Assembly (NCBI GenBank): GCA_019637635.1
Contig: JAHBVI010000002.1
Span: forward strand, 1-64,000
Source of the DNA: Anaerolineae bacterium
GTDB lineage: Bacteria > Chloroflexota > Anaerolineae > Promineifilales > Promineifilaceae
Direction of reading: 5' to 3'
Length of the DNA stretch: 64,000 bases
A model generated the notes under the pieces. It saw only the letters and a list, made by a program, of their open reading frames with translations. It searched no databases and was not told where the DNA came from. A program made the position numbers and the translations under genes. This document shows, piece after piece, positions 1-64,000 of the stretch. Numbering within the stretch: position 1 is the stretch's first letter; each line of letters opens with the position of its first letter.

Positions 1-404
1 ACAATGTAAAAAATCCGCCGCTGGATGAATTGGGACGGCCGTTGGTCACCTCCACTGGCAAGCTCAAACTCGGCTATCTGGACGCCCGCCGTGACTGGGG
101 CTACGCCAAAGAATACGCGGAGGCGATGTGGCTGATGCTGCAAAACAGTGAGCCAAAGGATTACGTCATCGGCACCAACACCTCCTACTCCGTGAGTAAT
201 CTGTGCCAGGTGGCCTTTGCCGCCGCCGGGCTGGATTGGCAGGAGCATGTACAGGCAGACGAGGCGCTGCTGCGCCCCACCGAAATCACCGTACTCAAAG
301 GGGATTATACCCAGGCTAAAAAGGATTTAGGCTGGCAGCCGCGCACCCCATTTTCCGACCTGATTGGGCTGATGGTGGAAGCCGATCTGGCGTTGTTCCG
401 GTAA
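1..404 (+). CDS. gmd: GDP-mannose 4,6-dehydratase, C-terminal part (cut by window edge)
   Basis: The frame is open from the first codon and ends at TAA 402-404, so only about the last 133 residues are present. The segment LGYLDARRDWGYAKEYAEAM, followed by DYVIGTNTSYSV and RPTEITVLKGDYTQAKKDLGW, is the usual C-terminal signature of GDP-mannose 4,6-dehydratase. This enzyme makes GDP-4-keto-6-deoxymannose, the precursor of GDP-fucose and GDP-rhamnose, in the cytoplasm. The NAD(P)-binding Rossmann part and the catalytic Ser/Tyr/Lys lie outside the window. A perfect 14-bp inverted repeat follows the stop. Family identity is secure; activity cannot be judged from this fragment. Confidence 0.9.
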   Translation, partial: NVKNPPLDELGRPLVTSTGKLKLGYLDARRDWGYAKEYAEAMWLMLQNSEPKDYVIGTNTSYSVSNLCQVAFAAAGLDWQEHVQADEALLRPTEITVLKGDYTQAKKDLGWQPRTPFSDLIGLMVEADLALFR

Positions 405-434
405 TTTTATACTCAGTAGATCAAAGCAGAGTTC

Positions 435-472
435 GCATCCTCAGATGCGAACCGGTGTGCATCTGAGGATGC
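435..472. repeat. 14-bp inverted repeat between convergent genes (word GCATCCTCAGATGC)
   Basis: GCATCCTCAGATGC (435-448) and its exact complement (459-472) flank a 10-nt loop. It lies between the gmd end and the GH3 end, where a bidirectional terminator would fit, but no T-run follows. The same 14-bp word recurs at 39826-39853, 39 kb away, between two unrelated genes, so it is a dispersed element and not gene-specific. Confidence 0.8.
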
Positions 473-498
473 CCACGCCTCTCATTGCGCTCTAAGGG

Positions 499-2673
499 TT
501 ACGCTACGGTCAATTTTGCCCTTAATAAATCCTGGTCACGCGAGGAGGTGCCGACCAGAATCTCGAACTCGCCGGGTTCCACCACACTCACCCCCTCCGC
601 ATTGACGATCTCAAAGGAAGGCCAGGGCAGCGCCACCTGCACCGTCTTCTTCTCACCCGGCGTCAGATGGGCGCGGGCAAAACCTTTCAGCGCCTTGTTG
701 ACCCACGTCGCCGAAGTCACTACATCGCTGACGTAAACCTGCACAATTTCTGTACCTTCCCGCTGCCCCACGTTCGCCACATCCACCAGGACCTGCGCCG
801 TTTCTCCGGTACTCAAAGTGGGGGAGGCCAGCCGCAGATTGGAATAAACGTACTGTGTGTAGCTGAGGCCGTGCCCAAAGGGGAAGAGCGGTTGCTGCGT
901 CAGGTCGGCATAGCGGTCGCCGTGCTGGCCACGCACCTGGCTGTAAAACACCGGCTGCTGCCCCACATGCACGGGGATGGAAACGGTCAGCTTGCCGGAG
1001 GGGTTGAGCTGCCCAAAGAGCGCCTCAGCCAGGGCGCGGCCGCCTTCCATGCCCGGATTGAACAGTTCCACGATAGCCGCAGCCTGTTTGGCGGAGGCGG
1101 GCAAAACCAGCGGTTTGCTGTTGATCAGGACGACGATCATCGGTTTGCCGGTCTGGGCGAGCGCGTCCAGCAGGGCTACCTGCCCACCTTGCAGTTCCAG
1201 AGTGGCCGTACTCAACCCCTCGCCGATGTAGTTCAGGTGGTCGCCAACGACGGCCACAATAACATCTGAAGATTGGGCGGTGGCTACGGCCGTAGCAATG
1301 CCGGACAAATCCTCATTATCAATCGAGCAGCCGCGCTCATAACGCACTTCCAAACCAGCCGGCGCCAGGGCGCGGATGCCGTCCAACACGGTGGTCGTCT
1401 TCTCACGGGGATGTTTGCCCGCCTCGGGGGGATGCTGCGAAGCGCCCAGCGACCAGTCGCCCAACTGTTGCAGGTCATCGTCAGCGTTTGGGCCAATTAC
1501 GGCAATGGAAGTTAACTGATGCGGGTCAAGCGGCAGCAGGCCGTTGTTCTGCAACAATACCAGGCTCTGGCGGGCAGCCTCCAGGTTCACTGCGCGGTGT
1601 TCAGGTCGGCTAATTTCCACCGCCGCCCGTTGCAGATCAGGGCGGCGCGGGTTTTCAAACAACCCCATGCGGAACTTGAGCGCCAGGAAGCGGGCGCAGG
1701 GAGCATCAATTTCACTTTCCGCCAGCCGCCCGGTGCGCACCGCTTCAATCGCGCCCTCATAAAACTCCGGGGTGGTCATCATAATGTCATTGCCCGCCCG
1801 CACGGCCACAATCGCCGCTTCCGCAAAGTCGGCGCAAACCTTCTGCTCCCTGACCAGGCGGCCCACGTTGTCCCAATCGGTGACAAGCACACCCTGGAAG
1901 CCCCATTCCTCTTTCAAGACCTCCGTCAGAAGCCAGTGGTTGGCGGTGGAGGGCACACCTTCCATAGATTGGTAGCCGGTCATAAAGGTCATGGCGCCGG
2001 CGCGGGCGGCGCGCTCAAACGGCGGCAGGAAGTAGCTGCGCAGCTTGCGGCGCGAGATGTCGGCTTCGGAGGCGTCGCGCCCGCCCTGCGTTTCTGAGTA
2101 ACCGGCGTAATGTTTGGCGGTAGCCAGGATGCCGTGGGGATCATCGAGTCCGCTGCCCTGGTAGCCATGCATCAGCGCCACACCCAATTCACCAATGAGG
2201 TAGGGGTCTTCGCCAAAGGTTTCGCCGGTGCGGCCCCAGCGCAGGTCGCGGGTCAGGCAGAGGACGGGCGAGAATGTCCAGTGAATACCGGTGGGGGCGG
2301 CTTCTACGGCCGTGACCCGGCCAACCTGCTCCAACAAATCCGGGTTCCAGCTACAGGCCATCGCCAGTTGGGTGGGGAAGATGGTGGCCCCTTTCCAAAA
2401 GGAGTGCCCGTGAATGGCGTCTTCACCTACCAGCAGGGGGATACCCAGTCGGCTTTGCGCCGCCAGATCCATGGCCCGATCCAGCTTTTCGCCCAGGATG
2501 TGTAGAATGGAACCGGCGTGGCGGGTATTGATGAAGGATAGGTCATCGGCGCGGGCATCCCACATGATGAGCTGTCCCACTTTCTCCTCCAGCGTCATAC
2601 GGCCGAGCAGGTCGGCCACACGTTCGGCAACGCTCAAGGACGGGTTGCGGTAGGCGGGGGTTTGTGGTGGCAT
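499..2673 (-). CDS. Glycoside hydrolase family 3 beta-glucosidase-type enzyme
   Basis: This 724-residue protein has the full GH3 layout. An N-terminal TIM-barrel domain (about residues 15-340) holds LLVGEDAIHGH (80-90), AKHYAGY with Lys187-His188, and VLVTDWDNV, in which Asp266 is the expected nucleophile. A GH3 C-terminal alpha/beta domain (about 370-590) and a fibronectin-III-like end (about 630-715) follow. It should hydrolyse beta-linked glucosides or xylosides from their non-reducing ends. No signal peptide is visible, so it is probably cytoplasmic and acts on imported oligosaccharides. The ATG at 2673 is preceded by AAGGAAACC. It converges with gmd and stands alone. The exact substrate cannot be read from the sequence. 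Confidence 0.92.
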   Translation of the reverse strand: MPPQTPAYRNPSLSVAERVADLLGRMTLEEKVGQLIMWDARADDLSFINTRHAGSILHILGEKLDRAMDLAAQSRLGIPLLVGEDAIHGHSFWKGATIFPTQLAMACSWNPDLLEQVGRVTAVEAAPTGIHWTFSPVLCLTRDLRWGRTGETFGEDPYLIGELGVALMHGYQGSGLDDPHGILATAKHYAGYSETQGGRDASEADISRRKLRSYFLPPFERAARAGAMTFMTGYQSMEGVPSTANHWLLTEVLKEEWGFQGVLVTDWDNVGRLVREQKVCADFAEAAIVAVRAGNDIMMTTPEFYEGAIEAVRTGRLAESEIDAPCARFLALKFRMGLFENPRRPDLQRAAVEISRPEHRAVNLEAARQSLVLLQNNGLLPLDPHQLTSIAVIGPNADDDLQQLGDWSLGASQHPPEAGKHPREKTTTVLDGIRALAPAGLEVRYERGCSIDNEDLSGIATAVATAQSSDVIVAVVGDHLNYIGEGLSTATLELQGGQVALLDALAQTGKPMIVVLINSKPLVLPASAKQAAAIVELFNPGMEGGRALAEALFGQLNPSGKLTVSIPVHVGQQPVFYSQVRGQHGDRYADLTQQPLFPFGHGLSYTQYVYSNLRLASPTLSTGETAQVLVDVANVGQREGTEIVQVYVSDVVTSATWVNKALKGFARAHLTPGEKKTVQVALPWPSFEIVNAEGVSVVEPGEFEILVGTSSRDQDLLRAKLTVA

Positions 2674-2701
2674 GAAGGTTTCCTTATCGGGGTAGGTGTT
2701 T

Positions 2702-3610
2702 TTACAGGCGCTGCCGCCGGGCGTATAGGGTGAGAATGCTTAACAACACCAACAACAGCAGCAGGCCAATGGCGGCTACCGCCAGTAAGTCAATGGACGG
2801 GGTTGGTGTTGGCGTGGGCGCTTCTTGGGGTTGGGTGAGGGTAGCTACCGCTTCAATGGGTGGTGTGATGTTGGTCACGGCCGTGTCCGTATCCGGCTGT
2901 GCGGGCGGGGGGGCGGTCATTTCCACTGTGGCCGCCCGTTCCGCTACCACCTCGGTGGCGATGGGGCGTGGCAAATCTGAGACGGTGGCCGTGGGCAGTG
3001 GCGCCGTTTGCGCTTCCGCTTCCGGGGTGGCGGCCGGCGTGGATGCGGCCGGCAGCGGCGCGGCGGCCGTGGCCTCCACCTCTGCGGCTGTGCTATCGGC
3101 TATGCTTTCGCCCGCTGCTTCTTCAAGAGCGGGTTCTTCCACTGAAAAGGGGGCGGCTGCGGGGGCGCTTTCAAACGCCAGGCCATCGGCCGTTTCTTCA
3201 CTGGTGGTCACACTGGTAAGCTGTGACACGGCCGTATCCGCCGGGGCCATCATGGCCGAACCGCCGCTAAACAGATTTAGACCGACGACAAAAAACAGGA
3301 GTACGGCCGTTAACACCGTGGCGGCGCGTAAGGCGGGGTAATAGGTGACGAGCGGTTGGCGGGCGGGACGGCCGTATAAAGCCGGGTCAAGTGTAAAGTT
3401 GCGGGGTACCTGGCGCGGCGGCAACTGGCGCAGCAAGGCCCGCGTTTGTTGCTGCTGCGCCACTTCCGCCTGCAAGTCCGGGTCTTGCGCCATTTGCTGC
3501 TCAAAACGCTGGCGTTCGGCCGGCGGCAGGGCATTATCCAGGTAAGCTGTCATCGTTTCCTGCTGCCTGGCTGCCGCCGATTTCGTCCAATTCCGCAAAA
3601 AGTCAAACAT
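2702..3610 (-). CDS. Anti-sigma-factor-like membrane protein with Pro/Ala/Thr-rich outer part
   Basis: The 302-residue protein starts with a short helical domain (MTAYLDNALPPAERQRFEQQM, about residues 20-40) typical of anti-sigma factors, but without the HxxxCxxC zinc motif. A membrane segment follows at about residues 95-113 (ATVLTAVLLFFVVGLNLF). Next is a long Ala/Pro/Thr/Glu-rich low-complexity stretch of about 150 residues, and then a second membrane helix close to the C terminus followed by RRQRL. It lies directly downstream of an ECF sigma gene on the same strand, so it probably binds that sigma factor on the cytoplasmic side. The two helices would place the rich linker outside the membrane as a possible sensor or spacer. 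The partner is inferred from position only. Confidence 0.7.
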   Translation of the reverse strand: MFDFLRNWTKSAAARQQETMTAYLDNALPPAERQRFEQQMAQDPDLQAEVAQQQQTRALLRQLPPRQVPRNFTLDPALYGRPARQPLVTYYPALRAATVLTAVLLFFVVGLNLFSGGSAMMAPADTAVSQLTSVTTSEETADGLAFESAPAAAPFSVEEPALEEAAGESIADSTAAEVEATAAAPLPAASTPAATPEAEAQTAPLPTATVSDLPRPIATEVVAERAATVEMTAPPPAQPDTDTAVTNITPPIEAVATLTQPQEAPTPTPTPSIDLLAVAAIGLLLLLVLLSILTLYARRQRL

Positions 3611-3630
3611 GATTCGTTATTTTGTTACCA

Positions 3631-3679
3631 GTCACTCGTCACTCGTCATTTGATGACGAGTGACAAGGGACAAGTGACC
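3631..3679. repeat. Word-dyad (CACTCGT) between sigma and anti-sigma genes
   Basis: Tandem copies of GTCACTC on the left face their complements on the right. Bases 3638-3649 pair with 3653-3664 around a 3-nt loop, and a looser copy (GACAAGTGAC) follows. It fills the gap between the ECF sigma stop and the anti-sigma start, so in the mRNA it would form a hairpin between the two cistrons and could lower anti-sigma output relative to sigma. That role is inference. Confidence 0.7.
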
Positions 3680-3681
3680 AT

Positions 3682-4275
3682 TCAAGATTCACCTTGTAAA
3701 CGATATGCCGCCGGTAAAAGTTCCTGTACGCCTTGCAGGCAGTCGCGCAGTTTGCTGCGGGCGCGGCTGAGCCGGGACTTAACCGTGCCCAACGAGACGC
3801 GGGTGATGCGGGCGATTTCTTCATAATCATACCCTTCAACATCGCAGAGGACGGCCGTAGCCCGCTGATCAGCCGGTAATCCTTGCAAACACCGTTCAAT
3901 GGCCCGCACCAATTCTAACCGCTGCTGCTGCTCCTCCGGCCCCAACGCCGGGTCACGCAAAAAGGCAAAGGATTCATTTTCTTCTGTCAGGTCATCCAAT
4001 GAGGATTGAGGGCGGCGCTGCCATTTACGCAGTTCATCATAACAGCGGTTGGTGGCAATGCGCAGTAGCCACGCCTTGAGGCTGCCCTCCCGAAAGCTGT
4101 GCAGCGCCTTGTAGGCGGCAATAAACGTCTCCTGGGCGACATCTTCGGCGGCCTGAGGCTGCCCCATGATGCGGTAAGCCACGTTATACACCGCTTGCTG
4201 ATGTGCCAACACCAGCCGGTTATACGCGGTCACGTCGCCCCTTTTTGCCTGTTCGATGAGTGCTGCTTCGTCCAT
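3682..4275 (-). CDS. ECF (RpoE-type) RNA polymerase sigma factor
   Basis: The protein has 197 residues. Region 2 lies near residues 10-75, with YNVAYRIMGQPQAAEDVAQETF and the -10-recognition helix FREGSLKAWLLRIATNRCYD. Region 4 lies near 125-180, with LPADQRATAVLCDVEGYDYEEIARI and the helix-turn-helix VSLGTVKSRLSRARSKLR. This is a standard two-domain ECF sigma factor that directs RNA polymerase to stress or envelope promoters. The ATG at 4275 is preceded by a tandem GGTAATC repeat instead of a clear ribosome site. The downstream gene encodes its probable anti-sigma factor. The target regulon is unknown. Confidence 0.9.
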   Translation of the reverse strand: MDEAALIEQAKRGDVTAYNRLVLAHQQAVYNVAYRIMGQPQAAEDVAQETFIAAYKALHSFREGSLKAWLLRIATNRCYDELRKWQRRPQSSLDDLTEENESFAFLRDPALGPEEQQQRLELVRAIERCLQGLPADQRATAVLCDVEGYDYEEIARITRVSLGTVKSRLSRARSKLRDCLQGVQELLPAAYRLQGES

Positions 4276-4278
4276 TGT

Positions 4279-4336
4279 TCGGTAATCGGTAATCGGTAAT
4301 CGGTAATCGGTGAACGGTTAACCGTTCACCGATTAC
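4279..4336. repeat. Tandem GGTAATC words ending in a 17-bp palindrome
   Basis: Four head-to-tail copies of a 7-mer (CGGTAAT register) run into a perfect palindrome. The left arm GTAATCGGTGAACGGTT (4303-4319) pairs with 4320-4336 without a spacer. It sits just upstream of the ECF sigma start codon. The same GTAATC-type words reappear at several other intergenic sites in this window. Confidence 0.8.
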
Positions 4337-4395
4337 TGAATACCAGGTTTGACAGAACCCATGCCATGTTCTAAAATCCCGCCACCTTGCAGAGG

Positions 4396-4477
<82 letters not shown>

Positions 4478-4554
4478 TGAGCGAACCTGTTGGGGAAATT
4501 ATAAGCCGCCAACAGGACGCCGGGCAAATTGCCCATCAGGCCGCCAGGCAATTG

Positions 4555-4591
4555 AAGGAGTTGCTCATGTTATGTGGGTAACTCCTTTTTT
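4555..4591 (+). terminator. Rho-independent terminator downstream of tRNA-Leu
   Basis: AAGGAGTT (4555-4562) pairs with AACTCCTT (4580-4587) and is followed by further T residues to 4591. It is the first stem followed by a T-run downstream of the tRNA gene, about 80 nt after its 3' end. Confidence 0.75.
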
Positions 4592-4597
4592 ATGTGT

Positions 4598-4662
4598 TCA
4601 GGTTTTCAGGTGTCAGGTGTCATGTAGCCTGGCACCTGACACCTGACACCTGACACTTTTTT
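4598..4662. repeat. Word-dyad of CAGGTGT repeats
   Basis: Tandem AGGTGTC words on the left (about 4604-4621) face three CCTGACA words on the right (about 4633-4656), followed by a T-run. It lies immediately before the ATG at 4664. The same word family forms the dyad at 31510-31566. With its T-run it could also act as a second terminator for the tRNA transcript. Confidence 0.75.
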
Positions 4663-4663
4663 C

Positions 4664-5047
4664 ATGCGCCGACTGCGTATTCCGCTGGTTATTGTGATTG
4701 GCCTCGTATTGGGGGTGGGGTTGGGGCTGCTGATTGGCTGGCGGTTGTATCCGACGGAATTTGTGAATGCTACGCCGGCCTATCTGGCCCCGGCTTACCA
4801 GCAGGATTATGCGCGGCTGGTGGCAGCGGGATATGCGATGGATGGCGACCTGGCGACAGCGCGGACGCGATTGGGCAGTTTGGGAGAAGCTGGGGAGGCG
4901 GTGCTGACGGCCGTGATGATTGACGCCATTCTGAAACAGCAAGATGAGCAGGAGATTCGCCAGTTGGTGGCTCTGGCGGCGGCGATGGGCATCAATTCCC
5001 CGGTAATGACGCCTTACCTGAATCAGCCGCCGGGGGCAGCGCCATGA
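4664..5047 (+). CDS. Small one-helix envelope protein, paralogue of the next gene
   Basis: I recognise no named family. The 127-residue product has a positively charged start (MRRLRIP) and one membrane helix at about residues 7-27. The outer segment reads YLAPAYQQDYARLVAAGYAMDGDLATARTRLGSL and continues into a second helical part. The next gene encodes the same arrangement: a helix, then a short link, then a Q/K-x-x-Y-x-x-LV motif, then YA-DGD-A-A--RL. The two genes overlap by 4 bases (ATGA), so they are probably translationally coupled and may form a complex. The repeated helix pairs resemble one TPR-like unit. Confidence 0.7.
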   Translation: MRRLRIPLVIVIGLVLGVGLGLLIGWRLYPTEFVNATPAYLAPAYQQDYARLVAAGYAMDGDLATARTRLGSLGEAGEAVLTAVMIDAILKQQDEQEIRQLVALAAAMGINSPVMTPYLNQPPGAAP

Positions 5048-5937
5048 GTCGCCGTCGCCGTCGCCAATTACCTTACGGCAGCGGGGGGAAACGGCCGTTT
5101 TGGCAGCGTGTTTCCACCGCCGGTTGGCTGCTGCTGGGGTTGGCCATGGGGTTGAGCGCCGGGCTGTATTACAGTTGGGTGGTAGACCCGGTGGTTTACA
5201 TCAATGCCGGCCCGTCAAGGCTGAGCGAAGCGCATAAGGCGGAGTATATTTTCCTGGTCAGCCAGAGTTACGCGGCCGATGGGGACTGGGCGCAGGCGCA
5301 GCAGCGGTTGGCGGCGCTGGAAGACCCGGATCTGGCAGGCACAGTAAACGCCTTATTAGAAAGCTACGTGCGCAACCTGGCCCCGCCGGAGGCGCTGCGC
5401 CACCTGGCGGCTTTGGCGCAGCAGCTAGGCGCGGAGGGCGGAGCGGTGGCTGTTTTTGCGCCTACAGCGGCGGCATTACCGACGCCCACGCTGGCGGCGC
5501 CGCTGTTTTTGCCCACGCCAGAGCCGCTGCCCACGTTAACGGCCGTGCCCGCCCTCACCCCCACCGCCACCTTGCCTCCCCAACCAACCGACGTTTTCAC
5601 CTACCAACTGCTGCGCCAGGAACAGCTTTGTGACCTGGAGGGTGCGCCCCGCATTGAGGTGATCACCCAGGATGCGGCGTTGAATGATGTGCCGGGTACG
5701 GCCGTGTTGGTGCGTTGGGCGGGCGGCGAGGACCGTTTTTTCACCGGCTTCAAGCCCGATCAGGGTCTGGGGTATGGCGATTTTACGATGTTGCCGGATG
5801 TCTCTTATGCGGTGGCGCTGGCGGAGGGCAGCCCGGAAGTGAGTGGGCTGCGGGTGGAAAAGTGTGCGGACGGCCGTGAGGGTGGCTGGCGGCTGGTCTT
5901 TCAAAAATTGTCCAACACGCCGGGACGGGATAATTAA
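5044..5937 (+). CDS. One-helix envelope protein with Pro/Thr linker and C-terminal domain
   Basis: This 297-residue protein is unassigned. A basic N terminus (SRRRRRQLPYGSGGKR) and a membrane helix (about residues 25-45) precede a TPR-like segment, EYIFLVSQSYAADGDWAQAQQRLAAL, that matches the upstream 127-residue protein. A Pro/Thr/Leu-rich linker (about 140-180) leads to a C-terminal domain of about 100 residues (from TYQLLRQEQLCDLEGAPRIEV to GWRLVFQKL), which looks like a beta-rich extracytoplasmic module. It has two cysteines that could bridge. The start overlaps the previous stop (ATGA). A surface role is inferred; no enzyme motif is visible. Confidence 0.7.
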   Translation: MSRRRRRQLPYGSGGKRPFWQRVSTAGWLLLGLAMGLSAGLYYSWVVDPVVYINAGPSRLSEAHKAEYIFLVSQSYAADGDWAQAQQRLAALEDPDLAGTVNALLESYVRNLAPPEALRHLAALAQQLGAEGGAVAVFAPTAAALPTPTLAAPLFLPTPEPLPTLTAVPALTPTATLPPQPTDVFTYQLLRQEQLCDLEGAPRIEVITQDAALNDVPGTAVLVRWAGGEDRFFTGFKPDQGLGYGDFTMLPDVSYAVALAEGSPEVSGLRVEKCADGREGGWRLVFQKLSNTPGRDN

Positions 5938-5952
5938 GGAGTTGGCTGCGAC

Positions 5953-6351
5953 ATGGACAGGCTGGTGTTTCACGAAAACCACAAACTCATTTGCTGGTTC
6001 CCCACCGGCGATTTGACTTCAGAGATGATCGTGAACTATTACCTGGAAATGAAAGCCTGCGTTTGGGGGCAACAAGCCGACCGCTTTTGTGACTTTAGCC
6101 AGGTAGACAACTTTGTGCTGAATTACAACATCATGCAAAGTTTGGTGACTTATCGCCAGGTTGCCTTGAAAAACCACAAAAGGATTCGATTGGTGAGTTA
6201 TTGCCCCCATGATGTTGGGTATGCTTTTTCGCGCATGTACCAGATGTTGATAGAGGGGATGGGCATTGAAACTTTTATTACCCGCGAATTAGAGCCGGCA
6301 GCCCAATTTTTAGGCGTCTCGCTGGCACTTTTGCATTTTGATGGCGATTGA
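5953..6351 (+). CDS. Hypothetical 132-residue protein, possibly STAS/SpoIIAA-like
   Basis: This is a soluble protein without signal peptide or membrane helix. The pattern (short strands, then LTSEMIVNYYLEMKACVWGQQ, then FCDFSQVDN, then HKRIRLVSYCPHDVGYAFSRMYQMLIEG) alternates strands and helices and ends with RELEPAAQFLGVSLALL. That layout recalls STAS or SpoIIAA-like domains, but no diagnostic motif confirms it. It starts 15 nt after the preceding envelope gene and ends 15 nt before the Nudix gene, so it probably shares their transcript. Confidence 0.6.
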   Translation: MDRLVFHENHKLICWFPTGDLTSEMIVNYYLEMKACVWGQQADRFCDFSQVDNFVLNYNIMQSLVTYRQVALKNHKRIRLVSYCPHDVGYAFSRMYQMLIEGMGIETFITRELEPAAQFLGVSLALLHFDGD

Positions 6352-6366
6352 TCGAGACATAGCCGA

Positions 6367-6882
6367 ATGAATAAGCCAAATTCTGCTCCCGATAATGTCC
6401 GGTTTTGTACCCGCTGTGGCGCGGCCATGCAGGCAAAATTGGTGGGGGACAAGATGCGAAAGGTGTGCCCGCAGTGTGGGTTCATCCATTTCACCGACCC
6501 GAAGGTGGGCGTGGGGGTATTGGTGGTGAATGAAGCGGGGGAGGTGCTGTTGGTGCGGCGCACCATGCGCCCGGAGATTGGCCGGTGGAGTTTGCCGGCG
6601 GGGTATCTGGATCAGGGAGAGGAGCCAACGGTGACGGCCGTGCGCGAAGTGCAGGAAGAAACCGGCCTGCATGTGACCATTGAGGGGCTGCTGGATGTGT
6701 ACCACAATCCACCGGAACAGGGTGGCGCTTCCATCTTTATTTTGTACCGGGGGCGGGTGGTAGGTGGGGAGCTAAAAGCAGGCGACGACGCGGATGCCGC
6801 CGCCTTTTTCCGGCTGGATGCGCTGCCCGACGTGGCCTTTGCCAGCACCCAGGCGGCGATTGCGGCGCTGCGTAAACCGTAA
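6367..6882 (+). CDS. Nudix hydrolase with N-terminal zinc ribbon
   Basis: The protein has 171 residues. Cys14, Cys17, Cys34 and Cys37 form a zinc ribbon like that of NADH pyrophosphatase (NudC) relatives. The Nudix box follows at about residues 79-101 (GYLDQGEEPTVTAVREVQEETGL) with the metal-binding REVQEE core. Such enzymes cleave nucleoside diphosphates linked to another group; the exact substrate (NADH, ADP-ribose or other) is not determined here. The protein is shorter than NudC and lacks its N-terminal domain. Its TAA stop (6880-6882) lies inside the first word of the CCGTAATCC dyad that follows. Confidence 0.9.
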   Translation: MNKPNSAPDNVRFCTRCGAAMQAKLVGDKMRKVCPQCGFIHFTDPKVGVGVLVVNEAGEVLLVRRTMRPEIGRWSLPAGYLDQGEEPTVTAVREVQEETGLHVTIEGLLDVYHNPPEQGGASIFILYRGRVVGGELKAGDDADAAAFFRLDALPDVAFASTQAAIAALRKP

Positions 6883-6937
6883 TCCGTAACCCGTTGTCCG
6901 ATCACGGATTACGGATTACGGTTCACGGATTACGGGC
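6877..6937. repeat. Word-dyad CCGTAATC / GATTACGG
   Basis: Words of the type CCGTAATCCG on the left (6877-6900) face several copies of CGGATTACGG on the right (6905-6937). It separates the convergent Nudix gene and the 89-residue minus-strand gene, and it supplies the Nudix stop codon. Confidence 0.75.
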
Positions 6938-6939
6938 TT

Positions 6940-7209
6940 TTACCGTTTTTGCAGCACAAAGAGCCAGCCTTCCATTTCACTGTCTACGCCGAAATGCTCG
7001 GTGTATTTGATTTCGTAGCCGTGCGTCTGGATGAGGGCCAGGCAGTCAATGAGGGCGCGGCGGATGGCTTTGGCCGGATGATTTTCCAGTTTGTCAATGG
7101 ATTGTTTTACCTGGTCTTTGGCGGGGCCATCTGGCCCCAGCACTTCGATCAGCCAGTTGACGCCGGTGGTCATTTTGCGGGGTTTGCATTGTAGGATGAG
7201 GGTTTGCAT
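6940..7209 (-). CDS. Hypothetical 89-residue protein
   Basis: I do not recognise the family. The start is well supported: AAGGAGA lies 5 nt before the ATG at 7209. The product is soluble and mixed alpha/beta, with MQTLILQCKPRKMTTGVNWLIEVLG, a Lys-rich helix (KDQVKQSIDKLENHPAKAIRRALIDCL) and a final EMEGWLFVLQKR. It has no cysteine pairs or catalytic motif. Five perfect GGAATTA heptamers lie directly upstream (7224-7258), where they could space its promoter. Confidence 0.65.
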   Translation of the reverse strand: MQTLILQCKPRKMTTGVNWLIEVLGPDGPAKDQVKQSIDKLENHPAKAIRRALIDCLALIQTHGYEIKYTEHFGVDSEMEGWLFVLQKR

Positions 7210-7223
7210 GGGGGTCTCCTTTG

Positions 7224-7265
7224 GGAATTAGGAATTAGGAATTAGGAATTAGGAATTATGAATTA
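7224..7265. repeat. Tandem GGAATTA heptamer array
   Basis: There are five perfect head-to-tail GGAATTA copies (7224-7258) followed by a degenerate TGAATTA. The array begins 15 nt upstream of the start codon of the 89-residue minus-strand gene. Unlike most repeats here, no facing inverted arm is visible. Confidence 0.85.
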
Positions 7266-7315
7266 TGAAGTGGATTTTAGAGGGGAACGGCCGTGAAAAC
7301 AACGGTAAAGAAGGG

Positions 7316-8545
7316 CTATTTTTTTGCCCATGTAGACAAAAAGACGGCCGTTATCAACCCCACAACCAGCCAGGGAATAAAAGCCATTCTCGTTCCCCAA
7401 ACCGTATTGTCCACGAGACCATGAAGCAACATACCGATAAAGCCGGCCAAACTACCGGCAATAATGGCTACCAACCCCTTATCCTGACACCGCCGAACCA
7501 ACTGCAACGCCCGGCTGCCCATATATAGGGTAAGCAAAACCAGAGAACTATAGGCAATAAGGCCAAACAGCCCTAAATCCACGGCTATTTGCAAGAACAA
7601 GTTGTGGGTACCGGGGTTGGTATTGGGCGGAAATGGGTAGAGGCGGCTGGCGACATCGTTGAATGTGCCCATGCCCGCACCAGTAAAGGGGAAATCGGCA
7701 ATCATAATGCTCGCTATGCGCCATACGTGAAGACGGAAAGCCATAGTGCTGGTGTCGGTTATTTCTTGGTGGGCGGTGGGGGTTACGGCCGTTGCCAACC
7801 AGATGGCGCCAATAAAAGCAAGGAGGGTGAATAAAACGGCCGTCTTTCGCCAAGACATCCACCACAATAACAGAATGATGCTGGCCGCGGCCGCCAGATA
7901 ACCACCACGGGATCGGGTGAGAAGAAAAGCGATGCCCATGAGCAGGGAGGCGGCAGCAGCTAAGGTGAACGGCACGCCTTTACCTTTTGCCTGATTGGGC
8001 CAATAGGCTAAACAAAGAGCGACGGCCAAAGGCAAAAGCAGCAGTAGTAATGTGGCCATAATGTTCGGATGAACCGAATCGGAGAGAATGGGCGGGGGGA
8101 GATGGGCATATACCGTATCTGGCACAAGACCGGTTTTGTTCAAATGCCAATTCACAATAAAGGGAGCAGCGAGTGCCAGACAGACGCCTATCACAACGAG
8201 CGCCCAGGCGGTGATGTGATATTGATATGGCGTTTGTGCCCAAAACACCAGTGCGTAAAGGATGACCACACTGGCGAATATACCCAGAGCCAGGTTAAGT
8301 GTTACATTGGGGGAAGCGGAAACGGATACGGAGAGTACGGCCGTGAGTAAGAGCAAAAGGATGGGCCAGTCAATGGGTGTACGGCGTGGGCGACCTGTAT
8401 TAGAAATGAACAGGTAGATGAGACCTGCCAAAATAATGGCCCAACTAACAAGATGAGACCCGGCAAGGTTGACGGCGGCTCCCCCCAGAATAACCAACGC
8501 AATGCCTGGAAATGGTTTTACTTTCAACCACCATTTAGAAAGCAC
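7316..8545 (-). CDS. O-antigen ligase/polymerase family membrane protein
   Basis: This 409-residue polytopic protein has roughly 10-12 membrane helices and the Wzy_C/WaaL signature. Examples are LLTRSRGGYLAAAASIILLL in the middle, then a large loop with FTGAGMGTFNDVASRLYP and GTHNLFLQIAVDLGLFGLIAY. Such enzymes join lipid-linked glycan to an acceptor or polymerise repeat units on the outer face of the cytoplasmic membrane. The GTG start overlaps the end of the sugar-transferase gene by 11 nt. It is the last gene of the polysaccharide locus. Whether it ligates or polymerises cannot be told; a second polymerase-like gene lies at 13.8-15.2 kb. Confidence 0.88.
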   Translation of the reverse strand: MLSKWWLKVKPFPGIALVILGGAAVNLAGSHLVSWAIILAGLIYLFISNTGRPRRTPIDWPILLLLLTAVLSVSVSASPNVTLNLALGIFASVVILYALVFWAQTPYQYHITAWALVVIGVCLALAAPFIVNWHLNKTGLVPDTVYAHLPPPILSDSVHPNIMATLLLLLLPLAVALCLAYWPNQAKGKGVPFTLAAAASLLMGIAFLLTRSRGGYLAAAASIILLLWWMSWRKTAVLFTLLAFIGAIWLATAVTPTAHQEITDTSTMAFRLHVWRIASIMIADFPFTGAGMGTFNDVASRLYPFPPNTNPGTHNLFLQIAVDLGLFGLIAYSSLVLLTLYMGSRALQLVRRCQDKGLVAIIAGSLAGFIGMLLHGLVDNTVWGTRMAFIPWLVVGLITAVFLSTWAKK

Positions 8546-9098
8546 CCTTGCCTCTCAAGACAACCCAGGGGGTTTTCAGCAAGATGAAGATATCCATCCA
8601 TAGGGAGTAGTTTTGCACGTAGTAGAGATCGTCTTCGGTGTGGAGGTGCATGGGTTTGTCGGAACGGCCGTTGACCTGCCACCAACCGGTCATGCCCTGG
8701 GGAACAGCAAAACGTTTACGCTGCCAGGGTTCGTAGCGTTCTACCAGCCAGGGCAGTTCCGGGCGTGGCCCCACCAGGCTCATGTCCCCCTTGAGAACAT
8801 TCAATAGCTGCGGCAGTTCGTCCAGGCTGGCCCGACGTAAAAAATGGCCTACACGGGTCACGCGTGGGTCATCTGGTCGTTTGAAAAGGATCTGGCCCTG
8901 ACTGTTGACCTCGGTCATTTGGGCTAAAAGTTGGTCCGCCTTGGGAATCATGGTGCGGAATTTGTACATGTGGAAGGGACGGCCGTTTTCACCAACCCGT
9001 TTATGCCGGTAAAAGATGGGGCCGGGCGAATCGAGTTTAATCAACAGGGCAATGACGTAGCCAATAAGGGCAGCAAAGCAAGATGGAAATGCCGGCAA
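8535..9098 (-). CDS. Polyprenyl-phosphate sugar transferase, C-terminal catalytic part (frameshifted from N part)
   Basis: This frame carries the conserved catalytic half of bacterial sugar transferases (WbaP/WcaJ type): [59 protein letters not shown] and [14 protein letters not shown]. It transfers a sugar-1-phosphate to undecaprenyl phosphate, the first step of repeat-unit assembly. The N-terminal half of the same protein lies in another frame at 9037-9945, and the two overlap near 9063. One extra base after the codons for LLCC would account for the split. It is either a sequencing error or a real inactivating mutation. The apparent start codon here is probably not used. Confidence 0.85.
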
Positions 9099-9945
9099 TA
9101 ATCAGATCAAAGGTGCGTTTCACGAATCGCTGCACTTCATTGAGCGCCGGGTCACGCAAGTTGATCATGGGCACACCGCCAAAATCATCTATGGAGGCCC
9201 GATAAAGGGCCAGGCTGAAATAATCGGGCACCACCCGCACCTGAACGGGTAAATCGTGTAAATCGAGGGCAAGTTGGTTGACACGGCCGTAGGCATACCT
9301 GGGCAGGGCGATAACCACATCATCAATTTGTTGTCGTTGAACCACTGGGCGAACATCGGCCAACCGGCCCAACAGAGGCGCTGCCTGTTCGTGTTTTTCC
9401 GGGTCATCATCCAGGAAACCAATCAGGTCTAGCCCTGTCCAGCGATACTCAACAATCATCTGCGCCAGACGTTGACCGGTTTTACCGGCGCCAACCACCA
9501 GGACACGCCGGGGATGGATGGGAGAACGCCCCATCTTGAAACTCAGCCGCATGATGACTCGCCAGGATAAAAGCAAAAAAAGGTCAATGAGGACAAACGT
9601 CACGAGCAACCAACGGGAAAAATTGCGGAACCCCAGATACAGCACCCCAGCAAAAATGAGGGTCGCCACCCCAACGGCCAATGTGACCGCTTGAAATTCA
9701 TCCGCTGCCTTATAAATGCGACGCGGATCATAAACGGAGGTGATGAGGAATGTGCCACCCCAAATGATGGGCACAACGACAAACAGAATGGTTGGTATGT
9801 CAATCGCAAGTACGGGGACAAGAAAAGGGAAGGTGGTAGGCAGGTACGGCCGTGCAGCCTTGGCTAATAACAAAGCAAATAACGTCAGCCCTAAATCCAG
9901 CAAAATGGAAACAACAGCATAATTCACTGTGTGTCGTCGCAGCAT
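9037..9945 (-). CDS. Polyprenyl-phosphate sugar transferase, N-terminal membrane and CoA-binding-like part
   Basis: The first 140 residues hold four membrane helices. A Rossmann-like domain follows (RRVLVVGAGKTGQRLAQMIVEYRW, about residues 145-165), as in long polyprenyl glycosylphosphotransferases. The frame then enters the catalytic domain ([25 protein letters not shown]) and runs off-frame to a stop at 9037. The catalytic remainder is in the +1 frame (8535-9098). The ATG has GGAGGAAGGT just upstream. The combined protein would have about 465 residues, normal for the family. If the frameshift is real, this initiating transferase is broken. Confidence 0.85.
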   Translation of the reverse strand: MLRRHTVNYAVVSILLDLGLTLFALLLAKAARPYLPTTFPFLVPVLAIDIPTILFVVVPIIWGGTFLITSVYDPRRIYKAADEFQAVTLAVGVATLIFAGVLYLGFRNFSRWLLVTFVLIDLFLLLSWRVIMRLSFKMGRSPIHPRRVLVVGAGKTGQRLAQMIVEYRWTGLDLIGFLDDDPEKHEQAAPLLGRLADVRPVVQRQQIDDVVIALPRYAYGRVNQLALDLHDLPVQVRVVPDYFSLALYRASIDDFGGVPMINLRDPALNEVQRFVKRTFDLIIAGISILLCCPYWLRHCPVD

Positions 9946-10121
9946 ACCTTCCTCCGTTCATTTCCCCAAATTACACATGGTACTAAACTCCTACATTCTC
10001 AGGGGAATCTTATCACAAGGCGAATACCATGCAATCAACGCCACTTAATGCAGTTACAGCTTTTGTGTCTGCTCCGCTACCCCTTCCACAAGGCAAACCA
10101 ATGTGGCCTGTACCACATAAC

Positions 10122-11255
10122 TCAATGCTGCGGTGGTCGGTCTGACAATGGCAATTGGCATACTTCATAAAACAGACGTTCATATGCATCTGCTACGGAC
10201 GTCCACGTATAATGGGATTGGGATCGTTGCCATGCCAATTGGCTATAAGCGTTCACTAAATCAGGGTTCGTTATCAGGTGGCTTAATACACTTCGCAAAT
10301 GACCACCACCAGCCTGACCATCATAAGCAAAACCAGCTTCCCCAATAGTTTCCAGATTTTCTGGCGTGTTATGAGCGATTACACAATTCTTAAAAGCCAT
10401 TGCCTCAACCAATGCTGGATGCGTACCGCCAACTCCAGAGGTTTCCACAAAAATGAGCGCATTAGACCCTAATTCAAGATAGCCTTTCCCAAATACATAA
10501 CCAGTAAATATTATCCTCTCATCACCCTCAGCGAGCTTTTTGAGGGATTTGATATATTCTTCAGCGTAAGGGGCATCGCCAACGATCACACATTTCAGAT
10601 TTGTGTTTAGACCGCGAAAAGCTTCAATAAGATGGTGGGCACAATTTTCAGGGACTAAACGACCGACAAACAGAATATATTGATTTGGTTGCAACCCAAA
10701 CGCAGTCAGTGTTTCTCCTGGAGGAATAATTTCCACATCAGAACCGTAGGGAATATACGGAGGTTTGTTGTTAAACCGATCTAAATAATACCCTTGTACA
10801 ACCTGCGAATCAGTTAAATATTGTGTTGGCAATTTTGTTGCCAGATATTCGGCGAATTGGATATATTTCTTCGCAAAGGTAGGCCATTTTTCTCGTTTCC
10901 AGTCCAATCCATCTACATTGAGCAATGTTTTAGTTCCTACCAGACGTGGAATCCAAGTAATCGGACTGTTACCAGCAATAAAATAAAGAGCGATGTCATA
11001 TTTGTGCCCCAAGGCATGGAGGGACGACAAGAACGAGTGAACAATGGTGTCCAGGTATTTGTTAGTTACCGTGGGGAGTTTTACTAATCTCATTCCTTTA
11101 TAAAAGTCACCTTCATAAGTTATGTGATGGGTTCGGCAGTAAACGGTGACTTCATGGCCGCGTTCGACCAGTCGTTGACCGAGTTGCTCAACGCAAGTTT
11201 CAAAGCCGCTGTAACTGGCGGGGATGCCTCTGGTACCTAACAAAGCGATTTTCAA
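10122..11255 (-). CDS. Glycosyltransferase family 4 (GT-B) with DUF1972-type N terminus
   Basis: The 377-residue protein begins MKIALLGTRGIPASYSGFET, the hallmark of DUF1972 glycosyltransferases. The C-terminal GT4 domain includes YILFVGRLVPENCAHHLIEAF (about residue 195 on) and VETSGVGGTHPALVEAMAFKNCVIA, with the Glu-rich donor-binding region. It would add a sugar from a nucleotide donor to the lipid-linked repeat unit on the cytoplasmic face. It lies between the acyltransferase and the sugar-transferase genes in the locus. This gene and its neighbours up to 15.5 kb look AT-richer and lack the ACGGCCGT octamer. Donor and linkage are unknown. Confidence 0.9.
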   Translation of the reverse strand: MKIALLGTRGIPASYSGFETCVEQLGQRLVERGHEVTVYCRTHHITYEGDFYKGMRLVKLPTVTNKYLDTIVHSFLSSLHALGHKYDIALYFIAGNSPITWIPRLVGTKTLLNVDGLDWKREKWPTFAKKYIQFAEYLATKLPTQYLTDSQVVQGYYLDRFNNKPPYIPYGSDVEIIPPGETLTAFGLQPNQYILFVGRLVPENCAHHLIEAFRGLNTNLKCVIVGDAPYAEEYIKSLKKLAEGDERIIFTGYVFGKGYLELGSNALIFVETSGVGGTHPALVEAMAFKNCVIAHNTPENLETIGEAGFAYDGQAGGGHLRSVLSHLITNPDLVNAYSQLAWQRSQSHYTWTSVADAYERLFYEVCQLPLSDRPPQH

Positions 11256-11282
11256 TCTATCACCTCATAGTCAGTATGTTGT

Positions 11283-12008
11283 TCAGTCAGTACGGGTTTT
11301 GATCGGACGAGCAGGCACACCGGCCACAACAGAGTTGGTTGGTACATTTTTTGTCACAACGCTGCCGGCGGCAATGACTGAACCTTGACCAATGTGCACA
11401 CCATCTAAAATAATGCTGCCTGCACCGATCCAACAATCATCTTCAATAACAATACCTTGTCGGCTTTCACCTTGTAATCGAATCGGGCTTCTGCTGTCAC
11501 TATAGAGATGGTTCTCAGCATGCAGGCTGACCCGTGGTCCCATGAGTACGTCGGCTCCGATCTGGATACCGCCTTGCGCCCCGATAAACGAATAAGCGCC
11601 AATAGCCGAATTATCGCCAATGGTTAGTCCAACACCCAGATTTCGAATGACCCCGGTGCATTGGATGGTAGTGAATCTGGCAATGGTGACGTTGTTCCCT
11701 AAGATTACACCATCACGCGATAAGGCATCTATCGTAACATAATCCTCAATGACAACGCTGCGTCCTATGGAAATAAGCTGAGCTTGATATAAGGAAACAG
11801 CCTTGCCAATAAACAGCTTCCCATCGCAATGTCGCAACCATAAACCACGCAAACTTCCCCGCAACAGAGCAATGCCTCGATAACACAAAACTTTCATAAG
11901 CGCATGTCCAGAAAGGTTCTTATCCAGCATATAATTCTGGTCATGTTTCAAGTTTTGGATCACTCTTTCAACAAAAGCAGAAAACGCCACAATCTTTTCA
12001 CCTCTCAT
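11283..12008 (-). CDS. Hexapeptide-repeat O-acyltransferase
   Basis: The 241-residue protein is rich in hexapeptide repeats of a left-handed beta-helix, from about residue 75 (SIGRSVVIEDYVTIDALS) to the end (IEDDCWIGAGSIILDGVHIG, VIAAGSVVTKNVPTNSVVAG). The active-site His of this acetyltransferase class is likely in LHAENHLYSD. It would acetylate a sugar of the surface glycan or its precursor using acetyl-CoA. Its start overlaps the end of the upstream gene by 11 nt, indicating one transcript. The family is certain; the target sugar is not. Confidence 0.9.
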   Translation of the reverse strand: MRGEKIVAFSAFVERVIQNLKHDQNYMLDKNLSGHALMKVLCYRGIALLRGSLRGLWLRHCDGKLFIGKAVSLYQAQLISIGRSVVIEDYVTIDALSRDGVILGNNVTIARFTTIQCTGVIRNLGVGLTIGDNSAIGAYSFIGAQGGIQIGADVLMGPRVSLHAENHLYSDSRSPIRLQGESRQGIVIEDDCWIGAGSIILDGVHIGQGSVIAAGSVVTKNVPTNSVVAGVPARPIKTRTD

Positions 12009-13812
12009 TGCGCAAGGCTATCATTGCTTCAGCTACACGCTTTGCACTTTGACCATCTACCTCAAACAAGTAGTGATGGACAAGCTCTTGACGACCAAAA
12101 GCATAAGGGTCTGTGCCTTCAAATTGTTGGTAATGATAAATATCTGCCAAAACTTGACATAATTCAGTGGCGTTTGTGACTTTGGCGACTGCACTAGACT
12201 GGGCATACAATGGATCAATAGCGGAATCTCTCTCTTGGAGAACAAGGACGGGCTTGTCAAAAGCCATTGCTTCAATGCCAACGGTCGATCCCTGAATAAT
12301 AACCGCATCAACGATATTTAACATATTATAAAGAGGCTCCTGCACTGATGAAACAACTACGCGCTCTCGCTCATGCACTTTATCGGAAATCCAGGTTAGC
12401 TGCTGAATTCCCGGGTGTGGGCGAATGATCAGATGACACCAAGAGAGATGCTCTAGTGCCTCTAGCAGTATTTGCAAAACACGATCGTTTGCAGATTTTG
12501 GGATCGGGTCCATCGCCCATAATAACCAAAATTCATTCATTTTTAGGTTTAATCGCGTACAGAGAACCTCGCGCGTTAATGTGAGAGGAGTATTCACAAG
12601 GGCATCGAGACGTGGTTGCCCCGTAATCACCAAGCGGTCATGTGCGACACCTTGATCAACCATCCACTTAGCACTCATCTCACCCCAAGCAGCAAACTTC
12701 GTTGCGTATAGTGGCACATATCCCCACTCACCCATAGTAGCCCCATGCTGGATTACTAATGAGGGAACCCCGAGTTGATTAGCCACCAAAGTGTAGAGGC
12801 GTCCTCCGTGATGCGCATCGGTAACTAATAGCAGTGAGTTTATTGCCCTTTCGATAAATAGTTGTTGCGCACCAGCGATCTCTATGGCTACCAGTGGAAA
12901 GACCCATTTAAAGAGATGCTGCACTTTATCCTTTGCCATTGCACCCAAATATTTTCCTTTATACTGTAGCGCCTGTGGTAGATATGCTTGATATGCCCGG
13001 TAACGATCTAAAAATAATTTTTGCGTCTGCCGAAAGCAATAAATATGTTGCCAGAGGAAATCTGTTTGATAGATTACTTCACGGTTACTCCGTACAGCAC
13101 GTTGTTGATGGCGGGGATCTAGTAATAAGATGCCCGCAGAAGGGAAAAATTCTAAAACTGGGAAAACCGAATCTGCTAGATAAGCAGCAGGTTGTTCCAA
13201 CAAGGCTAATACATCTATCACCGGGTTGTTTTTGTCATATGGAGTACGTCTACTACCGTATCTGAACTTACTGAAAATAAGCGCAAAAAGACGAACATAG
13301 CGATCAATGTGCTTTTCCTTCAAGTGTTGGCGCACAGTTTCCATATCCATCTTCCTCCGATTTTTTACTCGGGAAGCGAAGGAAGGTTGGAGACATTTAA
13401 TATGGGCTTCTGTTTGCCAAAAGCCTTGTAAGAGTTGGGCGATTTGTTTATTTTTAGATGTGGCCAAATATATTTCATCCGGTTTTGTCAAATCTAAAAC
13501 TCGTTTTAGCGCTTCAATCTGCTCAAATAAATCTCGCCAGTAGTACCACAGCTCAATCTCCAATATCTTGCCAATTGAAATATCTTGGTACAAAGTGTAG
13601 TCCTTGTTTAGAACTGTGTACCATTCTTGAGTAAATTTATAAGCTTGCTCCCAAATGCTCCATATATCGTCAGTGGTGAGGAATGACTCAATGGTGGAGT
13701 CTCCTTCTCCTCTAGAGCTATCCAGATTATAAATGTTAGCATGGAGATAATTAGCCCACTTGTTTACTTCATTGGCTTGAAAATGGTTGTTGGCAATGAT
13801 GATTCTTTTCAT
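11998..13812 (-). CDS. GT-B-fold surface polysaccharide transferase (capsule/CDP-glycerol transferase-like)
   Basis: The protein has 604 residues. The C-terminal half (about 330-600) shows VPSLVIQHGATMGEWGYVPL, DRLVITGQPRLDALV, CHLIIRPHPGIQQL and VIIQGSTVGIEAMAFDKPVLVL. These are the landmarks of capsule-synthesis and CDP-glycerol glycerophosphotransferase-like GT-B enzymes. The N-terminal third is variable and begins KRIIIANNHFQANEVNKWANYL. It overlaps the upstream polymerase gene by 4 nt. A related but diverged protein is encoded at 16606-17973, so the locus has two such enzymes. Possible roles are nonulosonic-acid or glycerol-phosphate transfer; the sequence does not decide. Confidence 0.75.
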   Translation of the reverse strand: MKRIIIANNHFQANEVNKWANYLHANIYNLDSSRGEGDSTIESFLTTDDIWSIWEQAYKFTQEWYTVLNKDYTLYQDISIGKILEIELWYYWRDLFEQIEALKRVLDLTKPDEIYLATSKNKQIAQLLQGFWQTEAHIKCLQPSFASRVKNRRKMDMETVRQHLKEKHIDRYVRLFALIFSKFRYGSRRTPYDKNNPVIDVLALLEQPAAYLADSVFPVLEFFPSAGILLLDPRHQQRAVRSNREVIYQTDFLWQHIYCFRQTQKLFLDRYRAYQAYLPQALQYKGKYLGAMAKDKVQHLFKWVFPLVAIEIAGAQQLFIERAINSLLLVTDAHHGGRLYTLVANQLGVPSLVIQHGATMGEWGYVPLYATKFAAWGEMSAKWMVDQGVAHDRLVITGQPRLDALVNTPLTLTREVLCTRLNLKMNEFWLLWAMDPIPKSANDRVLQILLEALEHLSWCHLIIRPHPGIQQLTWISDKVHERERVVVSSVQEPLYNMLNIVDAVIIQGSTVGIEAMAFDKPVLVLQERDSAIDPLYAQSSAVAKVTNATELCQVLADIYHYQQFEGTDPYAFGRQELVHHYLFEVDGQSAKRVAEAMIALRNER

Positions 13813-15179
13813 GTTTGTGCTACTTTACGTTGTGGTGCAGTTTTAACTACCCGTAGCCGCACACATAGCTGATATAGAGCAAAGACAATGATGATTGGTA
13901 ACAGATCAAACATTAATACCAACATAACCCCACTGGCTGCAATACCAATGATAGAGGTGGAAATTAGTGAGACAAAAATCAATCGGGCAATTGTGATGGT
14001 TTGTGAATTTATCAGGCGGCGATATGAAGCACGTAATGCAAATCCCAACAGGCTCATTCCTACAACGATACCAGCCCACCCGAAGTTTGCATAAAACTCT
14101 CCAACAATTGTGGGGTCAACCGGACCAGGAGAACTTAATATCAATCCCATGTTTTCAACCAGCCAATAGCCAAAATGTTGTTGCGCGCCCGGAAGCAAAA
14201 CTTGGGCGCTAATAAGATAACTGGTGCCATAAAGGTAAGAGTGATCTTCAGGGAAAAAGCGCACTACCAAGTCCAATACATATAGATAACGGACAAAAAT
14301 AGACCAAATTGTGCGTCGAAGCATGAATTCAATATCTGCTGGTGTTTGAAAAAACTGTCCATACAGACGATAAAAACCTGCTGCACCAAGCAGAATGATG
14401 AGTGCGAAGATCAACATACCTAAGCTTCTTTTAGGTATGTGCGCATAACGGATGAAGTGATAAACAATAAACCCACTTAACATAACACGAACGGCTGGCA
14501 TGCGATATCCCACACCTACCAAAAGAAGTGAGGTAGTGATAAGCAGGCCACCTGCTAGCAACAAAAAATGCACTTTACGACGTTTGGCATTCATGCCTAC
14601 CAGGAAAGTTGTGCTAACGTTAAGAAAGGCAAAGCCTGCAATCAACAGGTATCCTAAGCCACTGACGGCTCCAACACGCAAGGTTTCAGCATTTTCTGCC
14701 AGGAATGGAATTGTCCCCACACGAGCATAATAAGTCAGAAGGAAGAAGAATCCAATAAGAAAAAAAACCCAAGCCCACCAATATTCCCGTTGGCTATAGG
14801 AATAATCAACCATAACCAAGCGCTTTAGCCTGAGTTTGTGATGCGGACTTGCAAGCAGATCGGCAAAGAGTGCCCCTCCCAGAAAAACAGTTAATCCTAA
14901 TAACACTGCTGCCAGGGTTGCTGCGTGCAAATCAAGGTTAAACCACTTAGTTCCTATAATCCCTACAACAACGAAGGTGACGTAACTAACTATAAACATT
15001 ATCACAGGATCGATCCAATTGGCCAGGTTGTAAAGACGATGTGAAACAAATAACAACAGAGAGCAAACCAGTAAAATAACCATCGCCCACAACAAATCGG
15101 CGTACCCATTTAGAGATGTCAACAAACCAGCAAGTGTGGCAATGAACAACACAAGATATCTTATTGATTTTTTGGGCAT
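13809..15179 (-). CDS. Wzy-like oligosaccharide repeat-unit polymerase
   Basis: A longer open frame reaches 15278, but I place the start at 15179. There TAATG joins the upstream flippase stop and this ATG, giving MPKKSIRYLVLFIATLAG and a 456-residue product. It has about 11-12 membrane helices and a large loop near FFPEDHSYLYGTSYLISAQVLLPGAQQHFG, then PGPVDPTIVGEFYANFGWAGIVVG, as in O-antigen polymerases. It would join repeat units on the outer membrane leaflet after flipping. Sequences of this family diverge strongly, so the call rests on topology, the motif around the loop and its place next to a Wzx-like gene. Confidence 0.8.
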   Translation of the reverse strand: MPKKSIRYLVLFIATLAGLLTSLNGYADLLWAMVILLVCSLLLFVSHRLYNLANWIDPVIMFIVSYVTFVVVGIIGTKWFNLDLHAATLAAVLLGLTVFLGGALFADLLASPHHKLRLKRLVMVDYSYSQREYWWAWVFFLIGFFFLLTYYARVGTIPFLAENAETLRVGAVSGLGYLLIAGFAFLNVSTTFLVGMNAKRRKVHFLLLAGGLLITTSLLLVGVGYRMPAVRVMLSGFIVYHFIRYAHIPKRSLGMLIFALIILLGAAGFYRLYGQFFQTPADIEFMLRRTIWSIFVRYLYVLDLVVRFFPEDHSYLYGTSYLISAQVLLPGAQQHFGYWLVENMGLILSSPGPVDPTIVGEFYANFGWAGIVVGMSLLGFALRASYRRLINSQTITIARLIFVSLISTSIIGIAASGVMLVLMFDLLPIIIVFALYQLCVRLRVVKTAPQRKVAQT

Positions 15180-16474
15180 TATTGGCCTCTTAAAATCCAT
15201 CTTCCTACACCAATGAGCAAGCATGTATAAAAGATATAGGAAGCTGCTGTGCCCAATGTTATCCCCTGCAATCCCCAACCTGCTTTAACGAGCAAGAAGC
15301 TGAAGATATAACTAACTACTATCGCGGTTGTCTGCACAACAAGGTAATACATTTGCTTATTTACAGTATTTAGAAAATTAGCTACTCCACCCGCTAATGG
15401 AATGAATGAAATCCCAACAAGCAAAATACGTGCTGGTCTAATTCCGATAACATAATCCGGTAATATAGCGTGAACTAAATATGGCAAAAGGAAGTATGTT
15501 GCCAGGATAACAGGAAGGGTAACGGCCGTTGCTATAAGCGACTGCTTGATTACTAAGGGCTTTAACGAGCGAATGTTGTGCGTTTCTCCATAGCGAAATG
15601 CCATCCGAGGATACATCTGCTGCCCAATGATCGCCGGGAATAAGCTCAAAACGCTGACGCACAATATTGCTAAGGTGTAATGCCCTAGTTGTGATACTCC
15701 TAAATACTTCAGAACGATCCAGCGATCAATAGTCGTAAACACACTGTATAGCAATCCCGCTAACATAATGGGAAAGCCAACCTTGATTAAAGGTTGTATT
15801 TTGGCCCAATCCATAGTAATAGATGGGCGAAAAGAAGTTGTTGAGGCGATTAGGACACACAGAAGCACGGCCGTGACTGCCTGCCCAACCACATAACCGG
15901 GCACATGCCAGATATAGGCCAGTGGTAGCGCAAGTAATGGTAACAAGATGGCGAAAGCAAACTGCTGTATGCTCATCAGGTGGAATCGGATCAAGCACTT
16001 GAGTCGCATCTGAAAAAACTGATACATCATCCAACTGGCAAATAACAATCCCATCCAGCGCAACGAAGTCTGAAAGCCTGGCTCTACCAGGGAAGTAAAC
16101 GAGATCAATGTAAGTACCCCCCCCCCACCAACTGTCACCAGTAAGGTGAACCAAAAGCTGCTGTGAATGAGGGATTCTGCAATTTCAGGGGCTTGCCGTC
16201 CCATGTAGATGGGAACATCCCGATTCATCCCATTAGGAACCCCTAGCGTCACGATAACGCCATACAAGAGTAGTAGATTGAGTGCGTTCCAGATGCCAAA
16301 TTCGTCCGGCCCAACCCAACGGGCAACCAGCAAATTGACTCCGAGGCGCGAAAATTGGAAAGCTATGGTAGCCGCTGCAAAAAACAGGAATTCACCAGCA
16401 AATCCATTTAACTGTTTCCTGGTTTCAGGTAATATTTGCCGAGTTCTGTAGATGGGTATCACTATTTTGCTCAA
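15179..16474 (-). CDS. Polysaccharide flippase (Wzx/MATE-like)
   Basis: The 431-residue protein has about 12 membrane helices and begins with the typical flippase segment GEFLFFAAATIAFQFSRLGVNLLVARWVGPDEFGIWNALNLL. It would flip undecaprenyl-diphosphate-linked repeat units. Its stop overlaps the polymerase start. A run of ten C (16117-16126; ten G on the coding strand) encodes the Gly run near residues 117-120. A tract this long is prone to slippage and would truncate the protein when out of frame. A second flippase is encoded at 18037-19500. The intergenic stretch 16475-16605 holds no feature I can support. Confidence 0.88.
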   Translation of the reverse strand: MSKIVIPIYRTRQILPETRKQLNGFAGEFLFFAAATIAFQFSRLGVNLLVARWVGPDEFGIWNALNLLLLYGVIVTLGVPNGMNRDVPIYMGRQAPEIAESLIHSSFWFTLLVTVGGGGVLTLISFTSLVEPGFQTSLRWMGLLFASWMMYQFFQMRLKCLIRFHLMSIQQFAFAILLPLLALPLAYIWHVPGYVVGQAVTAVLLCVLIASTTSFRPSITMDWAKIQPLIKVGFPIMLAGLLYSVFTTIDRWIVLKYLGVSQLGHYTLAILCVSVLSLFPAIIGQQMYPRMAFRYGETHNIRSLKPLVIKQSLIATAVTLPVILATYFLLPYLVHAILPDYVIGIRPARILLVGISFIPLAGGVANFLNTVNKQMYYLVVQTTAIVVSYIFSFLLVKAGWGLQGITLGTAASYIFYTCLLIGVGRWILRGQ

Positions 16475-16605
16475 ATTTCTGATTCCTAAACGAGTGATGT
16501 TTTTTTGTAAACCCGCATACCGCTATTAGTTTTTAATGCGCCCTATAAGCTGACAAAAACAAAAATGGGGAGACAAGGTGACTACTTTTTTCCATCGTCA
16601 ACCTG

Positions 16606-17973
16606 TTAACAAGACCATCTTCCCGATAACTCATACACTGCCACCCCCTCAATTTCTGGCGCCCTTTGCCAGTCTCCGCCTGTTAGCGATTCACCGGCGA
16701 TAATTTGATTGATGAGTGCGGCAGCCAGTTCGGCCGAACGGCCGTCATACGCCGTATGTACCGAAGCACAATATCGTTTCGTCCGCTCCCGCACATCCGG
16801 TTTACAGGTTGCCAGTTCTTGCAGCGCCACTACCACCGCCTGTGGGCTATCATAATAGGCGGCCAGGCCATTACGATGAAATCCATAATAGTCTAGCTTT
16901 TGCCCCAAAAAATCATAGTAAATGGGGTATACATTCATCAGGGCGGCTTCCAGCAAGATGTTGGAATCGCCGGCCAGGACCACATCCATACGGCTGAGGA
17001 AGTGGAAGGCAGGTTCGGTACGGCCGTCAGAACACTCCCATCCAACCTGCTGCGCCAGATTTTGCCACATCTTGCGCCGCGTGTCACCGGGGTGCGGTCG
17101 CAGAATAAACTGTAAACCCGGTAGATTTTGTACCAGCGTTTCCGCCAATGCAGCTACCTCGGCCAGACCATTTTGCGGGTTCACACAAATACCGGCCACA
17201 GCAGCCTGCCGCCGCCGATTTGTTTGCCCGGCATACGCATCAAAACGGGGCAGCCCTACCAAAAATACCTGCGTGGCCGATGGGCCGCAGGCGGCATATT
17301 TTTGAGCCGCATCGAACCCGTCCAACAAGGCGAAATCAAACGCCAATGGCGGAAACCGCTCTGAGACCGAGGCGTGTTGCAAATAGATCGTCGTGATCTT
17401 CTCTGCCTGTGCTGCCCGTAACATTGCCCGTGTCCACAGCATGTGGTCATTGGCCATAATCACCACCGCCGGCCGCATCCGCCGTAGCAACCGGCGAACC
17501 AGAATGTAATACCCATACGCTAACCAATACATGTCGAACACATACCGGAACGGCCGTCGCGCCACACCCCACGCCCTGATATAACGCGCCAGGGCCAACG
17601 GGAAAAAGAAAAGTGACCAGACATATGCTGGTAACAGCGGTAACTGGTGGTCACCAAACCCATCAATACCCAACAGATACGCACCGTTAATCTCTTTTGC
17701 CAACGGCCGTAGCGCCGCCGTCTGGTTATTGGTGCTGACAAAAAACAGGGGCGCCTGGGGTGTAAGGGGCGGCATACGCCCGCTTTGGGGGAGCTGGCGA
17801 ATCAACTTGAGCATACGCCAGAAGAAGGCGCCGATACGCACAAAAACGCCGGGCCTTGGCTGCCCCACCTGTGAAAGCAGCGTCATATCCATGTTCTGTG
17901 GCCGGTACAAATAAACCAGATCGGTCACATCGAGTGACAGCGCGTCACGGATAATCTGCCAGATTCCAGACAA
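16606..17973 (-). CDS. GT-B-like capsule biosynthesis transferase (second copy type)
   Basis: This 455-residue protein starts with TTG at 17973, supported by AGGAG 7 nt upstream. The motifs TTIYLQHASVSERFPPLAFD, TQVFLVGLPRFDAYAGQ and LQFILRPHPGDTRRKMW, then VVLAGDSNILLEAALMNVYPIYYDF, match the GT-B core of the 604-residue protein at 11998-13812. In particular both have a QH(G/A) turn, G(Q/L)PR-DA and RPHPG. It is probably a glycosyl or glycerol-phosphate transferase of the locus. It sits between the two flippases. Unlike the genes at 10-15.5 kb, it contains several ACGGCCGT octamers, so the two transferases may have different histories. Confidence 0.72.
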   Translation of the reverse strand: MSGIWQIIRDALSLDVTDLVYLYRPQNMDMTLLSQVGQPRPGVFVRIGAFFWRMLKLIRQLPQSGRMPPLTPQAPLFFVSTNNQTAALRPLAKEINGAYLLGIDGFGDHQLPLLPAYVWSLFFFPLALARYIRAWGVARRPFRYVFDMYWLAYGYYILVRRLLRRMRPAVVIMANDHMLWTRAMLRAAQAEKITTIYLQHASVSERFPPLAFDFALLDGFDAAQKYAACGPSATQVFLVGLPRFDAYAGQTNRRRQAAVAGICVNPQNGLAEVAALAETLVQNLPGLQFILRPHPGDTRRKMWQNLAQQVGWECSDGRTEPAFHFLSRMDVVLAGDSNILLEAALMNVYPIYYDFLGQKLDYYGFHRNGLAAYYDSPQAVVVALQELATCKPDVRERTKRYCASVHTAYDGRSAELAAALINQIIAGESLTGGDWQRAPEIEGVAVYELSGRWSC

Positions 17974-18036
17974 CTAAATCTCCTCGTCCATCGTGACTGG
18001 TAGCTGGTAAAAGCCACCGACCACTATCTGATTTCC

Positions 18037-19500
18037 TCAAAGCGCGCGGGCATATTGCCACAATGCGCGCAGTTGGGGGCGGTTGCCCGCTAAAAAAACG
18101 GCCAGGCCGGCCAGACTAAATACCAGGTATTGTTCGGTCAGGCAGCCGATCACGGCCAACACCACAGCCATCACACTGCCGATGGGCATGACCTGACCCC
18201 AATAATCCCGAATGCGTGGTCGCTGTTGCAGCAAGCGTTCGCCCAGCCATGCTTGCAGGAAGGTAAATACGGCCGACCCTGCCAGAATAGACATCGCTAC
18301 CCATAACATATTCAGGTTAAGCCAGGCCGCAGTAAAACCCAAAATGAGTACAACCACAACGGCCAACGTGGCGATGCCGGCTACTTTCATTTGCTGCTTG
18401 CGGGCAATTGCGACCGAATTGTAGCCAAATGTCACCGACAAGACTGCCTGTGACAATAAGAGGATGATCAACACGCCTACACTGGCGGCATATTGAGGCA
18501 AAATAATAACCAGCAGCGGGGCGGCCAAAATCATGCCAAACACCACCAGGAACACGGCCGTGCCATACACCACATTCACCCGCCACACCGTTTGCCGCAC
18601 CGCTTCATCCGGCAGGCCCAAGCGCGTTTTGGCCAGAACCACCGGGAACATAATCCAGGCGACAGCCCGCAGCCCCAGCAGCGTAGCATTGGCCAGAGCA
18701 TACGCCAGGGAAAAATAGCCCATCATCTCCACGGAATAGGAAATACCGATGATCGTCCGCCCCGCCAAAATAATGAGCCAGAAACTCAGGTTATAGACCA
18801 GCAGCGGAATGCCAATTTTCAGCAAATGCCGGGCTATAGGCGTATCCCACATCAGCCTGACGGGAAAGGGCGCGCGAACGGTATACAGCAGCACGCCAAT
18901 CACATTTGCCAACACCATTGCCGCCAGCGAAGCCATGATCAACTGTTCCCGGCTAACGAAAAAAATGATCGTCAGAGGTAATGCCGCCAGGATAAGCTCA
19001 TAGGCGGCAATACGCCCCAACTTTTGGTAGACGCGGTAGATGTTGGCATATACCTGGTTCACATGTGTCAGACCGGTCAACAGGGCCATAACCAGGGCAT
19101 ACTGGGTGAATGAATACCTGGTAAACAGGGGTATCTGAAACTGTTGCACAAGCAAACCCGCCAGCAATAACCCCAGAGAGATCAGGCAGGTCGTGGTCAG
19201 CGCAACGGCAATCAACCGGGTATGGTTTTGTTTGTTATCCGGTTCGGCCACTGCCAGTTCCACATTGATGGCATATTGCAGCCCCAACCCGGTATAAGAC
19301 AAATACTGGCTGACCAACATCAGGAAGCCCCAGACGCCGAACAAAATCGGCCCCAAAATACGCGCCAGCCAGATGCCGCGAACCAGTTGCAGCAGATAAC
19401 TCAGGTAACGGTTGGCCGTAAAAAGGACGGTGGGCTTTTTCAGCAACCGGCGCAGCGTGCCCCAGAGTTGGGTCACCTGCGCTGTGGTGGTCTGTATCAT
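18037..19500 (-). CDS. Polysaccharide flippase (Wzx-like), second
   Basis: The open frame extends upstream into pseI, but the ATG at 19500 (MIQTTTAQVTQLWGTLRRLL), 7 nt after the pseI stop, is the sensible start and gives 487 residues. About 14 membrane helices begin with TANRYLSYLLQLVRGIWLARILGPILFGVWGFLML, the flippase signature. It directly follows the pseudaminic-acid genes, so it is the best candidate for exporting a pseudaminic-acid-containing repeat unit. The polymerase-linked flippase at 15179 may serve another glycan. Confidence 0.87.
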   Translation of the reverse strand: MIQTTTAQVTQLWGTLRRLLKKPTVLFTANRYLSYLLQLVRGIWLARILGPILFGVWGFLMLVSQYLSYTGLGLQYAINVELAVAEPDNKQNHTRLIAVALTTTCLISLGLLLAGLLVQQFQIPLFTRYSFTQYALVMALLTGLTHVNQVYANIYRVYQKLGRIAAYELILAALPLTIIFFVSREQLIMASLAAMVLANVIGVLLYTVRAPFPVRLMWDTPIARHLLKIGIPLLVYNLSFWLIILAGRTIIGISYSVEMMGYFSLAYALANATLLGLRAVAWIMFPVVLAKTRLGLPDEAVRQTVWRVNVVYGTAVFLVVFGMILAAPLLVIILPQYAASVGVLIILLLSQAVLSVTFGYNSVAIARKQQMKVAGIATLAVVVVLILGFTAAWLNLNMLWVAMSILAGSAVFTFLQAWLGERLLQQRPRIRDYWGQVMPIGSVMAVVLAVIGCLTEQYLVFSLAGLAVFLAGNRPQLRALWQYARAL

Positions 19501-19507
19501 CAGCTTA

Positions 19508-20551
19508 TCAGGCAACCATATCCCATTGCACGGGCGTACCGGGGGCCACATCATAAGCGGCGCGCCGGCCGATGATTTCCGCCAGGTAACGGGTGTGCAG
19601 CCCATGACCGGGGCGAATGGAACGCACGTTTTCGGTTGTGAACGGTTCGCCGGCCTTGACATCTTTTACCACAAACAAGGAGCGGCGAAATACCCGGCTG
19701 GCCTGTTCTCGTGCGGTAACATCATACTGCACCTGTCCCAAAGCCTTTTCGGCGGCGCGAATGGCCTCGACCATCGCTTTGAATTCCTGGGGTTCCAGCG
19801 AGAAGGCGCTGTCTGGGCCGGGCACATTACGGGAGAGGGTAAAGTGCTTTTCGATGATGGCCGCACCCAGGGCTACGGCCGTGACCGGCGCAGCAATCCC
19901 CAATGTATGATCGGACAAACCCACCGGTACGCCATACGCGGCTGCCAGGTGGGGGATGGTGCGCAAATTCATCTCTTCCGGTGGCGCCGGGTAAGCACTG
20001 GTGCATTTGAGCAACGCCAGTTGGGTATTTCCTTCCTGGCGAATGGTTTGCACCGCCTCGTCAATTTCGGCCAACGTGGCCATGCCCGTAGACATGATGA
20101 TGGGTTTCCCGGTGCGGGCGATACGCCGGATAAGCGGGATGTCTACCACTTCAAATGAGGCAATTTTATAGGCCGGCACGTTCATGGTTTCCAGAAAGTC
20201 AACGGCCGTTTCGTCAAAAGGCGTAGAAAACAGATGCAAACCCAACTCTTGGGCCACCGCCTGCAATTTGGGCTGCCATTCCCAGGGCATGTAGGCATCA
20301 CCATACAGGTCATACAGAGTACGGCCGTCCCACAACGTGCCTGACTTGATCTGAAAATAGTTATTATCGCACTGAATGGTAATTGAATCTGGGGTATAAG
20401 TTTGCAACTTCACCGCATCTGCACCAGACTCTTTTGCCACCTGTAGTAGCGTTACGGCACGTTCAAAATCCTGGTCATGATTGGCCGACATCTCCGCAAT
20501 AACATAGGCGGGATGTTCTGCTCCAATCTCCCGTTCGGATATTCTAAACAT
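19508..20551 (-). CDS. pseI: Pseudaminic acid synthase
   Basis: The protein has 347 residues. A NeuB-type barrel (about 1-270) starts with AYVIAEMSANHDQDFERAVTLL, continues with VKLQTYTPDSIT and LYDLYGDAYMPWEWQ, and includes FSTPFDETAVDFLE, KIASFEVVDIPLI and IIMSTGMAT. A C-terminal SAF/antifreeze-like domain (about 285-347) ends the protein. The enzyme condenses the 6-deoxy altrose derivative with phosphoenolpyruvate to give pseudaminic acid. The segment YDLYGDAYMPWEW favours PseI over NeuB or LegI, as does the presence of PseB, PseC and PseG beside it. It is 15 nt downstream of the PseG-PseH fusion gene. Confidence 0.92.
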   Translation of the reverse strand: MFRISEREIGAEHPAYVIAEMSANHDQDFERAVTLLQVAKESGADAVKLQTYTPDSITIQCDNNYFQIKSGTLWDGRTLYDLYGDAYMPWEWQPKLQAVAQELGLHLFSTPFDETAVDFLETMNVPAYKIASFEVVDIPLIRRIARTGKPIIMSTGMATLAEIDEAVQTIRQEGNTQLALLKCTSAYPAPPEEMNLRTIPHLAAAYGVPVGLSDHTLGIAAPVTAVALGAAIIEKHFTLSRNVPGPDSAFSLEPQEFKAMVEAIRAAEKALGQVQYDVTAREQASRVFRRSLFVVKDVKAGEPFTTENVRSIRPGHGLHTRYLAEIIGRRAAYDVAPGTPVQWDMVA

Positions 20552-20566
20552 GGATAAATTCTCCTA

Positions 20567-22087
20567 CTATTTCACCTTATCTTCAGTAAGGGTATAGACA
20601 TATTTCAGACATTGCTGCCCGGCTGCCAGACTCAGCCCTTCATACAAAAAGCCAGCTCTGGAAAAAATGGTTTGGGAAGCCTGATTTTCAGACTTAATAT
20701 AAGCCACCAGTTTGGTTAATGATAAAATTGTGTGTTGGAAAGCAACAGCTTCACGCAGCACGGCCGTGCCCAGACCCTGGCCGCGATACTCTGGAGCGAT
20801 GTTGATAGAAACAGTACCGGCTTCATCTATGCGTACCTGCGCCACGCTCATCCACCCATCACCCACCCACATCTCAATGATTGTTAACAATGTGCCGGAT
20901 TGTGACAACACGACCGTAAACCAGCGTTGATGTTCTTCCCAGGAAATAGGAGTCGGATGGAAACTCATCTGGCGCGTCAACGGATCATTGGCCCACGCAA
21001 ATAAACGTGCCATATCTGCTTTTGTCACCAGACGGGAGCGCAAAACAACCCCTGAACATAGAGCCTGACATACACGATCAACCCCGCGGCCCTCAACGAC
21101 CGCTCTAGCTTTATGGCTCAACATCTTTCGCGCCTCAGGGGAATTGCGCAAATGACCAAGCTCCGTTGTTATTCTTTCGGTGGTAAGGTGGTGAAACCAG
21201 CCCAGGTTTATCCCAGCGCCCTCTGTTGCCAGACCATCTGCCAGAAGTGCCTGATTTTCTGCTAATACAATGAACAATGAAGGCAGTCCCATGAAGGCAA
21301 GTTCCCAACAAGTGCTGCCACTGGCCGCAATCGCCAGGTCTGCCCAGGCCATCAACTCCGGCATATTGAGTACATTCTGGCGGAGGTGAAAGCGGGGATC
21401 ATCGCCCACGGCCGTTGCCAACTTATGGTAATGAGGATTCTGCCCACCCACCACGATGACGGCTTCCCACTCACCCACTAGCTGCCGTAATGCCTCAATA
21501 ACCTTCAGGGTCACATTGTCCGAGTCGCTCCCGCCCAGGGTAACCAACAGGTGGCGGGCCACCTCAGGCATTGGCCGCTGCCAGCCACGCCAGGGCCAGA
21601 ACTCTCGCCGCAAAAGGACAAAAGAGGTACCCAACAGCAGACGGGTATATGGCTCTCGCGCCTGGTATAAACGGGCCTGGGCATAGATGTTTTGATTCAA
21701 TACCAGATCGGCGTAATAGTGATCGGCGTGGGCATTATCATCAATAAACAGCAATGAGAATCCCGCATCCTTGATCTGCTTCTGGTAAGCGCCGCCGAAA
21801 TGATAACCGTCCACCACAATCCACCAGGCATGGTGTTGCCGGGCTAATACGGCCGTAGCCGCCGCATCCCCTTCACTGCCAGCCTCCACGCCAACCAGAT
21901 GCGCCACTTGCATCCCCTCTTGCCGCAGCCGCTCCTCAATGGCGGTCGTTTCCCAGGCCAGCACAAAAAGAACTTCGCCGCCCTTTTCCTGCCAGCCTTG
22001 TGCCAGTGCCAGGCAGCGCATCAAGTGCCCCGTGCCCATTTGCGTGCCACCATCGGCGCGGATGAGGAGGGTGTGGCTCATCATCAC
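20567..22087 (-). CDS. pseG: PseG-PseH fusion: UDP-sugar hydrolase plus N-acetyltransferase
   Basis: The 506-residue protein joins two pathway steps. Residues 1 to about 345 are PseG: LLIRADGGTQMGTGHLMRCL, LVLNQNIYAQ, LLVTLGGSDSDNVTLKVIEAL and AIAASGSTCWELAFMGLPS. This part removes UDP from the 2,4-diacetamido altrose precursor. Residues about 355-506 are a GNAT domain of the PseH type: LVTKADMARLFAWANDPLTRQMSF, INIAPEYRGQGLGTAVLREA and YIKSENQASQTIFSRAGF. This part acetylates the C4 amine. In many bacteria these are two genes. It overlaps pseF by 4 nt (ATGA). Having both halves in one chain could channel the intermediate, though the acetyltransferase acts before the hydrolase. Confidence 0.92.
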   Translation of the reverse strand: MMMSHTLLIRADGGTQMGTGHLMRCLALAQGWQEKGGEVLFVLAWETTAIEERLRQEGMQVAHLVGVEAGSEGDAAATAVLARQHHAWWIVVDGYHFGGAYQKQIKDAGFSLLFIDDNAHADHYYADLVLNQNIYAQARLYQAREPYTRLLLGTSFVLLRREFWPWRGWQRPMPEVARHLLVTLGGSDSDNVTLKVIEALRQLVGEWEAVIVVGGQNPHYHKLATAVGDDPRFHLRQNVLNMPELMAWADLAIAASGSTCWELAFMGLPSLFIVLAENQALLADGLATEGAGINLGWFHHLTTERITTELGHLRNSPEARKMLSHKARAVVEGRGVDRVCQALCSGVVLRSRLVTKADMARLFAWANDPLTRQMSFHPTPISWEEHQRWFTVVLSQSGTLLTIIEMWVGDGWMSVAQVRIDEAGTVSINIAPEYRGQGLGTAVLREAVAFQHTILSLTKLVAYIKSENQASQTIFSRAGFLYEGLSLAAGQQCLKYVYTLTEDKVK

Positions 22088-22839
22088 CCCTGCTGTAATT
22101 CCTTTTGGGCGATGTGGGCGTTAATGGCCGCTAATTGTGGCGCTTCGGCCAGCAATTGTAGAACCTCTTGCCAGCCAAAGTCCTGGCGCGGCGCAAAGTG
22201 TTCGTAGATTGCCTGCACCAACTGCCAATCTTCCACTGTATCTACTGTCCACCGGTAACGGCCGTAATCTTCCCCCGCCGTTACACCCACCAGGCGAAAC
22301 AAGTAAGGGTTCTGGTACATGTAGGGGGTCACATGCGCCCGTTGGAACGGCGCTGTCGCCGCTTCCCAGGTCTGGCCTAAGGCCACCATCGAAAATACTT
22401 CTGTGTCCAACCCTCGGGGAAAGGTACGCGCCAGCGTATTGCTGGCATAATCGGCGCCAGATTCTTGAAAAATGCCGATCACCTGGTCAATGATCGCCGG
22501 CTCAATCAAGGGGCAATCCGAGGTAATGCGCACCACCACATCGGCCTGGTATGCCTGTGCTGCCCGGTAATACCGGTCTAACACATCTTCCTCACTGCCG
22601 CGAAAGCAGGCCACTTGCAGGCGTTCACATTCAGCCACAATCGCAGCATCGGCTGGCGACAGTGTGGTGGCTACAACGACCTCATCCACCAACGCCGCCC
22701 GCCGCGCCCGCGCCACCACCCACGCCAACATTGGCTGCCCGGCAATATCGCGCAGCGCCTTGCCCGGCAGCCGGGTGCTGCCCATGCGTGCCTGGATAAT
22801 GACTACCGTTTTGACTACTGTCTTGGCGGCCGTTTTCAT
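22084..22839 (-). CDS. pseF: SpsF-type cytidylyltransferase, probable CMP-pseudaminate synthetase
   Basis: The 251-residue protein carries KTVVIIQARMGSTRLPGKAL at the N terminus, the nucleotide-binding start of cytidylyltransferases, then GSEEDVLDRYYRAA, VRITSDCPLIEP and YRWTVDTVEDWQLV. It belongs to the SpsF (spore coat polysaccharide) branch and not to classical NeuA/PseF, but it fills the only unclaimed step of the pathway, activation of pseudaminic acid with CTP. Its gene overlaps pseC and pseG by 4 nt each. Family is certain; the assigned substrate follows from context. Confidence 0.85.
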   Translation of the reverse strand: MKTAAKTVVKTVVIIQARMGSTRLPGKALRDIAGQPMLAWVVARARRAALVDEVVVATTLSPADAAIVAECERLQVACFRGSEEDVLDRYYRAAQAYQADVVVRITSDCPLIEPAIIDQVIGIFQESGADYASNTLARTFPRGLDTEVFSMVALGQTWEAATAPFQRAHVTPYMYQNPYLFRLVGVTAGEDYGRYRWTVDTVEDWQLVQAIYEHFAPRQDFGWQEVLQLLAEAPQLAAINAHIAQKELQQG

Positions 22840-24032
22840 GCCCGGTAAGCCTCTACCACTTTGCTCACGGCCGTGATCACATCCTGCACATCCTCATCGG
22901 ACATTTGCGGGAAGATGGGCAACGACATGATTTCGGCGTAAGCGGCTTCCGCCGACGGGCACAGGCCAGGCTGCGTACCAAACCGCTGCCGGTAAAATGG
23001 ATGCAAATGTACAGGAATATAATGCATATTCACGCCCAGCCCCTCGGCCCGCAGCGCCTGGAATAACGTGTTCCTGTCTACCGTTAATTGGCTCAGATCA
23101 AAACGCACCACGTACAAATGATACGCATGGGAAACTTCCGGGCGGGTGGTGAGGGGAGAGACGGCCGTTAACCCCGCAAACGCCGCATCATATGTCCGGG
23201 CAATCGCCTGCCGCCGCGCCACCCAGCCCGGCAGCTTGCGCAGCTGGCTTAACCCCAACGCGCATTGAAAATCCGTCAGGCGATAGTTGTAACCCAATTC
23301 CACCATCTCATAAAACCAGGAACCCTGCTCGGCGCGCTGCCGGTGGTCGGTGGTAATGCCGTGATTGCGAAACACCCGCATCCGCCGCGCCAGTTCAGCG
23401 TCATTGGTGGTAATCACGCCGCCTTCGCCGGTGGTAATGTGTTTCACCGGATGCAGGCTAAAGATACTCAAATCGGCCAGCGTGCCCACCGGCATTTCCC
23501 GATACTCTCCGCCAATAGCATGGCAGGCGTCTGCCACCAGCTTCAGCCCGTGCCGGTGCGCCAGGGTATACAGGCGTTCATAGTCACACGGCTGTCCGGC
23601 ATAATCCACAGCCACAATCGCTTTGGTGCGAGCCGTGATTTTGGCAGCGACATCGTCTGGGTCAATTAGCAGGGTATCGGCCTGCACATCCGCAAACACG
23701 GGCGTGCCACCCTGGTAAACCACACAATTGGCGCTGGCGGCAAAGGTCATGGTCGGGGCAATGACCTCATCACCGGGGCTAATATCCAGCGCGTGCATGG
23801 CGGCATGAAGCGCCGCCGTGCCATTGCTGACGGCCACCGCTTCACGGGCGCCTACAAAACCGGCAAAAGCGGTTTCAAATTCGGGTACGTTGGGGCCGGT
23901 AGTCAGCCAGTCAGAACGCAATACGGCCGTCACGGCCGTGATGTCATCCTCATCAATCCATTGACGGCCGTAAGGCAACATCGTCTGCCGCACCGGGGTT
24001 CCCCCGTCCACGGCCAGCTTAGTTTTCATCAA
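22836..24032 (-). CDS. pseC: UDP-4-keto-6-deoxy-sugar 4-aminotransferase
   Basis: This is a 398-residue DegT/DnrJ/EryC1 aminotransferase. VSNGTAALHAAMHAL (about 68-82) binds phosphate, VADACHAIGGEYR holds the Asp that contacts the cofactor ring, and FSLHPVKHITTGEGG contains Lys197, the expected pyridoxal-phosphate Schiff-base lysine. It aminates C4 of the PseB product using glutamate. It overlaps pseB by 14 nt and pseF by 4 nt, so the three are translationally coupled. It is full length, with no missing key residue. Confidence 0.93.
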   Translation of the reverse strand: MMKTKLAVDGGTPVRQTMLPYGRQWIDEDDITAVTAVLRSDWLTTGPNVPEFETAFAGFVGAREAVAVSNGTAALHAAMHALDISPGDEVIAPTMTFAASANCVVYQGGTPVFADVQADTLLIDPDDVAAKITARTKAIVAVDYAGQPCDYERLYTLAHRHGLKLVADACHAIGGEYREMPVGTLADLSIFSLHPVKHITTGEGGVITTNDAELARRMRVFRNHGITTDHRQRAEQGSWFYEMVELGYNYRLTDFQCALGLSQLRKLPGWVARRQAIARTYDAAFAGLTAVSPLTTRPEVSHAYHLYVVRFDLSQLTVDRNTLFQALRAEGLGVNMHYIPVHLHPFYRQRFGTQPGLCPSAEAAYAEIMSLPIFPQMSDEDVQDVITAVSKVVEAYRA

Positions 24033-24993
24033 TCATCCTTTGCAGCGCCGCCGGCGCCAGCCACTCACTATTCGTGTCACTGCTGTAGGAGAAACCTTCG
24101 GGCAACAACTTACCTTCTTCCCAATTGTCTTGCGCCCACCACGGATGCGCCGGCTGGATCACAAAACGATCCGCCAGTTCCACCGATTGCCGCGCTTCAT
24201 CCACCGAAATCATAGATTCGTGCAGCTTTTCTCCTGGCCGGATGCCTATCATTTCAATCTCACATTCCGGCGCCATAAGCCGCGCCAGGTCCATAATGTT
24301 CATACTGGGGATTTTGGGGATAAACACCTCACCCCCATGCATCATTTCAATAGAAGAAATGACAAAACGCACCCCCTGTTCCAATGTGATCCAGAAGCGC
24401 GTCATGCGTTCATCGGTAATGGTAATCTTGCCGCTGGGGCGCTGTTGGCGGAAAAGGGGGATGACACTGCCCCGGCTGCCCACCACATTGCCATACCGCA
24501 CACAGGCAAAGCGTGTACCTTCCCGTCCCCGATAGGAATTGGCTTGCACAAACAATTTTTCGGCCACCAGCTTGGTAGCGCCATACAGGTTAACTGGCGC
24601 CGTTGCCTTGTCGGTACTCATCGCCAACACTTTTTGCACACCACAATCCAGGGCCGCCTCAATCACATTTTTAGCGCCCATCACATTGGTCATCACGGCT
24701 TCAAAAGGGTTATATTCACAGGCCGGCACCTGCTTCAAGGCCGCCGCATGAACCACCACATCCACACCCTGCATGGCCCGGCGCAGGCGCGCCTCATCCC
24801 GCACATCGCCGATAAAATACCGCAATGAGGGGTGATCGAACCCGCCGGTGCGCATTTCGTGTTGTTTCAGTTCATCCCGACTAAAAATAATCAGCTTTTT
24901 AGGGTGGTACTCTTGCAGCATCACTTCGGTAAATTTCTTACCAAAGGAGCCAGTGCCACCGGTTATTAATACAACCTGCTCTTGCCAATTCAT
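24019..24993 (-). CDS. pseB: UDP-N-acetylglucosamine 4,6-dehydratase (inverting)
   Basis: The protein has 324 residues, with Rossmann motif LITGGTGSFGKKFTE, then FSRDELKQHEMR, VVHAAALKQVPACEYNPFE, ALSTDKA-type AMSTDKATAPVNLYGATKLVAEK (catalytic Asp-Lys and Tyr-x3-Lys) and VRYGNVVGSRGSV. These are diagnostic for PseB/FlaA1-type dehydratases, which perform the first committed step from UDP-GlcNAc. GAGAGGACAAACC precedes the ATG. It overlaps the upstream TPR gene by 4 nt. In this locus the product feeds pseC. Confidence 0.94.
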   Translation of the reverse strand: MNWQEQVVLITGGTGSFGKKFTEVMLQEYHPKKLIIFSRDELKQHEMRTGGFDHPSLRYFIGDVRDEARLRRAMQGVDVVVHAAALKQVPACEYNPFEAVMTNVMGAKNVIEAALDCGVQKVLAMSTDKATAPVNLYGATKLVAEKLFVQANSYRGREGTRFACVRYGNVVGSRGSVIPLFRQQRPSGKITITDERMTRFWITLEQGVRFVISSIEMMHGGEVFIPKIPSMNIMDLARLMAPECEIEMIGIRPGEKLHESMISVDEARQSVELADRFVIQPAHPWWAQDNWEEGKLLPEGFSYSSDTNSEWLAPAALQRMIDEN

Positions 24994-26021
24994 GGTTTGT
25001 CCTCTCGTAATTGTTCAATCTGTTCTCTCACAGCTGTGTCTGCCGGATCCAGGCGATATACAGCCTCATAGGCAGCCAGGGCTTCTACTTTTCTGTCGGC
25101 GTCCAGATAAATATCGCCCAAATAGCGGTAAGCCCATTTTAAGTGAGGAGAATTTATTAATTGCCAGGCATCAATAATCTGGTTAATATGGGCGACCGCC
25201 TCATCAAGATCCCCTTCCGCCCAATAAAGAGCGTAGCCCATCCGTAGTTGTGCCCAATCATGTTTTGGATTCAAAGCCAGCGCTTGCCGGTATTCCTGCA
25301 AAGACAAAGCCGGGGATTTACCTTGCCAGGAATAAATGACGCCTCGTTCATAAAAAGCATGAGCTTTGCGCAAAGGGTCGCTAAACTGGTCGTTGGCTAA
25401 TGCCTGGCTATACATGCGTAAAGCACTTTCCGAGTTTCGATGTTCTGGAACCCATTCGTAGATGACCCCCTGCTGGAAATATGCATCACTGCGCAAAGGG
25501 TGCAAAAAATAGGGCTGTTGCACGGCCGTTTCATAAGCTGCCAGAGCCTCATCCCACCGTTCTTGTTTCTGGTAAGTCAACCCCATATAGTACCAGGGAT
25601 CGCCCTGTTCGGGAGATAGAATCACTGCCCGTTGATACCAAACCAGCGCTTCATCATATGCTCCCTGTTGGGCGTATAAATCACCCCAAGTTATTAATTC
25701 CGCGTCCATTCCGGTGACATGCTGCCACACAACTAAGGATTCGGCGTCTTGTAATAGGGCCAAATAGGTGTAACCCAATTGACGCCATGCGGCCTCATCA
25801 TCTGGGTTTATCTGCACAGATCGCTGAAACAAATGTTTTATATTCTGCATGGTCTCCGATCGCTTCGGTTCCGGCCAGGTAAGGGCCTGATTGAACAAAA
25901 CAAACCCAACATTGGTATAAAGGGAACTGACAATAGTCTGTCCATGCCACAATCCAAACAGCACCATCAGCATAATGGTTACCACTATGGCAGAAGGTAA
26001 GTTAATTGGCTTGTCCATCAT
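24990..26021 (-). CDS. Membrane-anchored TPR protein
   Basis: This 343-residue protein has an N-terminal membrane helix (about residues 8-28, IVVTIMLMVLFGLWHGQTIV) followed by roughly seven tetratricopeptide repeats. Examples are EAAWRQLGYTYLALLQDAES, GDPWYYMGLTYQKQERWDEAL and WAYRYLGDIYLDADRKVEAL. The repeats should face the outside and act as a protein scaffold. The gene lies between the Wzz-like gene (20-nt overlap) and pseB (4-nt overlap). A role in assembling or sizing the glycan machinery is therefore plausible but unproven. No catalytic motif is present. Confidence 0.85.
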   Translation of the reverse strand: MMDKPINLPSAIVVTIMLMVLFGLWHGQTIVSSLYTNVGFVLFNQALTWPEPKRSETMQNIKHLFQRSVQINPDDEAAWRQLGYTYLALLQDAESLVVWQHVTGMDAELITWGDLYAQQGAYDEALVWYQRAVILSPEQGDPWYYMGLTYQKQERWDEALAAYETAVQQPYFLHPLRSDAYFQQGVIYEWVPEHRNSESALRMYSQALANDQFSDPLRKAHAFYERGVIYSWQGKSPALSLQEYRQALALNPKHDWAQLRMGYALYWAEGDLDEAVAHINQIIDAWQLINSPHLKWAYRYLGDIYLDADRKVEALAAYEAVYRLDPADTAVREQIEQLREDKP

Positions 26022-27234
26022 CAGATGGTCTGGTGATCTCTAGCTGTTGCCACCAGACCAATCCTAACAAGACGGCCGTCGTCAGCACACCACCCAAAAT
26101 TGCCGCGCCTAATATCAACAATCGGCTACTGTTGGCCGGACTTGTGGGCACACCTGCCTGACTGGCCAGCCTGACGCCACTGCTTGTATCTTGTGAAGTA
26201 ATACGTTTCTCCTCCACCTTGTGCGCCAGCGCCATGTAAGCCGACTCGGTGACAGTCTGATTGCGCAAAAGGCGGTTATATTCTGTATTAGCCTCCTCTC
26301 GTTGTTGTTGCAGTGCCAACATGTACGGCTCTATCGCTGCCAATTCTGCCTCAATTTGCCTGGCCTGGGCCGCCAGGGTTGCCAATAGACTATCCAACAG
26401 TGCCAGTTGCTCATTGCGGCTGGCAGTGGTTAATGTGGCGCTATCAGCCACCTGTAGTTGTATGGGCACGGCCGTTTCCGCCCCAAATGCCTGCAACTGC
26501 AATGATAACGCCGTTAGCTGGTCGGCTAACGTCACTGGTTGAGTATTAGCCGTTGCTAATTGGTCACGTAGTTCCTGTACCTGCCGGGTCAGTTGTCCAT
26601 TGCGGCGTTGGGCCGTCAGGTATTCACTTTGGGTGATGGCGTATGCAGCCAGGGTATTGCTGATAATCTCCGTCCGATTGATGGCCTGAAAGGTGATCAG
26701 GGCTTCTTCAGCGGTTCGCAGCTCGGCTTCGGCTGCGACCAGTTGCTCTTCAAAAAAAGAAACTTGCTGGCTGCTCTGGCCTGTGTAGACCTCATTGGCC
26801 CAATTGACAAACACGGCGGCCCAGGCATTAACCAGGGCTGCCGCTTCTTCCGGTTTCTGGGAAGTGGCCGTTAATTGAATGATGGATGTATCATCACCTG
26901 CTTCCGCGCCAAGTCTGCTTCGCAATTCCTGAACAGTATCTACACCCGCAATCGGCCGTTGTTCTAATAAAGTTTGCAAGACCTGATCACTTAACGCCAA
27001 TTGGGGAAATGCCCGCAGTGGCTGAGTCGTGGTGGTCTCGCGGATACGCAGATCAAGCTGTACCACATCACGTGGGGCCACCACTGCTACCAGGGCTGTC
27101 GCTTCGTAAACAGGCGGGCTGAAGGACGTAACAATAAAAGCTACAATTGCGGCTAACACCGCCACCCCCACAATCCAATACCAACGTTTTACAACGGCCT
27201 CGATATACGGCCGTAAATCAATCTCCTCTTCCAC
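26002..27234 (-). CDS. Wzz/chain-length-determinant-type polysaccharide co-polymerase
   Basis: The protein is just over 400 residues. A Wzz domain starts IDLRPYIEAVVKRWYWIVGVAVLAAIVAFIV (helix 1). A long coiled-coil periplasmic part follows (about residues 150-330, rich in Leu, Gln, Ala and Glu). A second helix near the C terminus (LLILGAAILGGVLTTAVLLGLVWW) is preceded by the Pro/Ser segment SQAGVPTSPANSS. No tyrosine-kinase domain is fused, unlike BceF/Wzc. I place the start at GTG 27234, where GGAG lies 7 nt upstream; GTG 27240 is also open. It is the first gene of the locus and probably controls chain length. Confidence 0.88.
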   Translation of the reverse strand: MEEEIDLRPYIEAVVKRWYWIVGVAVLAAIVAFIVTSFSPPVYEATALVAVVAPRDVVQLDLRIRETTTTQPLRAFPQLALSDQVLQTLLEQRPIAGVDTVQELRSRLGAEAGDDTSIIQLTATSQKPEEAAALVNAWAAVFVNWANEVYTGQSSQQVSFFEEQLVAAEAELRTAEEALITFQAINRTEIISNTLAAYAITQSEYLTAQRRNGQLTRQVQELRDQLATANTQPVTLADQLTALSLQLQAFGAETAVPIQLQVADSATLTTASRNEQLALLDSLLATLAAQARQIEAELAAIEPYMLALQQQREEANTEYNRLLRNQTVTESAYMALAHKVEEKRITSQDTSSGVRLASQAGVPTSPANSSRLLILGAAILGGVLTTAVLLGLVWWQQLEITRPSDDGQAN

Positions 27235-27267
27235 ACACACACTCCATCTGCATAAAAACCGGCGATC

Positions 27268-27310
27268 CGTAATCGGTAATCCGTAATCGGATTACGGATT
27301 ACCGATTACG
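27268..27310. repeat. 21-bp perfect inverted repeat made of GTAATC words
   Basis: The left arm 27268-27288 (words CGTAATCGG, TAATCCG, TAATC) and right arm 27290-27310 are exact complements with a single-base spacer (G27289). It lies between the start of the polysaccharide locus and the gene upstream of it (27313-27927), at the boundary of the two transcription units. Confidence 0.85.
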
Positions 27311-27312
27311 TC

Positions 27313-27927
27313 TTATATCTCTATCTCTTCCCCGTCGTCTTCCACATCCTCTCCCATCACCCGGTCGCGCAGTTGGTTCACCTGAAATTGCAGCGAATAG
27401 TTGAGCATGGCCCAGACACCCTTCCACGTCTCCGCATCCATCAAATCCTCGCGGGTGGCCCCTTGCAGCATTTCCATGATGTTCTTGGCTATTTCCGGCG
27501 TCAATTTGTCTAATACTTGCTTCACCAGATTGATGGTGGTATCCGGCTGCAAGGGGGTGGGCAGCGTTTCATTCATCTTGTCCTTCAACTGCCCCGCCTG
27601 GAACCGCGCCGAATAACCGGCCATATAGGCCATGCCCTTCCAGGTATCAATGTCCATCAAATCATCGGTGGTCATGCCTTCCAGGCTTTCCAGAATGCCC
27701 AACTGCACATCGGGGGCCAGCCGGTTCAACCCGGCGCGAATGTAGGAAAGGAAAAACATGGGCGAATAGGCGTCGGCCCCGGCCTGGGGAATAGCAGCCC
27801 GTAGTTCCGTCACCAATTCATCCAACTCTGCCAGTAGCTCTTTTTTGCGCGCCAACAGTTCAGCCTCGGCGTCACTCATCGGCGGCACGGCCGTGTCCAT
27901 CTCCTGTTCCTGCTGTTCATCACTCAT
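27313..27927 (-). CDS. Acidic protein with an internal duplicated domain
   Basis: The family is unknown. I start it at the ATG 27927 (MSDEQQEQEMD), 7 nt after AGGAGA, giving 204 residues; an in-frame extension to 27993 lacks a ribosome site. Two copies of a segment of about 48 residues are visible: LAPDVQLGILESLEGMTTDD followed by LMDIDTWKG, and LTPEIAKNIMEMLQGATRED followed by LMDAETWKG. Both end in Y-FQ--QL-D. The tail is acidic (EDVEDDGEEIEI). It looks soluble and helical. No function can be assigned. Confidence 0.75.
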   Translation of the reverse strand: MSDEQQEQEMDTAVPPMSDAEAELLARKKELLAELDELVTELRAAIPQAGADAYSPMFFLSYIRAGLNRLAPDVQLGILESLEGMTTDDLMDIDTWKGMAYMAGYSARFQAGQLKDKMNETLPTPLQPDTTINLVKQVLDKLTPEIAKNIMEMLQGATREDLMDAETWKGVWAMLNYSLQFQVNQLRDRVMGEDVEDDGEEIEI

Positions 27928-28005
27928 AACCATTTCTCCTAACCAAAAGCTGGCGGCAATTATCCTGTCAAACTCACTTCCAGGCAATCTCACCCCACCA
28001 CCCTA

Positions 28006-29634
28006 TCACTTCATTCCCTCATCACGCCGCAGCCACCAGGCCACCATCAGCGCCACCAACGCCACCCCTGCCGAAATAAGGAATGTCTCTGCTAACACGG
28101 CCACCGTCACCCGCATGAGTCCATCCGTCAACGCCTGCTGGTAAACGGGATCACTCAAGGGCAGGTTGGGCAGTTCTATCGTGCGGCGCAGCAGGTGAAA
28201 ACGATGCAGCCCCCAGGCCGTCAGCCCGGCCAGCCCCACGCTCATGCCCATCAGCCGCAGCACGATCACCAGGCTGGAAGCCACACCCCGTTCAGTTGCC
28301 GGGGCGGCGTTGATCACGGCCGTACCCACCGGCGCCATCACCAGCCCAAACCCCATGCCCACAATGACCAACTGCCAGGCCATCTGCCCATAAACCGTCT
28401 CCACCGACCACGTCCAGCCCATCAGGCCAAAACCAATGGCGCACAACAGCAGGCCAACGGCCGTGACCGGCCGATACCCCCACCGCTCCGTCCCCCGCCC
28501 GCCCACATACGCCATCACCGCCATCGCCAGCGTCATGCCGCTCAACAAAAAGCCGCTGACCACCGCCGCCTGCTGTGGCTCAAATTCCAATACATTCACC
28601 AGCAGCGGCACATTCACCATGGCAATAATCAAAATGAACCCCACCAGAAAATTGATCAGCACTGCCGGACTGAAATTGGGGCGGCGGAAGAGAGAGAGGT
28701 CTATGAGAGGGGGTGTTGTGTGATGCGTGACGTGTGACGTGTGATCGGTTGACGGATAACGGCTTACGGATAACGGCTCACGGCTTACGGATAACGGCCT
28801 ACGGCCCAGCCGCCATTCAATCCAGATAAACAAGCCGAATGTGACGGCCGCCAGCCCATAGAAAAAGGTGGTGTTGATGGGGGCGGGTTCGTTGAGGGCG
28901 GCGAATCCGCCCGCCGCCTGCACGTCACCGCCGCCCAACAGGGCTACATTCAGGGCAATGAGACAGATGGTGAGCACGGCCGTGCCCGCCCAATCTATCC
29001 GCGCCCGGTGTGTAGGCCGGGGCAGGTCGGCCAGCGCCCACCAGGCCAGGACCAGGGCCAGCAGGCTCAACGGAACATTCAGGTAAAACTGCCATTGCCA
29101 GCTTAAATACCTGATCAAAAACGCACCGTAGAGAGGCCCCCACACCCAACCCGCCGTATCTACCGCCCCCAATGTGCCCAACGACCTGGCCCGTCGTTCC
29201 GGCGCATACACATCACCCACCACCGCCATCGCCACCGGCACCATAGCCCCACCGCCCAGCGCCGTCAGCACCCGCCCGGCAATAAAGGCGTTCAAGGAAT
29301 CGGCCAATGGCAGCCAGATGGAGCCAACCAGGAATAAAACCAGCGCCCCCACATACACCACCCGCCGCCCCACCAGATCACTCAGCCGCCCCACAAAGGG
29401 CATGACGACCACATAAGCAATCAAGTAAGCGTTGACAATCCACGCCGCCCGGTTCAGTTCATCCGGCAGCGGAATTTCCAGATCAAAAATGATCTGCCGC
29501 AGCATGGTGGAGACAACGGTCAGATCATCGGCGGCAATAAAAACGCCAAAGGCGACAACGGCCAGGATAACAGCAGGGGAACGGCGAAGTGGAGGCACGT
29601 AATTGGGTAACTGTGTAATTGGGTAATTACTCAA
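28006..29634 (-). CDS. DHA2-type MFS exporter with a repeat-derived in-frame insert
   Basis: This protein of about 540 residues has 14 membrane helices and MFS motifs: VVMPFVGRLSDLVGRRVVYVGALVLF (motif A), GRVLTALGGGAMVPVAMAVVGD, and the motif C region VDTAGWVWGPLYGAFLI. It resembles EmrB/QacA proton-driven drug exporters. Between RLGRRP and PLIDLSLF, a cytoplasmic loop, about 29 extra residues (LSVSREPLSVSRYPSTDHTS and on) are encoded by an intergenic-type word repeat. The TTG at 29634 follows the previous stop directly, and the first 12 residues are also repeat-encoded. GTG at 29598 is an alternative start. Confidence 0.88.
   Translation of the reverse strand: MSNYPITQLPNYVPPLRRSPAVILAVVAFGVFIAADDLTVVSTMLRQIIFDLEIPLPDELNRAAWIVNAYLIAYVVVMPFVGRLSDLVGRRVVYVGALVLFLVGSIWLPLADSLNAFIAGRVLTALGGGAMVPVAMAVVGDVYAPERRARSLGTLGAVDTAGWVWGPLYGAFLIRYLSWQWQFYLNVPLSLLALVLAWWALADLPRPTHRARIDWAGTAVLTICLIALNVALLGGGDVQAAGGFAALNEPAPINTTFFYGLAAVTFGLFIWIEWRLGRRPLSVSREPLSVSRYPSTDHTSHVTHHTTPPLIDLSLFRRPNFSPAVLINFLVGFILIIAMVNVPLLVNVLEFEPQQAAVVSGFLLSGMTLAMAVMAYVGGRGTERWGYRPVTAVGLLLCAIGFGLMGWTWSVETVYGQMAWQLVIVGMGFGLVMAPVGTAVINAAPATERGVASSLVIVLRLMGMSVGLAGLTAWGLHRFHLLRRTIELPNLPLSDPVYQQALTDGLMRVTVAVLAETFLISAGVALVALMVAWWLRRDEGMK
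28717..28805. repeat. Word repeat inside the MFS gene (in frame)
   Basis: GTGTGATGCGTGACGTGTGACGTGTGATC is followed by tandem GACGGATAACGGCTTACGGATAACGG words. These are the same TGATGCGTGA and GGATTACGG-like words found between genes elsewhere. The open frame of the MFS protein is preserved through it. Confidence 0.8.
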
Positions 29635-29641
29635 TTACAAG
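29598..29641. repeat. GTAATTGG word-dyad at the MFS start
   Basis: GTAATTGGGTAACTGTGTAATTGGGTAATTACTCAATTAC covers the end of the Nfu-N gene and the beginning of the MFS frame. It encodes the MFS N terminus SNYPITQLPNY if the TTG start is used. Confidence 0.7.
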
Positions 29642-29922
29642 AAAAAATCTTTCAGGGCCGCCGACACATCGGCCACGATGATGTGCCAGTCGGTGTCGGG
29701 GGTGCGGGTGAGGGTGAGGTCACGGCCGTCAATGTGCAGTGTGGCGATTCCTTCAATCACCGCCAACGCCTGGGCCACGGGCGACCCCTCTTCCATCGCA
29801 GCGACCGAGGGGTACAGTTCTGGCTCCCCTTCGGCCAGTTTCAAATTGGTATGAATGTGCAGGTGACGGCCGTCGTCACTCAGTTCCGTTTCAATTTCAA
29901 TATATTCTGACATACTGTCCAC
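29635..29922 (-). CDS. Nfu/NifU N-terminal-domain protein
   Basis: This 95-residue protein resembles the Nfu N-terminal domain (Nfu_N). The segment SPVAQALAVIEGIATLHIDGRDLTLTRTPDTDWHIIVADVSAALKDFF follows the family pattern SPLA-ALF-I-GV, then strand, then T--PD-DW---- V--AL-DF. The C-terminal CxxC Fe-S scaffold domain of full Nfu is absent, so it cannot itself carry a cluster in the usual way. It may be a partner or regulator. Its TAA (29635-29637) is followed at once by the TTG of the MFS frame. Confidence 0.75.
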   Translation of the reverse strand: MDSMSEYIEIETELSDDGRHLHIHTNLKLAEGEPELYPSVAAMEEGSPVAQALAVIEGIATLHIDGRDLTLTRTPDTDWHIIVADVSAALKDFFL

Positions 29923-29968
29923 TCCATTACCTGTGTCGCCCCAAATTATAACAAGGAATGGAGTAGCC

Positions 29969-30057
29969 CGTAATCCGTGATACGTAATCCGTAATCCGAC
30001 TTCGGATTTCCGGCTTCGGACTTCGGATCACCGATTACCGATCACCGATTACCGTCC
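29969..30057. repeat. Degenerate GTAATCC word cluster
   Basis: The left side holds CGTAATCCGTGATACGTAATCCG. The right side holds CTTCGGA and CGATTACCGATCACCG words, forming an imperfect dyad immediately downstream of the GT2 gene stop and upstream of the Nfu-N gene. Confidence 0.7.
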
Positions 30058-30804
30058 CTACACGGCCGTCTCTCCCCCCACCTTTGTCTGCTCCATAACC
30101 CGCGCCTCACGCCACAACTGCATCCGAAAACGCACCAACTCTTTGAAGGCACGTACGATAACGGCCGGTTTGGCCCCGGTGGGGCTGCCCGCCACCCGCG
30201 GCCGGTGGCCGTGAATGGGCACCTCGGCAATGAAAAAACCGGCCCGTTTGGCCCGCACCAGAAATTCGGCGCTAAACGTCGCTCCCCCGGACTGCACCTC
30301 ATCCCGTAAATGGTCTACCACCTGGCGGCGCATCAACTTAAAAGCACAGTCAATATCCCGCGCCGTGTAACCGAACAACAAAGTCACCAGGCTGCTCCAC
30401 CCTTTGCCGTTCAACCGCCGCATCAACGGGTCACGGCGCGGCTTGCGGTAGCCAACTACCAGATCGGCGCTGGTTAATTGCGCCAGCAGCTTGCTAATTT
30501 CCTGTAAATCAAACTGGCGGTCTGCATCCGTGAAGAAGATGAGTTCTTTGGTGGCGCTGGTCAGGCCCGTCCACACGGCCGTACCATACCCCTTGTTCCC
30601 CTCATGCTGCACCAACCGCACCTGAGGGTGTACGGCCGTCAGCCGCTTCACCACCGCCGCCGTGTCATCCCGGCTGCCATCATCCACCACAATCACTTCC
30701 AGGTCAGCCACCAGCGGCCCCACCACGCGCAAGGTGTCCGCAATCATCGCCCGGATATTCTCGCCTTCGTTATACGCCGGCATAGCTACAGTTAGACTCG
30801 TCAC
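30058..30804 (-). CDS. Family 2 glycosyltransferase (polyprenyl-phosphate hexose synthase-like)
   Basis: The 248-residue GT-A enzyme carries LTVAMPAYNEGENIRAMIAD at the N terminus, EVIVVDDGSRDDTAAVV (first Asp pair), ELIFFTDADRQFDLQEI (metal-binding DxD) and DIDCAFKLMRR (acceptor loop). No membrane helix is present, as in Dpm1-type soluble synthases. It probably transfers a hexose from a nucleotide donor to polyprenyl phosphate, providing donors for GT-C enzymes such as those at 39.9 and 45-46 kb. It is monocistronic on the minus strand. Confidence 0.9.
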   Translation of the reverse strand: MTSLTVAMPAYNEGENIRAMIADTLRVVGPLVADLEVIVVDDGSRDDTAAVVKRLTAVHPQVRLVQHEGNKGYGTAVWTGLTSATKELIFFTDADRQFDLQEISKLLAQLTSADLVVGYRKPRRDPLMRRLNGKGWSSLVTLLFGYTARDIDCAFKLMRRQVVDHLRDEVQSGGATFSAEFLVRAKRAGFFIAEVPIHGHRPRVAGSPTGAKPAVIVRAFKELVRFRMQLWREARVMEQTKVGGETAV

Positions 30805-30819
30805 GCAGTTCTCCTATCA

Positions 30820-30885
30820 AATGATGAGAGATTAGAGGCTGGAGATTATCAAATCTCTAATCTCCAATTGCCAATCTCCATTGTC
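30820..30885. repeat. GGAGATT/AATCTCC word-dyad
   Basis: GAGATTAGAGGCTGGAGATT on the left faces AATCTCTAATCTCCAATTGCCAATCTCC on the right. It lies between the divergently spaced GT2 and GNAT genes. The same word family is found in frame inside the helicase gene at 58852-58917. Confidence 0.75.
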
Positions 30886-30932
30886 AGTTATACACCCGTT
30901 CTAGCAAAAGGTCGTATAAAGTGGGCAATAAG

Positions 30933-31388
30933 TTACGGCCGTAACCGTTTCGACATCAAAAAATAACCGTCCCGTTTTTCAAACCCCACCTTCTCATACA
31001 CCGCCTGCGCGTTTGCATTATCGCGCTCCACTTCCAAATGCAGCGCCTGAATATCACGCGCCTGGCAAACGCTTTCCGCAAACGCCAACGTCTGGCGGCC
31101 TACCCCCTGCCCCCGGTAGCCCTCCTCAATATAAAGCTCATCTACAAACGCATCCCGCCCGCCAAATTCCAGGCTAAAACCCCAGGTCAGCACAATGTAC
31201 CCCACCGGTTTCTCATCCGCGCATATAAGCCAAATGCCACCCCAATCCTCTCGGTTCATTAGCAGTTGCAGCCCCAGCCGCGCTCGTACCGGGTCGGCCA
31301 CCGTGCCATCATATTCATTTAAGGCCACGTGAAAACGAACCAGCGTTTCCACATCGGCCAATTCAGCCTGACGAAAAGTTGTTTCCAT
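30933..31388 (-). CDS. GNAT N-acetyltransferase
   Basis: The protein has 151 residues. The acetyl-CoA-binding region is DELYIEEGYRGQGVGRQTLAFAESVCQARDI (about residues 86-116), with the R/Q-x-x-G-x-G/A turn RGQGVG. The end HLEVERDNANAQAVYEKVGFEKRDGYFLM is typical of the superfamily. It acetylates an amine of a small molecule or protein; the substrate is unknown. A single-domain, full-length enzyme, it is monocistronic. Confidence 0.9.
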   Translation of the reverse strand: METTFRQAELADVETLVRFHVALNEYDGTVADPVRARLGLQLLMNREDWGGIWLICADEKPVGYIVLTWGFSLEFGGRDAFVDELYIEEGYRGQGVGRQTLAFAESVCQARDIQALHLEVERDNANAQAVYEKVGFEKRDGYFLMSKRLRP

Positions 31389-31509
31389 GACCGCACTCCT
31401 TCAGCTAGTTGCCTGATTTTATCCCATCTGTTGACGTTCTGCCTGCCCACCCGTGACAATCATCATATGCCTCACGGCGCTCCCCGGCATACACTATGCT
31501 TAAAAATGT

Positions 31510-31566
31510 GTCAGGTGTTCAGGTGTCAAGTGACCTGACACCTGGGCACCTAAACACCTGACACCT
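31510..31566. repeat. CAGGTGT word-dyad upstream of alanine dehydrogenase
   Basis: GTGTCAGGTGTTCAGGTGTC faces CCTGACACCTGGGCACC and CACCTGACACC. It belongs to the same word family as 4598-4662. It ends 14 nt before the ald start codon and would form a 5'-leader hairpin if transcription starts upstream. Confidence 0.78.
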
Positions 31567-31580
31567 TTAAGGAAATTGCT

Positions 31581-32666
31581 ATGACTACCATTGGTATACC
31601 CAAAGAAGTGCGAGACCTGGAACGGCGCGTGGGTCTGACGCCGGCCGGTGTATTAGCCATGAAGCAGGCCGGGCACACCATCTACGTGCAGGCAAATGCC
31701 GGCGCCGGCGCCGGTTTTAGCGATGAAGCCTACCGGCAAGCCGGGGCGCAGATCGCCTATTCGGCCGGCGAGGTCTACGGCCGTGCCGACATCATCATCA
31801 AAGTTACCCGTCCCTGCGCCGACGAACATCCCCTGTTCCGTCCTGGGCAGACCCTCTTCTCCTTTTTACACCTATCCGTGGCCTCGCCAGACCTGCGGCA
31901 GGCATTGGAGAGTCACGAAATTACGGCCGTCGCCTACGAAATGATCGAAGAACCCGACGGCAACCGCCCCGTGCTGCGCCCCGCCAGCGAAGTAGCCGGG
32001 CGCATGGCCCCCTTGATCGCCGGGCAATTGCTCGGTAGCTACCAACCGGGATTAGGCGGCGATGGTCTAGGCATTTTACTCAGCGGGTTAGCGGGTGTAC
32101 CCCCGGCTACAGTCGTCATCGTCGGCGCTGGCGTTTTGGGGCGCAATGCCGCCCGCGCCTGCATGGGCATGGGCGCCGAAGTGACGGTGCTAGACCAGAG
32201 CATTGAAGCCCTGCGCATCATTGATAACCGTTTTGAAGGCCGCGTCACCACCATGTTCGCCAACGAATATAACCTGAAACGCACCACCGCCTTTGCCGAC
32301 GTTCTTATTGGCGCCGTTTCCATCCCCGGCCAGCGCGCGCCCATCACCATTAGCCGCGACATGGTGCGCAGTATGCGCAAAGGCTCCGTCATCATGGATT
32401 TCTCCATTGACCAGGGCGGCTGTGTGGAAGGCATTCGCCCCACCACTCTGCGCGATCCCGCCTATCTGGCCGAAGGTGTGATCCATTATGCCGTGCCCAA
32501 TATGACGGCCGTTTACGCCCGCACCACCAGCCACGCCATCACCAACTCCGCCCTACCTTACCTGCTCGCTGCCGCCGATCACGGCCTGCCTGCCGCCTTT
32601 GCCGCCGTACCGGCGCTGACCAAAGGCGTCAATCTGCTGCAAGGCAAAATAACCAGCAATCCGTAA
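31581..32666 (+). CDS. ald: Alanine dehydrogenase
   Basis: The 361-residue AlaDH/PNT-family enzyme begins TTIGIPKEVRDLERRVGLTP. Lys74 (in IIIKVTRP) and His97 (in FSFLHLS) match the conserved pyruvate-binding Lys and catalytic His of alanine dehydrogenase. VVIVGAGVLGRNAARACMGMGAEVTVLD binds NAD. It interconverts alanine with pyruvate and ammonia. AAGGA lies before the ATG. The TAA stop runs into a GTAAATCG-type repeat. It lacks the extended domains of transhydrogenase, so AlaDH is the better name. Confidence 0.94.
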   Translation: MTTIGIPKEVRDLERRVGLTPAGVLAMKQAGHTIYVQANAGAGAGFSDEAYRQAGAQIAYSAGEVYGRADIIIKVTRPCADEHPLFRPGQTLFSFLHLSVASPDLRQALESHEITAVAYEMIEEPDGNRPVLRPASEVAGRMAPLIAGQLLGSYQPGLGGDGLGILLSGLAGVPPATVVIVGAGVLGRNAARACMGMGAEVTVLDQSIEALRIIDNRFEGRVTTMFANEYNLKRTTAFADVLIGAVSIPGQRAPITISRDMVRSMRKGSVIMDFSIDQGGCVEGIRPTTLRDPAYLAEGVIHYAVPNMTAVYARTTSHAITNSALPYLLAAADHGLPAAFAAVPALTKGVNLLQGKITSNP

Positions 32667-32737
32667 AACGTAAATCGTGAACCGTAAGCCGTCTTCAGAC
32701 TTCGTCGGATCACGGATTACGGATTACGCATCACGAC
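32662..32737. repeat. CCGTAA word cluster after ald
   Basis: CCGTAAAACGTAAATCGTGAACCGTAAGCCG faces CGGATCACGGATTACGGATTACG. The ald stop codon lies in its first word. Confidence 0.7.
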
Positions 32738-32756
32738 TATAGACATCGGAGAAACC

Positions 32757-34052
32757 ATGACTTGGGAAACCATTTATCGTAAAAAAATAACCGACGTGCA
32801 GACCGCCCTGAGCGCCATTCAATCTGGAAATCGTCTGTATGTGGGCGGTGGCGCCGGGGTACCGGTGGCCCTCACGCAAGGTCTGACGGCATGTGTGCCC
32901 CGGCTGCAAAATGTAGAGTTGACCCACATCCTCACCTTCGCCAAAGCACCCTATGTGGAACCGGAATACCAGCACAGCTTTCGCGTAAATGCCCTGTTTA
33001 TTGGCCGTAATGTGCGCCGTGCCGTGCAAGACGGCCGTGCCGACTTCACCCCCATCTTCCTTTCCGAAATCCCCGGCCTCTTTCGTAATGGCATCCTGCC
33101 CCTGGATGTGGCCATCATTTCCGTCACCCCGCCGGACGAACATGGCTTTTGCAGTTTTGGCGTGGAAGTAGGTACTACCAAACCCGCCGCCGAATCGGCC
33201 CGCATCATCATTGCCGAAGTCAACCGGCAAATGCCCCGCACCCTCGGCGACAGCTTCATCCACGTCAGCCGCCTGCACCACATCGTCGAAGTAGACTACC
33301 CCCTGCCCGAAGCGCCCCAGGGCGACACCTCCGAAGACAACCTGAAAATCGGCCAGCACATTGCCGGCATGATCCCCAACGGCGCTACCCTGCAAATGGG
33401 CATTGGCAGCATCCCCGATGCCGTCTTGCGCAGTCTGACCCATCATAAAGACCTGGGCGTGCATACGGAGCTATTCTCCGATGGCGTCATAGACCTGGTG
33501 GAACAGGGCATCATCAACTGCGCGCACAAAACATTCCACCCTGGCAAAATTGTGGCCGGCTTCCTCTTTGGCAGCCAGCGCCTCTACGACTTCATCCACA
33601 ACAACCCACTCATTGAAATGCACCCCACCGACTACGTGAATGACCCCTTCAACATCGCCCGTAACGAAAAGATGGTGGCCATCAACTCGGCGCTGCAAGT
33701 AGACCTGACCGGGCAGGTGTGCGCCGACTCCATCGGCCCCCGTTTTTACAGCGGCGTGGGTGGGCAAATAGATTTCATTCGCGGCGCGGCACGTTCCAAA
33801 GGGGGGCTGCCCATCATAGCCTTTCCCTCTACGGCCCAGAGCGGCGCAGTCAGCCGCATTGTGCCCACGCTAAACGAAGGCGCCGGCGTGGTGACGACGC
33901 GCAACGATGTGCATTATGTGGTTACAGAGTTTGGGGTGGCCTCCCTCTACGGCAAATCCATTCGCCAGCGGGTACACGAACTGATAAACATTGCCCATCC
34001 CCAATTCCGCGAGGAACTGCTGACAGCCGCCAAAAAAATTGGATATGTGTAG
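32757..34052 (+). CDS. Acetyl-CoA hydrolase/CoA-transferase family enzyme
   Basis: This is a 431-residue two-domain CoA-transferase of the acetyl-CoA hydrolase/4-hydroxybutyrate CoA-transferase type. LYVGGGAGVPVAL opens the first domain. HTELFSDGVIDLVEQG holds Glu238, which fits the catalytic glutamate position of this family. SIGPRFYSGVGGQIDFIRGAARSKGG and VVTTRNDVHYVVTEFGVASLYGKSIRQR form the C-terminal substrate region. It moves CoA between short acyl groups, probably in acetate or butyrate metabolism. The TAG stop is the first part of the following dyad. The exact substrate is not resolved. Confidence 0.9.
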   Translation: MTWETIYRKKITDVQTALSAIQSGNRLYVGGGAGVPVALTQGLTACVPRLQNVELTHILTFAKAPYVEPEYQHSFRVNALFIGRNVRRAVQDGRADFTPIFLSEIPGLFRNGILPLDVAIISVTPPDEHGFCSFGVEVGTTKPAAESARIIIAEVNRQMPRTLGDSFIHVSRLHHIVEVDYPLPEAPQGDTSEDNLKIGQHIAGMIPNGATLQMGIGSIPDAVLRSLTHHKDLGVHTELFSDGVIDLVEQGIINCAHKTFHPGKIVAGFLFGSQRLYDFIHNNPLIEMHPTDYVNDPFNIARNEKMVAINSALQVDLTGQVCADSIGPRFYSGVGGQIDFIRGAARSKGGLPIIAFPSTAQSGAVSRIVPTLNEGAGVVTTRNDVHYVVTEFGVASLYGKSIRQRVHELINIAHPQFREELLTAAKKIGYV

Positions 34053-34119
34053 AACAAGTGCCAGGCACAGGGCATAAAGCCCTGGTCTGCCTGATGTGTT
34101 CTACCCTGTGCCTGGCACT
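34049..34119. repeat. 16-bp inverted repeat AGTGCCAGGCACAGGG plus GTAGAACA word pair
   Basis: AGTGCCAGGCACAGGG (34057-34072) and its exact complement (34104-34119) are joined by a 31-nt loop. GTAGAACA (34049-34056) has its complement just before the right arm, giving the order A-B-A'-B' and not a nested hairpin. It sits between convergent genes. Confidence 0.8.
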
Positions 34120-34128
34120 GCTTCCAAC

Positions 34129-34971
34129 TCAATGGTTCTGTATAAAATCTAGTTGCAGCAGGTTTTCGTTACAGGTGGCCCGCGTTTGTACGCGGTATAC
34201 CTGTGACACCACCGTACCGTTGAGGGATTCCAACTGCACGTTGTAGTCACGTACAGTGGGAGAATCAAAGAGGAACAATTCCCAACCGGACGGCCCATAA
34301 ACGGGGGCGCTGCCAGCCATCACCCGCTGGTCTATGCCACTATCCCATATGTGGACGATGTAGGTGCCCGGCGTAACCGGCCGCCGGTTCAAGTCCAGCA
34401 CGACGCCGGCAATACCCATCCAACGACAGCCGGCGGCCCGGTTTTCCAGATAACGCGGGCTGTCATCGGTGCGGGTGAAGAGGTACTGCGCCCGTGTGGG
34501 GCTGGGCGTGGGGCTGGGGCCAGGTGGGGTGGCAGTGGGCGTGTCTGTGGGGGTGGGGGTGTGCGTGGGCGTGGGGGTGCGGGATGGCAGTGTGGGCACA
34601 ATGGAAGGGGTGACAGACGGCCGTATGGTGCTAAACGGAATAGGCGTCACTGTGGGGTCTTCGGCAATGGGCGTCCAGGTGGGGGCCAGCGTGGCAATTT
34701 CCGGCGTGGGGGTGAGCGTGGGGAATTGCGCTACCGGGGCCAATGTGGGCTGGCCTGGTTTGACCTCAAGTTGAGATACATCTATATCTTCTACCGACGG
34801 GGAGATACGCTGCAAAATGTCGTTGTAAACGGAATCGGCGCCAGGTACCACCAACACGTAACAAACCACCCCGCCCAACAGCAGCGCCAGCAGCAGCAGC
34901 AGCGCCGCAGCGACATTGGCCAGACCACCCAAACATCCGCTTTGTTTAGGCTGTTGTTTGCGACGTGTCAT
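34129..34971 (-). CDS. One-helix secreted protein with Pro/Thr-rich stalk
   Basis: I recognise no family. The protein has 280 residues, with a basic start (TRRKQQPKQSGCLGGL) and a membrane helix at about 18-42. A stalk of about 90 residues is extremely rich in Thr-Pro (TPTPTHTPTPTDTPTATPPG and similar). The C-terminal domain of about 110 residues (YLENRAAGCRWMGIAGVVLDLNRRPVTPGTYIVHIWDS and on) is probably a beta-sandwich. It starts 2 nt after the PpiC gene, so both are cotranscribed. The helix-stalk-domain plan places the C-terminal module outside the cell. Confidence 0.75.
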   Translation of the reverse strand: MTRRKQQPKQSGCLGGLANVAAALLLLLALLLGGVVCYVLVVPGADSVYNDILQRISPSVEDIDVSQLEVKPGQPTLAPVAQFPTLTPTPEIATLAPTWTPIAEDPTVTPIPFSTIRPSVTPSIVPTLPSRTPTPTHTPTPTDTPTATPPGPSPTPSPTRAQYLFTRTDDSPRYLENRAAGCRWMGIAGVVLDLNRRPVTPGTYIVHIWDSGIDQRVMAGSAPVYGPSGWELFLFDSPTVRDYNVQLESLNGTVVSQVYRVQTRATCNENLLQLDFIQNH

Positions 34972-34973
34972 TT

Positions 34974-36029
34974 TTATGACCCTGTGTCTACCAATTGTTC
35001 AATGGTGGCATTTTCCCATAATCCGGCCAACCATTCGGCCAGGGCTGCTTGCAACAATTGGGCGCGCATGTCGGTGGTCAACGGCCGTGCCGCTTCCCGC
35101 TCCACCAACTGCAAAATGTAATACGTGGTAAGGCCATCGCTGCCGGTAATGGGCAAGACGGCCGTCAGTTCGCCGGGGTTTTGCAGGGCAAAGGCCGGCT
35201 CTTCCAGTTCTGGGATGGTGAGCGCACCCCGCGCAAACCAGCCCATATCCCCGCCATTGCCCGGTTCCAGCGAGAACTGATTGGCCAGAAAGGCAAAATC
35301 ATCCCCGCCCTGGGCGCGCAAGAGCAGTTCATTAGCCAGCGCCGCATCGTTGACGTGAATATAACGGGTGTGTATTTGTTCGGCCGTTTGTGGCACCTGG
35401 GCGGTGGCCCGGGCAATCATCTGTTCGGCCAACAATCCCTGGCGAACCGCTTCCTGGAACTCTTCGATGGTGTACAGATTGGCTGCCAGCCAATCATCAA
35501 AATTCCCTTCGGCGCGCAGGCTTTCAATTTCCTGCGCCACCTGCTCCGGGGTGACGGTAATGCCCTGGGCAGCGGCGGCCTGCTCAATGAGCGCCTGCTC
35601 GATGAGGGCATTCAGCACCACCGCCCGATAGCCACCCTCTGGCGCGGCCCCTAGCTGGTTGGCGGCCTGCTCATAGCGGGCCAACTCTTTTTCATAAGCC
35701 GCCAGGTAAACCGGCTGCCCATTGACGCGCGCGGCCAATGGTTCGCTGGGGGTGGGGGTTGGGGGCACGGCCGTGTCCGTGGGGATCACGATGGGGGTGT
35801 TGGCGGCACTCATTGTTTCTGGGTCGGGGGGAACGGCCGTGCCCACCGTACTGTCCGGTATCGTTAACACAGGTACCGTCGTCGGTACCTGTTCCGTTTC
35901 CCGGCAGGCAGCCAGTAAAGCTGCCAGCAGCACGATAACCCCATGAAGGACTTTCAGAAGTTCAACTTTTCCCAAAAAGTTGAATTTCTTTCTTACTTGT
36001 TGTGCCATCACAACAAAATTATGACACAA
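34974..36029 (-). CDS. PpiC-type peptidyl-prolyl isomerase, lipoprotein
   Basis: The protein has 351 residues. A basic N terminus is followed by LLKVLHGVIVLLAALLAACRE, a lipobox with Cys near residue 42. A Thr/Pro linker comes next. A SurA-N-like helical domain follows (VNGQPVYLAAYEKELARYEQ and on, about 110-215). The parvulin domain (about 220-320) has TRYIHVNDAALANELLLRAQ, FAFLANQFSLEPGNGGDMGWFARG and LPITGSDGLTTYYILQLVE. It would fold exported proteins at the outer face of the membrane. The ATG at about 36008 (MAQQVRKKFN) is an alternative start closer to the signal. It is coupled to the stalk protein downstream. Confidence 0.88.
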   Translation of the reverse strand: MCHNFVVMAQQVRKKFNFLGKVELLKVLHGVIVLLAALLAACRETEQVPTTVPVLTIPDSTVGTAVPPDPETMSAANTPIVIPTDTAVPPTPTPSEPLAARVNGQPVYLAAYEKELARYEQAANQLGAAPEGGYRAVVLNALIEQALIEQAAAAQGITVTPEQVAQEIESLRAEGNFDDWLAANLYTIEEFQEAVRQGLLAEQMIARATAQVPQTAEQIHTRYIHVNDAALANELLLRAQGGDDFAFLANQFSLEPGNGGDMGWFARGALTIPELEEPAFALQNPGELTAVLPITGSDGLTTYYILQLVEREAARPLTTDMRAQLLQAALAEWLAGLWENATIEQLVDTGS

Positions 36030-36061
36030 CCACCTTATGTTGACAACTACGGGGAAAAAGA

Positions 36062-36110
36062 GGGGTAATGGGGCATTGCGCCTCCAATTACCCCATTACT
36101 TAATTACTCC
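36062..36110. repeat. GTAATGGGG word-dyad
   Basis: GTAATGGGG (36065-36073) pairs with CCCCATTAC (36091-36099), followed by TTAATTACTCC. The TAA stop of the ParB-like gene (36104-36106 on the minus strand) lies in this last word. Confidence 0.72.
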
Positions 36111-37072
36111 CCCAGGGGAGGCAATTCGCTGCGGCCAAGCAGGCGGCGCATCTGGCGCGTCAGGCGGTTAAAGCGGCCCTCGCGGTAACATTCCGCCAAT
36201 AACTGTGCCAGGTCGGCCAGATTATCATATTCCGCAAATTCATCCCCCAGCCCGTCACGGTATTTGGAAAGCCATACAAACAGGTCAGCTTCAGTTCGGC
36301 CGGGAAAGTCAGCCAACAAGTTAGAATCGTGAATGATTTGCACGGTAGGCAAATAGACCATCTCATACCAGGCGACCACCGCTTCAGAATAGGGCATTTC
36401 TTCGCCATCAATAGCGGCCAATTTTTGGCGCAATTCCTGAATTTGCATCAATAATTCGGTGTAGCGCCCTGGTGTGGTAAAACAAACGGTGTGGTCGGGG
36501 ATGAAAGTATCCAGCCCGGTCTTTTGCATAAAGTTGCGTTCCCCCAACTGAATAAATATCCGATCCAGATCGTCGTTTGGGTCAATTTCAATCTCTTCGG
36601 GATATTCCCAGACGTGTGCCTCGATGGTGGGAATTTGTAGATGGCGGGCCACGGAAACGCGGTGGTTGCCATCGCGCACAAAGTAAACATTGCCCACCTG
36701 ATACACCTCAATAGGCGGCCAACCGGCGGTGATTGCCAGGGCGTCCACCTGCACCCACCGTTCCCGTAAACTGTCGGAAAGCGGCAAGAAGTGGCGGTTA
36801 AATTCCCGGTAGCGCCCCACGCTGCCCACAATCGCGTTAACCGGAATTTCCTGCACACCCTGATACAGCGGGTTTTGCCAGCGTAGTTCACTGCGAATAG
36901 CGTCAAAAGGTAGCAGGCGGGTATCGCGCCCGGTCAACCGGGCGGCGGCTTCATGTAGTACAGCCTGCCGTCTGGCCCGGTCAAAACGTTGCCAGGCCTG
37001 TGCTCGTGTTTCAGTTAATTCGTTCATAACGGGCACAGTGTAGGCAGCGGCAGTAGGGATTACATCGGACAC
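36104..37072 (-). CDS. ParB/sulfiredoxin-like domain protein (DUF4032-like)
   Basis: The protein has 322 residues. The middle holds IPVNAIVGSVGRYREFNRHFLPL and VYFVRDGNHRVSVARHLQIPTIEAHVWEYPEEIEI. The RDGNHRVSVAR motif is that of ParB/Srx-fold nucleotide-binding proteins, where DGxHR contacts phosphate. The C-terminal third is helical (YSEAVVAWYEMVYLPTVQII and on) and ends LTRQMRRLLGRSELPPLGE. There is no ParB helix-turn-helix, so a segregation role is doubtful; the DUF4032-type families are a closer match. The region 37073-37235 upstream holds a GTAATCC repeat and nothing else I can support. Confidence 0.65.
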   Translation of the reverse strand: MSDVIPTAAAYTVPVMNELTETRAQAWQRFDRARRQAVLHEAAARLTGRDTRLLPFDAIRSELRWQNPLYQGVQEIPVNAIVGSVGRYREFNRHFLPLSDSLRERWVQVDALAITAGWPPIEVYQVGNVYFVRDGNHRVSVARHLQIPTIEAHVWEYPEEIEIDPNDDLDRIFIQLGERNFMQKTGLDTFIPDHTVCFTTPGRYTELLMQIQELRQKLAAIDGEEMPYSEAVVAWYEMVYLPTVQIIHDSNLLADFPGRTEADLFVWLSKYRDGLGDEFAEYDNLADLAQLLAECYREGRFNRLTRQMRRLLGRSELPPLGE

Positions 37073-37116
37073 GTTGCCCGAAACGGCCGTCTCATTTGTT
37101 GTACAGTGTGGACAGC

Positions 37117-37197
37117 CCGTAATATCCGTAATCCGTTATCCGTATCCCGTAATCGGACTTCGGTTCACGGATTACGGCTCACGGTTCACGGATTACG
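37117..37197. repeat. GTAATCCG/CGGATTACG word-dyad
   Basis: CCGTAATATCCGTAATCCG with further copies on the left faces CACGGATTACGGCTCACGG and CACGGATTACG on the right. It lies between divergent genes (the ParB-like gene and psuG). Confidence 0.75.
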
Positions 37198-37235
37198 CCC
37201 TTGCCGGACACGGATAATTAGGTGATCATTAGCAT

Positions 37236-38156
37236 ATGATAGGAAACATGCAATTTCACCCTGAAGTACAGGCGGCGCTGGCCGCCGGGCAGCCGGTGGT
37301 GGCGCTGGAAAGCACGTTGATTACCCATGGGCTGCCCTACCCGGATAATGTGCAAACGGCCGTAAATATGGAAACGGCCGTGCGCACAGGCGGCGCGGTC
37401 CCGGCAACCATTGCCATTTTGCAGGGCGTGATTCACGTGGGGCTGACGGCCGTGCAGATTGAGCAGCTAGGGCAGTTGGCGGGCACGGCCGTGCGTAAAT
37501 GCAGCCGCCGCGACCTGCCCCTGGCGGTGGCCCGCCGCGAACATGGGGCCACCACGGTGGCGGGCACGATGATCGTGGCTCACATGGCCGGGATTGAACT
37601 GTTTGCCACCGGTGGTATTGGCGGCGTGCATCGCGGCCATCCCTTTGACGTCAGCGCAGATTTGCTGGAGTTGGGACGCACGGCCGTGACGGTTGTATCC
37701 AGCGGCGCAAAATCCATCCTCGACCTGCCCGCCACCCGCGAAGTGCTGGAAACACAGGGTGTGCCGGTGATTGGCTACCAGACGGCAGAGATGCCCGCCT
37801 TTTTTACCCGGCACAGTGGGCTGCCGGTGGACGTCTCGGTGCAAAACCCGGCAGAGGTAGCCGAGATCATAGCCGCCCGGCGCAACCTGGGGCTGCAAAA
37901 TGGGCTGCTGGTGACGGCGCCCCCACCGGAAGCTGACGCCTGTGACCCGGACGAAGTAGAAGCAGCCATCGCCCAGGCCACCCGTGAAGCCGACCAACAA
38001 GGCATTCACGGCCCGGCGTCTACGCCCTGGCTGCTGCGGCGGGTGGTGGAATTGACCGACGGCCGTAGCCTGCGCGCCAACACCGCCCTGCTACGCCACA
38101 ATGCCCAGGTAGCGGGTGAGATTGCCCTGGCTTTCAGTAATTGGGCAATTGCGTAA
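37236..38156 (+). CDS. psuG: Pseudouridine-5'-phosphate glycosidase
   Basis: The 306-residue protein has the full PsuG signature: VVALESTLITHGLPYPDN at the N terminus, GTAVRKCSRRDLPLAVARREHGATTVAGTM, ATGGIGGVHRG, VVSSGAKSILDLPATREVLETQGVPVIGY and FFTRHSGLPVD. It cleaves or forms the C-C bond between uracil and ribose-5-phosphate in pseudouridine breakdown. The kinase partner PsuK is not adjacent. The last residues (NWAIA) and the TAA come from a GCAATTGCGTAATGACGC-type repeat. Six ACGGCCGT octamers lie in this gene, one of the densest runs in the window. Confidence 0.95.
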   Translation: MIGNMQFHPEVQAALAAGQPVVALESTLITHGLPYPDNVQTAVNMETAVRTGGAVPATIAILQGVIHVGLTAVQIEQLGQLAGTAVRKCSRRDLPLAVARREHGATTVAGTMIVAHMAGIELFATGGIGGVHRGHPFDVSADLLELGRTAVTVVSSGAKSILDLPATREVLETQGVPVIGYQTAEMPAFFTRHSGLPVDVSVQNPAEVAEIIAARRNLGLQNGLLVTAPPPEADACDPDEVEAAIAQATREADQQGIHGPASTPWLLRRVVELTDGRSLRANTALLRHNAQVAGEIALAFSNWAIA

Positions 38157-38246
38157 TGACGCAATGACGCAATCATCATTTCTTAAGATAAAGATTAAGG
38201 CCAGTGGTTAATATGTACTATTACGAGAGCGCATCGTGACATCTTT

Positions 38247-38276
38247 TTGTTGTAACCGAAATCGTTTGATTATAAT
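38247..38276 (+). promoter_or_regulatory. Sigma-70-type promoter upstream of the histidine kinase
   Basis: TTGTTG (38247-38252), an 18-bp spacer and a perfect TATAAT (38271-38276) stand 37 nt before the ATG at 38313. Confidence 0.6.
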
Positions 38277-38312
38277 TCCAAGCTAACAGCCTCGTAGAAT
38301 TGTCACGAGCAA

Positions 38313-39788
38313 ATGCGCATGACCAAGAAACTCCTGGCAAAGATCCACAATGAGTTCAAGCGCCTGAACACACTGACGTTAGTGGTGGCAGGAGTTGCCC
38401 TGTTCCTGCTCGTTGGCGTGTATATCCTCCTTTATTTGTATGTCTTTAATGTAAATCCGGCGGGTTGGATTCCCGGTCTGGTGGTGGCCGTGTTGGTGCT
38501 GGTGCTGGTTGGCGGTGTGGTCTATCTGCTCATTGATAATGCCGACAGCCGGGTGCGAGATGTAGCCGGAAAGAGCATTGACAGCGAATTGCAGCAACTA
38601 CGGGCAGCAACCAACCGCGCCAAATCCTTGCAATCTATGGCCTCGGTTATGCGGGCCACGTTGAGTTTTGAACGGGTGGTGCAAGAAGCCATGGAGGTAT
38701 GCAGCCTGGCGATGGAAGAGGCAGGCGTGCCGCGCAATTCATTGGTGGGGGCCGTATTTTTGTATCACGGCCGTGAACTTATCCCCGTGGCCACCCGCCG
38801 TTTTGCCAACATTGACGATGGCAAGAGCATTAAAGGGCAGCAGGGCGCCGTCGCCGAAGCGTTGAACAATGCCGAAATGGTCTTGATTGAATCCCCACGT
38901 ACCGATCCGGAACTGCGCCAGTTTATGGCTTTTCAGAACTGCGCCAAAGCGGTGTGTATTCCCCTGCGCGCCGGGTTCCAAATTTTTGGGGTAATGGTGA
39001 TCGGTTCCAGCACACCCATAAAATTTGAACAGGAACAGTTTGATCTGTTTGATGCCGTGGCCGACCAGGCGGTAATTGCCCTGCAAAACGCGCAGCTTTA
39101 CCAACGGCTGGAAGCAGAAAAGCAGCGCATTATTGAAGCGGACGAAGAAGCGCGTAAGGAATTGGCCCGCGATTTACACGATGGGCCAACCCAAAGCATT
39201 GCCGCCATTGCCATGCGCATTAACTTCATTCGTTCCTTGATGACCAGGGACCCGGAATCGGCGCTGAATGAGCTGGAGAAGGTGGAGCAGCTTGCCAAAC
39301 AAACCAGCAAGGATATTCGCGGCATGTTGTTTACATTACGGCCGTTGGTGTTGGAAACACAAGGGCTGACGGCCGCCGTGGAAACGGTTATCACCCGCCT
39401 GCGTGAAAATGATAGCCTGAACATTAAACTTAGCGGCGGCGAAAATGGCGACCTGCTAACCGAATCGGCGCAAAGTGTGGTCTTTTCCATTGTGGAAGAA
39501 GCGTTGGGCAACGCCCGCAAATACGCCGAGGCGGATCTGATTCTGGTGCGCTTCTGGCGGGAAGATAATCTGTTTGTGGCTATGGTAAAAGACAACGGCA
39601 AAGGGTTTGATGTGCAAGACGTGAATGCCGATTACAGTTCGCGGGGCAGCCTGGGCATGATCAATATGCGGGAACGGGCCGACCGTATTGATGGCTCTTT
39701 GAAGTTGGAATCCGCACCGGGGCAGGGTACCACTGTGACCCTGGTGGTGCCGCTGGATAAACACGGCCGTCGCGTGGCGATGAGATAG
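38313..39788 (+). CDS. GAF-domain sensor histidine kinase (NarX/LiaS type)
   Basis: This is a 491-residue membrane sensor. Two helices lie at about residues 20-45 and 50-72. A GAF domain lies at about 105-260 (ASVMRATLSFERVVQEAMEV and on). HisKA_3 holds ARKELARDLHDGPTQSIAAI with the phosphorylatable His289. The HATPase domain has VVFSIVEEALGNARKYAEADLI, VKDNGKGFDV and GSLGMINMRERADRIDGSLKLES. The HisKA_3 type pairs with NarL/FixJ response regulators, but none is encoded next to it. The short loop between the helices suggests the signal is sensed in the membrane or by the GAF domain. Confidence 0.92.
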   Translation: MRMTKKLLAKIHNEFKRLNTLTLVVAGVALFLLVGVYILLYLYVFNVNPAGWIPGLVVAVLVLVLVGGVVYLLIDNADSRVRDVAGKSIDSELQQLRAATNRAKSLQSMASVMRATLSFERVVQEAMEVCSLAMEEAGVPRNSLVGAVFLYHGRELIPVATRRFANIDDGKSIKGQQGAVAEALNNAEMVLIESPRTDPELRQFMAFQNCAKAVCIPLRAGFQIFGVMVIGSSTPIKFEQEQFDLFDAVADQAVIALQNAQLYQRLEAEKQRIIEADEEARKELARDLHDGPTQSIAAIAMRINFIRSLMTRDPESALNELEKVEQLAKQTSKDIRGMLFTLRPLVLETQGLTAAVETVITRLRENDSLNIKLSGGENGDLLTESAQSVVFSIVEEALGNARKYAEADLILVRFWREDNLFVAMVKDNGKGFDVQDVNADYSSRGSLGMINMRERADRIDGSLKLESAPGQGTTVTLVVPLDKHGRRVAMR

Positions 39789-39816
39789 AAAGTTGGTATC
39801 TTCTCTATATCTCGTG

Positions 39817-39862
39817 GAGGAGTGCGCATCCTCAGATGCGCATCTGAGGATGCGTACTCCTC
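39817..39862. repeat. Extended hairpin with the GCATCCTCAGATGC word
   Basis: GAGGAGT (39817-39823) and ACTCCTC (39856-39862) are outer arms. The inner arms GCATCCTCAGATGC (39826-39839) and its complement (39840-39853) abut without a spacer. It is the second copy of the element at 435-472 and sits between the kinase and the mannosyltransferase gene. Confidence 0.82.
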
Positions 39863-39880
39863 TCACCTCCATTCATTGAG

Positions 39881-41338
39881 ATGATACGAAAGTTGTTTCG
39901 TAATCCATCTGTGGCGTTGGCGGCGCTGGCGCTGCTCAGTCTGGCGGGCTATGTGCGGATGGCATTTTGGTTCCCGCTGGCCCCGTTTTACCGGCAAGTG
40001 CCCCTGGCCGATGTGCGCGATTTTACACCGTCGCTGGCGGCGGGGGCGGCTTATGGGCTGCTGGTGGTGGCGCTGTATGGGCTGTATTGGCTGGCGTTTC
40101 GGCTGACGCAGCAGGGAGGACTGCGGCTGCGGGTGGGTTTTGTATTGGGCACGGCCGTACTCTTTAGCCTCCCTCTGTTGTTTACCTATCCCATCAATGC
40201 CACCGACGTGTTCCGTTATCTCATTCACGGCCGTATCACCTCCTTCTACCACATCAACCTCTACCTGACGCCGCCAGACGCCTTCCCCCAAGACCCCTTC
40301 CTGCCGCTGGCCGGCGAGTGGGCAAGCGAAACCTCGCCCTATGGCCCGGTGTGGGAGATGGGCGCGGCGGCCATTGCCCGGCTAACGGGTAATGATTTGT
40401 ATGCGGGCCTGCTGCTGTTTAAGCTGGTGGGGTTGGCTGCTTTTCTGGCGTGTGGCTGGCTGTTGTGGCTGCTGCTGGGCAATGCGCCACCGGTGCGGCG
40501 GACGGGGCTGACGCTGTTGTGGGCCTGGAATCCGGCGCTGCTGCTGGTTTTTGTGGTGGATGCGCACAATGATGCCCTGATGTTGTTGTGGCTGTTGTTG
40601 GGGTATTGGCTGTGGCGGCGCGGGCATCCAGAAGTTGGTCTGCTCGTCATGTTTCTGGCGGTTTTAACCAAGCCGATTGCCCTGCTGCCCTGGGTCTTCT
40701 TTTTTCTGGCGGTCTGGCGAGGGCTGCCGGTGGGAGCGGGCAGGAGCAGATTGGTATGGGTCACGGCCGTAACCACCCTGCTCCTCACCTTCTTCACCTT
40801 TCTGCCCTTCGGCTCTCCTTTTTCGCTGGTGGCCCGGCTGGCGCGGGAGGCGGCCAATTACCCCGGTTTTTCGCCGGTGACGTTGATTTTGCTGTTTATC
40901 CCTGAATGGGGCACGTTGACGATGGAACAGTACAACCTGATCCTTAACCTGGGGCGGCTGCTCTTTTTGCTGTTGGCGGGTTGGCTGGTGTGGCGGACGT
41001 GGCACGGCCGTAGCCCCCTGCGCGCCGCCGCCGACATCTTCTTTGGCTACCTCTTCACTGCGCCCGCCTTTCGCATCTGGTATACAGCCTGGCCGTTTCC
41101 CTGGCTGCTGCTGGATGAAGGGGAGGGACCCAGGGAGGGGTTGTCCTATCGGCTGCGGGTGGGGCTGTGGTTTCTGCTCACCGGCCAACTGTCGGTCATC
41201 ATCTACAGCCATCTACATCATTACCGGCTGGATGAAGCCAGTTTCCCCACCCATTTCATCGGCGTCCCCTTTACTTTCGGGCTGCCGTTTTTACTGGCGG
41301 CCCTTCCCGGCAAATTGTGCGTGATGCGTGATGCGTGA
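39881..41338 (+). CDS. GT-C mannosyltransferase-like membrane protein (GT87/DUF2029 type)
   Basis: The 485-residue protein has about 12 membrane helices. After helix 3 an outer loop reads YPINATDVFRYLIHGRITSFYHINLYLTPPDAFP, with the acidic D-x-x-x-Y motif of GT-C enzymes, then SETSPYGPVWEMGAAAIARLTG and WNPALLLVFVVDAHNDALMLLWLLLG. It probably uses a polyprenyl-phosphate sugar as donor outside the membrane. The final residues VMRDA and the stop codon are encoded by the left arm of the hairpin that follows, so the natural C terminus may have been altered by the repeat. Confidence 0.83.
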   Translation: MIRKLFRNPSVALAALALLSLAGYVRMAFWFPLAPFYRQVPLADVRDFTPSLAAGAAYGLLVVALYGLYWLAFRLTQQGGLRLRVGFVLGTAVLFSLPLLFTYPINATDVFRYLIHGRITSFYHINLYLTPPDAFPQDPFLPLAGEWASETSPYGPVWEMGAAAIARLTGNDLYAGLLLFKLVGLAAFLACGWLLWLLLGNAPPVRRTGLTLLWAWNPALLLVFVVDAHNDALMLLWLLLGYWLWRRGHPEVGLLVMFLAVLTKPIALLPWVFFFLAVWRGLPVGAGRSRLVWVTAVTTLLLTFFTFLPFGSPFSLVARLAREAANYPGFSPVTLILLFIPEWGTLTMEQYNLILNLGRLLFLLLAGWLVWRTWHGRSPLRAAADIFFGYLFTAPAFRIWYTAWPFPWLLLDEGEGPREGLSYRLRVGLWFLLTGQLSVIIYSHLHHYRLDEASFPTHFIGVPFTFGLPFLLAALPGKLCVMRDA

Positions 41339-41368
41339 GGTCTCTCCGGTCACGCATCACGCATCACG
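41320..41368. repeat. 19-bp inverted repeat supplying both stop codons of convergent genes
   Basis: The left arm CGTGATGCGTGATGCGTGA (41320-41338) and right arm (41350-41368) are exact complements with an 11-nt loop. The GT87-type gene ends with TGA 41336-41338 in the left arm. The YihY gene on the other strand ends with TGA 41366-41364 in the right arm. The word TGATGCG is shared with 28717-28805 and 48002-48046. Confidence 0.88.
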
Positions 41369-42260
41369 TATTATGCTGCCGCTGCCGCACATAAGCCACA
41401 TTCAGATACGCGCCAAAGAGGAAGATAAAGCTGCTCACATACGTCCAGGTGAGAAAGACAATGACCGTTGTCACCGAGCCGTATACCAGATTGGTGCGGG
41501 ACAGGTAAATGTCAATGATGGATAGAAAGCTATCTTTCACCACCGACCAGGTAAACCCGGCGATCAATGCCCCCGGCAGCACATCGCGCCAGGAGAGCCG
41601 CCGATGGGGCAAGAAACGGTACAACATGGCAAACAAGCCAATGCTGACGGCCACTGTCCATAATTCGGTAGTGTAGGGGCGATACGGCCGTAACTCTTCC
41701 GGGTAAAATGAATTGATAATGGCCACCACCGTGCCCCCATACAATGAGGCCAACAGCACGGCAATCCCCAAAAACAACACCATCAACATTGCCAATCCGC
41801 GCTGCCGGAAAGCCGACCGCGACCAGGTGAGTTCCACGCCCCATACCCTGTCCATCGCCCGCGTCAGCGCCGTGAAGATGTTGGAAGCCGTCCACAATAA
41901 AATGAGGACGGCAATACCGGTGATGGGGGCGCGGGCATTGACAATGCTTTCAATGTTTTGCCCCAACAACCCCTGCAAACCGGGTACAACAAACTCCAGC
42001 CGGTTCATAATTTCTGACTCGACCACAGAGGGGTCTACCCACAGGCTGGCGATGGCCACGGAGAGCAAAATGAGCGGAAAGAGAGAAAAAAGAGTGTAGT
42101 AGCCGATAGAGGAAGCCACCATGCCGGTATCAGAACCAAAGGTTTGCTGCAAGGCGCTGCCGGTGATGAGAAGCCAGCTACGGCCGTACTCCCCCATCCA
42201 GCCCGCCCATTCACTACCAAGCTGCCATAATCGTTCGCCTTGTTTGCGCCACTCCAACAT
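41364..42260 (-). CDS. YihY/BrkB-family inner membrane protein
   Basis: The open frame reaches 42362, but its first 34 residues cover a repeat (LVQSSRLNQST), so I start at the ATG 42260 (MLEWRKQGERLWQL), giving 298 residues. Family landmarks are ASSIGYYTLFSLFPLILLSVAIASL, LLWTASNIFTALTRAMDRVWG, RQRGLAMLMVLFLGIAVLL, SWRDVLPGALIAGFTWSVVKDSF and YGSVTTVIVFLTWTYVSSFIFLFGAYLN. It has six membrane helices. The function of YihY proteins is unsettled. The stop codon is in the hairpin shared with the convergent gene. Confidence 0.92.
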   Translation of the reverse strand: MLEWRKQGERLWQLGSEWAGWMGEYGRSWLLITGSALQQTFGSDTGMVASSIGYYTLFSLFPLILLSVAIASLWVDPSVVESEIMNRLEFVVPGLQGLLGQNIESIVNARAPITGIAVLILLWTASNIFTALTRAMDRVWGVELTWSRSAFRQRGLAMLMVLFLGIAVLLASLYGGTVVAIINSFYPEELRPYRPYTTELWTVAVSIGLFAMLYRFLPHRRLSWRDVLPGALIAGFTWSVVKDSFLSIIDIYLSRTNLVYGSVTTVIVFLTWTYVSSFIFLFGAYLNVAYVRQRQHNT

Positions 42261-42313
42261 AGGCAGGAAGTATACCCGCCACCCGGTAAGAGGCACAAAC
42301 GCGGCCACCACCG

Positions 42314-42348
42314 TAGATTGGTTCAATCTGGAAGATTGAACCAATCTA
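42314..42348. repeat. 16-bp inverted repeat TAGATTGGTTCAATCT
   Basis: Arms 42314-42329 and 42333-42348 are exact complements with the 3-nt loop GGA. A degenerate relative with GATTGGTGCA and TGAACCAATC lies at 46238-46267. The two copies therefore flank, almost exactly, the transferase gene that the IS element interrupts. Confidence 0.85.
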
Positions 42349-42358
42349 CCCCGCCCTC

Positions 42359-43741
42359 TCACTCAACCGGCGCAATCTCAATAGTCGTCAGATTGACCCC
42401 TTCTGCGCCATCGGCCAGTGGCAGGCGCGCTCCCGTTTGCCAGTTGTAAAAACCGGTGTTCAACTGATACACACCCGGCAGCGCATCCGCCGGGATGGGA
42501 ATGGCGACTTTATGAATCACAGTGGCGCCAGCAGGCCAGTCCGTCATAGGGTACAGCGTGCGGCACGGCTCGCCATCATCCTGCCCCCACAGCGGGCCAC
42601 CGCTGGCCGGGTTAAATTCCGTGCCCACTAGATGGGTATACGTGGTCAGGCCGGCATCAATCACACCGCCGGTTTGATAATAAAGCGTCAGATGAATGGT
42701 TTGTCCCGGTTGGAACACGGCCGTAGGCAAATCATACCCCTGCAACTGTATCTGGCCGCCCCAATCGGCGGCCCGGCTCAATAGCGGCTGCGCCTGCACC
42801 CCTGGTTCCATCAGCGCAGCATATCCCAGATGATACGGCCGTCCCGCATCCCACTCTTCGGCCACAAAATCCATCCAGGGGAAATCGTCTAGCAGCTCCA
42901 CCAATGACGGACGTCCCGCATCCGGGAAAAAGGCAAACAGAAAATCATGCCCCGCCACCTGCGGACGTGGCGGCAGCACCAGGCAGCCCAAACCTTCATA
43001 AGCCACAAAAGCATCCATCAACGCCCCAACCGGCTGCGGGCCAGTCTCATCCGGCGGCACAAAGTAAAAATAAAGAGGATCGGCCGGCCAGTTATTCCAC
43101 AAATAATCATGCACCGCCGGCGCATTTTCCGGGGTAACCGGCAAGTAGCTGGTGCTTTTGCCATCCCCCTCACTGGGCGGCCAGGAGATTCTTTCACACG
43201 TCTTAATTTGCGCCGCCGTCACATTCTGGTGGGCAACCACAATTTTCTTATCCCCCACAAGCTGCAAACCCGGCTCAAAACAAGCCACATACCCCGCCGG
43301 TGGATAGCGATCATGCGCCATCCGCCGCGCCTCATCCTGAACGACCGGGTTGTGGGCGATCACAGAATCATTCAGCCCATGCGTATCAATAATGGCGGTG
43401 GTGGGCAAAACCCAGCCAGGCACACCCACGCCGCCGCTGACGATGATCGGATAGGTATCCTCATCCAGCCGCAAGCCCAGCTCCCGCGCCGGAAACCACT
43501 GCAATTGGTATTCGTGAAAAAGGGCATGTTCCTGGACGCGCACCCCCACCTCATGGTCAATAAGCCAGGCCTGCACATCGTCGAATGTTTGCATGTACGG
43601 CCGTATCCACACCGGAAAACGATGGGCAATGGGAATATGGATAAAAAACTCCTCCTCCTCTTGGTGTACGATATTCGTTTCCTGCCAATGCACCCAGGGA
43701 ATAGGCCAACTGGCTAGTGCAGGTTGGCCTAAAAGAACCAA
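42359..43741 (-). pseudogene. C-terminal part of a GT-C membrane transferase, cut off by an IS element
   Basis: The 460 codons continue the protein begun at 46198. A last membrane segment (LLGQPALASWPIPWVHW) is followed by a large extracytoplasmic part (ETNIVHQEEEEFFIHIPIAHR and on). A C-terminal beta-sandwich (about residues 330-455: YDLPTAVFQPGQTIHLTLYYQ, then DALPGVYQLNTGFYNWQTG) resembles the end of the 1376-residue protein at 49081. Joining base 43741 to the TA at 45047-45048 restores one frame with the codons CTA-TTG-GTT and an 844-residue protein. In its present form it lacks the N-terminal catalytic domain and a proper start. Confidence 0.85.
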
Positions 43742-43744
43742 TAG

Positions 43745-44491
43745 TTATGCCTCCAGGGCTTTGCCTTGATAAGTCCAGCGAAAAGGCTTGGCCATCGTCT
43801 CATTATAATAGGAGATGAAAGCCAGGACTTTGTTAATCAAATCGGATATAGAGGTAAAGTTACCTCGCCTGAGCAGCTTACGGGCGAGAATGCTAAACCA
43901 GATTTCGACCTGGTTCATCCAGGAGGCATGGTTAGGCGTGTAATGAAAAACGATGCGATGGGAAGGGTCGGAGAGAAAAGCAGCCCGGGATTTCATCGAA
44001 TGGAGAATGCCAGATTGACCCTTGCCCCCCAGATCATCAGCAATATCGGATTCTTCAGCTACGAACTTGACCAGGGATTCAGAACAGTGGGTGTTGAGGT
44101 TATCAACGATAAAATGCCATTTAGGGATTTGAGGGTCAGCCGCGACTGTGGCTTGGACATGATTGAGGAAGTCGGTTTCGTTGCGGGTAGGCCCATAGGA
44201 AACAGTGCCAATCTTGCCGGTGGCAACCATGAAGTTGATGATGAACGAGTGGGTGCCATGGCGAATGTACTCAAATTCCTGGTACTCGACATAGCCCGGC
44301 TTCAGGGGCAGGCTGTCATGTTTGCGCTCCAAGGCTTGGACGCCAGTCAGTTCATCGGTGCTAACCACTGCTTCTCCTTGTTCCATCAGTTCTGCGGCCT
44401 GCTGATAAAGGCTATTGATGTCAGTCACCTTTTCATCAAAGCGTTCATCAACGACAGATGTCAGCCAATAGCGAACCAGATGCGGCTTCAA
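43745..44491 (-). CDS. IS630 transposase, DDE catalytic part (orfB)
   Basis: This 248-residue frame holds the catalytic triad region of IS630 transposases: AVVSTDELTGVQAL (first Asp), KWHFIVDNLNTHCSES (second Asp) and NHASWMNQVEIWFSILARKLLRRG (final Glu). It starts 4 nt inside the end of orfA in the -1 frame and is probably made as an orfAB fusion through the slippery A-AAA-AAG at 44503-44497. An independent TTG start at 44491 has no clear ribosome site. The frame is intact, so the element may still be active. Confidence 0.93.
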   Translation of the reverse strand: MKPHLVRYWLTSVVDERFDEKVTDINSLYQQAAELMEQGEAVVSTDELTGVQALERKHDSLPLKPGYVEYQEFEYIRHGTHSFIINFMVATGKIGTVSYGPTRNETDFLNHVQATVAADPQIPKWHFIVDNLNTHCSESLVKFVAEESDIADDLGGKGQSGILHSMKSRAAFLSDPSHRIVFHYTPNHASWMNQVEIWFSILARKLLRRGNFTSISDLINKVLAFISYYNETMAKPFRWTYQGKALEA

Positions 44492-44955
44492 GGCCCCTTT
44501 TTTAGCAGCCGCGCCGCGTGGCGGGGCGAAATCTGGGCCACGATGCCTCGTTTCACCACTTCATCGGCTATTTCCCGACCCGTCCAATGGCTGATGGGTC
44601 GCTCCCATTCTTCCGGCTTCTCACAGGCCATTTGCTGGATTTGGCATACCTGGTCGGCTGTGATTCGAGCCCGCCGCCCCGGTCGCGGCAGGTCTTCTAA
44701 CCGTTCCTCAATACTCAAGTCGGCTAAAGCTATGGGCTGTAAATCCACCCACCTCTGTCGCCAATGGCGCACCATATCCCGCGAAAGGCCCATCTCCCGC
44801 ATCACCTGGCTGTTGCTTTTGCCTTCCCCTAAAGCCAGGATAACCCCTGCCCTTTTGGCTATTTGTTGGCTAACATTGTGCCGTCTTCTTAATTTTTCCA
44901 GACCGGCTTTTTCTTCTTCACTTAACTTGATAGCGATTGCTTTTGGTCCTGGCAT
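44488..44955 (-). CDS. IS630 transposase, helix-turn-helix part (orfA)
   Basis: The 155-residue frame holds the DNA-binding half: KLSEEEKAGLEKLRRRHNVSQQIAKRAGVILALGEGKSNSQVMREMGLSRDMVRHWRQRWVD, a homeodomain-like HTH. It is followed by a second wing, ISHWTGREIADEVVKRGIVAQISPRHAARLLKKG. It ends just after the slippery heptamer with TGA (44490-44488). GGTGAAAG precedes the ATG. Alone it could bind the element ends and repress; fused to orfB it forms the transposase. Confidence 0.92.
   Translation of the reverse strand: MPGPKAIAIKLSEEEKAGLEKLRRRHNVSQQIAKRAGVILALGEGKSNSQVMREMGLSRDMVRHWRQRWVDLQPIALADLSIEERLEDLPRPGRRARITADQVCQIQQMACEKPEEWERPISHWTGREIADEVVKRGIVAQISPRHAARLLKKGP
44497..44503 (-). promoter_or_regulatory. 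Programmed -1 frameshift site A-AAA-AAG
   Basis: On the minus strand the orfA codons CTA-AAA-AAG form the classic X-XXY-YYZ heptamer in the zero frame, followed by GGGG. A -1 slip continues as GGG-GCC-TTG-AAG-CCG, which is the orfB frame. Sites of this kind join orfA and orfB in several IS families. Confidence 0.85.
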
Positions 44956-45013
44956 TCTTTCACCTCACTCATTTGTTATCAAGCCAGGAGCTTACCCTGT
45001 TATCCCGAATTTT

Positions 45014-46198
45014 TCAATCTGTCGGCCCATTTGCGCCGCACTGCACTAGAATAAACAACCCCAGGTACATCACCGCCCCCACCGCATGAAATGAAAGCCG
45101 GTTAAGCAACCACACAGCCGAAACGAAAATCAACAAAATCAACTGGCTGTAGACGCGATACTCAAAATGATCGCCACCAATAATCAGCGTGTAATAGGCA
45201 AAATGCGCCAATACCGTACCCACAATGACGCTGTCCATCACAAACCGGCTAAAAATGAACGTTTGGTAATCAGACACCACCTGCCAATGGGTGCGCCCGG
45301 TACGCAGCGCCTGAACCAGGAACAAAACCGCCAGGATCAGCCAAAACCACAAGGCATATTCCACCACAAATGAAAACAAATAGCGCAAACCACTTTCCGG
45401 CCAGGCAGCCACATATTTGGCCGCATAGGTGTTTGGCAGCCATGCGCCATATTTCTGCTTGCGCCAGAGAAAATGAACAACCACAATCAGCAGCGGCAGC
45501 AGCGCCAGTAAAGCGCGCGCCTGAAACCGTTTGTCTTTTACCTGTTCGGCAAAGCTCAACCCCGCCAGCACCAGAGTAGCCGCCACAAACATCAGGCCAT
45601 CGGGGCGAGATAAGATGATGAACACGGCCGTAATCACCAACAACAGCAGCCAGCGCATCGTCTTCTGGGGCAGGAACAGCCCGCAAAACACCCAGGCCGT
45701 TACAAAAAAGTTAAACATAGCCATTTCCAGCCCCGAACTGGCCCAGGCCAGATAAGTGCGATTGCTCAGAACAGCCAGCAAAACCAGCGCCAACAAAGGC
45801 AGGCGAATTTTTTTCAGCGCCGGGCGCAGCGGCATCAGCAGCAGCATGGCCGCGCCCAGCACCGTTGTCCCCAGCGCAAAAACAAAGGCCACCACGTTGG
45901 CCGCCACCGGCGGCTCAATCCCCGTCAACCGCCAGATGCCATCCAGCAGCGCCACCCATAAAAAGCTGGTATAACCCTCAACCGGCCGAAACGGGGGCGG
46001 ATTCCACGTATAGCCAAACCCCAAATAGCTGTTACTGACGTAGCGGAAAGCAATATAAGCATCATCCGTCAAAAACCAAACAGTCCGCCAACCCCAATAT
46101 AGCCCCACCCCGGCCAGGAAAAGAATAAGCAAAACCATCGCCCCATGAATCCCTTCAAATGGATGATGTGCCATAGACAGCCGCAATCTCTTCGTCAT
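45014..46198 (-). pseudogene. N-terminal part of a GT-C membrane transferase, truncated by an IS element
   Basis: The frame has 394 codons, of which the last ten (from GTG after CTA 45049-45047) come from the IS end. The native part has about ten membrane helices. The first outer loop reads WFLTDDAYIAFRYVSNSYLGFGYTWNPPPFRPVEGYTSFLWVALLDG; the Asp-Asp of DDAY is the conserved acidic pair of AftB-like arabinofuranosyl and mannosyl transferases. It would use a lipid-linked pentose or hexose donor. Its C-terminal domain is at 42359-43741. With the IS in place the enzyme is probably inactive. Confidence 0.85.
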
Positions 46199-46235
46199 AA
46201 GCGGCGGATTATAGCGTTATCAGAGCCATAAGCGC

Positions 46236-46269
46236 GGATTGGTGCAATCTTTAAGAATGAACCAATCTA
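46236..46269. repeat. Degenerate GATTGGT...ACCAATC dyad
   Basis: GATTGGTGCA (46238-46247) faces TGAACCAATC (46258-46267), with one mismatch in the arms. It is a relative of the perfect dyad at 42314-42348 and lies in the divergent gap before recJ. Confidence 0.65.
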
Positions 46270-46287
46270 TGGTACATTCCCGCCCCT

Positions 46288-48012
46288 ATGAACCATCCAC
46301 CAACCATCCGTGCCCCCAAGTGGCACATCGCCCCGGCCATGCCCGCCGCCACGCGGGACGCCCTGGGGCACATCCACCCCGTTTTGCGCCAGGTGTTATA
46401 CAACCGGGGCATCACCAGCCCCGCCGAAGCCCAGGCCTTCCTGGAAGGGCGCTACCTGGGCAAAACAGACCCGTTTTTACTGGCCGATATGGACACGGCC
46501 GTCGCCCGGATCCAACGTGCTATCGAAAACGACGAAACCATCTACGTCTACGGCGACTTCGACGCCGACGGCGTAACGGCCACCGTCCTGCTCACCCAGG
46601 CGTTGCGCGGCCTCGGCCTCTCCCGTCAACAAGCCATACCCTACATCCCCGACCGCATAGACGAAGGCTACGGCCTCAACACCGAAGCGATCAACAAGCT
46701 CAAAGAAAACGGCGCCGGCTTGGTCATCAGCGTAGATTGCGGCATCCGCTCCATCCTGGAAGCGCAGCACGCCCAGGCCATCGGCCTGGACATGATCATC
46801 ACCGACCACCACAGCCTGGGCGCCGATCTGCCCCCCGCCCTGGCCGTCATCAACCCCAAACGCCCCGACTCTGCCTATCCCGAAACCATGCTGGCGGGCG
46901 TGGGCATCGCCTTCAAGCTGGCCCAGGCCCTCCGCCAGGCCATGCCCAGCCGCGCCCAATTTGAAGACGCCGACCTGCTCGATCTGGTGGCCATTGGCAC
47001 GGTGGCCGACCTGGCCCCGTTGCTGCATGAAAACCGCAAACTGGTGGCCGACGGGTTGGTGGCGCTGAACAACGGCCGTCGCCCCGGCATCCGCGCCCTG
47101 GCCGAAGTGGCCCGCCTGAAAATGGGCAGCCTCACCGCCGAATCCATCGCCTTCGGCATCGGCCCGCGCATCAACGCCGCCGGGCGGCTGGCCCACGCCT
47201 ACGACGCCGCCCGCCTGCTGGCTGCCAGCAACCAGGTAGACGCCCGCCGCTACGCCAACGAACTGAACCAGCTTAACCAGCAGCGGCAGCGCCTCACCAG
47301 CGACCTGGGCGACAAAGCGGAAACGATGATTGACCCCACCGACCCCATCCTCATCACCGCCGACAAGGATTACCTGCCCGGCATCGTCGGCCTGGTAGCC
47401 AGCCGCCTGGCCGAAAAACATTACCGCCCGGCCATTGTCATGGAGCAGGGCGAGGAAGAGAGCCGGGGGTCTTGCCGTTCCATTGACGAATTCCACATCA
47501 CCGACGCCCTGGACGAAGTAGCCGACCTGCTGGTGCGGCATGGCGGCCACGCCCAGGCCGCCGGGTTCACCATTCGCAATGAAAACCTGCCCGAATTTAT
47601 AGAACGGATGCGGGCAATTGCCGCGCGGCAGCTAGACGGCCGTGACCTGGCCCCCACCCTCACCATAGACGCCGAAGTTGAACTAAATGACGTGGATTGG
47701 AGCCTGTTTGAACACCTGTCCGGGCTGGAACCAACCGGCACGGCCAACCCCACTCCCGTCTTTGTCAGCCGCAACGTGGAAATCATCCATCACCGCCTGG
47801 TGGGGCAAGACGGCGCGCACCTGCAATTGCAGCTCACCAGCAGCGAAGGCGCGGGCGGCGGCTACAAGGTGCTGTCGGCCATCGCCTTTCGCCAGGGCGC
47901 CTGGGCCAACCACCTGCCCCAATACATTGACATCGCCTACACCCTCAACGTAAACGAGTGGAACGGCCGTCGGGATTTGCAGTTGATGGTGCAGTCAATT
48001 AGGGAGGCGTGA
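46288..48012 (+). CDS. recJ: Single-stranded-DNA exonuclease RecJ
   Basis: The 574-residue protein shows the DHH phosphoesterase motifs: VYGDFDADGVTATVLL (DFDAD at 90-94), VISVDCGI, MIITDHHSLG (DHH 173-175), then DLVAIGTVADLAPL. After them come the DHHA1 region with YLPGIVGLVASRLAEKHYRPAIV, SCRSIDEFHI and GGHAQAAGFTI, and an OB-fold-like end. It degrades single-stranded DNA 5' to 3' in recombination and mismatch repair. Length is normal. The TGA (48010-48012) lies inside the left arm of a perfect 20-bp inverted repeat. Confidence 0.95.
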   Translation: MNHPPTIRAPKWHIAPAMPAATRDALGHIHPVLRQVLYNRGITSPAEAQAFLEGRYLGKTDPFLLADMDTAVARIQRAIENDETIYVYGDFDADGVTATVLLTQALRGLGLSRQQAIPYIPDRIDEGYGLNTEAINKLKENGAGLVISVDCGIRSILEAQHAQAIGLDMIITDHHSLGADLPPALAVINPKRPDSAYPETMLAGVGIAFKLAQALRQAMPSRAQFEDADLLDLVAIGTVADLAPLLHENRKLVADGLVALNNGRRPGIRALAEVARLKMGSLTAESIAFGIGPRINAAGRLAHAYDAARLLAASNQVDARRYANELNQLNQQRQRLTSDLGDKAETMIDPTDPILITADKDYLPGIVGLVASRLAEKHYRPAIVMEQGEEESRGSCRSIDEFHITDALDEVADLLVRHGGHAQAAGFTIRNENLPEFIERMRAIAARQLDGRDLAPTLTIDAEVELNDVDWSLFEHLSGLEPTGTANPTPVFVSRNVEIIHHRLVGQDGAHLQLQLTSSEGAGGGYKVLSAIAFRQGAWANHLPQYIDIAYTLNVNEWNGRRDLQLMVQSIREA

Positions 48013-48046
48013 TGCGTGAACCAGATGTTCACGCATCACGCCTCCC
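48002..48046. repeat. 20-bp perfect inverted repeat at the recJ stop
   Basis: GGGAGGCGTGATGCGTGAAC (48002-48021) and its complement (48027-48046) are separated by 5 nt. It supplies the recJ stop codon and ends 3 nt before the AGGA of the next gene, so it would form a strong intercistronic hairpin. Confidence 0.9.
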
Positions 48047-48059
48047 AAAAAGGAAACCT

Positions 48060-49016
48060 ATGAAAATCCTCGTCACCGGCGCCGCCGGGTTTATCGGCAG
48101 CAATCTGGCCGAGAAATTATTGAAACGGGGGGAGACCGTTGTGGGCCTGGACAACTTCAACGACTACTACGACCCGACCAAAAAGCGGGCCAACGAGGCC
48201 CGCCTGAATGCTTATCCCGCCTTTTGCATGGTTGAAGAGGACATTCGCCACCGGCAGGCGATGTTTGACCTGTTTGAACATGAGAAGTTTGACGCCGTCG
48301 CCCACCTGGCAGCCATGGCCGGCGTGCGCAACGCCGTGAAATACCCTGACCTCTATGTGGAGGTAGACCTGAACGGTTCGCAGCACCTCATGGACGCGGC
48401 ACGGGCCACCGGCGTAGGCAACTTTGTGCAGGCGTCCACCTCCTCTGTATACGGCAATACAAAACAGATTCCGTTTGTGGAAACCGACCCCTGCGACCGC
48501 CCCTTGCAACCCTACGCCGCCGCCAAACGCGCCGCCGAAATTCTGGCCTACACCTATCACTATTTGTTCCAACAAAACATCACAGTGGTGCGCTTTTTTA
48601 CGGTGTACGGGCCAAACGGCCGTCCCGACATGATGGCTTATCTCGTCGCCGAAAGCGCCGCCAAAGGGGTAGAAATCCCCCTTTACGACAATGGGCAAAT
48701 GTGGCGCGATTGGACCTACGTGGAAGACATTACCGACGGCGTAGCCGCGGCCATTGACCGGCCATTGGGCTACGAAATCATCAACTTGGGGCGGGGCGAA
48801 CCCACCCTGCTGGCCGACTTTGTGAGCTACATTGAAGAACTGGCCGGGAGAAAAGCCAACGTCGTTTCCAAACCCCGCCTGGCCGCCGATTTTGTCCAAA
48901 ACTGCGCCGACATCAGCAAAGCGCGGCGGCTGCTCGGCTACAACCCGCAGGTCTCCGTGCGCGAAGGCGTCGCCCGGTTCTGGGAATGGTACGTCGCGCA
49001 TTGTTTAAGTAATTGA
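48060..49016 (+). CDS. NAD-dependent sugar-nucleotide epimerase (UDP-glucuronate 4-epimerase-like)
   Basis: I start at ATG 48060 after AAAAAGGAAACCT; the upstream extension to 48009 only covers the hairpin. The 318-residue SDR-family enzyme has TGAAGFIGSNL (6-16), DNFNDYYDPTKK (31-42), LAAMAGVRNAV, Ser128 in STSSVYG and PYAAAKRAAE with Tyr152 and Lys156. DNFNDYYD and LAA-AGVR are typical of UDP-glucuronate 4-epimerases, which provide UDP-galacturonate for polysaccharides. It may share the recJ transcript through the hairpin. The substrate is inferred from motif similarity. Confidence 0.88.
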   Translation: MKILVTGAAGFIGSNLAEKLLKRGETVVGLDNFNDYYDPTKKRANEARLNAYPAFCMVEEDIRHRQAMFDLFEHEKFDAVAHLAAMAGVRNAVKYPDLYVEVDLNGSQHLMDAARATGVGNFVQASTSSVYGNTKQIPFVETDPCDRPLQPYAAAKRAAEILAYTYHYLFQQNITVVRFFTVYGPNGRPDMMAYLVAESAAKGVEIPLYDNGQMWRDWTYVEDITDGVAAAIDRPLGYEIINLGRGEPTLLADFVSYIEELAGRKANVVSKPRLAADFVQNCADISKARRLLGYNPQVSVREGVARFWEWYVAHCLSN

Positions 49017-49029
49017 TCCACCAATAGAG

Positions 49030-49070
49030 CCATGTCATTCCGAGCGAAGTCTTCGGAGCGAGGAATCCCT
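49030..49070. repeat. Dispersed intergenic repeat TGTCATTCCGAGCGAAG
   Basis: CATGTCATTCCGAGCGAAG is followed by CTTCGGAGCGAGGAATCCC. This text resembles a short repeat known from many bacterial genomes. Its halves contain GAGCGAAG/CTTCGGAGC, which can fold back. It lies directly before the 1376-residue protein gene. Confidence 0.6.
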
Positions 49071-49080
49071 AATCCTGCCT

Positions 49081-52000
49081 ATGGTCCGCCGCCACTTGCC
49101 ACCCCTCTTGTCGTGGACGCTGTTGTGGTTTCTCTTTTTTGCGCCGCTGCTGCTGGGGCGGGCGCGGCTGCCCAACAGTGACCTGTCGGGGCAGTTCCAC
49201 GCCTTTGCCATTTTTCAGGCGCAAGAGATGGGGCACGGCCGTTTCCCCATCTGGTCGCCCGGTAGTTTTGGCGGCTTCCCCTTCGCCGCCGACCCCCAAT
49301 CGGCCGCCTTCTATCCCCCGCGCTGGCTGACCATCCTGGCCGCCCGCCCCTGGGGCATGCCCTTTTATGCCCTGGAAGCCGAAGGGCTGCTGCACATCTG
49401 GCTGGCGGGCATTTTCACCTATGGGCTGGCAGCACACATCACCCGGCGGCGGGCGGCGGCGCTGCTGGCTGCCATCGCCTTCGCCCTGGGCGGCTACCTC
49501 ACCTCATACCCCCTGCTGCAACTGGCCGTGTTGGAAACGATGACCTGGCTGCCGCTCGTCTTACTGCTGCTGCGGATTGGCGTTGCCCGGCCGCGGGCCT
49601 TGCTGGCTGCCGGGCTGGTGTGGGGGCTGGCCTTCCTGGCCGGGCATCCACAAACGTTTTTGCACCTGAGTTATGTGGCCGCCGCCTATTATCTGTTTCT
49701 GGCAGTACGGGCGCGGTGGGCGTGGCGCTGGGTGGTGGGCCTGGGCGCGGTGGTGGCGGGCACGGCCGTAGGCATATCCCTCGTCGCCGCCTTACCCACC
49801 TGGCACTACCTGGCGCTGACGAGCCGCAGTGATACCGGTTACGCCTTTGTCGCCTCCGGCCAGCCACTGCTGCTGAATCTGCAAATCCTCCTGCCCGGCC
49901 TGCTGGCGCAGTGGTCGCCGGAGTACGTGGGCGCCACGGCCGTAACACTGGCCGTGGTAGCTTTGTACGGCCGTCACACCTTGTCTCCGGCTGATCCCGC
50001 CCGCAGTGAAATCCTCTTTTGGGCCGGGTTGACGCTGGTGGCCGCCTGGCTGGCATTGGGTGACAACGGCATCCTCTTTGAACTGGCGTACCGCGCCACG
50101 CCGGGTTTTGCCCTGTTCCGGCAGCAGGAGCGGCTGATGGGGGTGGTTAGCCTGGGGCTGGCGCTGCTGGCGGCGCAAGGAGCGGCGCTGTGGCTGGAGC
50201 GCCCGGCGGCCACGCGCCCTATCTGGCGGCGCACGGCCGTGACCCTGGCCGTCTTGCTGCTGCTGGCGGCGCTCATCCTCTGGGCATTACCCCCGAAGTC
50301 ACTGGCCGATTGGGCCTTAGTCTGGCTGCGGGCGGGGGTATTCACGGCCGTGACCCTGGCGCTGTTATTGGTGATAGTCAAACGCCCTCGCCTGGCCTGG
50401 CTGCTGCCGCTGCTGTTGGCCTTTGATTTGTACGCGCCCATCACCCAGGCCATGGATTGGCAGGCAGAATCCCCCGCCGTCTTCTGGCCGGAACCGGTCT
50501 GGCTGGCCCCCTTGCAGGCCGATCAGCCGGGCCGCATTGATTCACGCGGCCTGTTTCACGCCAACCTGGGCGAAATTTATGGCCTGGAAGACATTCGCGG
50601 TATCAGCCCTTTGCAGTGGCAGACGGCCGGCCGTTTTAACAGCCTGCCCCGACTGACGCGCTGGCGGCTGCTGCACGTCACCCACGTGCTGGATACCGCG
50701 CCCGTGGAACCCGGCATGGTGGAAATTGCCCATTTTGAAGAGAGCGTTCTGCCCGGCGAAACACGCCAGGGCGCACTTTTTCGCATCCCTGATCCGCTGC
50801 CTTATGCCTGGATGATCTATCAGCCACGCCTGTTCCCCGACGTAGAAGCGGCCTGGCAGGCGATGAAAGAGCCAGATTTTGACCCGGCCACCCAGGTTAT
50901 GGTGTCTGCGTCGCCGCCGGGTTTAGAAACCATCGTCGCGGCTGATCCCGCGCCTCAGGTGACGATGACACGGCCGTCGCCCTCCATTCGGCGCATCCAG
51001 GTGCAAACGGCCGTGCCCGGCATCCTGGTCATCAGCGAATGGGTGCAGCCGGGCTGGCAGGCAACCGTTAACGGCGTTAAAACTCCCTTGCTCACCGTCA
51101 ACTACGGGCTGCAAGGAGTATTACTGCCCGCCGGGACCCATGAAATTGAACTGCGCTACCGGCTGCCGGGGCTGGCGTTGGGCCTATGGGTCACGGCCGT
51201 GACCCTGCTCCTCGTCTGCCTGCTCGCCTGGCGCTGGCAGCCCACCCCCACCACCCGCTCCCTTAGCCCGGCGTTTGCGCCGCCCTCACCCCGGCGTCTG
51301 TGCCGCCCTCACCTGCTTACCCCCTCACCCCAGCGTCTGCGCCGCCCTCACCTGCTCACCACCACCGCCCTACTCCTGGTCGCCTTCGCCCTGCGGCTGC
51401 ATACGCTGGGCGCACAGGCGCTGCGCCCGGCAGAAGCGGCGGCCTTTTTGCTGGCGCGGGGTGATGCTCTCCCGGTGGCCGTGGGTGAGCCGCTGTCCCC
51501 CTGGCTGATGGCCGGGTTGGGCGGCTGGCTGCGCCTGATGGGATCGAGCGAATGGGCGCTGCGGCTGCCCGCGCTTTACCTGGGGCTGCTGCTGCTGCCA
51601 CTCCTGGCGCAGTTGGGGCGGCGCATGGGCGGCGCCGGTTTGGGGCGGCTGGTGTTGCTGTTCACGGCCGTGTCCCCTTTGCTGGTATGGTTGAGCCAGG
51701 ATGGGACGCCCGGTTATGCCTGGAGCCTGCTGTTTATCACGGCGGCCGCGCTGCTGTTGGGGGATTTGGTGGCCGGTAAACGGACGGGCCGGTGGTGGTT
51801 GGTGTATGCGGCGCTGGCGCTGCTGGCAGTGATGGGGCACGGGCTGGTCTGGGTGGCGCTGCTGGCGCAGGGGTTCTTACTCTGGCTGGCGCGGAAACGG
51901 CCGTCACGCCGCCTGTGGCTGGCCTGGTTAACCTGCGTCCTGGCGGCGGGCGGTATGGCGCTGTGGTTGGGCTGGCCGTTGGCGGAAAACGCGACGGCCG

Positions 52001-53211
52001 TGCCGGAAATGGCCGCTTACCTGGGGCAATTGGGGCGGGCGCTGGTCTGGGGTGATGGGGGGGGTAGGTACGGCCGTTGGCTTTTTCTGGCCGGGTTGCT
52101 GCTGATTTTGTGGGGGGCGCGCCGCTGGTGGCCGGTGCAGCCGGGTTGGGTCGCCTTTCTGGCGGCCTGGCTGGGCGGTGTGGCATTGACCGTGTACTTG
52201 TTGGCGCTGCGCCAGCCGTTAATGCCAGCGGCGATGGTGGCGCTGGCGGCTCCGGCCTGGTTATTGCTGCTGGCCATGGGCCTACGGGCGCTGGCGGGTG
52301 ATGCCTCCTCCAGGTTGGGCGTCTCTGTTTTTACCACAGAGACACAGAGGCGCAGAGGGAGAGAGGTGGTGGCCTGGCTCATTGGCCTGGGGGTGCTGGC
52401 GGCATCGGTGGCCGGTTTGGTGCGGTTGTATGGGCAGCCGCTTTACGGCCGTGCGCCGGATTTACGCGAACTGGCGCGGCTGGTGCAAACGGCCGCTTCC
52501 CCTGGTGACGGCGTTATCGCCGCGGGTGTGGAGATGCTGCCGTTGGCCTACTATCTGGCCGACACGCCAGTGGAGATGGTGTTTGATGGGGCGGATGCGA
52601 CCTGGGCACAGCCGCACGGCCGTGTCTGGCAATTCTCGGCGGCGGCGGCTGATGAGGATCCGGCAGCGTTATGGCTGGCAGCTAACGGCTTGTGGGAATG
52701 GCAGGCAGCGGCAGGCGATTATGCGCTGCAAAGTTACCTGTTGGGTGAGGGGCTGGCGGCGGCGCTGCAACCGCCGGAAGCGATGCTGCCGGATGCGGAC
52801 GGTGAACCGCTGCTCTGGCTGCGGGGGGTGTGGGTGACGGTAAACGGCCGTCCCGCCCTGTTTGGCGATTCCCTGACGGTAACGCCGGGGTATGTGGTGG
52901 CGGTGACGCTGGCCTGGGAAGCGGCGCAGCCGGTACCGGTGCATTTAACGGCGTTTGTGCATTTGCTGGCGGCCGATGGCTGGCTGGTGGCGCAGCATGA
53001 TGGCGTACCGGGCGACGGCCGTCACCCAACGAATGAATGGCCGCCCGGCGAGATGATCCTGGATCGTCATACGTTCACCATCCCGCCTACGGCGCTGCCC
53101 GGCCCACTGCACCTGGCCGCGGGATTGTATGAGACGGAGACGGTGACGCGGCAGGTGTTTGCCGACGGCCGTGAGGTGGTGAATGTGGGCATGGTGGTGG
53201 TACGGCCGTGA
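49081..53211 (+). CDS. Giant membrane protein: YfhO-like half fused to GT39/PMT-like half
   Basis: The protein has 1376 residues. Residues 1 to about 725 resemble YfhO: PNSDLSGQFHAFAIFQAQEMGHGRFPIWSP, about 12 helices and an outer domain ending ISEWVQPGWQATVNGVKTPLLTVNYGLQGVLLPAGTHEIELRY. A linker (about 730-762) is encoded by a three-copy repeat. Residues about 763-1140 form a second GT-C domain with ALRLHTLGAQALRPAEAAAF and ALRLPALYLGLLLLPLLAQLGRRM. The usual Asp-Glu of this loop is Ala-Glu, so its activity is doubtful. A C-terminal beta-sandwich (about 1255-1376) resembles that of the IS-split transferase. No ribosome site precedes the ATG, so the start is less sure. Confidence 0.83.
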   Translation: MVRRHLPPLLSWTLLWFLFFAPLLLGRARLPNSDLSGQFHAFAIFQAQEMGHGRFPIWSPGSFGGFPFAADPQSAAFYPPRWLTILAARPWGMPFYALEAEGLLHIWLAGIFTYGLAAHITRRRAAALLAAIAFALGGYLTSYPLLQLAVLETMTWLPLVLLLLRIGVARPRALLAAGLVWGLAFLAGHPQTFLHLSYVAAAYYLFLAVRARWAWRWVVGLGAVVAGTAVGISLVAALPTWHYLALTSRSDTGYAFVASGQPLLLNLQILLPGLLAQWSPEYVGATAVTLAVVALYGRHTLSPADPARSEILFWAGLTLVAAWLALGDNGILFELAYRATPGFALFRQQERLMGVVSLGLALLAAQGAALWLERPAATRPIWRRTAVTLAVLLLLAALILWALPPKSLADWALVWLRAGVFTAVTLALLLVIVKRPRLAWLLPLLLAFDLYAPITQAMDWQAESPAVFWPEPVWLAPLQADQPGRIDSRGLFHANLGEIYGLEDIRGISPLQWQTAGRFNSLPRLTRWRLLHVTHVLDTAPVEPGMVEIAHFEESVLPGETRQGALFRIPDPLPYAWMIYQPRLFPDVEAAWQAMKEPDFDPATQVMVSASPPGLETIVAADPAPQVTMTRPSPSIRRIQVQTAVPGILVISEWVQPGWQATVNGVKTPLLTVNYGLQGVLLPAGTHEIELRYRLPGLALGLWVTAVTLLLVCLLAWRWQPTPTTRSLSPAFAPPSPRRLCRPHLLTPSPQRLRRPHLLTTTALLLVAFALRLHTLGAQALRPAEAAAFLLARGDALPVAVGEPLSPWLMAGLGGWLRLMGSSEWALRLPALYLGLLLLPLLAQLGRRMGGAGLGRLVLLFTAVSPLLVWLSQDGTPGYAWSLLFITAAALLLGDLVAGKRTGRWWLVYAALALLAVMGHGLVWVALLAQGFLLWLARKRPSRRLWLAWLTCVLAAGGMALWLGWPLAENATAVPEMAAYLGQLGRALVWGDGGGRYGRWLFLAGLLLILWGARRWWPVQPGWVAFLAAWLGGVALTVYLLALRQPLMPAAMVALAAPAWLLLLAMGLRALAGDASSRLGVSVFTTETQRRRGREVVAWLIGLGVLAASVAGLVRLYGQPLYGRAPDLRELARLVQTAASPGDGVIAAGVEMLPLAYYLADTPVEMVFDGADATWAQPHGRVWQFSAAAADEDPAALWLAANGLWEWQAAAGDYALQSYLLGEGLAAALQPPEAMLPDADGEPLLWLRGVWVTVNGRPALFGDSLTVTPGYVVAVTLAWEAAQPVPVHLTAFVHLLAADGWLVAQHDGVPGDGRHPTNEWPPGEMILDRHTFTIPPTALPGPLHLAAGLYETETVTRQVFADGREVVNVGMVVVRP
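51271..51358. repeat. Three-copy tandem repeat at the fusion junction
   Basis: GCGTTTGCGCCGCCCTCACC, then two longer copies beginning GCGTCTGTGCCGCCCTC and GCGTCTGCGCCGCCCTC (51294 and 51333, period 39) encode the linker between the two halves of the 1376-residue protein. Confidence 0.8.
52328..52364. repeat. CAGAGACACAGAGG repeat inside the giant gene (in frame)
   Basis: GTTTTTACCACAGAGACACA continues into GAGGCGCAGAGGGAGAG and encodes VFTTETQRRRGRE. The same nucleotide text is a common intergenic repeat in other bacteria. Here it lies in the loop after a membrane helix. Confidence 0.7.
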
Positions 53212-53215
53212 GGGT

Positions 53216-54988
53216 TTAGGGTAATGAATACTTTGTCCAGACAGGGGTCAGATCACACTGGCAGTGAGCGGTGAGTAATTCGCGGAAGGCGGCAGCGTCC
53301 GCGCCGCCCCAGCGGTAGGTTTGCACATAATCGGCCAGAAAGGTGACAAAAGCAGCCTGCCCCATCGTCTCCGCCAGGGCCGCAAAGAAGAGGGGGGATT
53401 GGCCCTGCGTCATGTTGTAATAGCCCAGATTGGTGTAGACGGCAGCGGGCAGATCGAATGGCCCATAAGCTGCCTGGGCGCGCGTTTGCCAGCGTTGGTT
53501 AAGGTTGGTCACGGCCGTGTCATTGTCCCCGTAGGCATAGTGGCTGGCATAAGCCGCCAGCCCCTCTGCCAGCCAGGGGTTTTGCAACTGGCTGGCAGCG
53601 GCAGGTGGGATAAACCATTGGCTGGCGGTTTGCAGCATAATCATTTGCTGACGGCCGTCAGGGTAATACAAAAAAGGGTCATGGGCCAGCAAAATCACCC
53701 CCGGATACGAAGCGCCCTGGTTGGCATGGGCCAGAGTGGGCACGTTGATGATGTCCAATTCTGTATAAGGGTACGCCCCAAAAAGCCGGTTGTACTGCGT
53801 GAGCGCAGTTTGGGCCAGGGTCAAAGCTTCCTGGGCATTGCCAAGCTGGTTGGCCGCAAACGCATAACTATTGACGTTGGTTTCACCTACCTTGCCGCTG
53901 ACGGCAACCTGGAAACGGCGGCCAACGGTAAGATGAAACGCATGAACGGGGCCGGCGGCGATGGTAACAATTTGCCGGGTTGGCCGGCTGCCTGCCAGTT
54001 CGCGCCCGGTGACAATACCGGAGGCAACAAGGCTGCGGCTGTCTGGCGCGTTGACCCGCAGGCGATAAAAACTGGGGATGGCCGGGAACAGTAAGTTTTG
54101 GGTGGGCAGCGTCATATCCCACCCATTTTCTGGCCGGTAAACGGCCAGGGTGGGGTTGAACTGCACCAGGTGAATTACTTCCGGGGGCAAGGTCTGCGCC
54201 GGGTTACTGCGCCACTCAAAGGCCATTTCTACCACCACCGTTTCACCGGGCAACAATGGCCGGGGCAGTTGAATCTGCACATGGCGGGATTGATTCAACA
54301 GTTGCGGTTCAACTGGCCGGTCATTCACTTCCACATCATAGACGGCCAATGATTCCCCCTTCTGGTTGGGGTAAAGGTGGAAGACGAGGTTTGTCAGTGT
54401 GTCAGGGGTTGTATTGATGTAGCGGAGTTGCTGACGGCCGTCCATATGCCGCAGATCATCGCTGATAGTAACATCAATATGGTAAACCGGGGCAGCAGCC
54501 AGCATATCCAGCGCGTCTTGTTGGGAAACAAGCAGACCGGCCTGGTAAGGCGCCGGTTTATCCCAGGCTTCGTCGAACAATTTCACCATGCCCGGTGGAT
54601 CAACAAACTGCTCATTGAAAGCCGGCGCCGGGTTATTGGCGGCGCTCAGCCCCAGCAGATAGAGGCCAAAAAAGAGAAAGGCAAAAACGGCCGTCACCGT
54701 ACCCAATGTGGAAAGCACGTGCATGGAATGAAAATGAACAAACGCCCGGCGGCGGCGCCGGTTCAGACCAGGTTTGATAGACCCAAAGCGCATCCGGTCA
54801 GACGGCCGTGAACGCCGTATTTCATCTGCCAGGTCAGTAGCAAAGCGTCGCCGCTGCATTTCCGCCATTTGCAGGCGCGCACGGCACTCACCACAGCTTT
54901 GCATGTGGTGGTTCATCGTCTCGCGCTGGGCATCGGTGAGCGCGTGATGAATATAGCCTTGAACATCACGGTCAGTAAAATGAGTCAT
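53216..54988 (-). CDS. Anti-sigma factor fused to an M1-peptidase-like domain lacking HExxH
   Basis: The protein has 590 residues. The N terminus is a zinc-binding anti-sigma domain with HHMQSCGEC (His28, Cys32, Cys35, the HxxxCxxC motif). A membrane helix lies at about 90-112. The outer part (about 160-590) follows the M1 aminopeptidase plan: an N-terminal beta domain (YHIDVTISDDLRHMDGRQQL and on), then YPYTELDIINVP, and NPWLAEGLAAYASHYAY after the active-site helix. The expected HExxH is replaced by MLQTASQWF, so zinc catalysis is not expected. The gene overlaps the ECF sigma gene upstream by 4 nt (ATGA), which marks the pair. It may sense peptides or envelope proteins. Confidence 0.85.
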   Translation of the reverse strand: MTHFTDRDVQGYIHHALTDAQRETMNHHMQSCGECRARLQMAEMQRRRFATDLADEIRRSRPSDRMRFGSIKPGLNRRRRRAFVHFHSMHVLSTLGTVTAVFAFLFFGLYLLGLSAANNPAPAFNEQFVDPPGMVKLFDEAWDKPAPYQAGLLVSQQDALDMLAAAPVYHIDVTISDDLRHMDGRQQLRYINTTPDTLTNLVFHLYPNQKGESLAVYDVEVNDRPVEPQLLNQSRHVQIQLPRPLLPGETVVVEMAFEWRSNPAQTLPPEVIHLVQFNPTLAVYRPENGWDMTLPTQNLLFPAIPSFYRLRVNAPDSRSLVASGIVTGRELAGSRPTRQIVTIAAGPVHAFHLTVGRRFQVAVSGKVGETNVNSYAFAANQLGNAQEALTLAQTALTQYNRLFGAYPYTELDIINVPTLAHANQGASYPGVILLAHDPFLYYPDGRQQMIMLQTASQWFIPPAAASQLQNPWLAEGLAAYASHYAYGDNDTAVTNLNQRWQTRAQAAYGPFDLPAAVYTNLGYYNMTQGQSPLFFAALAETMGQAAFVTFLADYVQTYRWGGADAAAFRELLTAHCQCDLTPVWTKYSLP

Positions 54989-55578
54989 TTTTGGTCAGAA
55001 ACCGGGTTTCTTGGAGAAACCGGGTTTCCCTCTATCTGCGTTTTGATCTGGTCATACGCCAGGCGCACGCGGGATTGGGCAGTGGGAATGGGGCAGCCCA
55101 GGATTTCGGCCATTTCGCGGTAGGTGCAGCCCGCCCAATAACGCAAGACAATGGCTTCTCGATAGCGCGGTTTCAGGGTTTGGATAGCCTGCCAGAGTTG
55201 GGTATGGGTCTGGTGAACGGCCGTGATCATTTCCGGGTCAGGTCGCTCATCCGGCACATCTTGCCCCTTTTGCAGCCACTCACTCAGTGAAAAACTGGGC
55301 AGCAGCTTGCGCCGTCGTTTGTCACGGCAGCGGCTCACGGTGATGGTATGCAGCCAGGTAGCAAAACCGGATTTCGTATGATCATATTTGTGAACGTTCA
55401 CCAGCGCATACGTCAGCGCGTCTTGCGCCGCTTCTTCGGCGTCCTCGTGGTGGCCCAACAATCCATAGGCAAGCCGAAACGTCTGGTCGCGGAACTGGTT
55501 ATAAATGAGTTCCGCGGCCCGTTCATCCCCTTTACGCCAGCGTTCCAGCCAGGCAGTGAGCGTATCGTTGTTAGCCAT
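54985..55578 (-). CDS. ECF RNA polymerase sigma factor with repeat-encoded tail
   Basis: The protein has 197 residues. Region 2: YNQFRDQTFRLAYGLLGHHEDAEEAAQDALTYALVNVHKYDHTKSGFATWLHTITVSRCRDKRRRK. Region 4 (about 125-182): LKPRYREAIVLRYWAGCTYREMAEILGCPIPTAQSRVRLAYDQIK. It is a normal two-domain ECF factor. The last 14 residues (GNPVSPRNPVSDQK) come from a dispersed repeat. It overlaps its anti-sigma partner by 4 nt. Targets are unknown; the partner suggests envelope stress. Confidence 0.92.
   Translation of the reverse strand: MANNDTLTAWLERWRKGDERAAELIYNQFRDQTFRLAYGLLGHHEDAEEAAQDALTYALVNVHKYDHTKSGFATWLHTITVSRCRDKRRRKLLPSFSLSEWLQKGQDVPDERPDPEMITAVHQTHTQLWQAIQTLKPRYREAIVLRYWAGCTYREMAEILGCPIPTAQSRVRLAYDQIKTQIEGNPVSPRNPVSDQK
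54998..55030. repeat. GAAACCGGGTTTC repeat encoding the sigma C terminus
   Basis: GAAACCGGGTTTCTTGGA is followed by GAAACCGGGTTTC. Each copy is itself near-palindromic. It is read in frame as GNPVSPRNPVS at the C terminus of the ECF sigma factor, beyond the helix-turn-helix. Confidence 0.75.
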
Positions 55579-55888
55579 TTTGGTTATTGCCTGTCAACAT
55601 TTGCCCCATTATACGTGAGTTGTTCCCGGTTTGATCACCATTCTATACTGCCAACGGTCATAAACTGACATTTTGTTTTCGGTTGCAAGTCGCAAGTTGC
55701 AGGTTGCAAGTCATTATTTCCAGAGTAACTTGCCACTTGCTACCTGCCACTTGCCACCAGATGAAATGTAACTTTATGGCCTTGCTGAGTATATATTGGG
55801 AAGGCACATCTGGTTTGTCTTGTGAGCCTGATCCAACTTCTTTATAATCAATCTCCAGGCATTTATTTCGCCGGCAACAGGTAACAGG
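55579..55888. other. Intergenic region before the helicase gene
   Basis: This 310-nt divergent gap holds a word-dyad at about 55684-55757: GTCGCAAGTTGCAGGTTGCAAG on the left, and CTTGCCACTTGCTACCTGCC and CACTTGCC on the right. A promoter for the helicase lies at 55820-55848. I see no small gene. Confidence 0.6.
55820..55848 (+). promoter_or_regulatory. Sigma-70-type promoter of the helicase-nuclease gene
   Basis: TTGTGA (55820-55825), a 17-bp spacer and a perfect TATAAT (55843-55848) stand 40 nt upstream of the ATG at 55889. The gene should therefore be expressed from its own promoter with a short leader. Confidence 0.65.
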
Positions 55889-58800
55889 ATGGACCAGATA
55901 CACGCCCGCTTAGAAGCCACTCGCCAGGAACTACTTGACCTGGGCCTGCGAAATCCCCTCGTTAACTATCACCCGCTTAAAGCCAGAAGCCTGGAAATTG
56001 TCCACGAACAGCCGGTAGAGATTATGCGGTTACTGGTGGAGGCAGCGACGGTGTTTACCTTTTTGCCTCAGCCGGAAACCGTCGAGGACTTATTCGACCT
56101 GGCCGGGCAGCCGACCGCCGACCCGTCTACCGACAGCCAGTTGCAAACGCCATACAGTTCTGCTGAACTGCAAAAACGGCTACTGAACAGTTATTACACG
56201 GCCGTTGCCGTCATCGAAGAACAAGGCGTCAACATTCTCTACCTGGCGTTGGGCATGTTGCACTGGCGGGAAACAGCAAACACCACGCTATGGCGCCGCG
56301 CCCCATTGCTGTTGATCCCCGTGTCGCTGGCCCGTGACAGCGCCGACAGCCGCTTTTATCTGACTTACACCGGCGCAGAAATTCAAGACAACCTCTCCTT
56401 GCGGCTCAAGCTGGCGGCCGATTTTGGGCTGGCCCTGCCGGAACTGCCCCCGGCCGATGTGCCCGATGTGGCCGCTTATTTTGCCCAGGTTTCCCAGGCC
56501 GTTCAGGCCATGCCCGGCTGGTTGGTGGACGACACGGCCGTGAACCTCGGCTTCTTCTCCTTCAGTAAACTGCTTATGATGGCTGATCTGGACCCGGCAA
56601 ACTGGCCGGTAGATCGGCGTCCGGCCCATCACCCCATTTTGCGGGCGCTGCTGCACCCTGATGGCTTTAATGAGACCGGTGGAATTTCCGATGACGCTTT
56701 TTTGGATGACCTGCTGCCACTGGCCAACAGCTTTCAGGTGGTAGACGCCGATAGTTCCCAAATGCAGGCAATACTGGACGTGAACAACGGCCGTAACCTG
56801 GTCATTCAAGGCCCCCCCGGCACCGGCAAATCCCAAACCATCACCAACCTTATTGCCGAGGCGTTGGGGCAGGGCAAAACGATCTTGTTTGTAGCCGAAA
56901 AGATGGCGGCGTTGGACGTGGTCAAGCGGCGTCTGGATGAAATTGGTTTGGGTGATGCGGCGCTGGAACTACACAGTCACAAATCTACCAAACGTGGCTT
57001 TCTGGCAGAACTGGCGCGTACTTTGCAACTGGGGCAGCCGCAGGCAGACGGCCGTTTGCAAAACGGCCGTTTCCCGGCCCTGGACGCACTCACCCACCTG
57101 CGCGCCCGGCTCAACAATTACAGCCGCGCCCTCAATGAACCTGTTGGCGACAGCGGCGTAACCCTGTATGAAGCCTACGGACGTGCCCTCCAGCTTCAAT
57201 CCCGGCTGGCCGACTTCGCCCCCTTGCCCACACTCAATCAATCGCTGATGCAAAACTGGTCAAAAGAAACGGCGCAGGCACGGCTGGCGCAAGTGGCGGC
57301 GTTACAAACCTGCTTGCAGCAAATGGACATCCCGGCAGCTCACCCGTTAGCGGGCAGCAGGTGTCAAGAGTATGGCGATACGGCCGTGCCCATCATCCGC
57401 CAACACAGCCAGGATGCTCTGCACGCCCTGGCCCACCAGCTTGCCGCCAGCGCCGAACTGGCGCAGCATCTGGGCACGGCCGTGCCCCTGACCCCGGCCG
57501 ATCTGGACAAACTCCTCTTCGATGCCCGCCACCTGCTGTTAGCGCCTGCGTTATATGCCGTGGATATACACGCTGAAGCCTGGCGCACCCAGGCTGAACC
57601 GCTGCTGGCGGCACTGGAAGCTGGACAGCAAACCGCCCGCGCCCATGCCGAATTTGACGCCTGGCTCATCCCGGAAGCGTGGGCGCAAGATGTACTGCCC
57701 ATTCGTCAGGGGTTGATGGCCGGGCCAAAGTGGTGGCGTTCTCTCTCCGGCCGTTACCGGCAGGCGCGGCAGCAGCTAACCGGGCTGTGCCGCCGTACAG
57801 TGCCTGATTCGTGGGAAGGGCAACTGGCGCTGGTGGATGCCATTCTGGATGTGCAGCGAGTACGGCCGTTGTTGGCACACATGACGCCGCTGTTGGCCGA
57901 ACTCTTTACAGTGCGCTGGCAAAAAGAAGCGTCTGACTGGACCGACCTGCTGCGGGTGGGGCATTGGCTGGTGCGAATGCACCGGGACATAGCGGCCGGG
58001 CAGATTGATCCGGCGCTGCTGGATTATGCGGCGCGGGGGGTGCATGGGGATTGGCTGCGCCCGGCTATCGCGGTTATTGAAAAAATGCGGGGGGAGATGG
58101 TTACGGCCGTTGCCCATCTTTTCACCAATCTGCAATTTGACGAGAGTTTGCGCCTGGGTCCAAAACAGACATTTGCGGACGTCCCCTATGCCGAACAGCA
58201 AACCATCCTGGCGCAAATTCATGCCGCGGCCGAACGCCTGCCAGAGATAGTGGCATATAACCAGGCCGCCAACCAACTTCGGGCAGCCGGATTAACCGAC
58301 CTGGCTGAAGTTGCCCATACCTGGGCACAAGGCCCGGCGCATCTGGCTGACCTGTTTACCCTTGCCTGGCTCACCAGCCTGATCGAAAAAGCCGCCGCCA
58401 CCCATCCCCAGTTAGCCCAGGCAAATAGCGCCACACAAGACGAAACCATCCGCCAGTTTCAAGAGCTAGACAGAGAATTTCTGGTCGCCAACCGGGTGCG
58501 GTTAGCTCATAGCCACTGGCAACAACTACCCCGTTATGCCGCCGCCGGGCAGATGGGGCAGCTACAGGCGGAGATGGGCAAGCAGCGGCAGCATAAGCCC
58601 ATTCGGGTGTTGATGCAAGAAGCGGGACAGGCCATTCAGCGCATCAAACCACTGTTTATGATGAGTCCACTTTCCATCGCCGCCTTCTTGCCGCCAGACA
58701 GCGTGGCTTTTGATCTGGTGATTTTTGATGAAGCCAGCCAGGTGCGACCGGTGGACGCCTTTGGCGCGATTTTACGTGGGCGGCAGGTGGTGGTGGTGGG

Positions 58801-60622
58801 CGACAGCCGCCAGTTGCCACCTACCAGCTTTTTTGAGCGGATTGTGGGAGAGGAGATTGGAGATTGGAGATCGGAGATTGCGGAGCTTCAATCCCCGATC
58901 TCCAATCTCCAATCTCCTGAAAGCATTCTCGATTTATTCTGCGCCCAAAATGCTCCGCAGCGCATGTTGCGCTGGCATTATCGCAGCCGCCATGAATCGC
59001 TGATTGCCATTTCCAACCGCGCTTTTTATGAGCGACAACTGGTCGTTTTCCCCAGCCCGGATGTGGGGCGGCAGGAGTCGGGGCTGCGCCTGCACGTCTT
59101 GCCGCATACGGTGTATGACCGGGGGCGCAGCCGGACGAACCCGGAAGAGGCGCGCCTGGTAGCCGAAGCAGTAATGGCCCACGCGCGGGCGCAGGTGGCG
59201 GCCGATGCGCCATTGAGCCTGGGGGTGGTGGCGTTTAGCGCCAGCCAGAGCGAGGCGGTGCGGGATGAGGTGGAACGGCTGCGCCGGGCCGACCCATCAG
59301 CGGAATCTTTCTTCGCCCACCGGTCAGAACCGTTTTTTGTGAAGAATTTGGAGAATGTACAGGGGGATGAGCGGGATGTGATTTTGATTAGCATGGGCTA
59401 CGGCCGTGCGGCCGATGGCTCCCTGTCACTCAACTTTGGGCCGCTGAACCTGCCGGGCGGGGAACGGCGGTTGAATGTGCTGATCACCCGCGCCCGCCAA
59501 CGATGCGAAATTTTTACCAATTTTGCGCCAGATGAGTTGGATGCAGATCGGGTGGCAGCGCGCAGCATTGCCGTTTTGAAGCAGTATTTACACTATGCAC
59601 AAACTGGAAAATTGCCGCTGTTGGCGCCTGACCAGGCTTCTCGAACTGCGCCGTTTGAAGCTGTGGTGGCCGCTGCGTTACAGGCACAGGGGCACCGGCT
59701 GGCACACCGGGTGGGCGATGGGCCGATGCGTGTGGATCTGGCGGTGCTGGACGAGGCGCGGCCGGGATATTACCGGGTAGGGCTGGAATGTGATGGCGAC
59801 AATTATCACCTGGCGCGTTCGGCGCGGGATCGGGATCGGATTCAAGCGCAGGTGTTGGCCCATCTGGGCTGGCGCGTGGGGCGGGTGTGGAGCCATGCCT
59901 GGTGGCATGACCCGGCAGCGGAGCAGGCGCGGCTGCTGGCGATAATTGAAGGGGAAAATGAGGCGATGGCACGGCCGTTTCCCCCCCCGATGCCCTTGCC
60001 CCGCTATGAGATATTGGACACGGCCGTTGCGCCCCGCCCCGTCCCTGATTACCAGACTGCTCAGATTGAACTTTCCACACGAAAAAGTTCCTTTCACAGC
60101 CGGTATCGGGAAAAAGCCGCTTTTCGGGATGAGGTGCGCCAGCAGTTGGAAACGGTCGTAGCGGTAGAATCGCCGATTCATATCCGGGAAGCAATGCGGC
60201 GGCTGTGGCAGGCCGCCGGTTATAAGGTGTTGAATACTTATGACGATCTGACCAACCAGATTGTGGCCGATGGGGTGGCGCACGGCCGTATACAGCGGCG
60301 TGGTGATTTTTTGTGGACGGTAACGGGGGAACGGCCGTTGGTGCGTAATCGGGCGCAGTTACCGGCGGTGTCGCGTAAGTTTGAATTCATAGCGCCGGAA
60401 GAGGTGGAAGAAGCGGTGCTGTTGGTCATTGACGACGCGGTGAGAATTACCAGAGAGGAGATACCGCTGCCGGTGGGGCGGCTGTTTGGTTTTCGGCAGG
60501 TGGGCGAGGGGGCGGCAACGGCCGTGCAAGCGGCGATAGAGCGACTGATTCAGAAGGGGTGGGTGACGGCCGTTGGGGAGCAGTTATCCACATCTGTTGA
60601 CTTATTACAACAAAACTCTTGA
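55889..60622 (+). CDS. DUF4011-SF1 helicase-MTES_1575 nuclease-DUF3320 protein (putative phage defence)
   Basis: The protein has 1577 residues. A DUF4011-like N terminus (ARLEATRQELLDLGLRNPLV) is followed by SF1 helicase motifs. Walker A is GPPGTGKS (308-315), Walker B is LVIFDEASQV (about 943-952), then VVVVGDSRQLPPTSFF, and RWHYRSRHESLIAISNRAFY as motif IV. NVQGDERDVILISMGYG and RRLNVLITRARQRCEIFTNF are motifs V and VI. A Vsr/MTES_1575-type nuclease follows (about 1270-1345) with VGLECDGDNYHLARSARDRD and WRVGRVWSHAWW. A DUF3320-type end comes last (about 1420-1577). Proteins of this plan are known as single-gene antiviral systems. A word-dyad is inserted in frame after the Q-L-P-P-T motif. 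The stop overlaps the promoter of the HTH gene downstream. Confidence 0.9.
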   Translation: MDQIHARLEATRQELLDLGLRNPLVNYHPLKARSLEIVHEQPVEIMRLLVEAATVFTFLPQPETVEDLFDLAGQPTADPSTDSQLQTPYSSAELQKRLLNSYYTAVAVIEEQGVNILYLALGMLHWRETANTTLWRRAPLLLIPVSLARDSADSRFYLTYTGAEIQDNLSLRLKLAADFGLALPELPPADVPDVAAYFAQVSQAVQAMPGWLVDDTAVNLGFFSFSKLLMMADLDPANWPVDRRPAHHPILRALLHPDGFNETGGISDDAFLDDLLPLANSFQVVDADSSQMQAILDVNNGRNLVIQGPPGTGKSQTITNLIAEALGQGKTILFVAEKMAALDVVKRRLDEIGLGDAALELHSHKSTKRGFLAELARTLQLGQPQADGRLQNGRFPALDALTHLRARLNNYSRALNEPVGDSGVTLYEAYGRALQLQSRLADFAPLPTLNQSLMQNWSKETAQARLAQVAALQTCLQQMDIPAAHPLAGSRCQEYGDTAVPIIRQHSQDALHALAHQLAASAELAQHLGTAVPLTPADLDKLLFDARHLLLAPALYAVDIHAEAWRTQAEPLLAALEAGQQTARAHAEFDAWLIPEAWAQDVLPIRQGLMAGPKWWRSLSGRYRQARQQLTGLCRRTVPDSWEGQLALVDAILDVQRVRPLLAHMTPLLAELFTVRWQKEASDWTDLLRVGHWLVRMHRDIAAGQIDPALLDYAARGVHGDWLRPAIAVIEKMRGEMVTAVAHLFTNLQFDESLRLGPKQTFADVPYAEQQTILAQIHAAAERLPEIVAYNQAANQLRAAGLTDLAEVAHTWAQGPAHLADLFTLAWLTSLIEKAAATHPQLAQANSATQDETIRQFQELDREFLVANRVRLAHSHWQQLPRYAAAGQMGQLQAEMGKQRQHKPIRVLMQEAGQAIQRIKPLFMMSPLSIAAFLPPDSVAFDLVIFDEASQVRPVDAFGAILRGRQVVVVGDSRQLPPTSFFERIVGEEIGDWRSEIAELQSPISNLQSPESILDLFCAQNAPQRMLRWHYRSRHESLIAISNRAFYERQLVVFPSPDVGRQESGLRLHVLPHTVYDRGRSRTNPEEARLVAEAVMAHARAQVAADAPLSLGVVAFSASQSEAVRDEVERLRRADPSAESFFAHRSEPFFVKNLENVQGDERDVILISMGYGRAADGSLSLNFGPLNLPGGERRLNVLITRARQRCEIFTNFAPDELDADRVAARSIAVLKQYLHYAQTGKLPLLAPDQASRTAPFEAVVAAALQAQGHRLAHRVGDGPMRVDLAVLDEARPGYYRVGLECDGDNYHLARSARDRDRIQAQVLAHLGWRVGRVWSHAWWHDPAAEQARLLAIIEGENEAMARPFPPPMPLPRYEILDTAVAPRPVPDYQTAQIELSTRKSSFHSRYREKAAFRDEVRQQLETVVAVESPIHIREAMRRLWQAAGYKVLNTYDDLTNQIVADGVAHGRIQRRGDFLWTVTGERPLVRNRAQLPAVSRKFEFIAPEEVEEAVLLVIDDAVRITREEIPLPVGRLFGFRQVGEGAATAVQAAIERLIQKGWVTAVGEQLSTSVDLLQQNS
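58852..58917. repeat. 29-bp inverted repeat inserted in frame in the helicase gene
   Basis: The arms 58852-58880 and 58889-58917 are built from GGAGATT words and differ at one position, with an 8-nt loop. Its 66 nt (22 codons) encode IGDWRSEIAELQ and on, between TSFFERIVGEE and ESILDLF. The word is the one of the intergenic dyad at 30820-30885. Confidence 0.88.
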
Positions 60623-60668
60623 CAGTTGCGTGGTTTTGTTGTATTTTTACAACAAATAATTTGTTGTA
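60606..60668 (+). promoter_or_regulatory. Promoter with four TACAACAAA operator copies
   Basis: The -35 box TTGACA (60619-60624, overlapping the helicase stop), a 17-bp spacer and TATTTT (60642-60647) form a strong promoter. TACAACAAA stands at 60606-60614 and 60648-60656, and its complement TTTGTTGTA at 60635-60643 and 60660-60668. The middle two make a perfect 9-bp inverted repeat with a TTTT loop, and it overlaps the -10 box. Binding there would block transcription of the HTH gene. Confidence 0.8.
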
Positions 60669-60712
60669 CTATCCCGCATCGGTGTAGATGTTTCCCAAGT
60701 AAATGAGATGCA

Positions 60713-60925
60713 ATGAGTAAGGAAGATTTGCTGGAAAGTTATGCAGGCGTCCCGGAAGTGGCAAAACGTCTCAATGTTCATCCCGAATCCGTCAGGCGTC
60801 TCATCCGGCAAGGCAAACTCCCTGCCATCAAATTTGGGAACAAATGGCTGGTAGAAAAAGCAACATTGGAACAATACGCCAGCCGTTATGACCCACGCCC
60901 AGGGAACAAAGCAACATTGCTGTAA
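60713..60925 (+). CDS. Excisionase-type (HTH_17/MerR-like) DNA-binding protein
   Basis: The 70-residue protein consists almost entirely of a winged helix: SYAGVPEVAKRLNVHPESVRRLIRQGKLPAIKFGNKWLVEKATLEQYASRY. This is the excisionase-family fold, with the recognition helix in HPESVRRLIR and the wing in KFGNKW. It is preceded by a promoter filled with four 9-bp operator copies, so self-regulation is likely. Its position directly behind the helicase-nuclease gene suggests it controls, or belongs to, that defence unit. No integrase is nearby, so a true excisionase role is unlikely. The start codon lacks a strong ribosome site. Confidence 0.85.
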   Translation: MSKEDLLESYAGVPEVAKRLNVHPESVRRLIRQGKLPAIKFGNKWLVEKATLEQYASRYDPRPGNKATLL

Positions 60926-61038
60926 AGGGCGTAAACAGCCGATAAAGAACAAACCGGTCGCAACCGGGAAGAGGGTTTGAAGAAGGTGGTTTTTTCTTTA
61001 TCCTGTCGTCTCATCGAAGTGCAGAAGAGGGTTTACCC

Positions 61039-62187
61039 ATGCAAAGAACACCAGAATTAGAAAATGTAGCCTGCATTCGTGTCATCGGTGTTGGGGGCGG
61101 CGGCTGTAACGCCGTTAACCGCATGATCAAAGAAGGGATCAACGGTGTGGACTTTGTGTCTGTCAACACCGACAACCAGGCCCTCATCCTGTCTGATGCG
61201 CCGGTGCGGGTACGCATCGGCGAGAAGTTGACGCGCGGGTTGGGCGCCGGTGGACACCCTGAAGTCGGCGAGAAAGCGGCCGAAGAATCGGTGGATGAAC
61301 TGTATGCCGTGCTGAAAGGCTCTGACATGGTATTCATTACGGCCGGTATGGGCGGCGGCACCGGTACCGGCGCAGCGCATGTGATCGCCCGCGTGGCCCG
61401 TGAGCAAGGGGCGCTGACAATTGGGGTGGTGACACGGCCGTTTCTCTTTGAAGGCAGCAAACGCTCCACCTCCGCCGAACATGGCATTGAAAAATTGAAA
61501 GAGCAAGTAGATACGCTGATTGTCATTCCCAATGATCGCCTGCTAGAACTAACCGACCGCCGCATGTCGCTGGCCGACTCCTTCAACATGGCCGATGACG
61601 TGCTGCGCCAGGGTATTCAAGGAATTAGCGAACTGATTACCGTGCCCGGCCTGATTAACCTGGACTTTGCCGACGTGAAGGCCATTATGTCCCAGGGTGG
61701 GGCCGCATTGATGGCCATTGGGCACGGCGAAGGCGAAGAACGGGCGCGGATTGCCGCCGAACAGGCGATTAGCTCTCGTTTGCTAGACGTAACCATTGAT
61801 GGCGCGCAGGGCATTTTGTTCAATGTGACCGGCGGCCCCAGCCTGAGTCTGTATGACGTGAATCAGGCGGCGGCCATTATTCGGGAAACGGCGCACCCGG
61901 ATGCCAATATGATTTTTGGCGCGGTGATTGATGAAACAATGGGCGATGAGATGCGGGTGACGGTGATTGCTACCGGTTTTGAGCGGACGTTATCGCGGCG
62001 CCAAATGCTACAACAGCAGTACGGCCGTCCGGCAGCCCCCCCCATCAGCCAATCACGCCCGCAACCGCAGCCACAACCTGTGGCCGTACCGGCCGCGCCA
62101 CCCGCACGTGAGCCAGAACCGGAACCGGTTCAACCACGTTTTGCGCCTAACAATTTGGAAATCCCGGCGTTCTTGCGTCGGCGATAA
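61039..62187 (+). CDS. ftsZ: Cell division protein FtsZ
   Basis: The 382-residue tubulin-like GTPase has [18 protein letters not shown] (14-30), the signature GGGTGTG (105-111), [19 protein letters not shown], and the T7 loop [25 protein letters not shown]-terminal linker rich in Pro and Gln (about 335-370) and the conserved tail [12 protein letters not shown] for FtsA binding complete it. It polymerises into the division ring at mid-cell. GAGGG lies 7 nt before the ATG. It is not flanked by the usual ftsA/murein genes, so its genome position here is unusual. A word-dyad follows the stop. Confidence 0.97.
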
Positions 62188-62335
62188 ACCCGTAATCTGC
62201 CATCGGTTTACAGATCACCGATTACAGATTACCCATTAACACTAACTACCTACCTTCGGGTAGTTGGACAGCGCTCCTTTTTTTGTTCGGTGGTTTGTAA
62301 CTTCGTTGCAAATCACTACACATCCCCTCTGCACC

Positions 62336-62379
62336 GCTCCCCCTGTTTATGCAGGGCAGGGGGAGCACCTCTTTTTTTT
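62336..62379 (+). terminator. Rho-independent terminator downstream of ftsZ
   Basis: GCTCCCCCTG (62336-62345) pairs with CAGGGGGAGC (62357-62366), followed 5 nt later by eight T residues. Confidence 0.78.
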
Positions 62380-62615
62380 ACCCAATCAAATAGCAGCCAC
62401 ATCGCCCCACATAGTCGGGTGATAGTGATGGCTCTTGTGGCATCGCCCCACAATCGTTATGTTGTGTCGGGAAATGGGCTGAAAACTGGCTGGTCTGGCA
62501 GGCAACAAACAAATAGGTTGTGTGCCTGCCAGACCTTTATGGCACATGTGGCACGTATACAATAGCTGACCTTTTTGTCTTCTTTGCCTTCGCAAATAGG
62601 AGCAAACTATGTATA

Positions 62616-62663
62616 CTCGACGATAGATGCATTTTAGGGGTTGATCGTCGAGAAATCGTCGAG
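62616..62663 (+). promoter_or_regulatory. Three-copy CTCGACGAT operator-like site before the regulator
   Basis: CTCGACGAT at 62616-62624 and its complement ATCGTCGAG at 62644-62652 and again at 62655-62663 lie 22-70 nt before the ATG at 62686. The spacing of the last two is 11 bp, one helical turn. This arrangement suits binding of the BTAD regulator or of another dimeric protein. Confidence 0.65.
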
Positions 62664-62685
62664 AAACGGAGGTAAAAGAGGGACG

Positions 62686-64000
62686 ATGACACAGAATTTA
62701 GCATCTGGCGCCCCCAAAAAACTTCGGTTGAAGTTATTGGGCACACCATCGGTTTTCATTGGGGAAGATCCGGTCACAGGTTTTGTTTCCAATAAGGCAA
62801 CGGCTTTGTTATTTTATCTGGCCGCCACCGGGAAATCGCACACGCGGGAAACGTTAGCCGGTTTATTGTGGGGGGATAGCGATGAAGAGCGCGCGCGCAA
62901 AAACTTGCGCGATGTGCTGTTCAATTTGCGCCCCATTGTGGGTAATTATCTGCTTATTTCCCGGCAGACGATTGAGCTAAACATGGCCGCAAACCATGAT
63001 GTGGATGTGGTGCGATTCACGACCATGCTGAAAGAGTTGGGTGATTTGGAAAATCCCCCCTTGTCCCCGGCTTCAATGATTTTGCTGCGGGAAGCGGTTG
63101 ATTTGTACAGAGGCGAGTTTCTGGAGGGGTTTCATATTTCACAATCGCTAGATTTTGAGATGTGGGTGATAGAAGAAAGAGAACGGTTGCAGTTGTTGGC
63201 CGTGCAATCTTTACATATTTTAACGGAATACCTGACCCAACAAGGCAATACCGCTTTAGGCATCAAATACGCCGCTCGTTTGTTGGCGCTGGAACCCTGG
63301 CGAGAGGAAACACACCGGCAGTTGATGTATCTGTTGGTCTGGAGTGGGCAGCGCAGCGCGGCATTGGCGCAATATGAAACGTGCCGGCGTTTGTTGCGGG
63401 AAAATTTAGGGGTTGAGCCGGAGCCAGAAACGCAGCAGTTGTACGAAAGTATTCTACGTGGTGACCTGATTCTGGTGCATACTACATTGCCCGCCGGCGA
63501 AAAGCTGCTCACCAAAAGCGTGGCCCATAATTTACCGGCGTCATTAACCCGGTTTGTGGGGCGCGAGGCTGATCTGGCGGAAGTTGTTGACCGGCTGCTG
63601 GACCCTGACTGTCGGTTGATGACGATTGTGGGGCCGGGTGGGGTCGGCAAAACTCGCCTGGCGCTTCAGGCTGTGCAGCAGTTCCTACCACCACAACAGA
63701 CAGCGGCGGTTTTTGCGGACGGCATTTACCTGGTGCGGCTGGCTTCTGTGGAGCAAATTGAACTGAACCGCAGTGTGACGGCCGTGACGAACTTTAACCC
63801 GGTGGCGGCGGCAATTGCCGATGCTTTGCAACTGACCCTGCGGGACCCGGAAGCGCCCACATCACGCATTCAAAATTATCTGCGGGAAAAAGAGATTTTG
63901 TTGGTGATGGATAATTTTGAGCATCTGACCGCGGCCGCCAGTTATGTGACAGCGTTGTTGGCGGCGGCGCCCCGGCTGAAGGTATTGGTGACATCACGCA
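62686..64000 (+). CDS. BTAD/NB-ARC transcriptional regulator (SARP-like), N-terminal part cut by window edge
   Basis: The frame is open from ATG 62686 to the window end (at least 438 residues). An OmpR/PhoB-like winged helix (about 10-100: TALLFYLAATGKSHTRETLAGLLWGDSDEERARKNLRDVLFNLR) is followed by the BTAD helical domain (about 105-250: FEMWVIEERERLQLLAVQSL, LEPWREETHRQLMYLLVWSGQRSAALAQYE). An NB-ARC ATPase begins near 285, with FVGREADLAEVVDRLL, Walker A GPGGVGKT and Walker B LLVMDNFEHL. Such proteins use ATP-driven switching to activate promoters. Ligand and targets are unknown. GGAGG and GAGGG lie upstream of the start. ACGGCCGT is absent from ftsZ's end up to 63.77 kb. Confidence 0.92.
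   Translation, partial: MTQNLASGAPKKLRLKLLGTPSVFIGEDPVTGFVSNKATALLFYLAATGKSHTRETLAGLLWGDSDEERARKNLRDVLFNLRPIVGNYLLISRQTIELNMAANHDVDVVRFTTMLKELGDLENPPLSPASMILLREAVDLYRGEFLEGFHISQSLDFEMWVIEERERLQLLAVQSLHILTEYLTQQGNTALGIKYAARLLALEPWREETHRQLMYLLVWSGQRSAALAQYETCRRLLRENLGVEPEPETQQLYESILRGDLILVHTTLPAGEKLLTKSVAHNLPASLTRFVGREADLAEVVDRLLDPDCRLMTIVGPGGVGKTRLALQAVQQFLPPQQTAAVFADGIYLVRLASVEQIELNRSVTAVTNFNPVAAAIADALQLTLRDPEAPTSRIQNYLREKEILLVMDNFEHLTAAASYVTALLAAAPRLKVLVTSR

Follow-up and report, generated by a model that had tools for sequence, protein, structure and literature searches.

The locus that we analysed holds a gene for an ECF sigma factor and, overlapping it by 4 nt, a gene for an anti-sigma factor whose outer part resembles an M1 peptidase. 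Both lie in a stretch of 64,000 nucleotides, which we call the window, and have the following features.

53216 to 54988, minus strand: anti-sigma/pseudo-M1 fusion gene, 590 amino acids, with orthologues in 6/6 genomes of the genus
54985 to 55578, minus strand: ECF sigma factor gene, 197 amino acids, with sigma2 and sigma4 regions (Pfam Sigma70_r2, 7e-13; Sigma70_r4_2, 7.5e-15)
54809 to 54988, minus strand: class I anti-sigma domain, residues 1 to 60 (zf-HC2 match in 6/6 orthologues)
54884 to 54907, minus strand: H28xxxC32xxC35 motif, invariant in 6/6 genus genomes
54644 to 54721, minus strand: putative transmembrane helix, about residues 90 to 115, a hydrophobic stretch after RRRRR (77 to 81), read by eye
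53219 to 54580, minus strand: M1-peptidase-like outer domain, residues 137 to 590 (about 136 to 589), from hhalign, PDB match and dN/dS

The gene pair and its surroundings

The zinc-finger motif reads H28-MQS-C32-GE-C35 in the window protein, whose zf-HC2 match lies below the Pfam curated cut-off. The anti-sigma domain is followed by an arginine stretch, the hydrophobic helix, a variable tether and, from about residue 136, the outer domain. The two traits that place a protein among the ASDI anti-sigma factors, the Hx3Cx2C motif and an adjacent ECF partner gene, are both present. The original prediction had described this architecture, an HxxxCxxC anti-sigma domain linked by one helix to an M1-like module with the ECF partner encoded just upstream, and it is borne out in each of these parts; the fusion occurs at full length in all six sampled genomes of the genus. 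The anti-sigma domain is predicted to bind the ECF factor and to hold it inactive at the membrane.

The reading frame of the fusion is intact in the six genomes, and the ECF gene adjoins it in every one of them. The sixth genome (G005) lacks the flanking genes seen in the other five, yet its ECF/anti-sigma pair is intact. Divergently from the pair in the window lies a gene (55889 to 60622, plus strand) for a 1577-aa protein that matches the PADLOC candidate defence family PDC-S37 near full length (E 0); its orthologue L034 has DUF4011, AAA and MTES_1575 domains, and five of the six genomes have a PDC-S37-like gene next to the ECF pair. In G005 the fusion gene is directly followed, possibly within the same operon, by a gene for a pectinacetylesterase-like lipoprotein (PF03283, 2e-13; L038, 4799 to 6022, minus strand), which does not adjoin it in the other genomes with compared flanks. 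Elsewhere in the window, at 3488 to 3559 and about 3690 to 4280 on the minus strand, a second zf-HC2-bearing ORF (304-aa open frame) is situated downstream of a gene resembling another sigma-70-type gene, and there is a tRNA-Leu (caa) at 4396 to 4477 on the plus strand. An Rfam scan of 52500 to 56500 gave no match.

The outer domain and its lost active site

When the six orthologues were compared by hhalign with eight HExxH-bearing Chloroflexota relatives, the two groups aligned over residues 136 to 589 with a probability of 100, an E value of 1e-86 and 37% identity. The profile of the six also matches M1 structures, namely Deinococcus M1dr (6a8z, E 4e-8) and ERAP2 (about 3e-4), and phmmer finds the M1dr structure (PDB 6a8z/6iff) at 6e-7. 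The Pfam Peptidase_M1 family (PF01433) is weak in the window protein (E 3e-4, below the curated cut-off) and matches five of the six orthologues. On the strength of the hhalign and profile matches we regard the homology as firm, and the relation to M1 that had been claimed for this module is upheld at the level of homology. By sequence, the outer domain descends from an M1 peptidase similar to those secreted by its relatives. AlphaFold, run on four sequences, gave a pLDDT of 36 and was not used, so the position of the catalytic cleft is taken from homology. The sites that matter in this region are listed here.

53612 to 53635, minus strand: dead active-site helix LQTASQWF (452 to 459), HExxHQWF in active relatives (H, E and H kept in 0/6 fusions vs 49/49 relatives)
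53699 to 53716, minus strand: GxMEN-equivalent loop GASYPG (425 to 430), GxEYPG in active relatives; exopeptidase Glu gone (E in 49/49 active proteins, S/A in 6/6 fusions)
53561 to 53575, minus strand: WLAEG (472 to 476) with the third zinc-ligand position, Glu in the window and Asp in 4/6 orthologues
53405 to 53407, minus strand: catalytic-Tyr position, Q528 (Y in 48/49 active proteins, Q or H in 6/6 fusions)

We aligned the fusions with 49 active relatives, in which 49 columns reach an invariance of 93% or more. All six fusions keep 29 of these columns, most of them G, P, W, Y, F or L, and all six have lost 16, including those of H452, E453, H456, E427, Y528 and R349. The catalytic roles of H452, E453, H456, E475, E427 and Y528 we take to be those of established M1 enzymology. 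The helix that reads H-E-x-x-H-Q-W-F/W in the active relatives has become L452-Q453-T-A-S456-Q-W-F in the window protein; the zinc His positions are occupied by L/F and S/T in the six fusions, and the general-base Glu (453) is replaced by Gln in each of them. GGMEYPG has changed to QGASYPG, so that E427 is A or S throughout, and at the third zinc-ligand position, E475, every fusion still has an acidic residue (E or D). The HExxH-x18-E zinc site, the exopeptidase Glu and the catalytic Tyr that mark an active M1 enzyme are therefore absent from every fusion. With both zinc His and the residues that hold the N-terminus of the substrate replaced, neither the zinc site nor the ancestral hold on a peptide's N-terminus remains. 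The outer domain is a predicted pseudoenzyme that has been maintained.

The loss of HExxH stated in the original prediction is confirmed, and an intact motif was looked for in the close orthologues and found in 0/6. WLAEG is kept in the window protein, as it stated; the Asp of four orthologues at the E475 position and the losses at the E427, Y528 and R349 positions had been missed.

Distribution and selection

The five other fusions in the genus are 57 to 78% identical to the window protein. Searches with the full protein covered 59 relatives and 400 phylum genomes, two sets that overlap in part, and found no full-length fusion outside the genus, and a search with the anti-sigma part in 298 genomes of the class found none beyond it. 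Matches elsewhere in the phylum cover the peptidase part only. On plasmids, tblastn matches begin at residue 151 or later only, and a scan of viral contigs found no further M1 relatives. Each of the 49 relatives compared outside the genus keeps HExxH and lacks the zinc finger; at the outside loci that we inspected, HExxH stands in each active-site region that is complete, and again there is no zinc finger. Most of these peptidases begin with a secreted-type signal or a lipoprotein-like N-terminus. The tether-side segment of the fusions, LFDEAWDxPxPYQAGLL, is largely common to the active peptidases (LFxxxWDDRxPFxAGLI), and therefore the anti-sigma helix was apparently joined near the signal or lipoprotein anchor of the relatives. 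Five of the six genus genomes contain a further M1 gene, whose motif is intact (HELAHMWF or HEMAHMWF); we considered it as the active parent of the fusion and rejected it, as it belongs to a distant subfamily. A different arrangement was seen in G025 (L007, 511 to 2904, plus strand), where an active M1 domain with HEVGHQWF kept lies behind an alpha/beta-hydrolase-like domain in a 798-aa open frame.

The dN/dS ratio of the outer domain is between 0.14 and 0.30 in all 15 pairs (Nei-Gojobori, about 450 codons) and is similar to that of the anti-sigma domain. This purifying selection led us to reject the reading of the domain as a pseudogene. In the tree the six fusions group together (100/100), with a stem 1.4 changes per site long, and their position within the active peptidases of this family has moderate support (85/69). 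Alignment and tree together indicate that loss of the catalytic residues preceded the divergence of the six species sampled and that the domain then stayed under purifying selection, a history that reads as one burst of fast change followed by constraint. There are 35 positions that are fixed in the six fusions and rare in the active relatives, and 13 of them fall in residues 415 to 461, vs 3.6 expected (P 2.5e-5, an indicative value as the interval was chosen post hoc). This interval spans the old GxMEN loop and the HExxH helix, and the new invariant residues H436, D437 and D444 are close in sequence to the third-ligand position. The clustering along the linear sequence suggests that the cleft has been rebuilt around the old active site.

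A promoter-like element and the apparent exchange of outer modules

Upstream of the ECF gene we found one further feature.

55608 to 55637, minus strand: promoter-like element TGATCA-N16-CGTATAAT, boxes exact in 6/6 genus genomes

The element is 30 nt long, and in the window about 30 nt separate its end from the start codon of the ECF gene downstream. Both boxes are unchanged in G005 despite a diverged spacer and diverged surroundings. In the more general form TGATYA-N16-YGTATAA, the motif precedes 13 of the 15 ECF genes of one clade (at least 50% identity; clade support 1.000) with the same spacing, other genera included, vs none of the 21 ECF genes outside the clade (at most 47% identity). 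Fisher's test gives 4.5e-8 for this comparison and 2e-6 without four near-copies from the genus, values that are indicative since the pattern was loosened after inspecting the data. CGT-containing ECF-type -10 elements and positive autoregulation are common (PMC8103513), which makes autoregulation the natural reading, and the motif suggests that the ECF factor activates its own operon through TGATYA-N16-YGTATAA. A contribution of the housekeeping sigma factor at the element is possible, as the -10 part resembles TATAAT.

We searched the genus genomes for a regulon with three patterns, TGATCA-N16-CGTATAAT with one mismatch, TGATCA-N16-CGTAT and TGATYA-N16-YGTATAA, and found no target beyond the element upstream of the operon itself. 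One site, shared by four genomes, falls within an OppF-like coding region located upstream of a gene for a peptide-binding protein and reads as coding conservation; two more shared sites are also coding and were likewise rejected as targets. In G004 and G002 (L189, L191), TGATTA-N16-CGTATAA directly precedes a gene for an AraC-type regulator, and this gene was not found in the other four genus genomes.

The anti-sigma factors of the ECF clade differ in their C-terminal parts. Those of the window's genus carry the pseudo-M1 domain, and three others (L053, L055 and L058) carry a PQQ propeller. L039, which lies beside the G018 ECF gene (60% identical), has repeated beta-rich modules without a Pfam match, and L057 has several hydrophobic helices. 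L164 and L165 have a short plain Pro/Thr-rich tail and no zinc motif. A survey of the ASDI anti-sigma factors found that attached domains are typically well conserved within a group (PMC7406223), and by that standard the clade is unusual. On this ECF chassis, one outer module can apparently be exchanged for another. Neither the swapped modules nor the clade-specific promoter-like motif had been noticed in the original prediction.

Discussion

For most ECF systems the input signal is not known. Here we think it probable that a re-tooled pseudopeptidase serves as the sensor of a ligand or partner and releases an autoregulated ECF factor, so that the gene pair forms a transmembrane signalling unit. 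The anti-sigma domain would keep the ECF factor inactive at the membrane, and the pseudo-M1 domain, with new conserved residues in its old active-site region, would bind an extracytoplasmic ligand or partner. Binding would then lead to release of the ECF factor. The anti-sigma factor would most probably be cut by regulated proteolysis, as happens with other membrane-bound anti-sigmas, or else be rearranged, and the free ECF factor would transcribe its own operon from TGATYA-N16-YGTATAA together with other targets. Every step past the anatomy of the gene pair is one that we infer. The original prediction proposed that the peptidase fold had become a sensor of peptides or misfolded proteins. Its sensor part stands, as sensing is the likeliest use of a dead domain; peptides or misfolded proteins as the signal received no specific support. 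Along with the zinc site, the residues holding the N-terminus and the catalytic Tyr are gone, so that a peptide would no longer be held as in the ancestral enzyme. Candidate ligands are a peptide, some other small molecule and a partner protein.

M1-like domains that lack catalysis serve as scaffolds in TAF2. With this precedent, the pseudo-M1 domain might be a protein-protein docking module that binds another envelope protein, the signal acting on that partner or on assembly of the complex. A switch from ligand to partner fits the loss of the substrate-holding and catalytic residues at least as well as sensing does, but the newly fixed residues gather around the old active site and there is no conserved partner gene, as G005 lacks the neighbours seen in the other five genomes. 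We therefore consider docking unlikely. The outer domain could also be a passive relic or a target of proteolysis that lost its activity after the fusion and merely anchors or spaces the anti-sigma factor. L164 and L165, in the same ECF clade, do manage with a short tail and no outer domain. Against this stand the low dN/dS over about 450 codons in all 15 pairs, matching that of the anti-sigma domain, the 29 near-invariant columns kept in all six fusions and the six intact frames, and such a role seems very improbable to us. We give hardly any credence to continued peptidase activity through another metal site or mechanism; the acidic third-ligand position in 6/6 and the nearby invariant H436, D437 and D444 would fit it, but every fusion has other residues at both zinc His positions, at those of the general-base and exopeptidase Glu and at that of the Tyr.

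For the sensor reading, the closest parallel that we found is the SigI/RsgI family of Clostridium thermocellum (PMC4711584), in which membrane anti-sigma factors also have an enzyme-derived outer domain, as in RsgI6 with its GH10 domain. This GH10 domain has very low activity and still binds polysaccharide (PMC4711584). As in the ECF clade, related systems of this family have different outer modules (CBM3, PA14, CBM42). The SigI factor is autoregulated, which is what the upstream motif suggests for the ECF factor. The differences are that our pair consists of an ECF sigma factor and a zinc-finger anti-sigma factor (Pfam Sigma70_r2/r4_2, zf-HC2) without SigI/RsgI_N, and that the RsgI6 module comes from a glycoside hydrolase with a known ligand class. 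By analogy, RsgI6 is the best working model for the fusion, and the two are not of the same family. The ASDI anti-sigma factors (PMC7406223) likewise have an N-terminal Hx3Cx2C motif, one membrane helix, an adjacent ECF gene and an extra C-terminal domain; unlike the groups of that survey, this ECF clade with a shared promoter-like motif has at least five different C-terminal parts. M1dr of Deinococcus (PDB 6a8z/6iff) and the Chloroflexota HExxH peptidases have the same fold by homology, the closer Chloroflexota proteins being 31 to 40% identical to the outer domain, but they keep HExxH, and the Chloroflexota ones checked have no zinc finger. CspC of Clostridioides difficile (PMC6636752) is, like the pseudo-M1 domain as we read it, a bacterial pseudoprotease involved in the detection of environmental signals; unlike the fusion, it is a soluble spore-germination protein without a link to an anti-sigma factor. 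In the open-access literature searched, we found no anti-sigma factor that carries an M1-like domain.

More tentatively, and with somewhat more doubt than confidence, we suggest that the whole ECF clade may be an interchangeable receptor platform, in which the sigma factor, the anti-sigma domain and an autoregulatory promoter stay constant and the outer module is swapped. The genus would have captured a secreted peptidase gene and turned its product into a receptor, with the cleft rebuilt as a signal-binding site. With its enzyme ancestry known and active relatives at hand, the proposed conversion of an enzyme into a receptor can be traced residue by residue and tested. The natural swaps of outer modules on one chassis, together with the putative promoter, offer a ready system for testing what each module senses.
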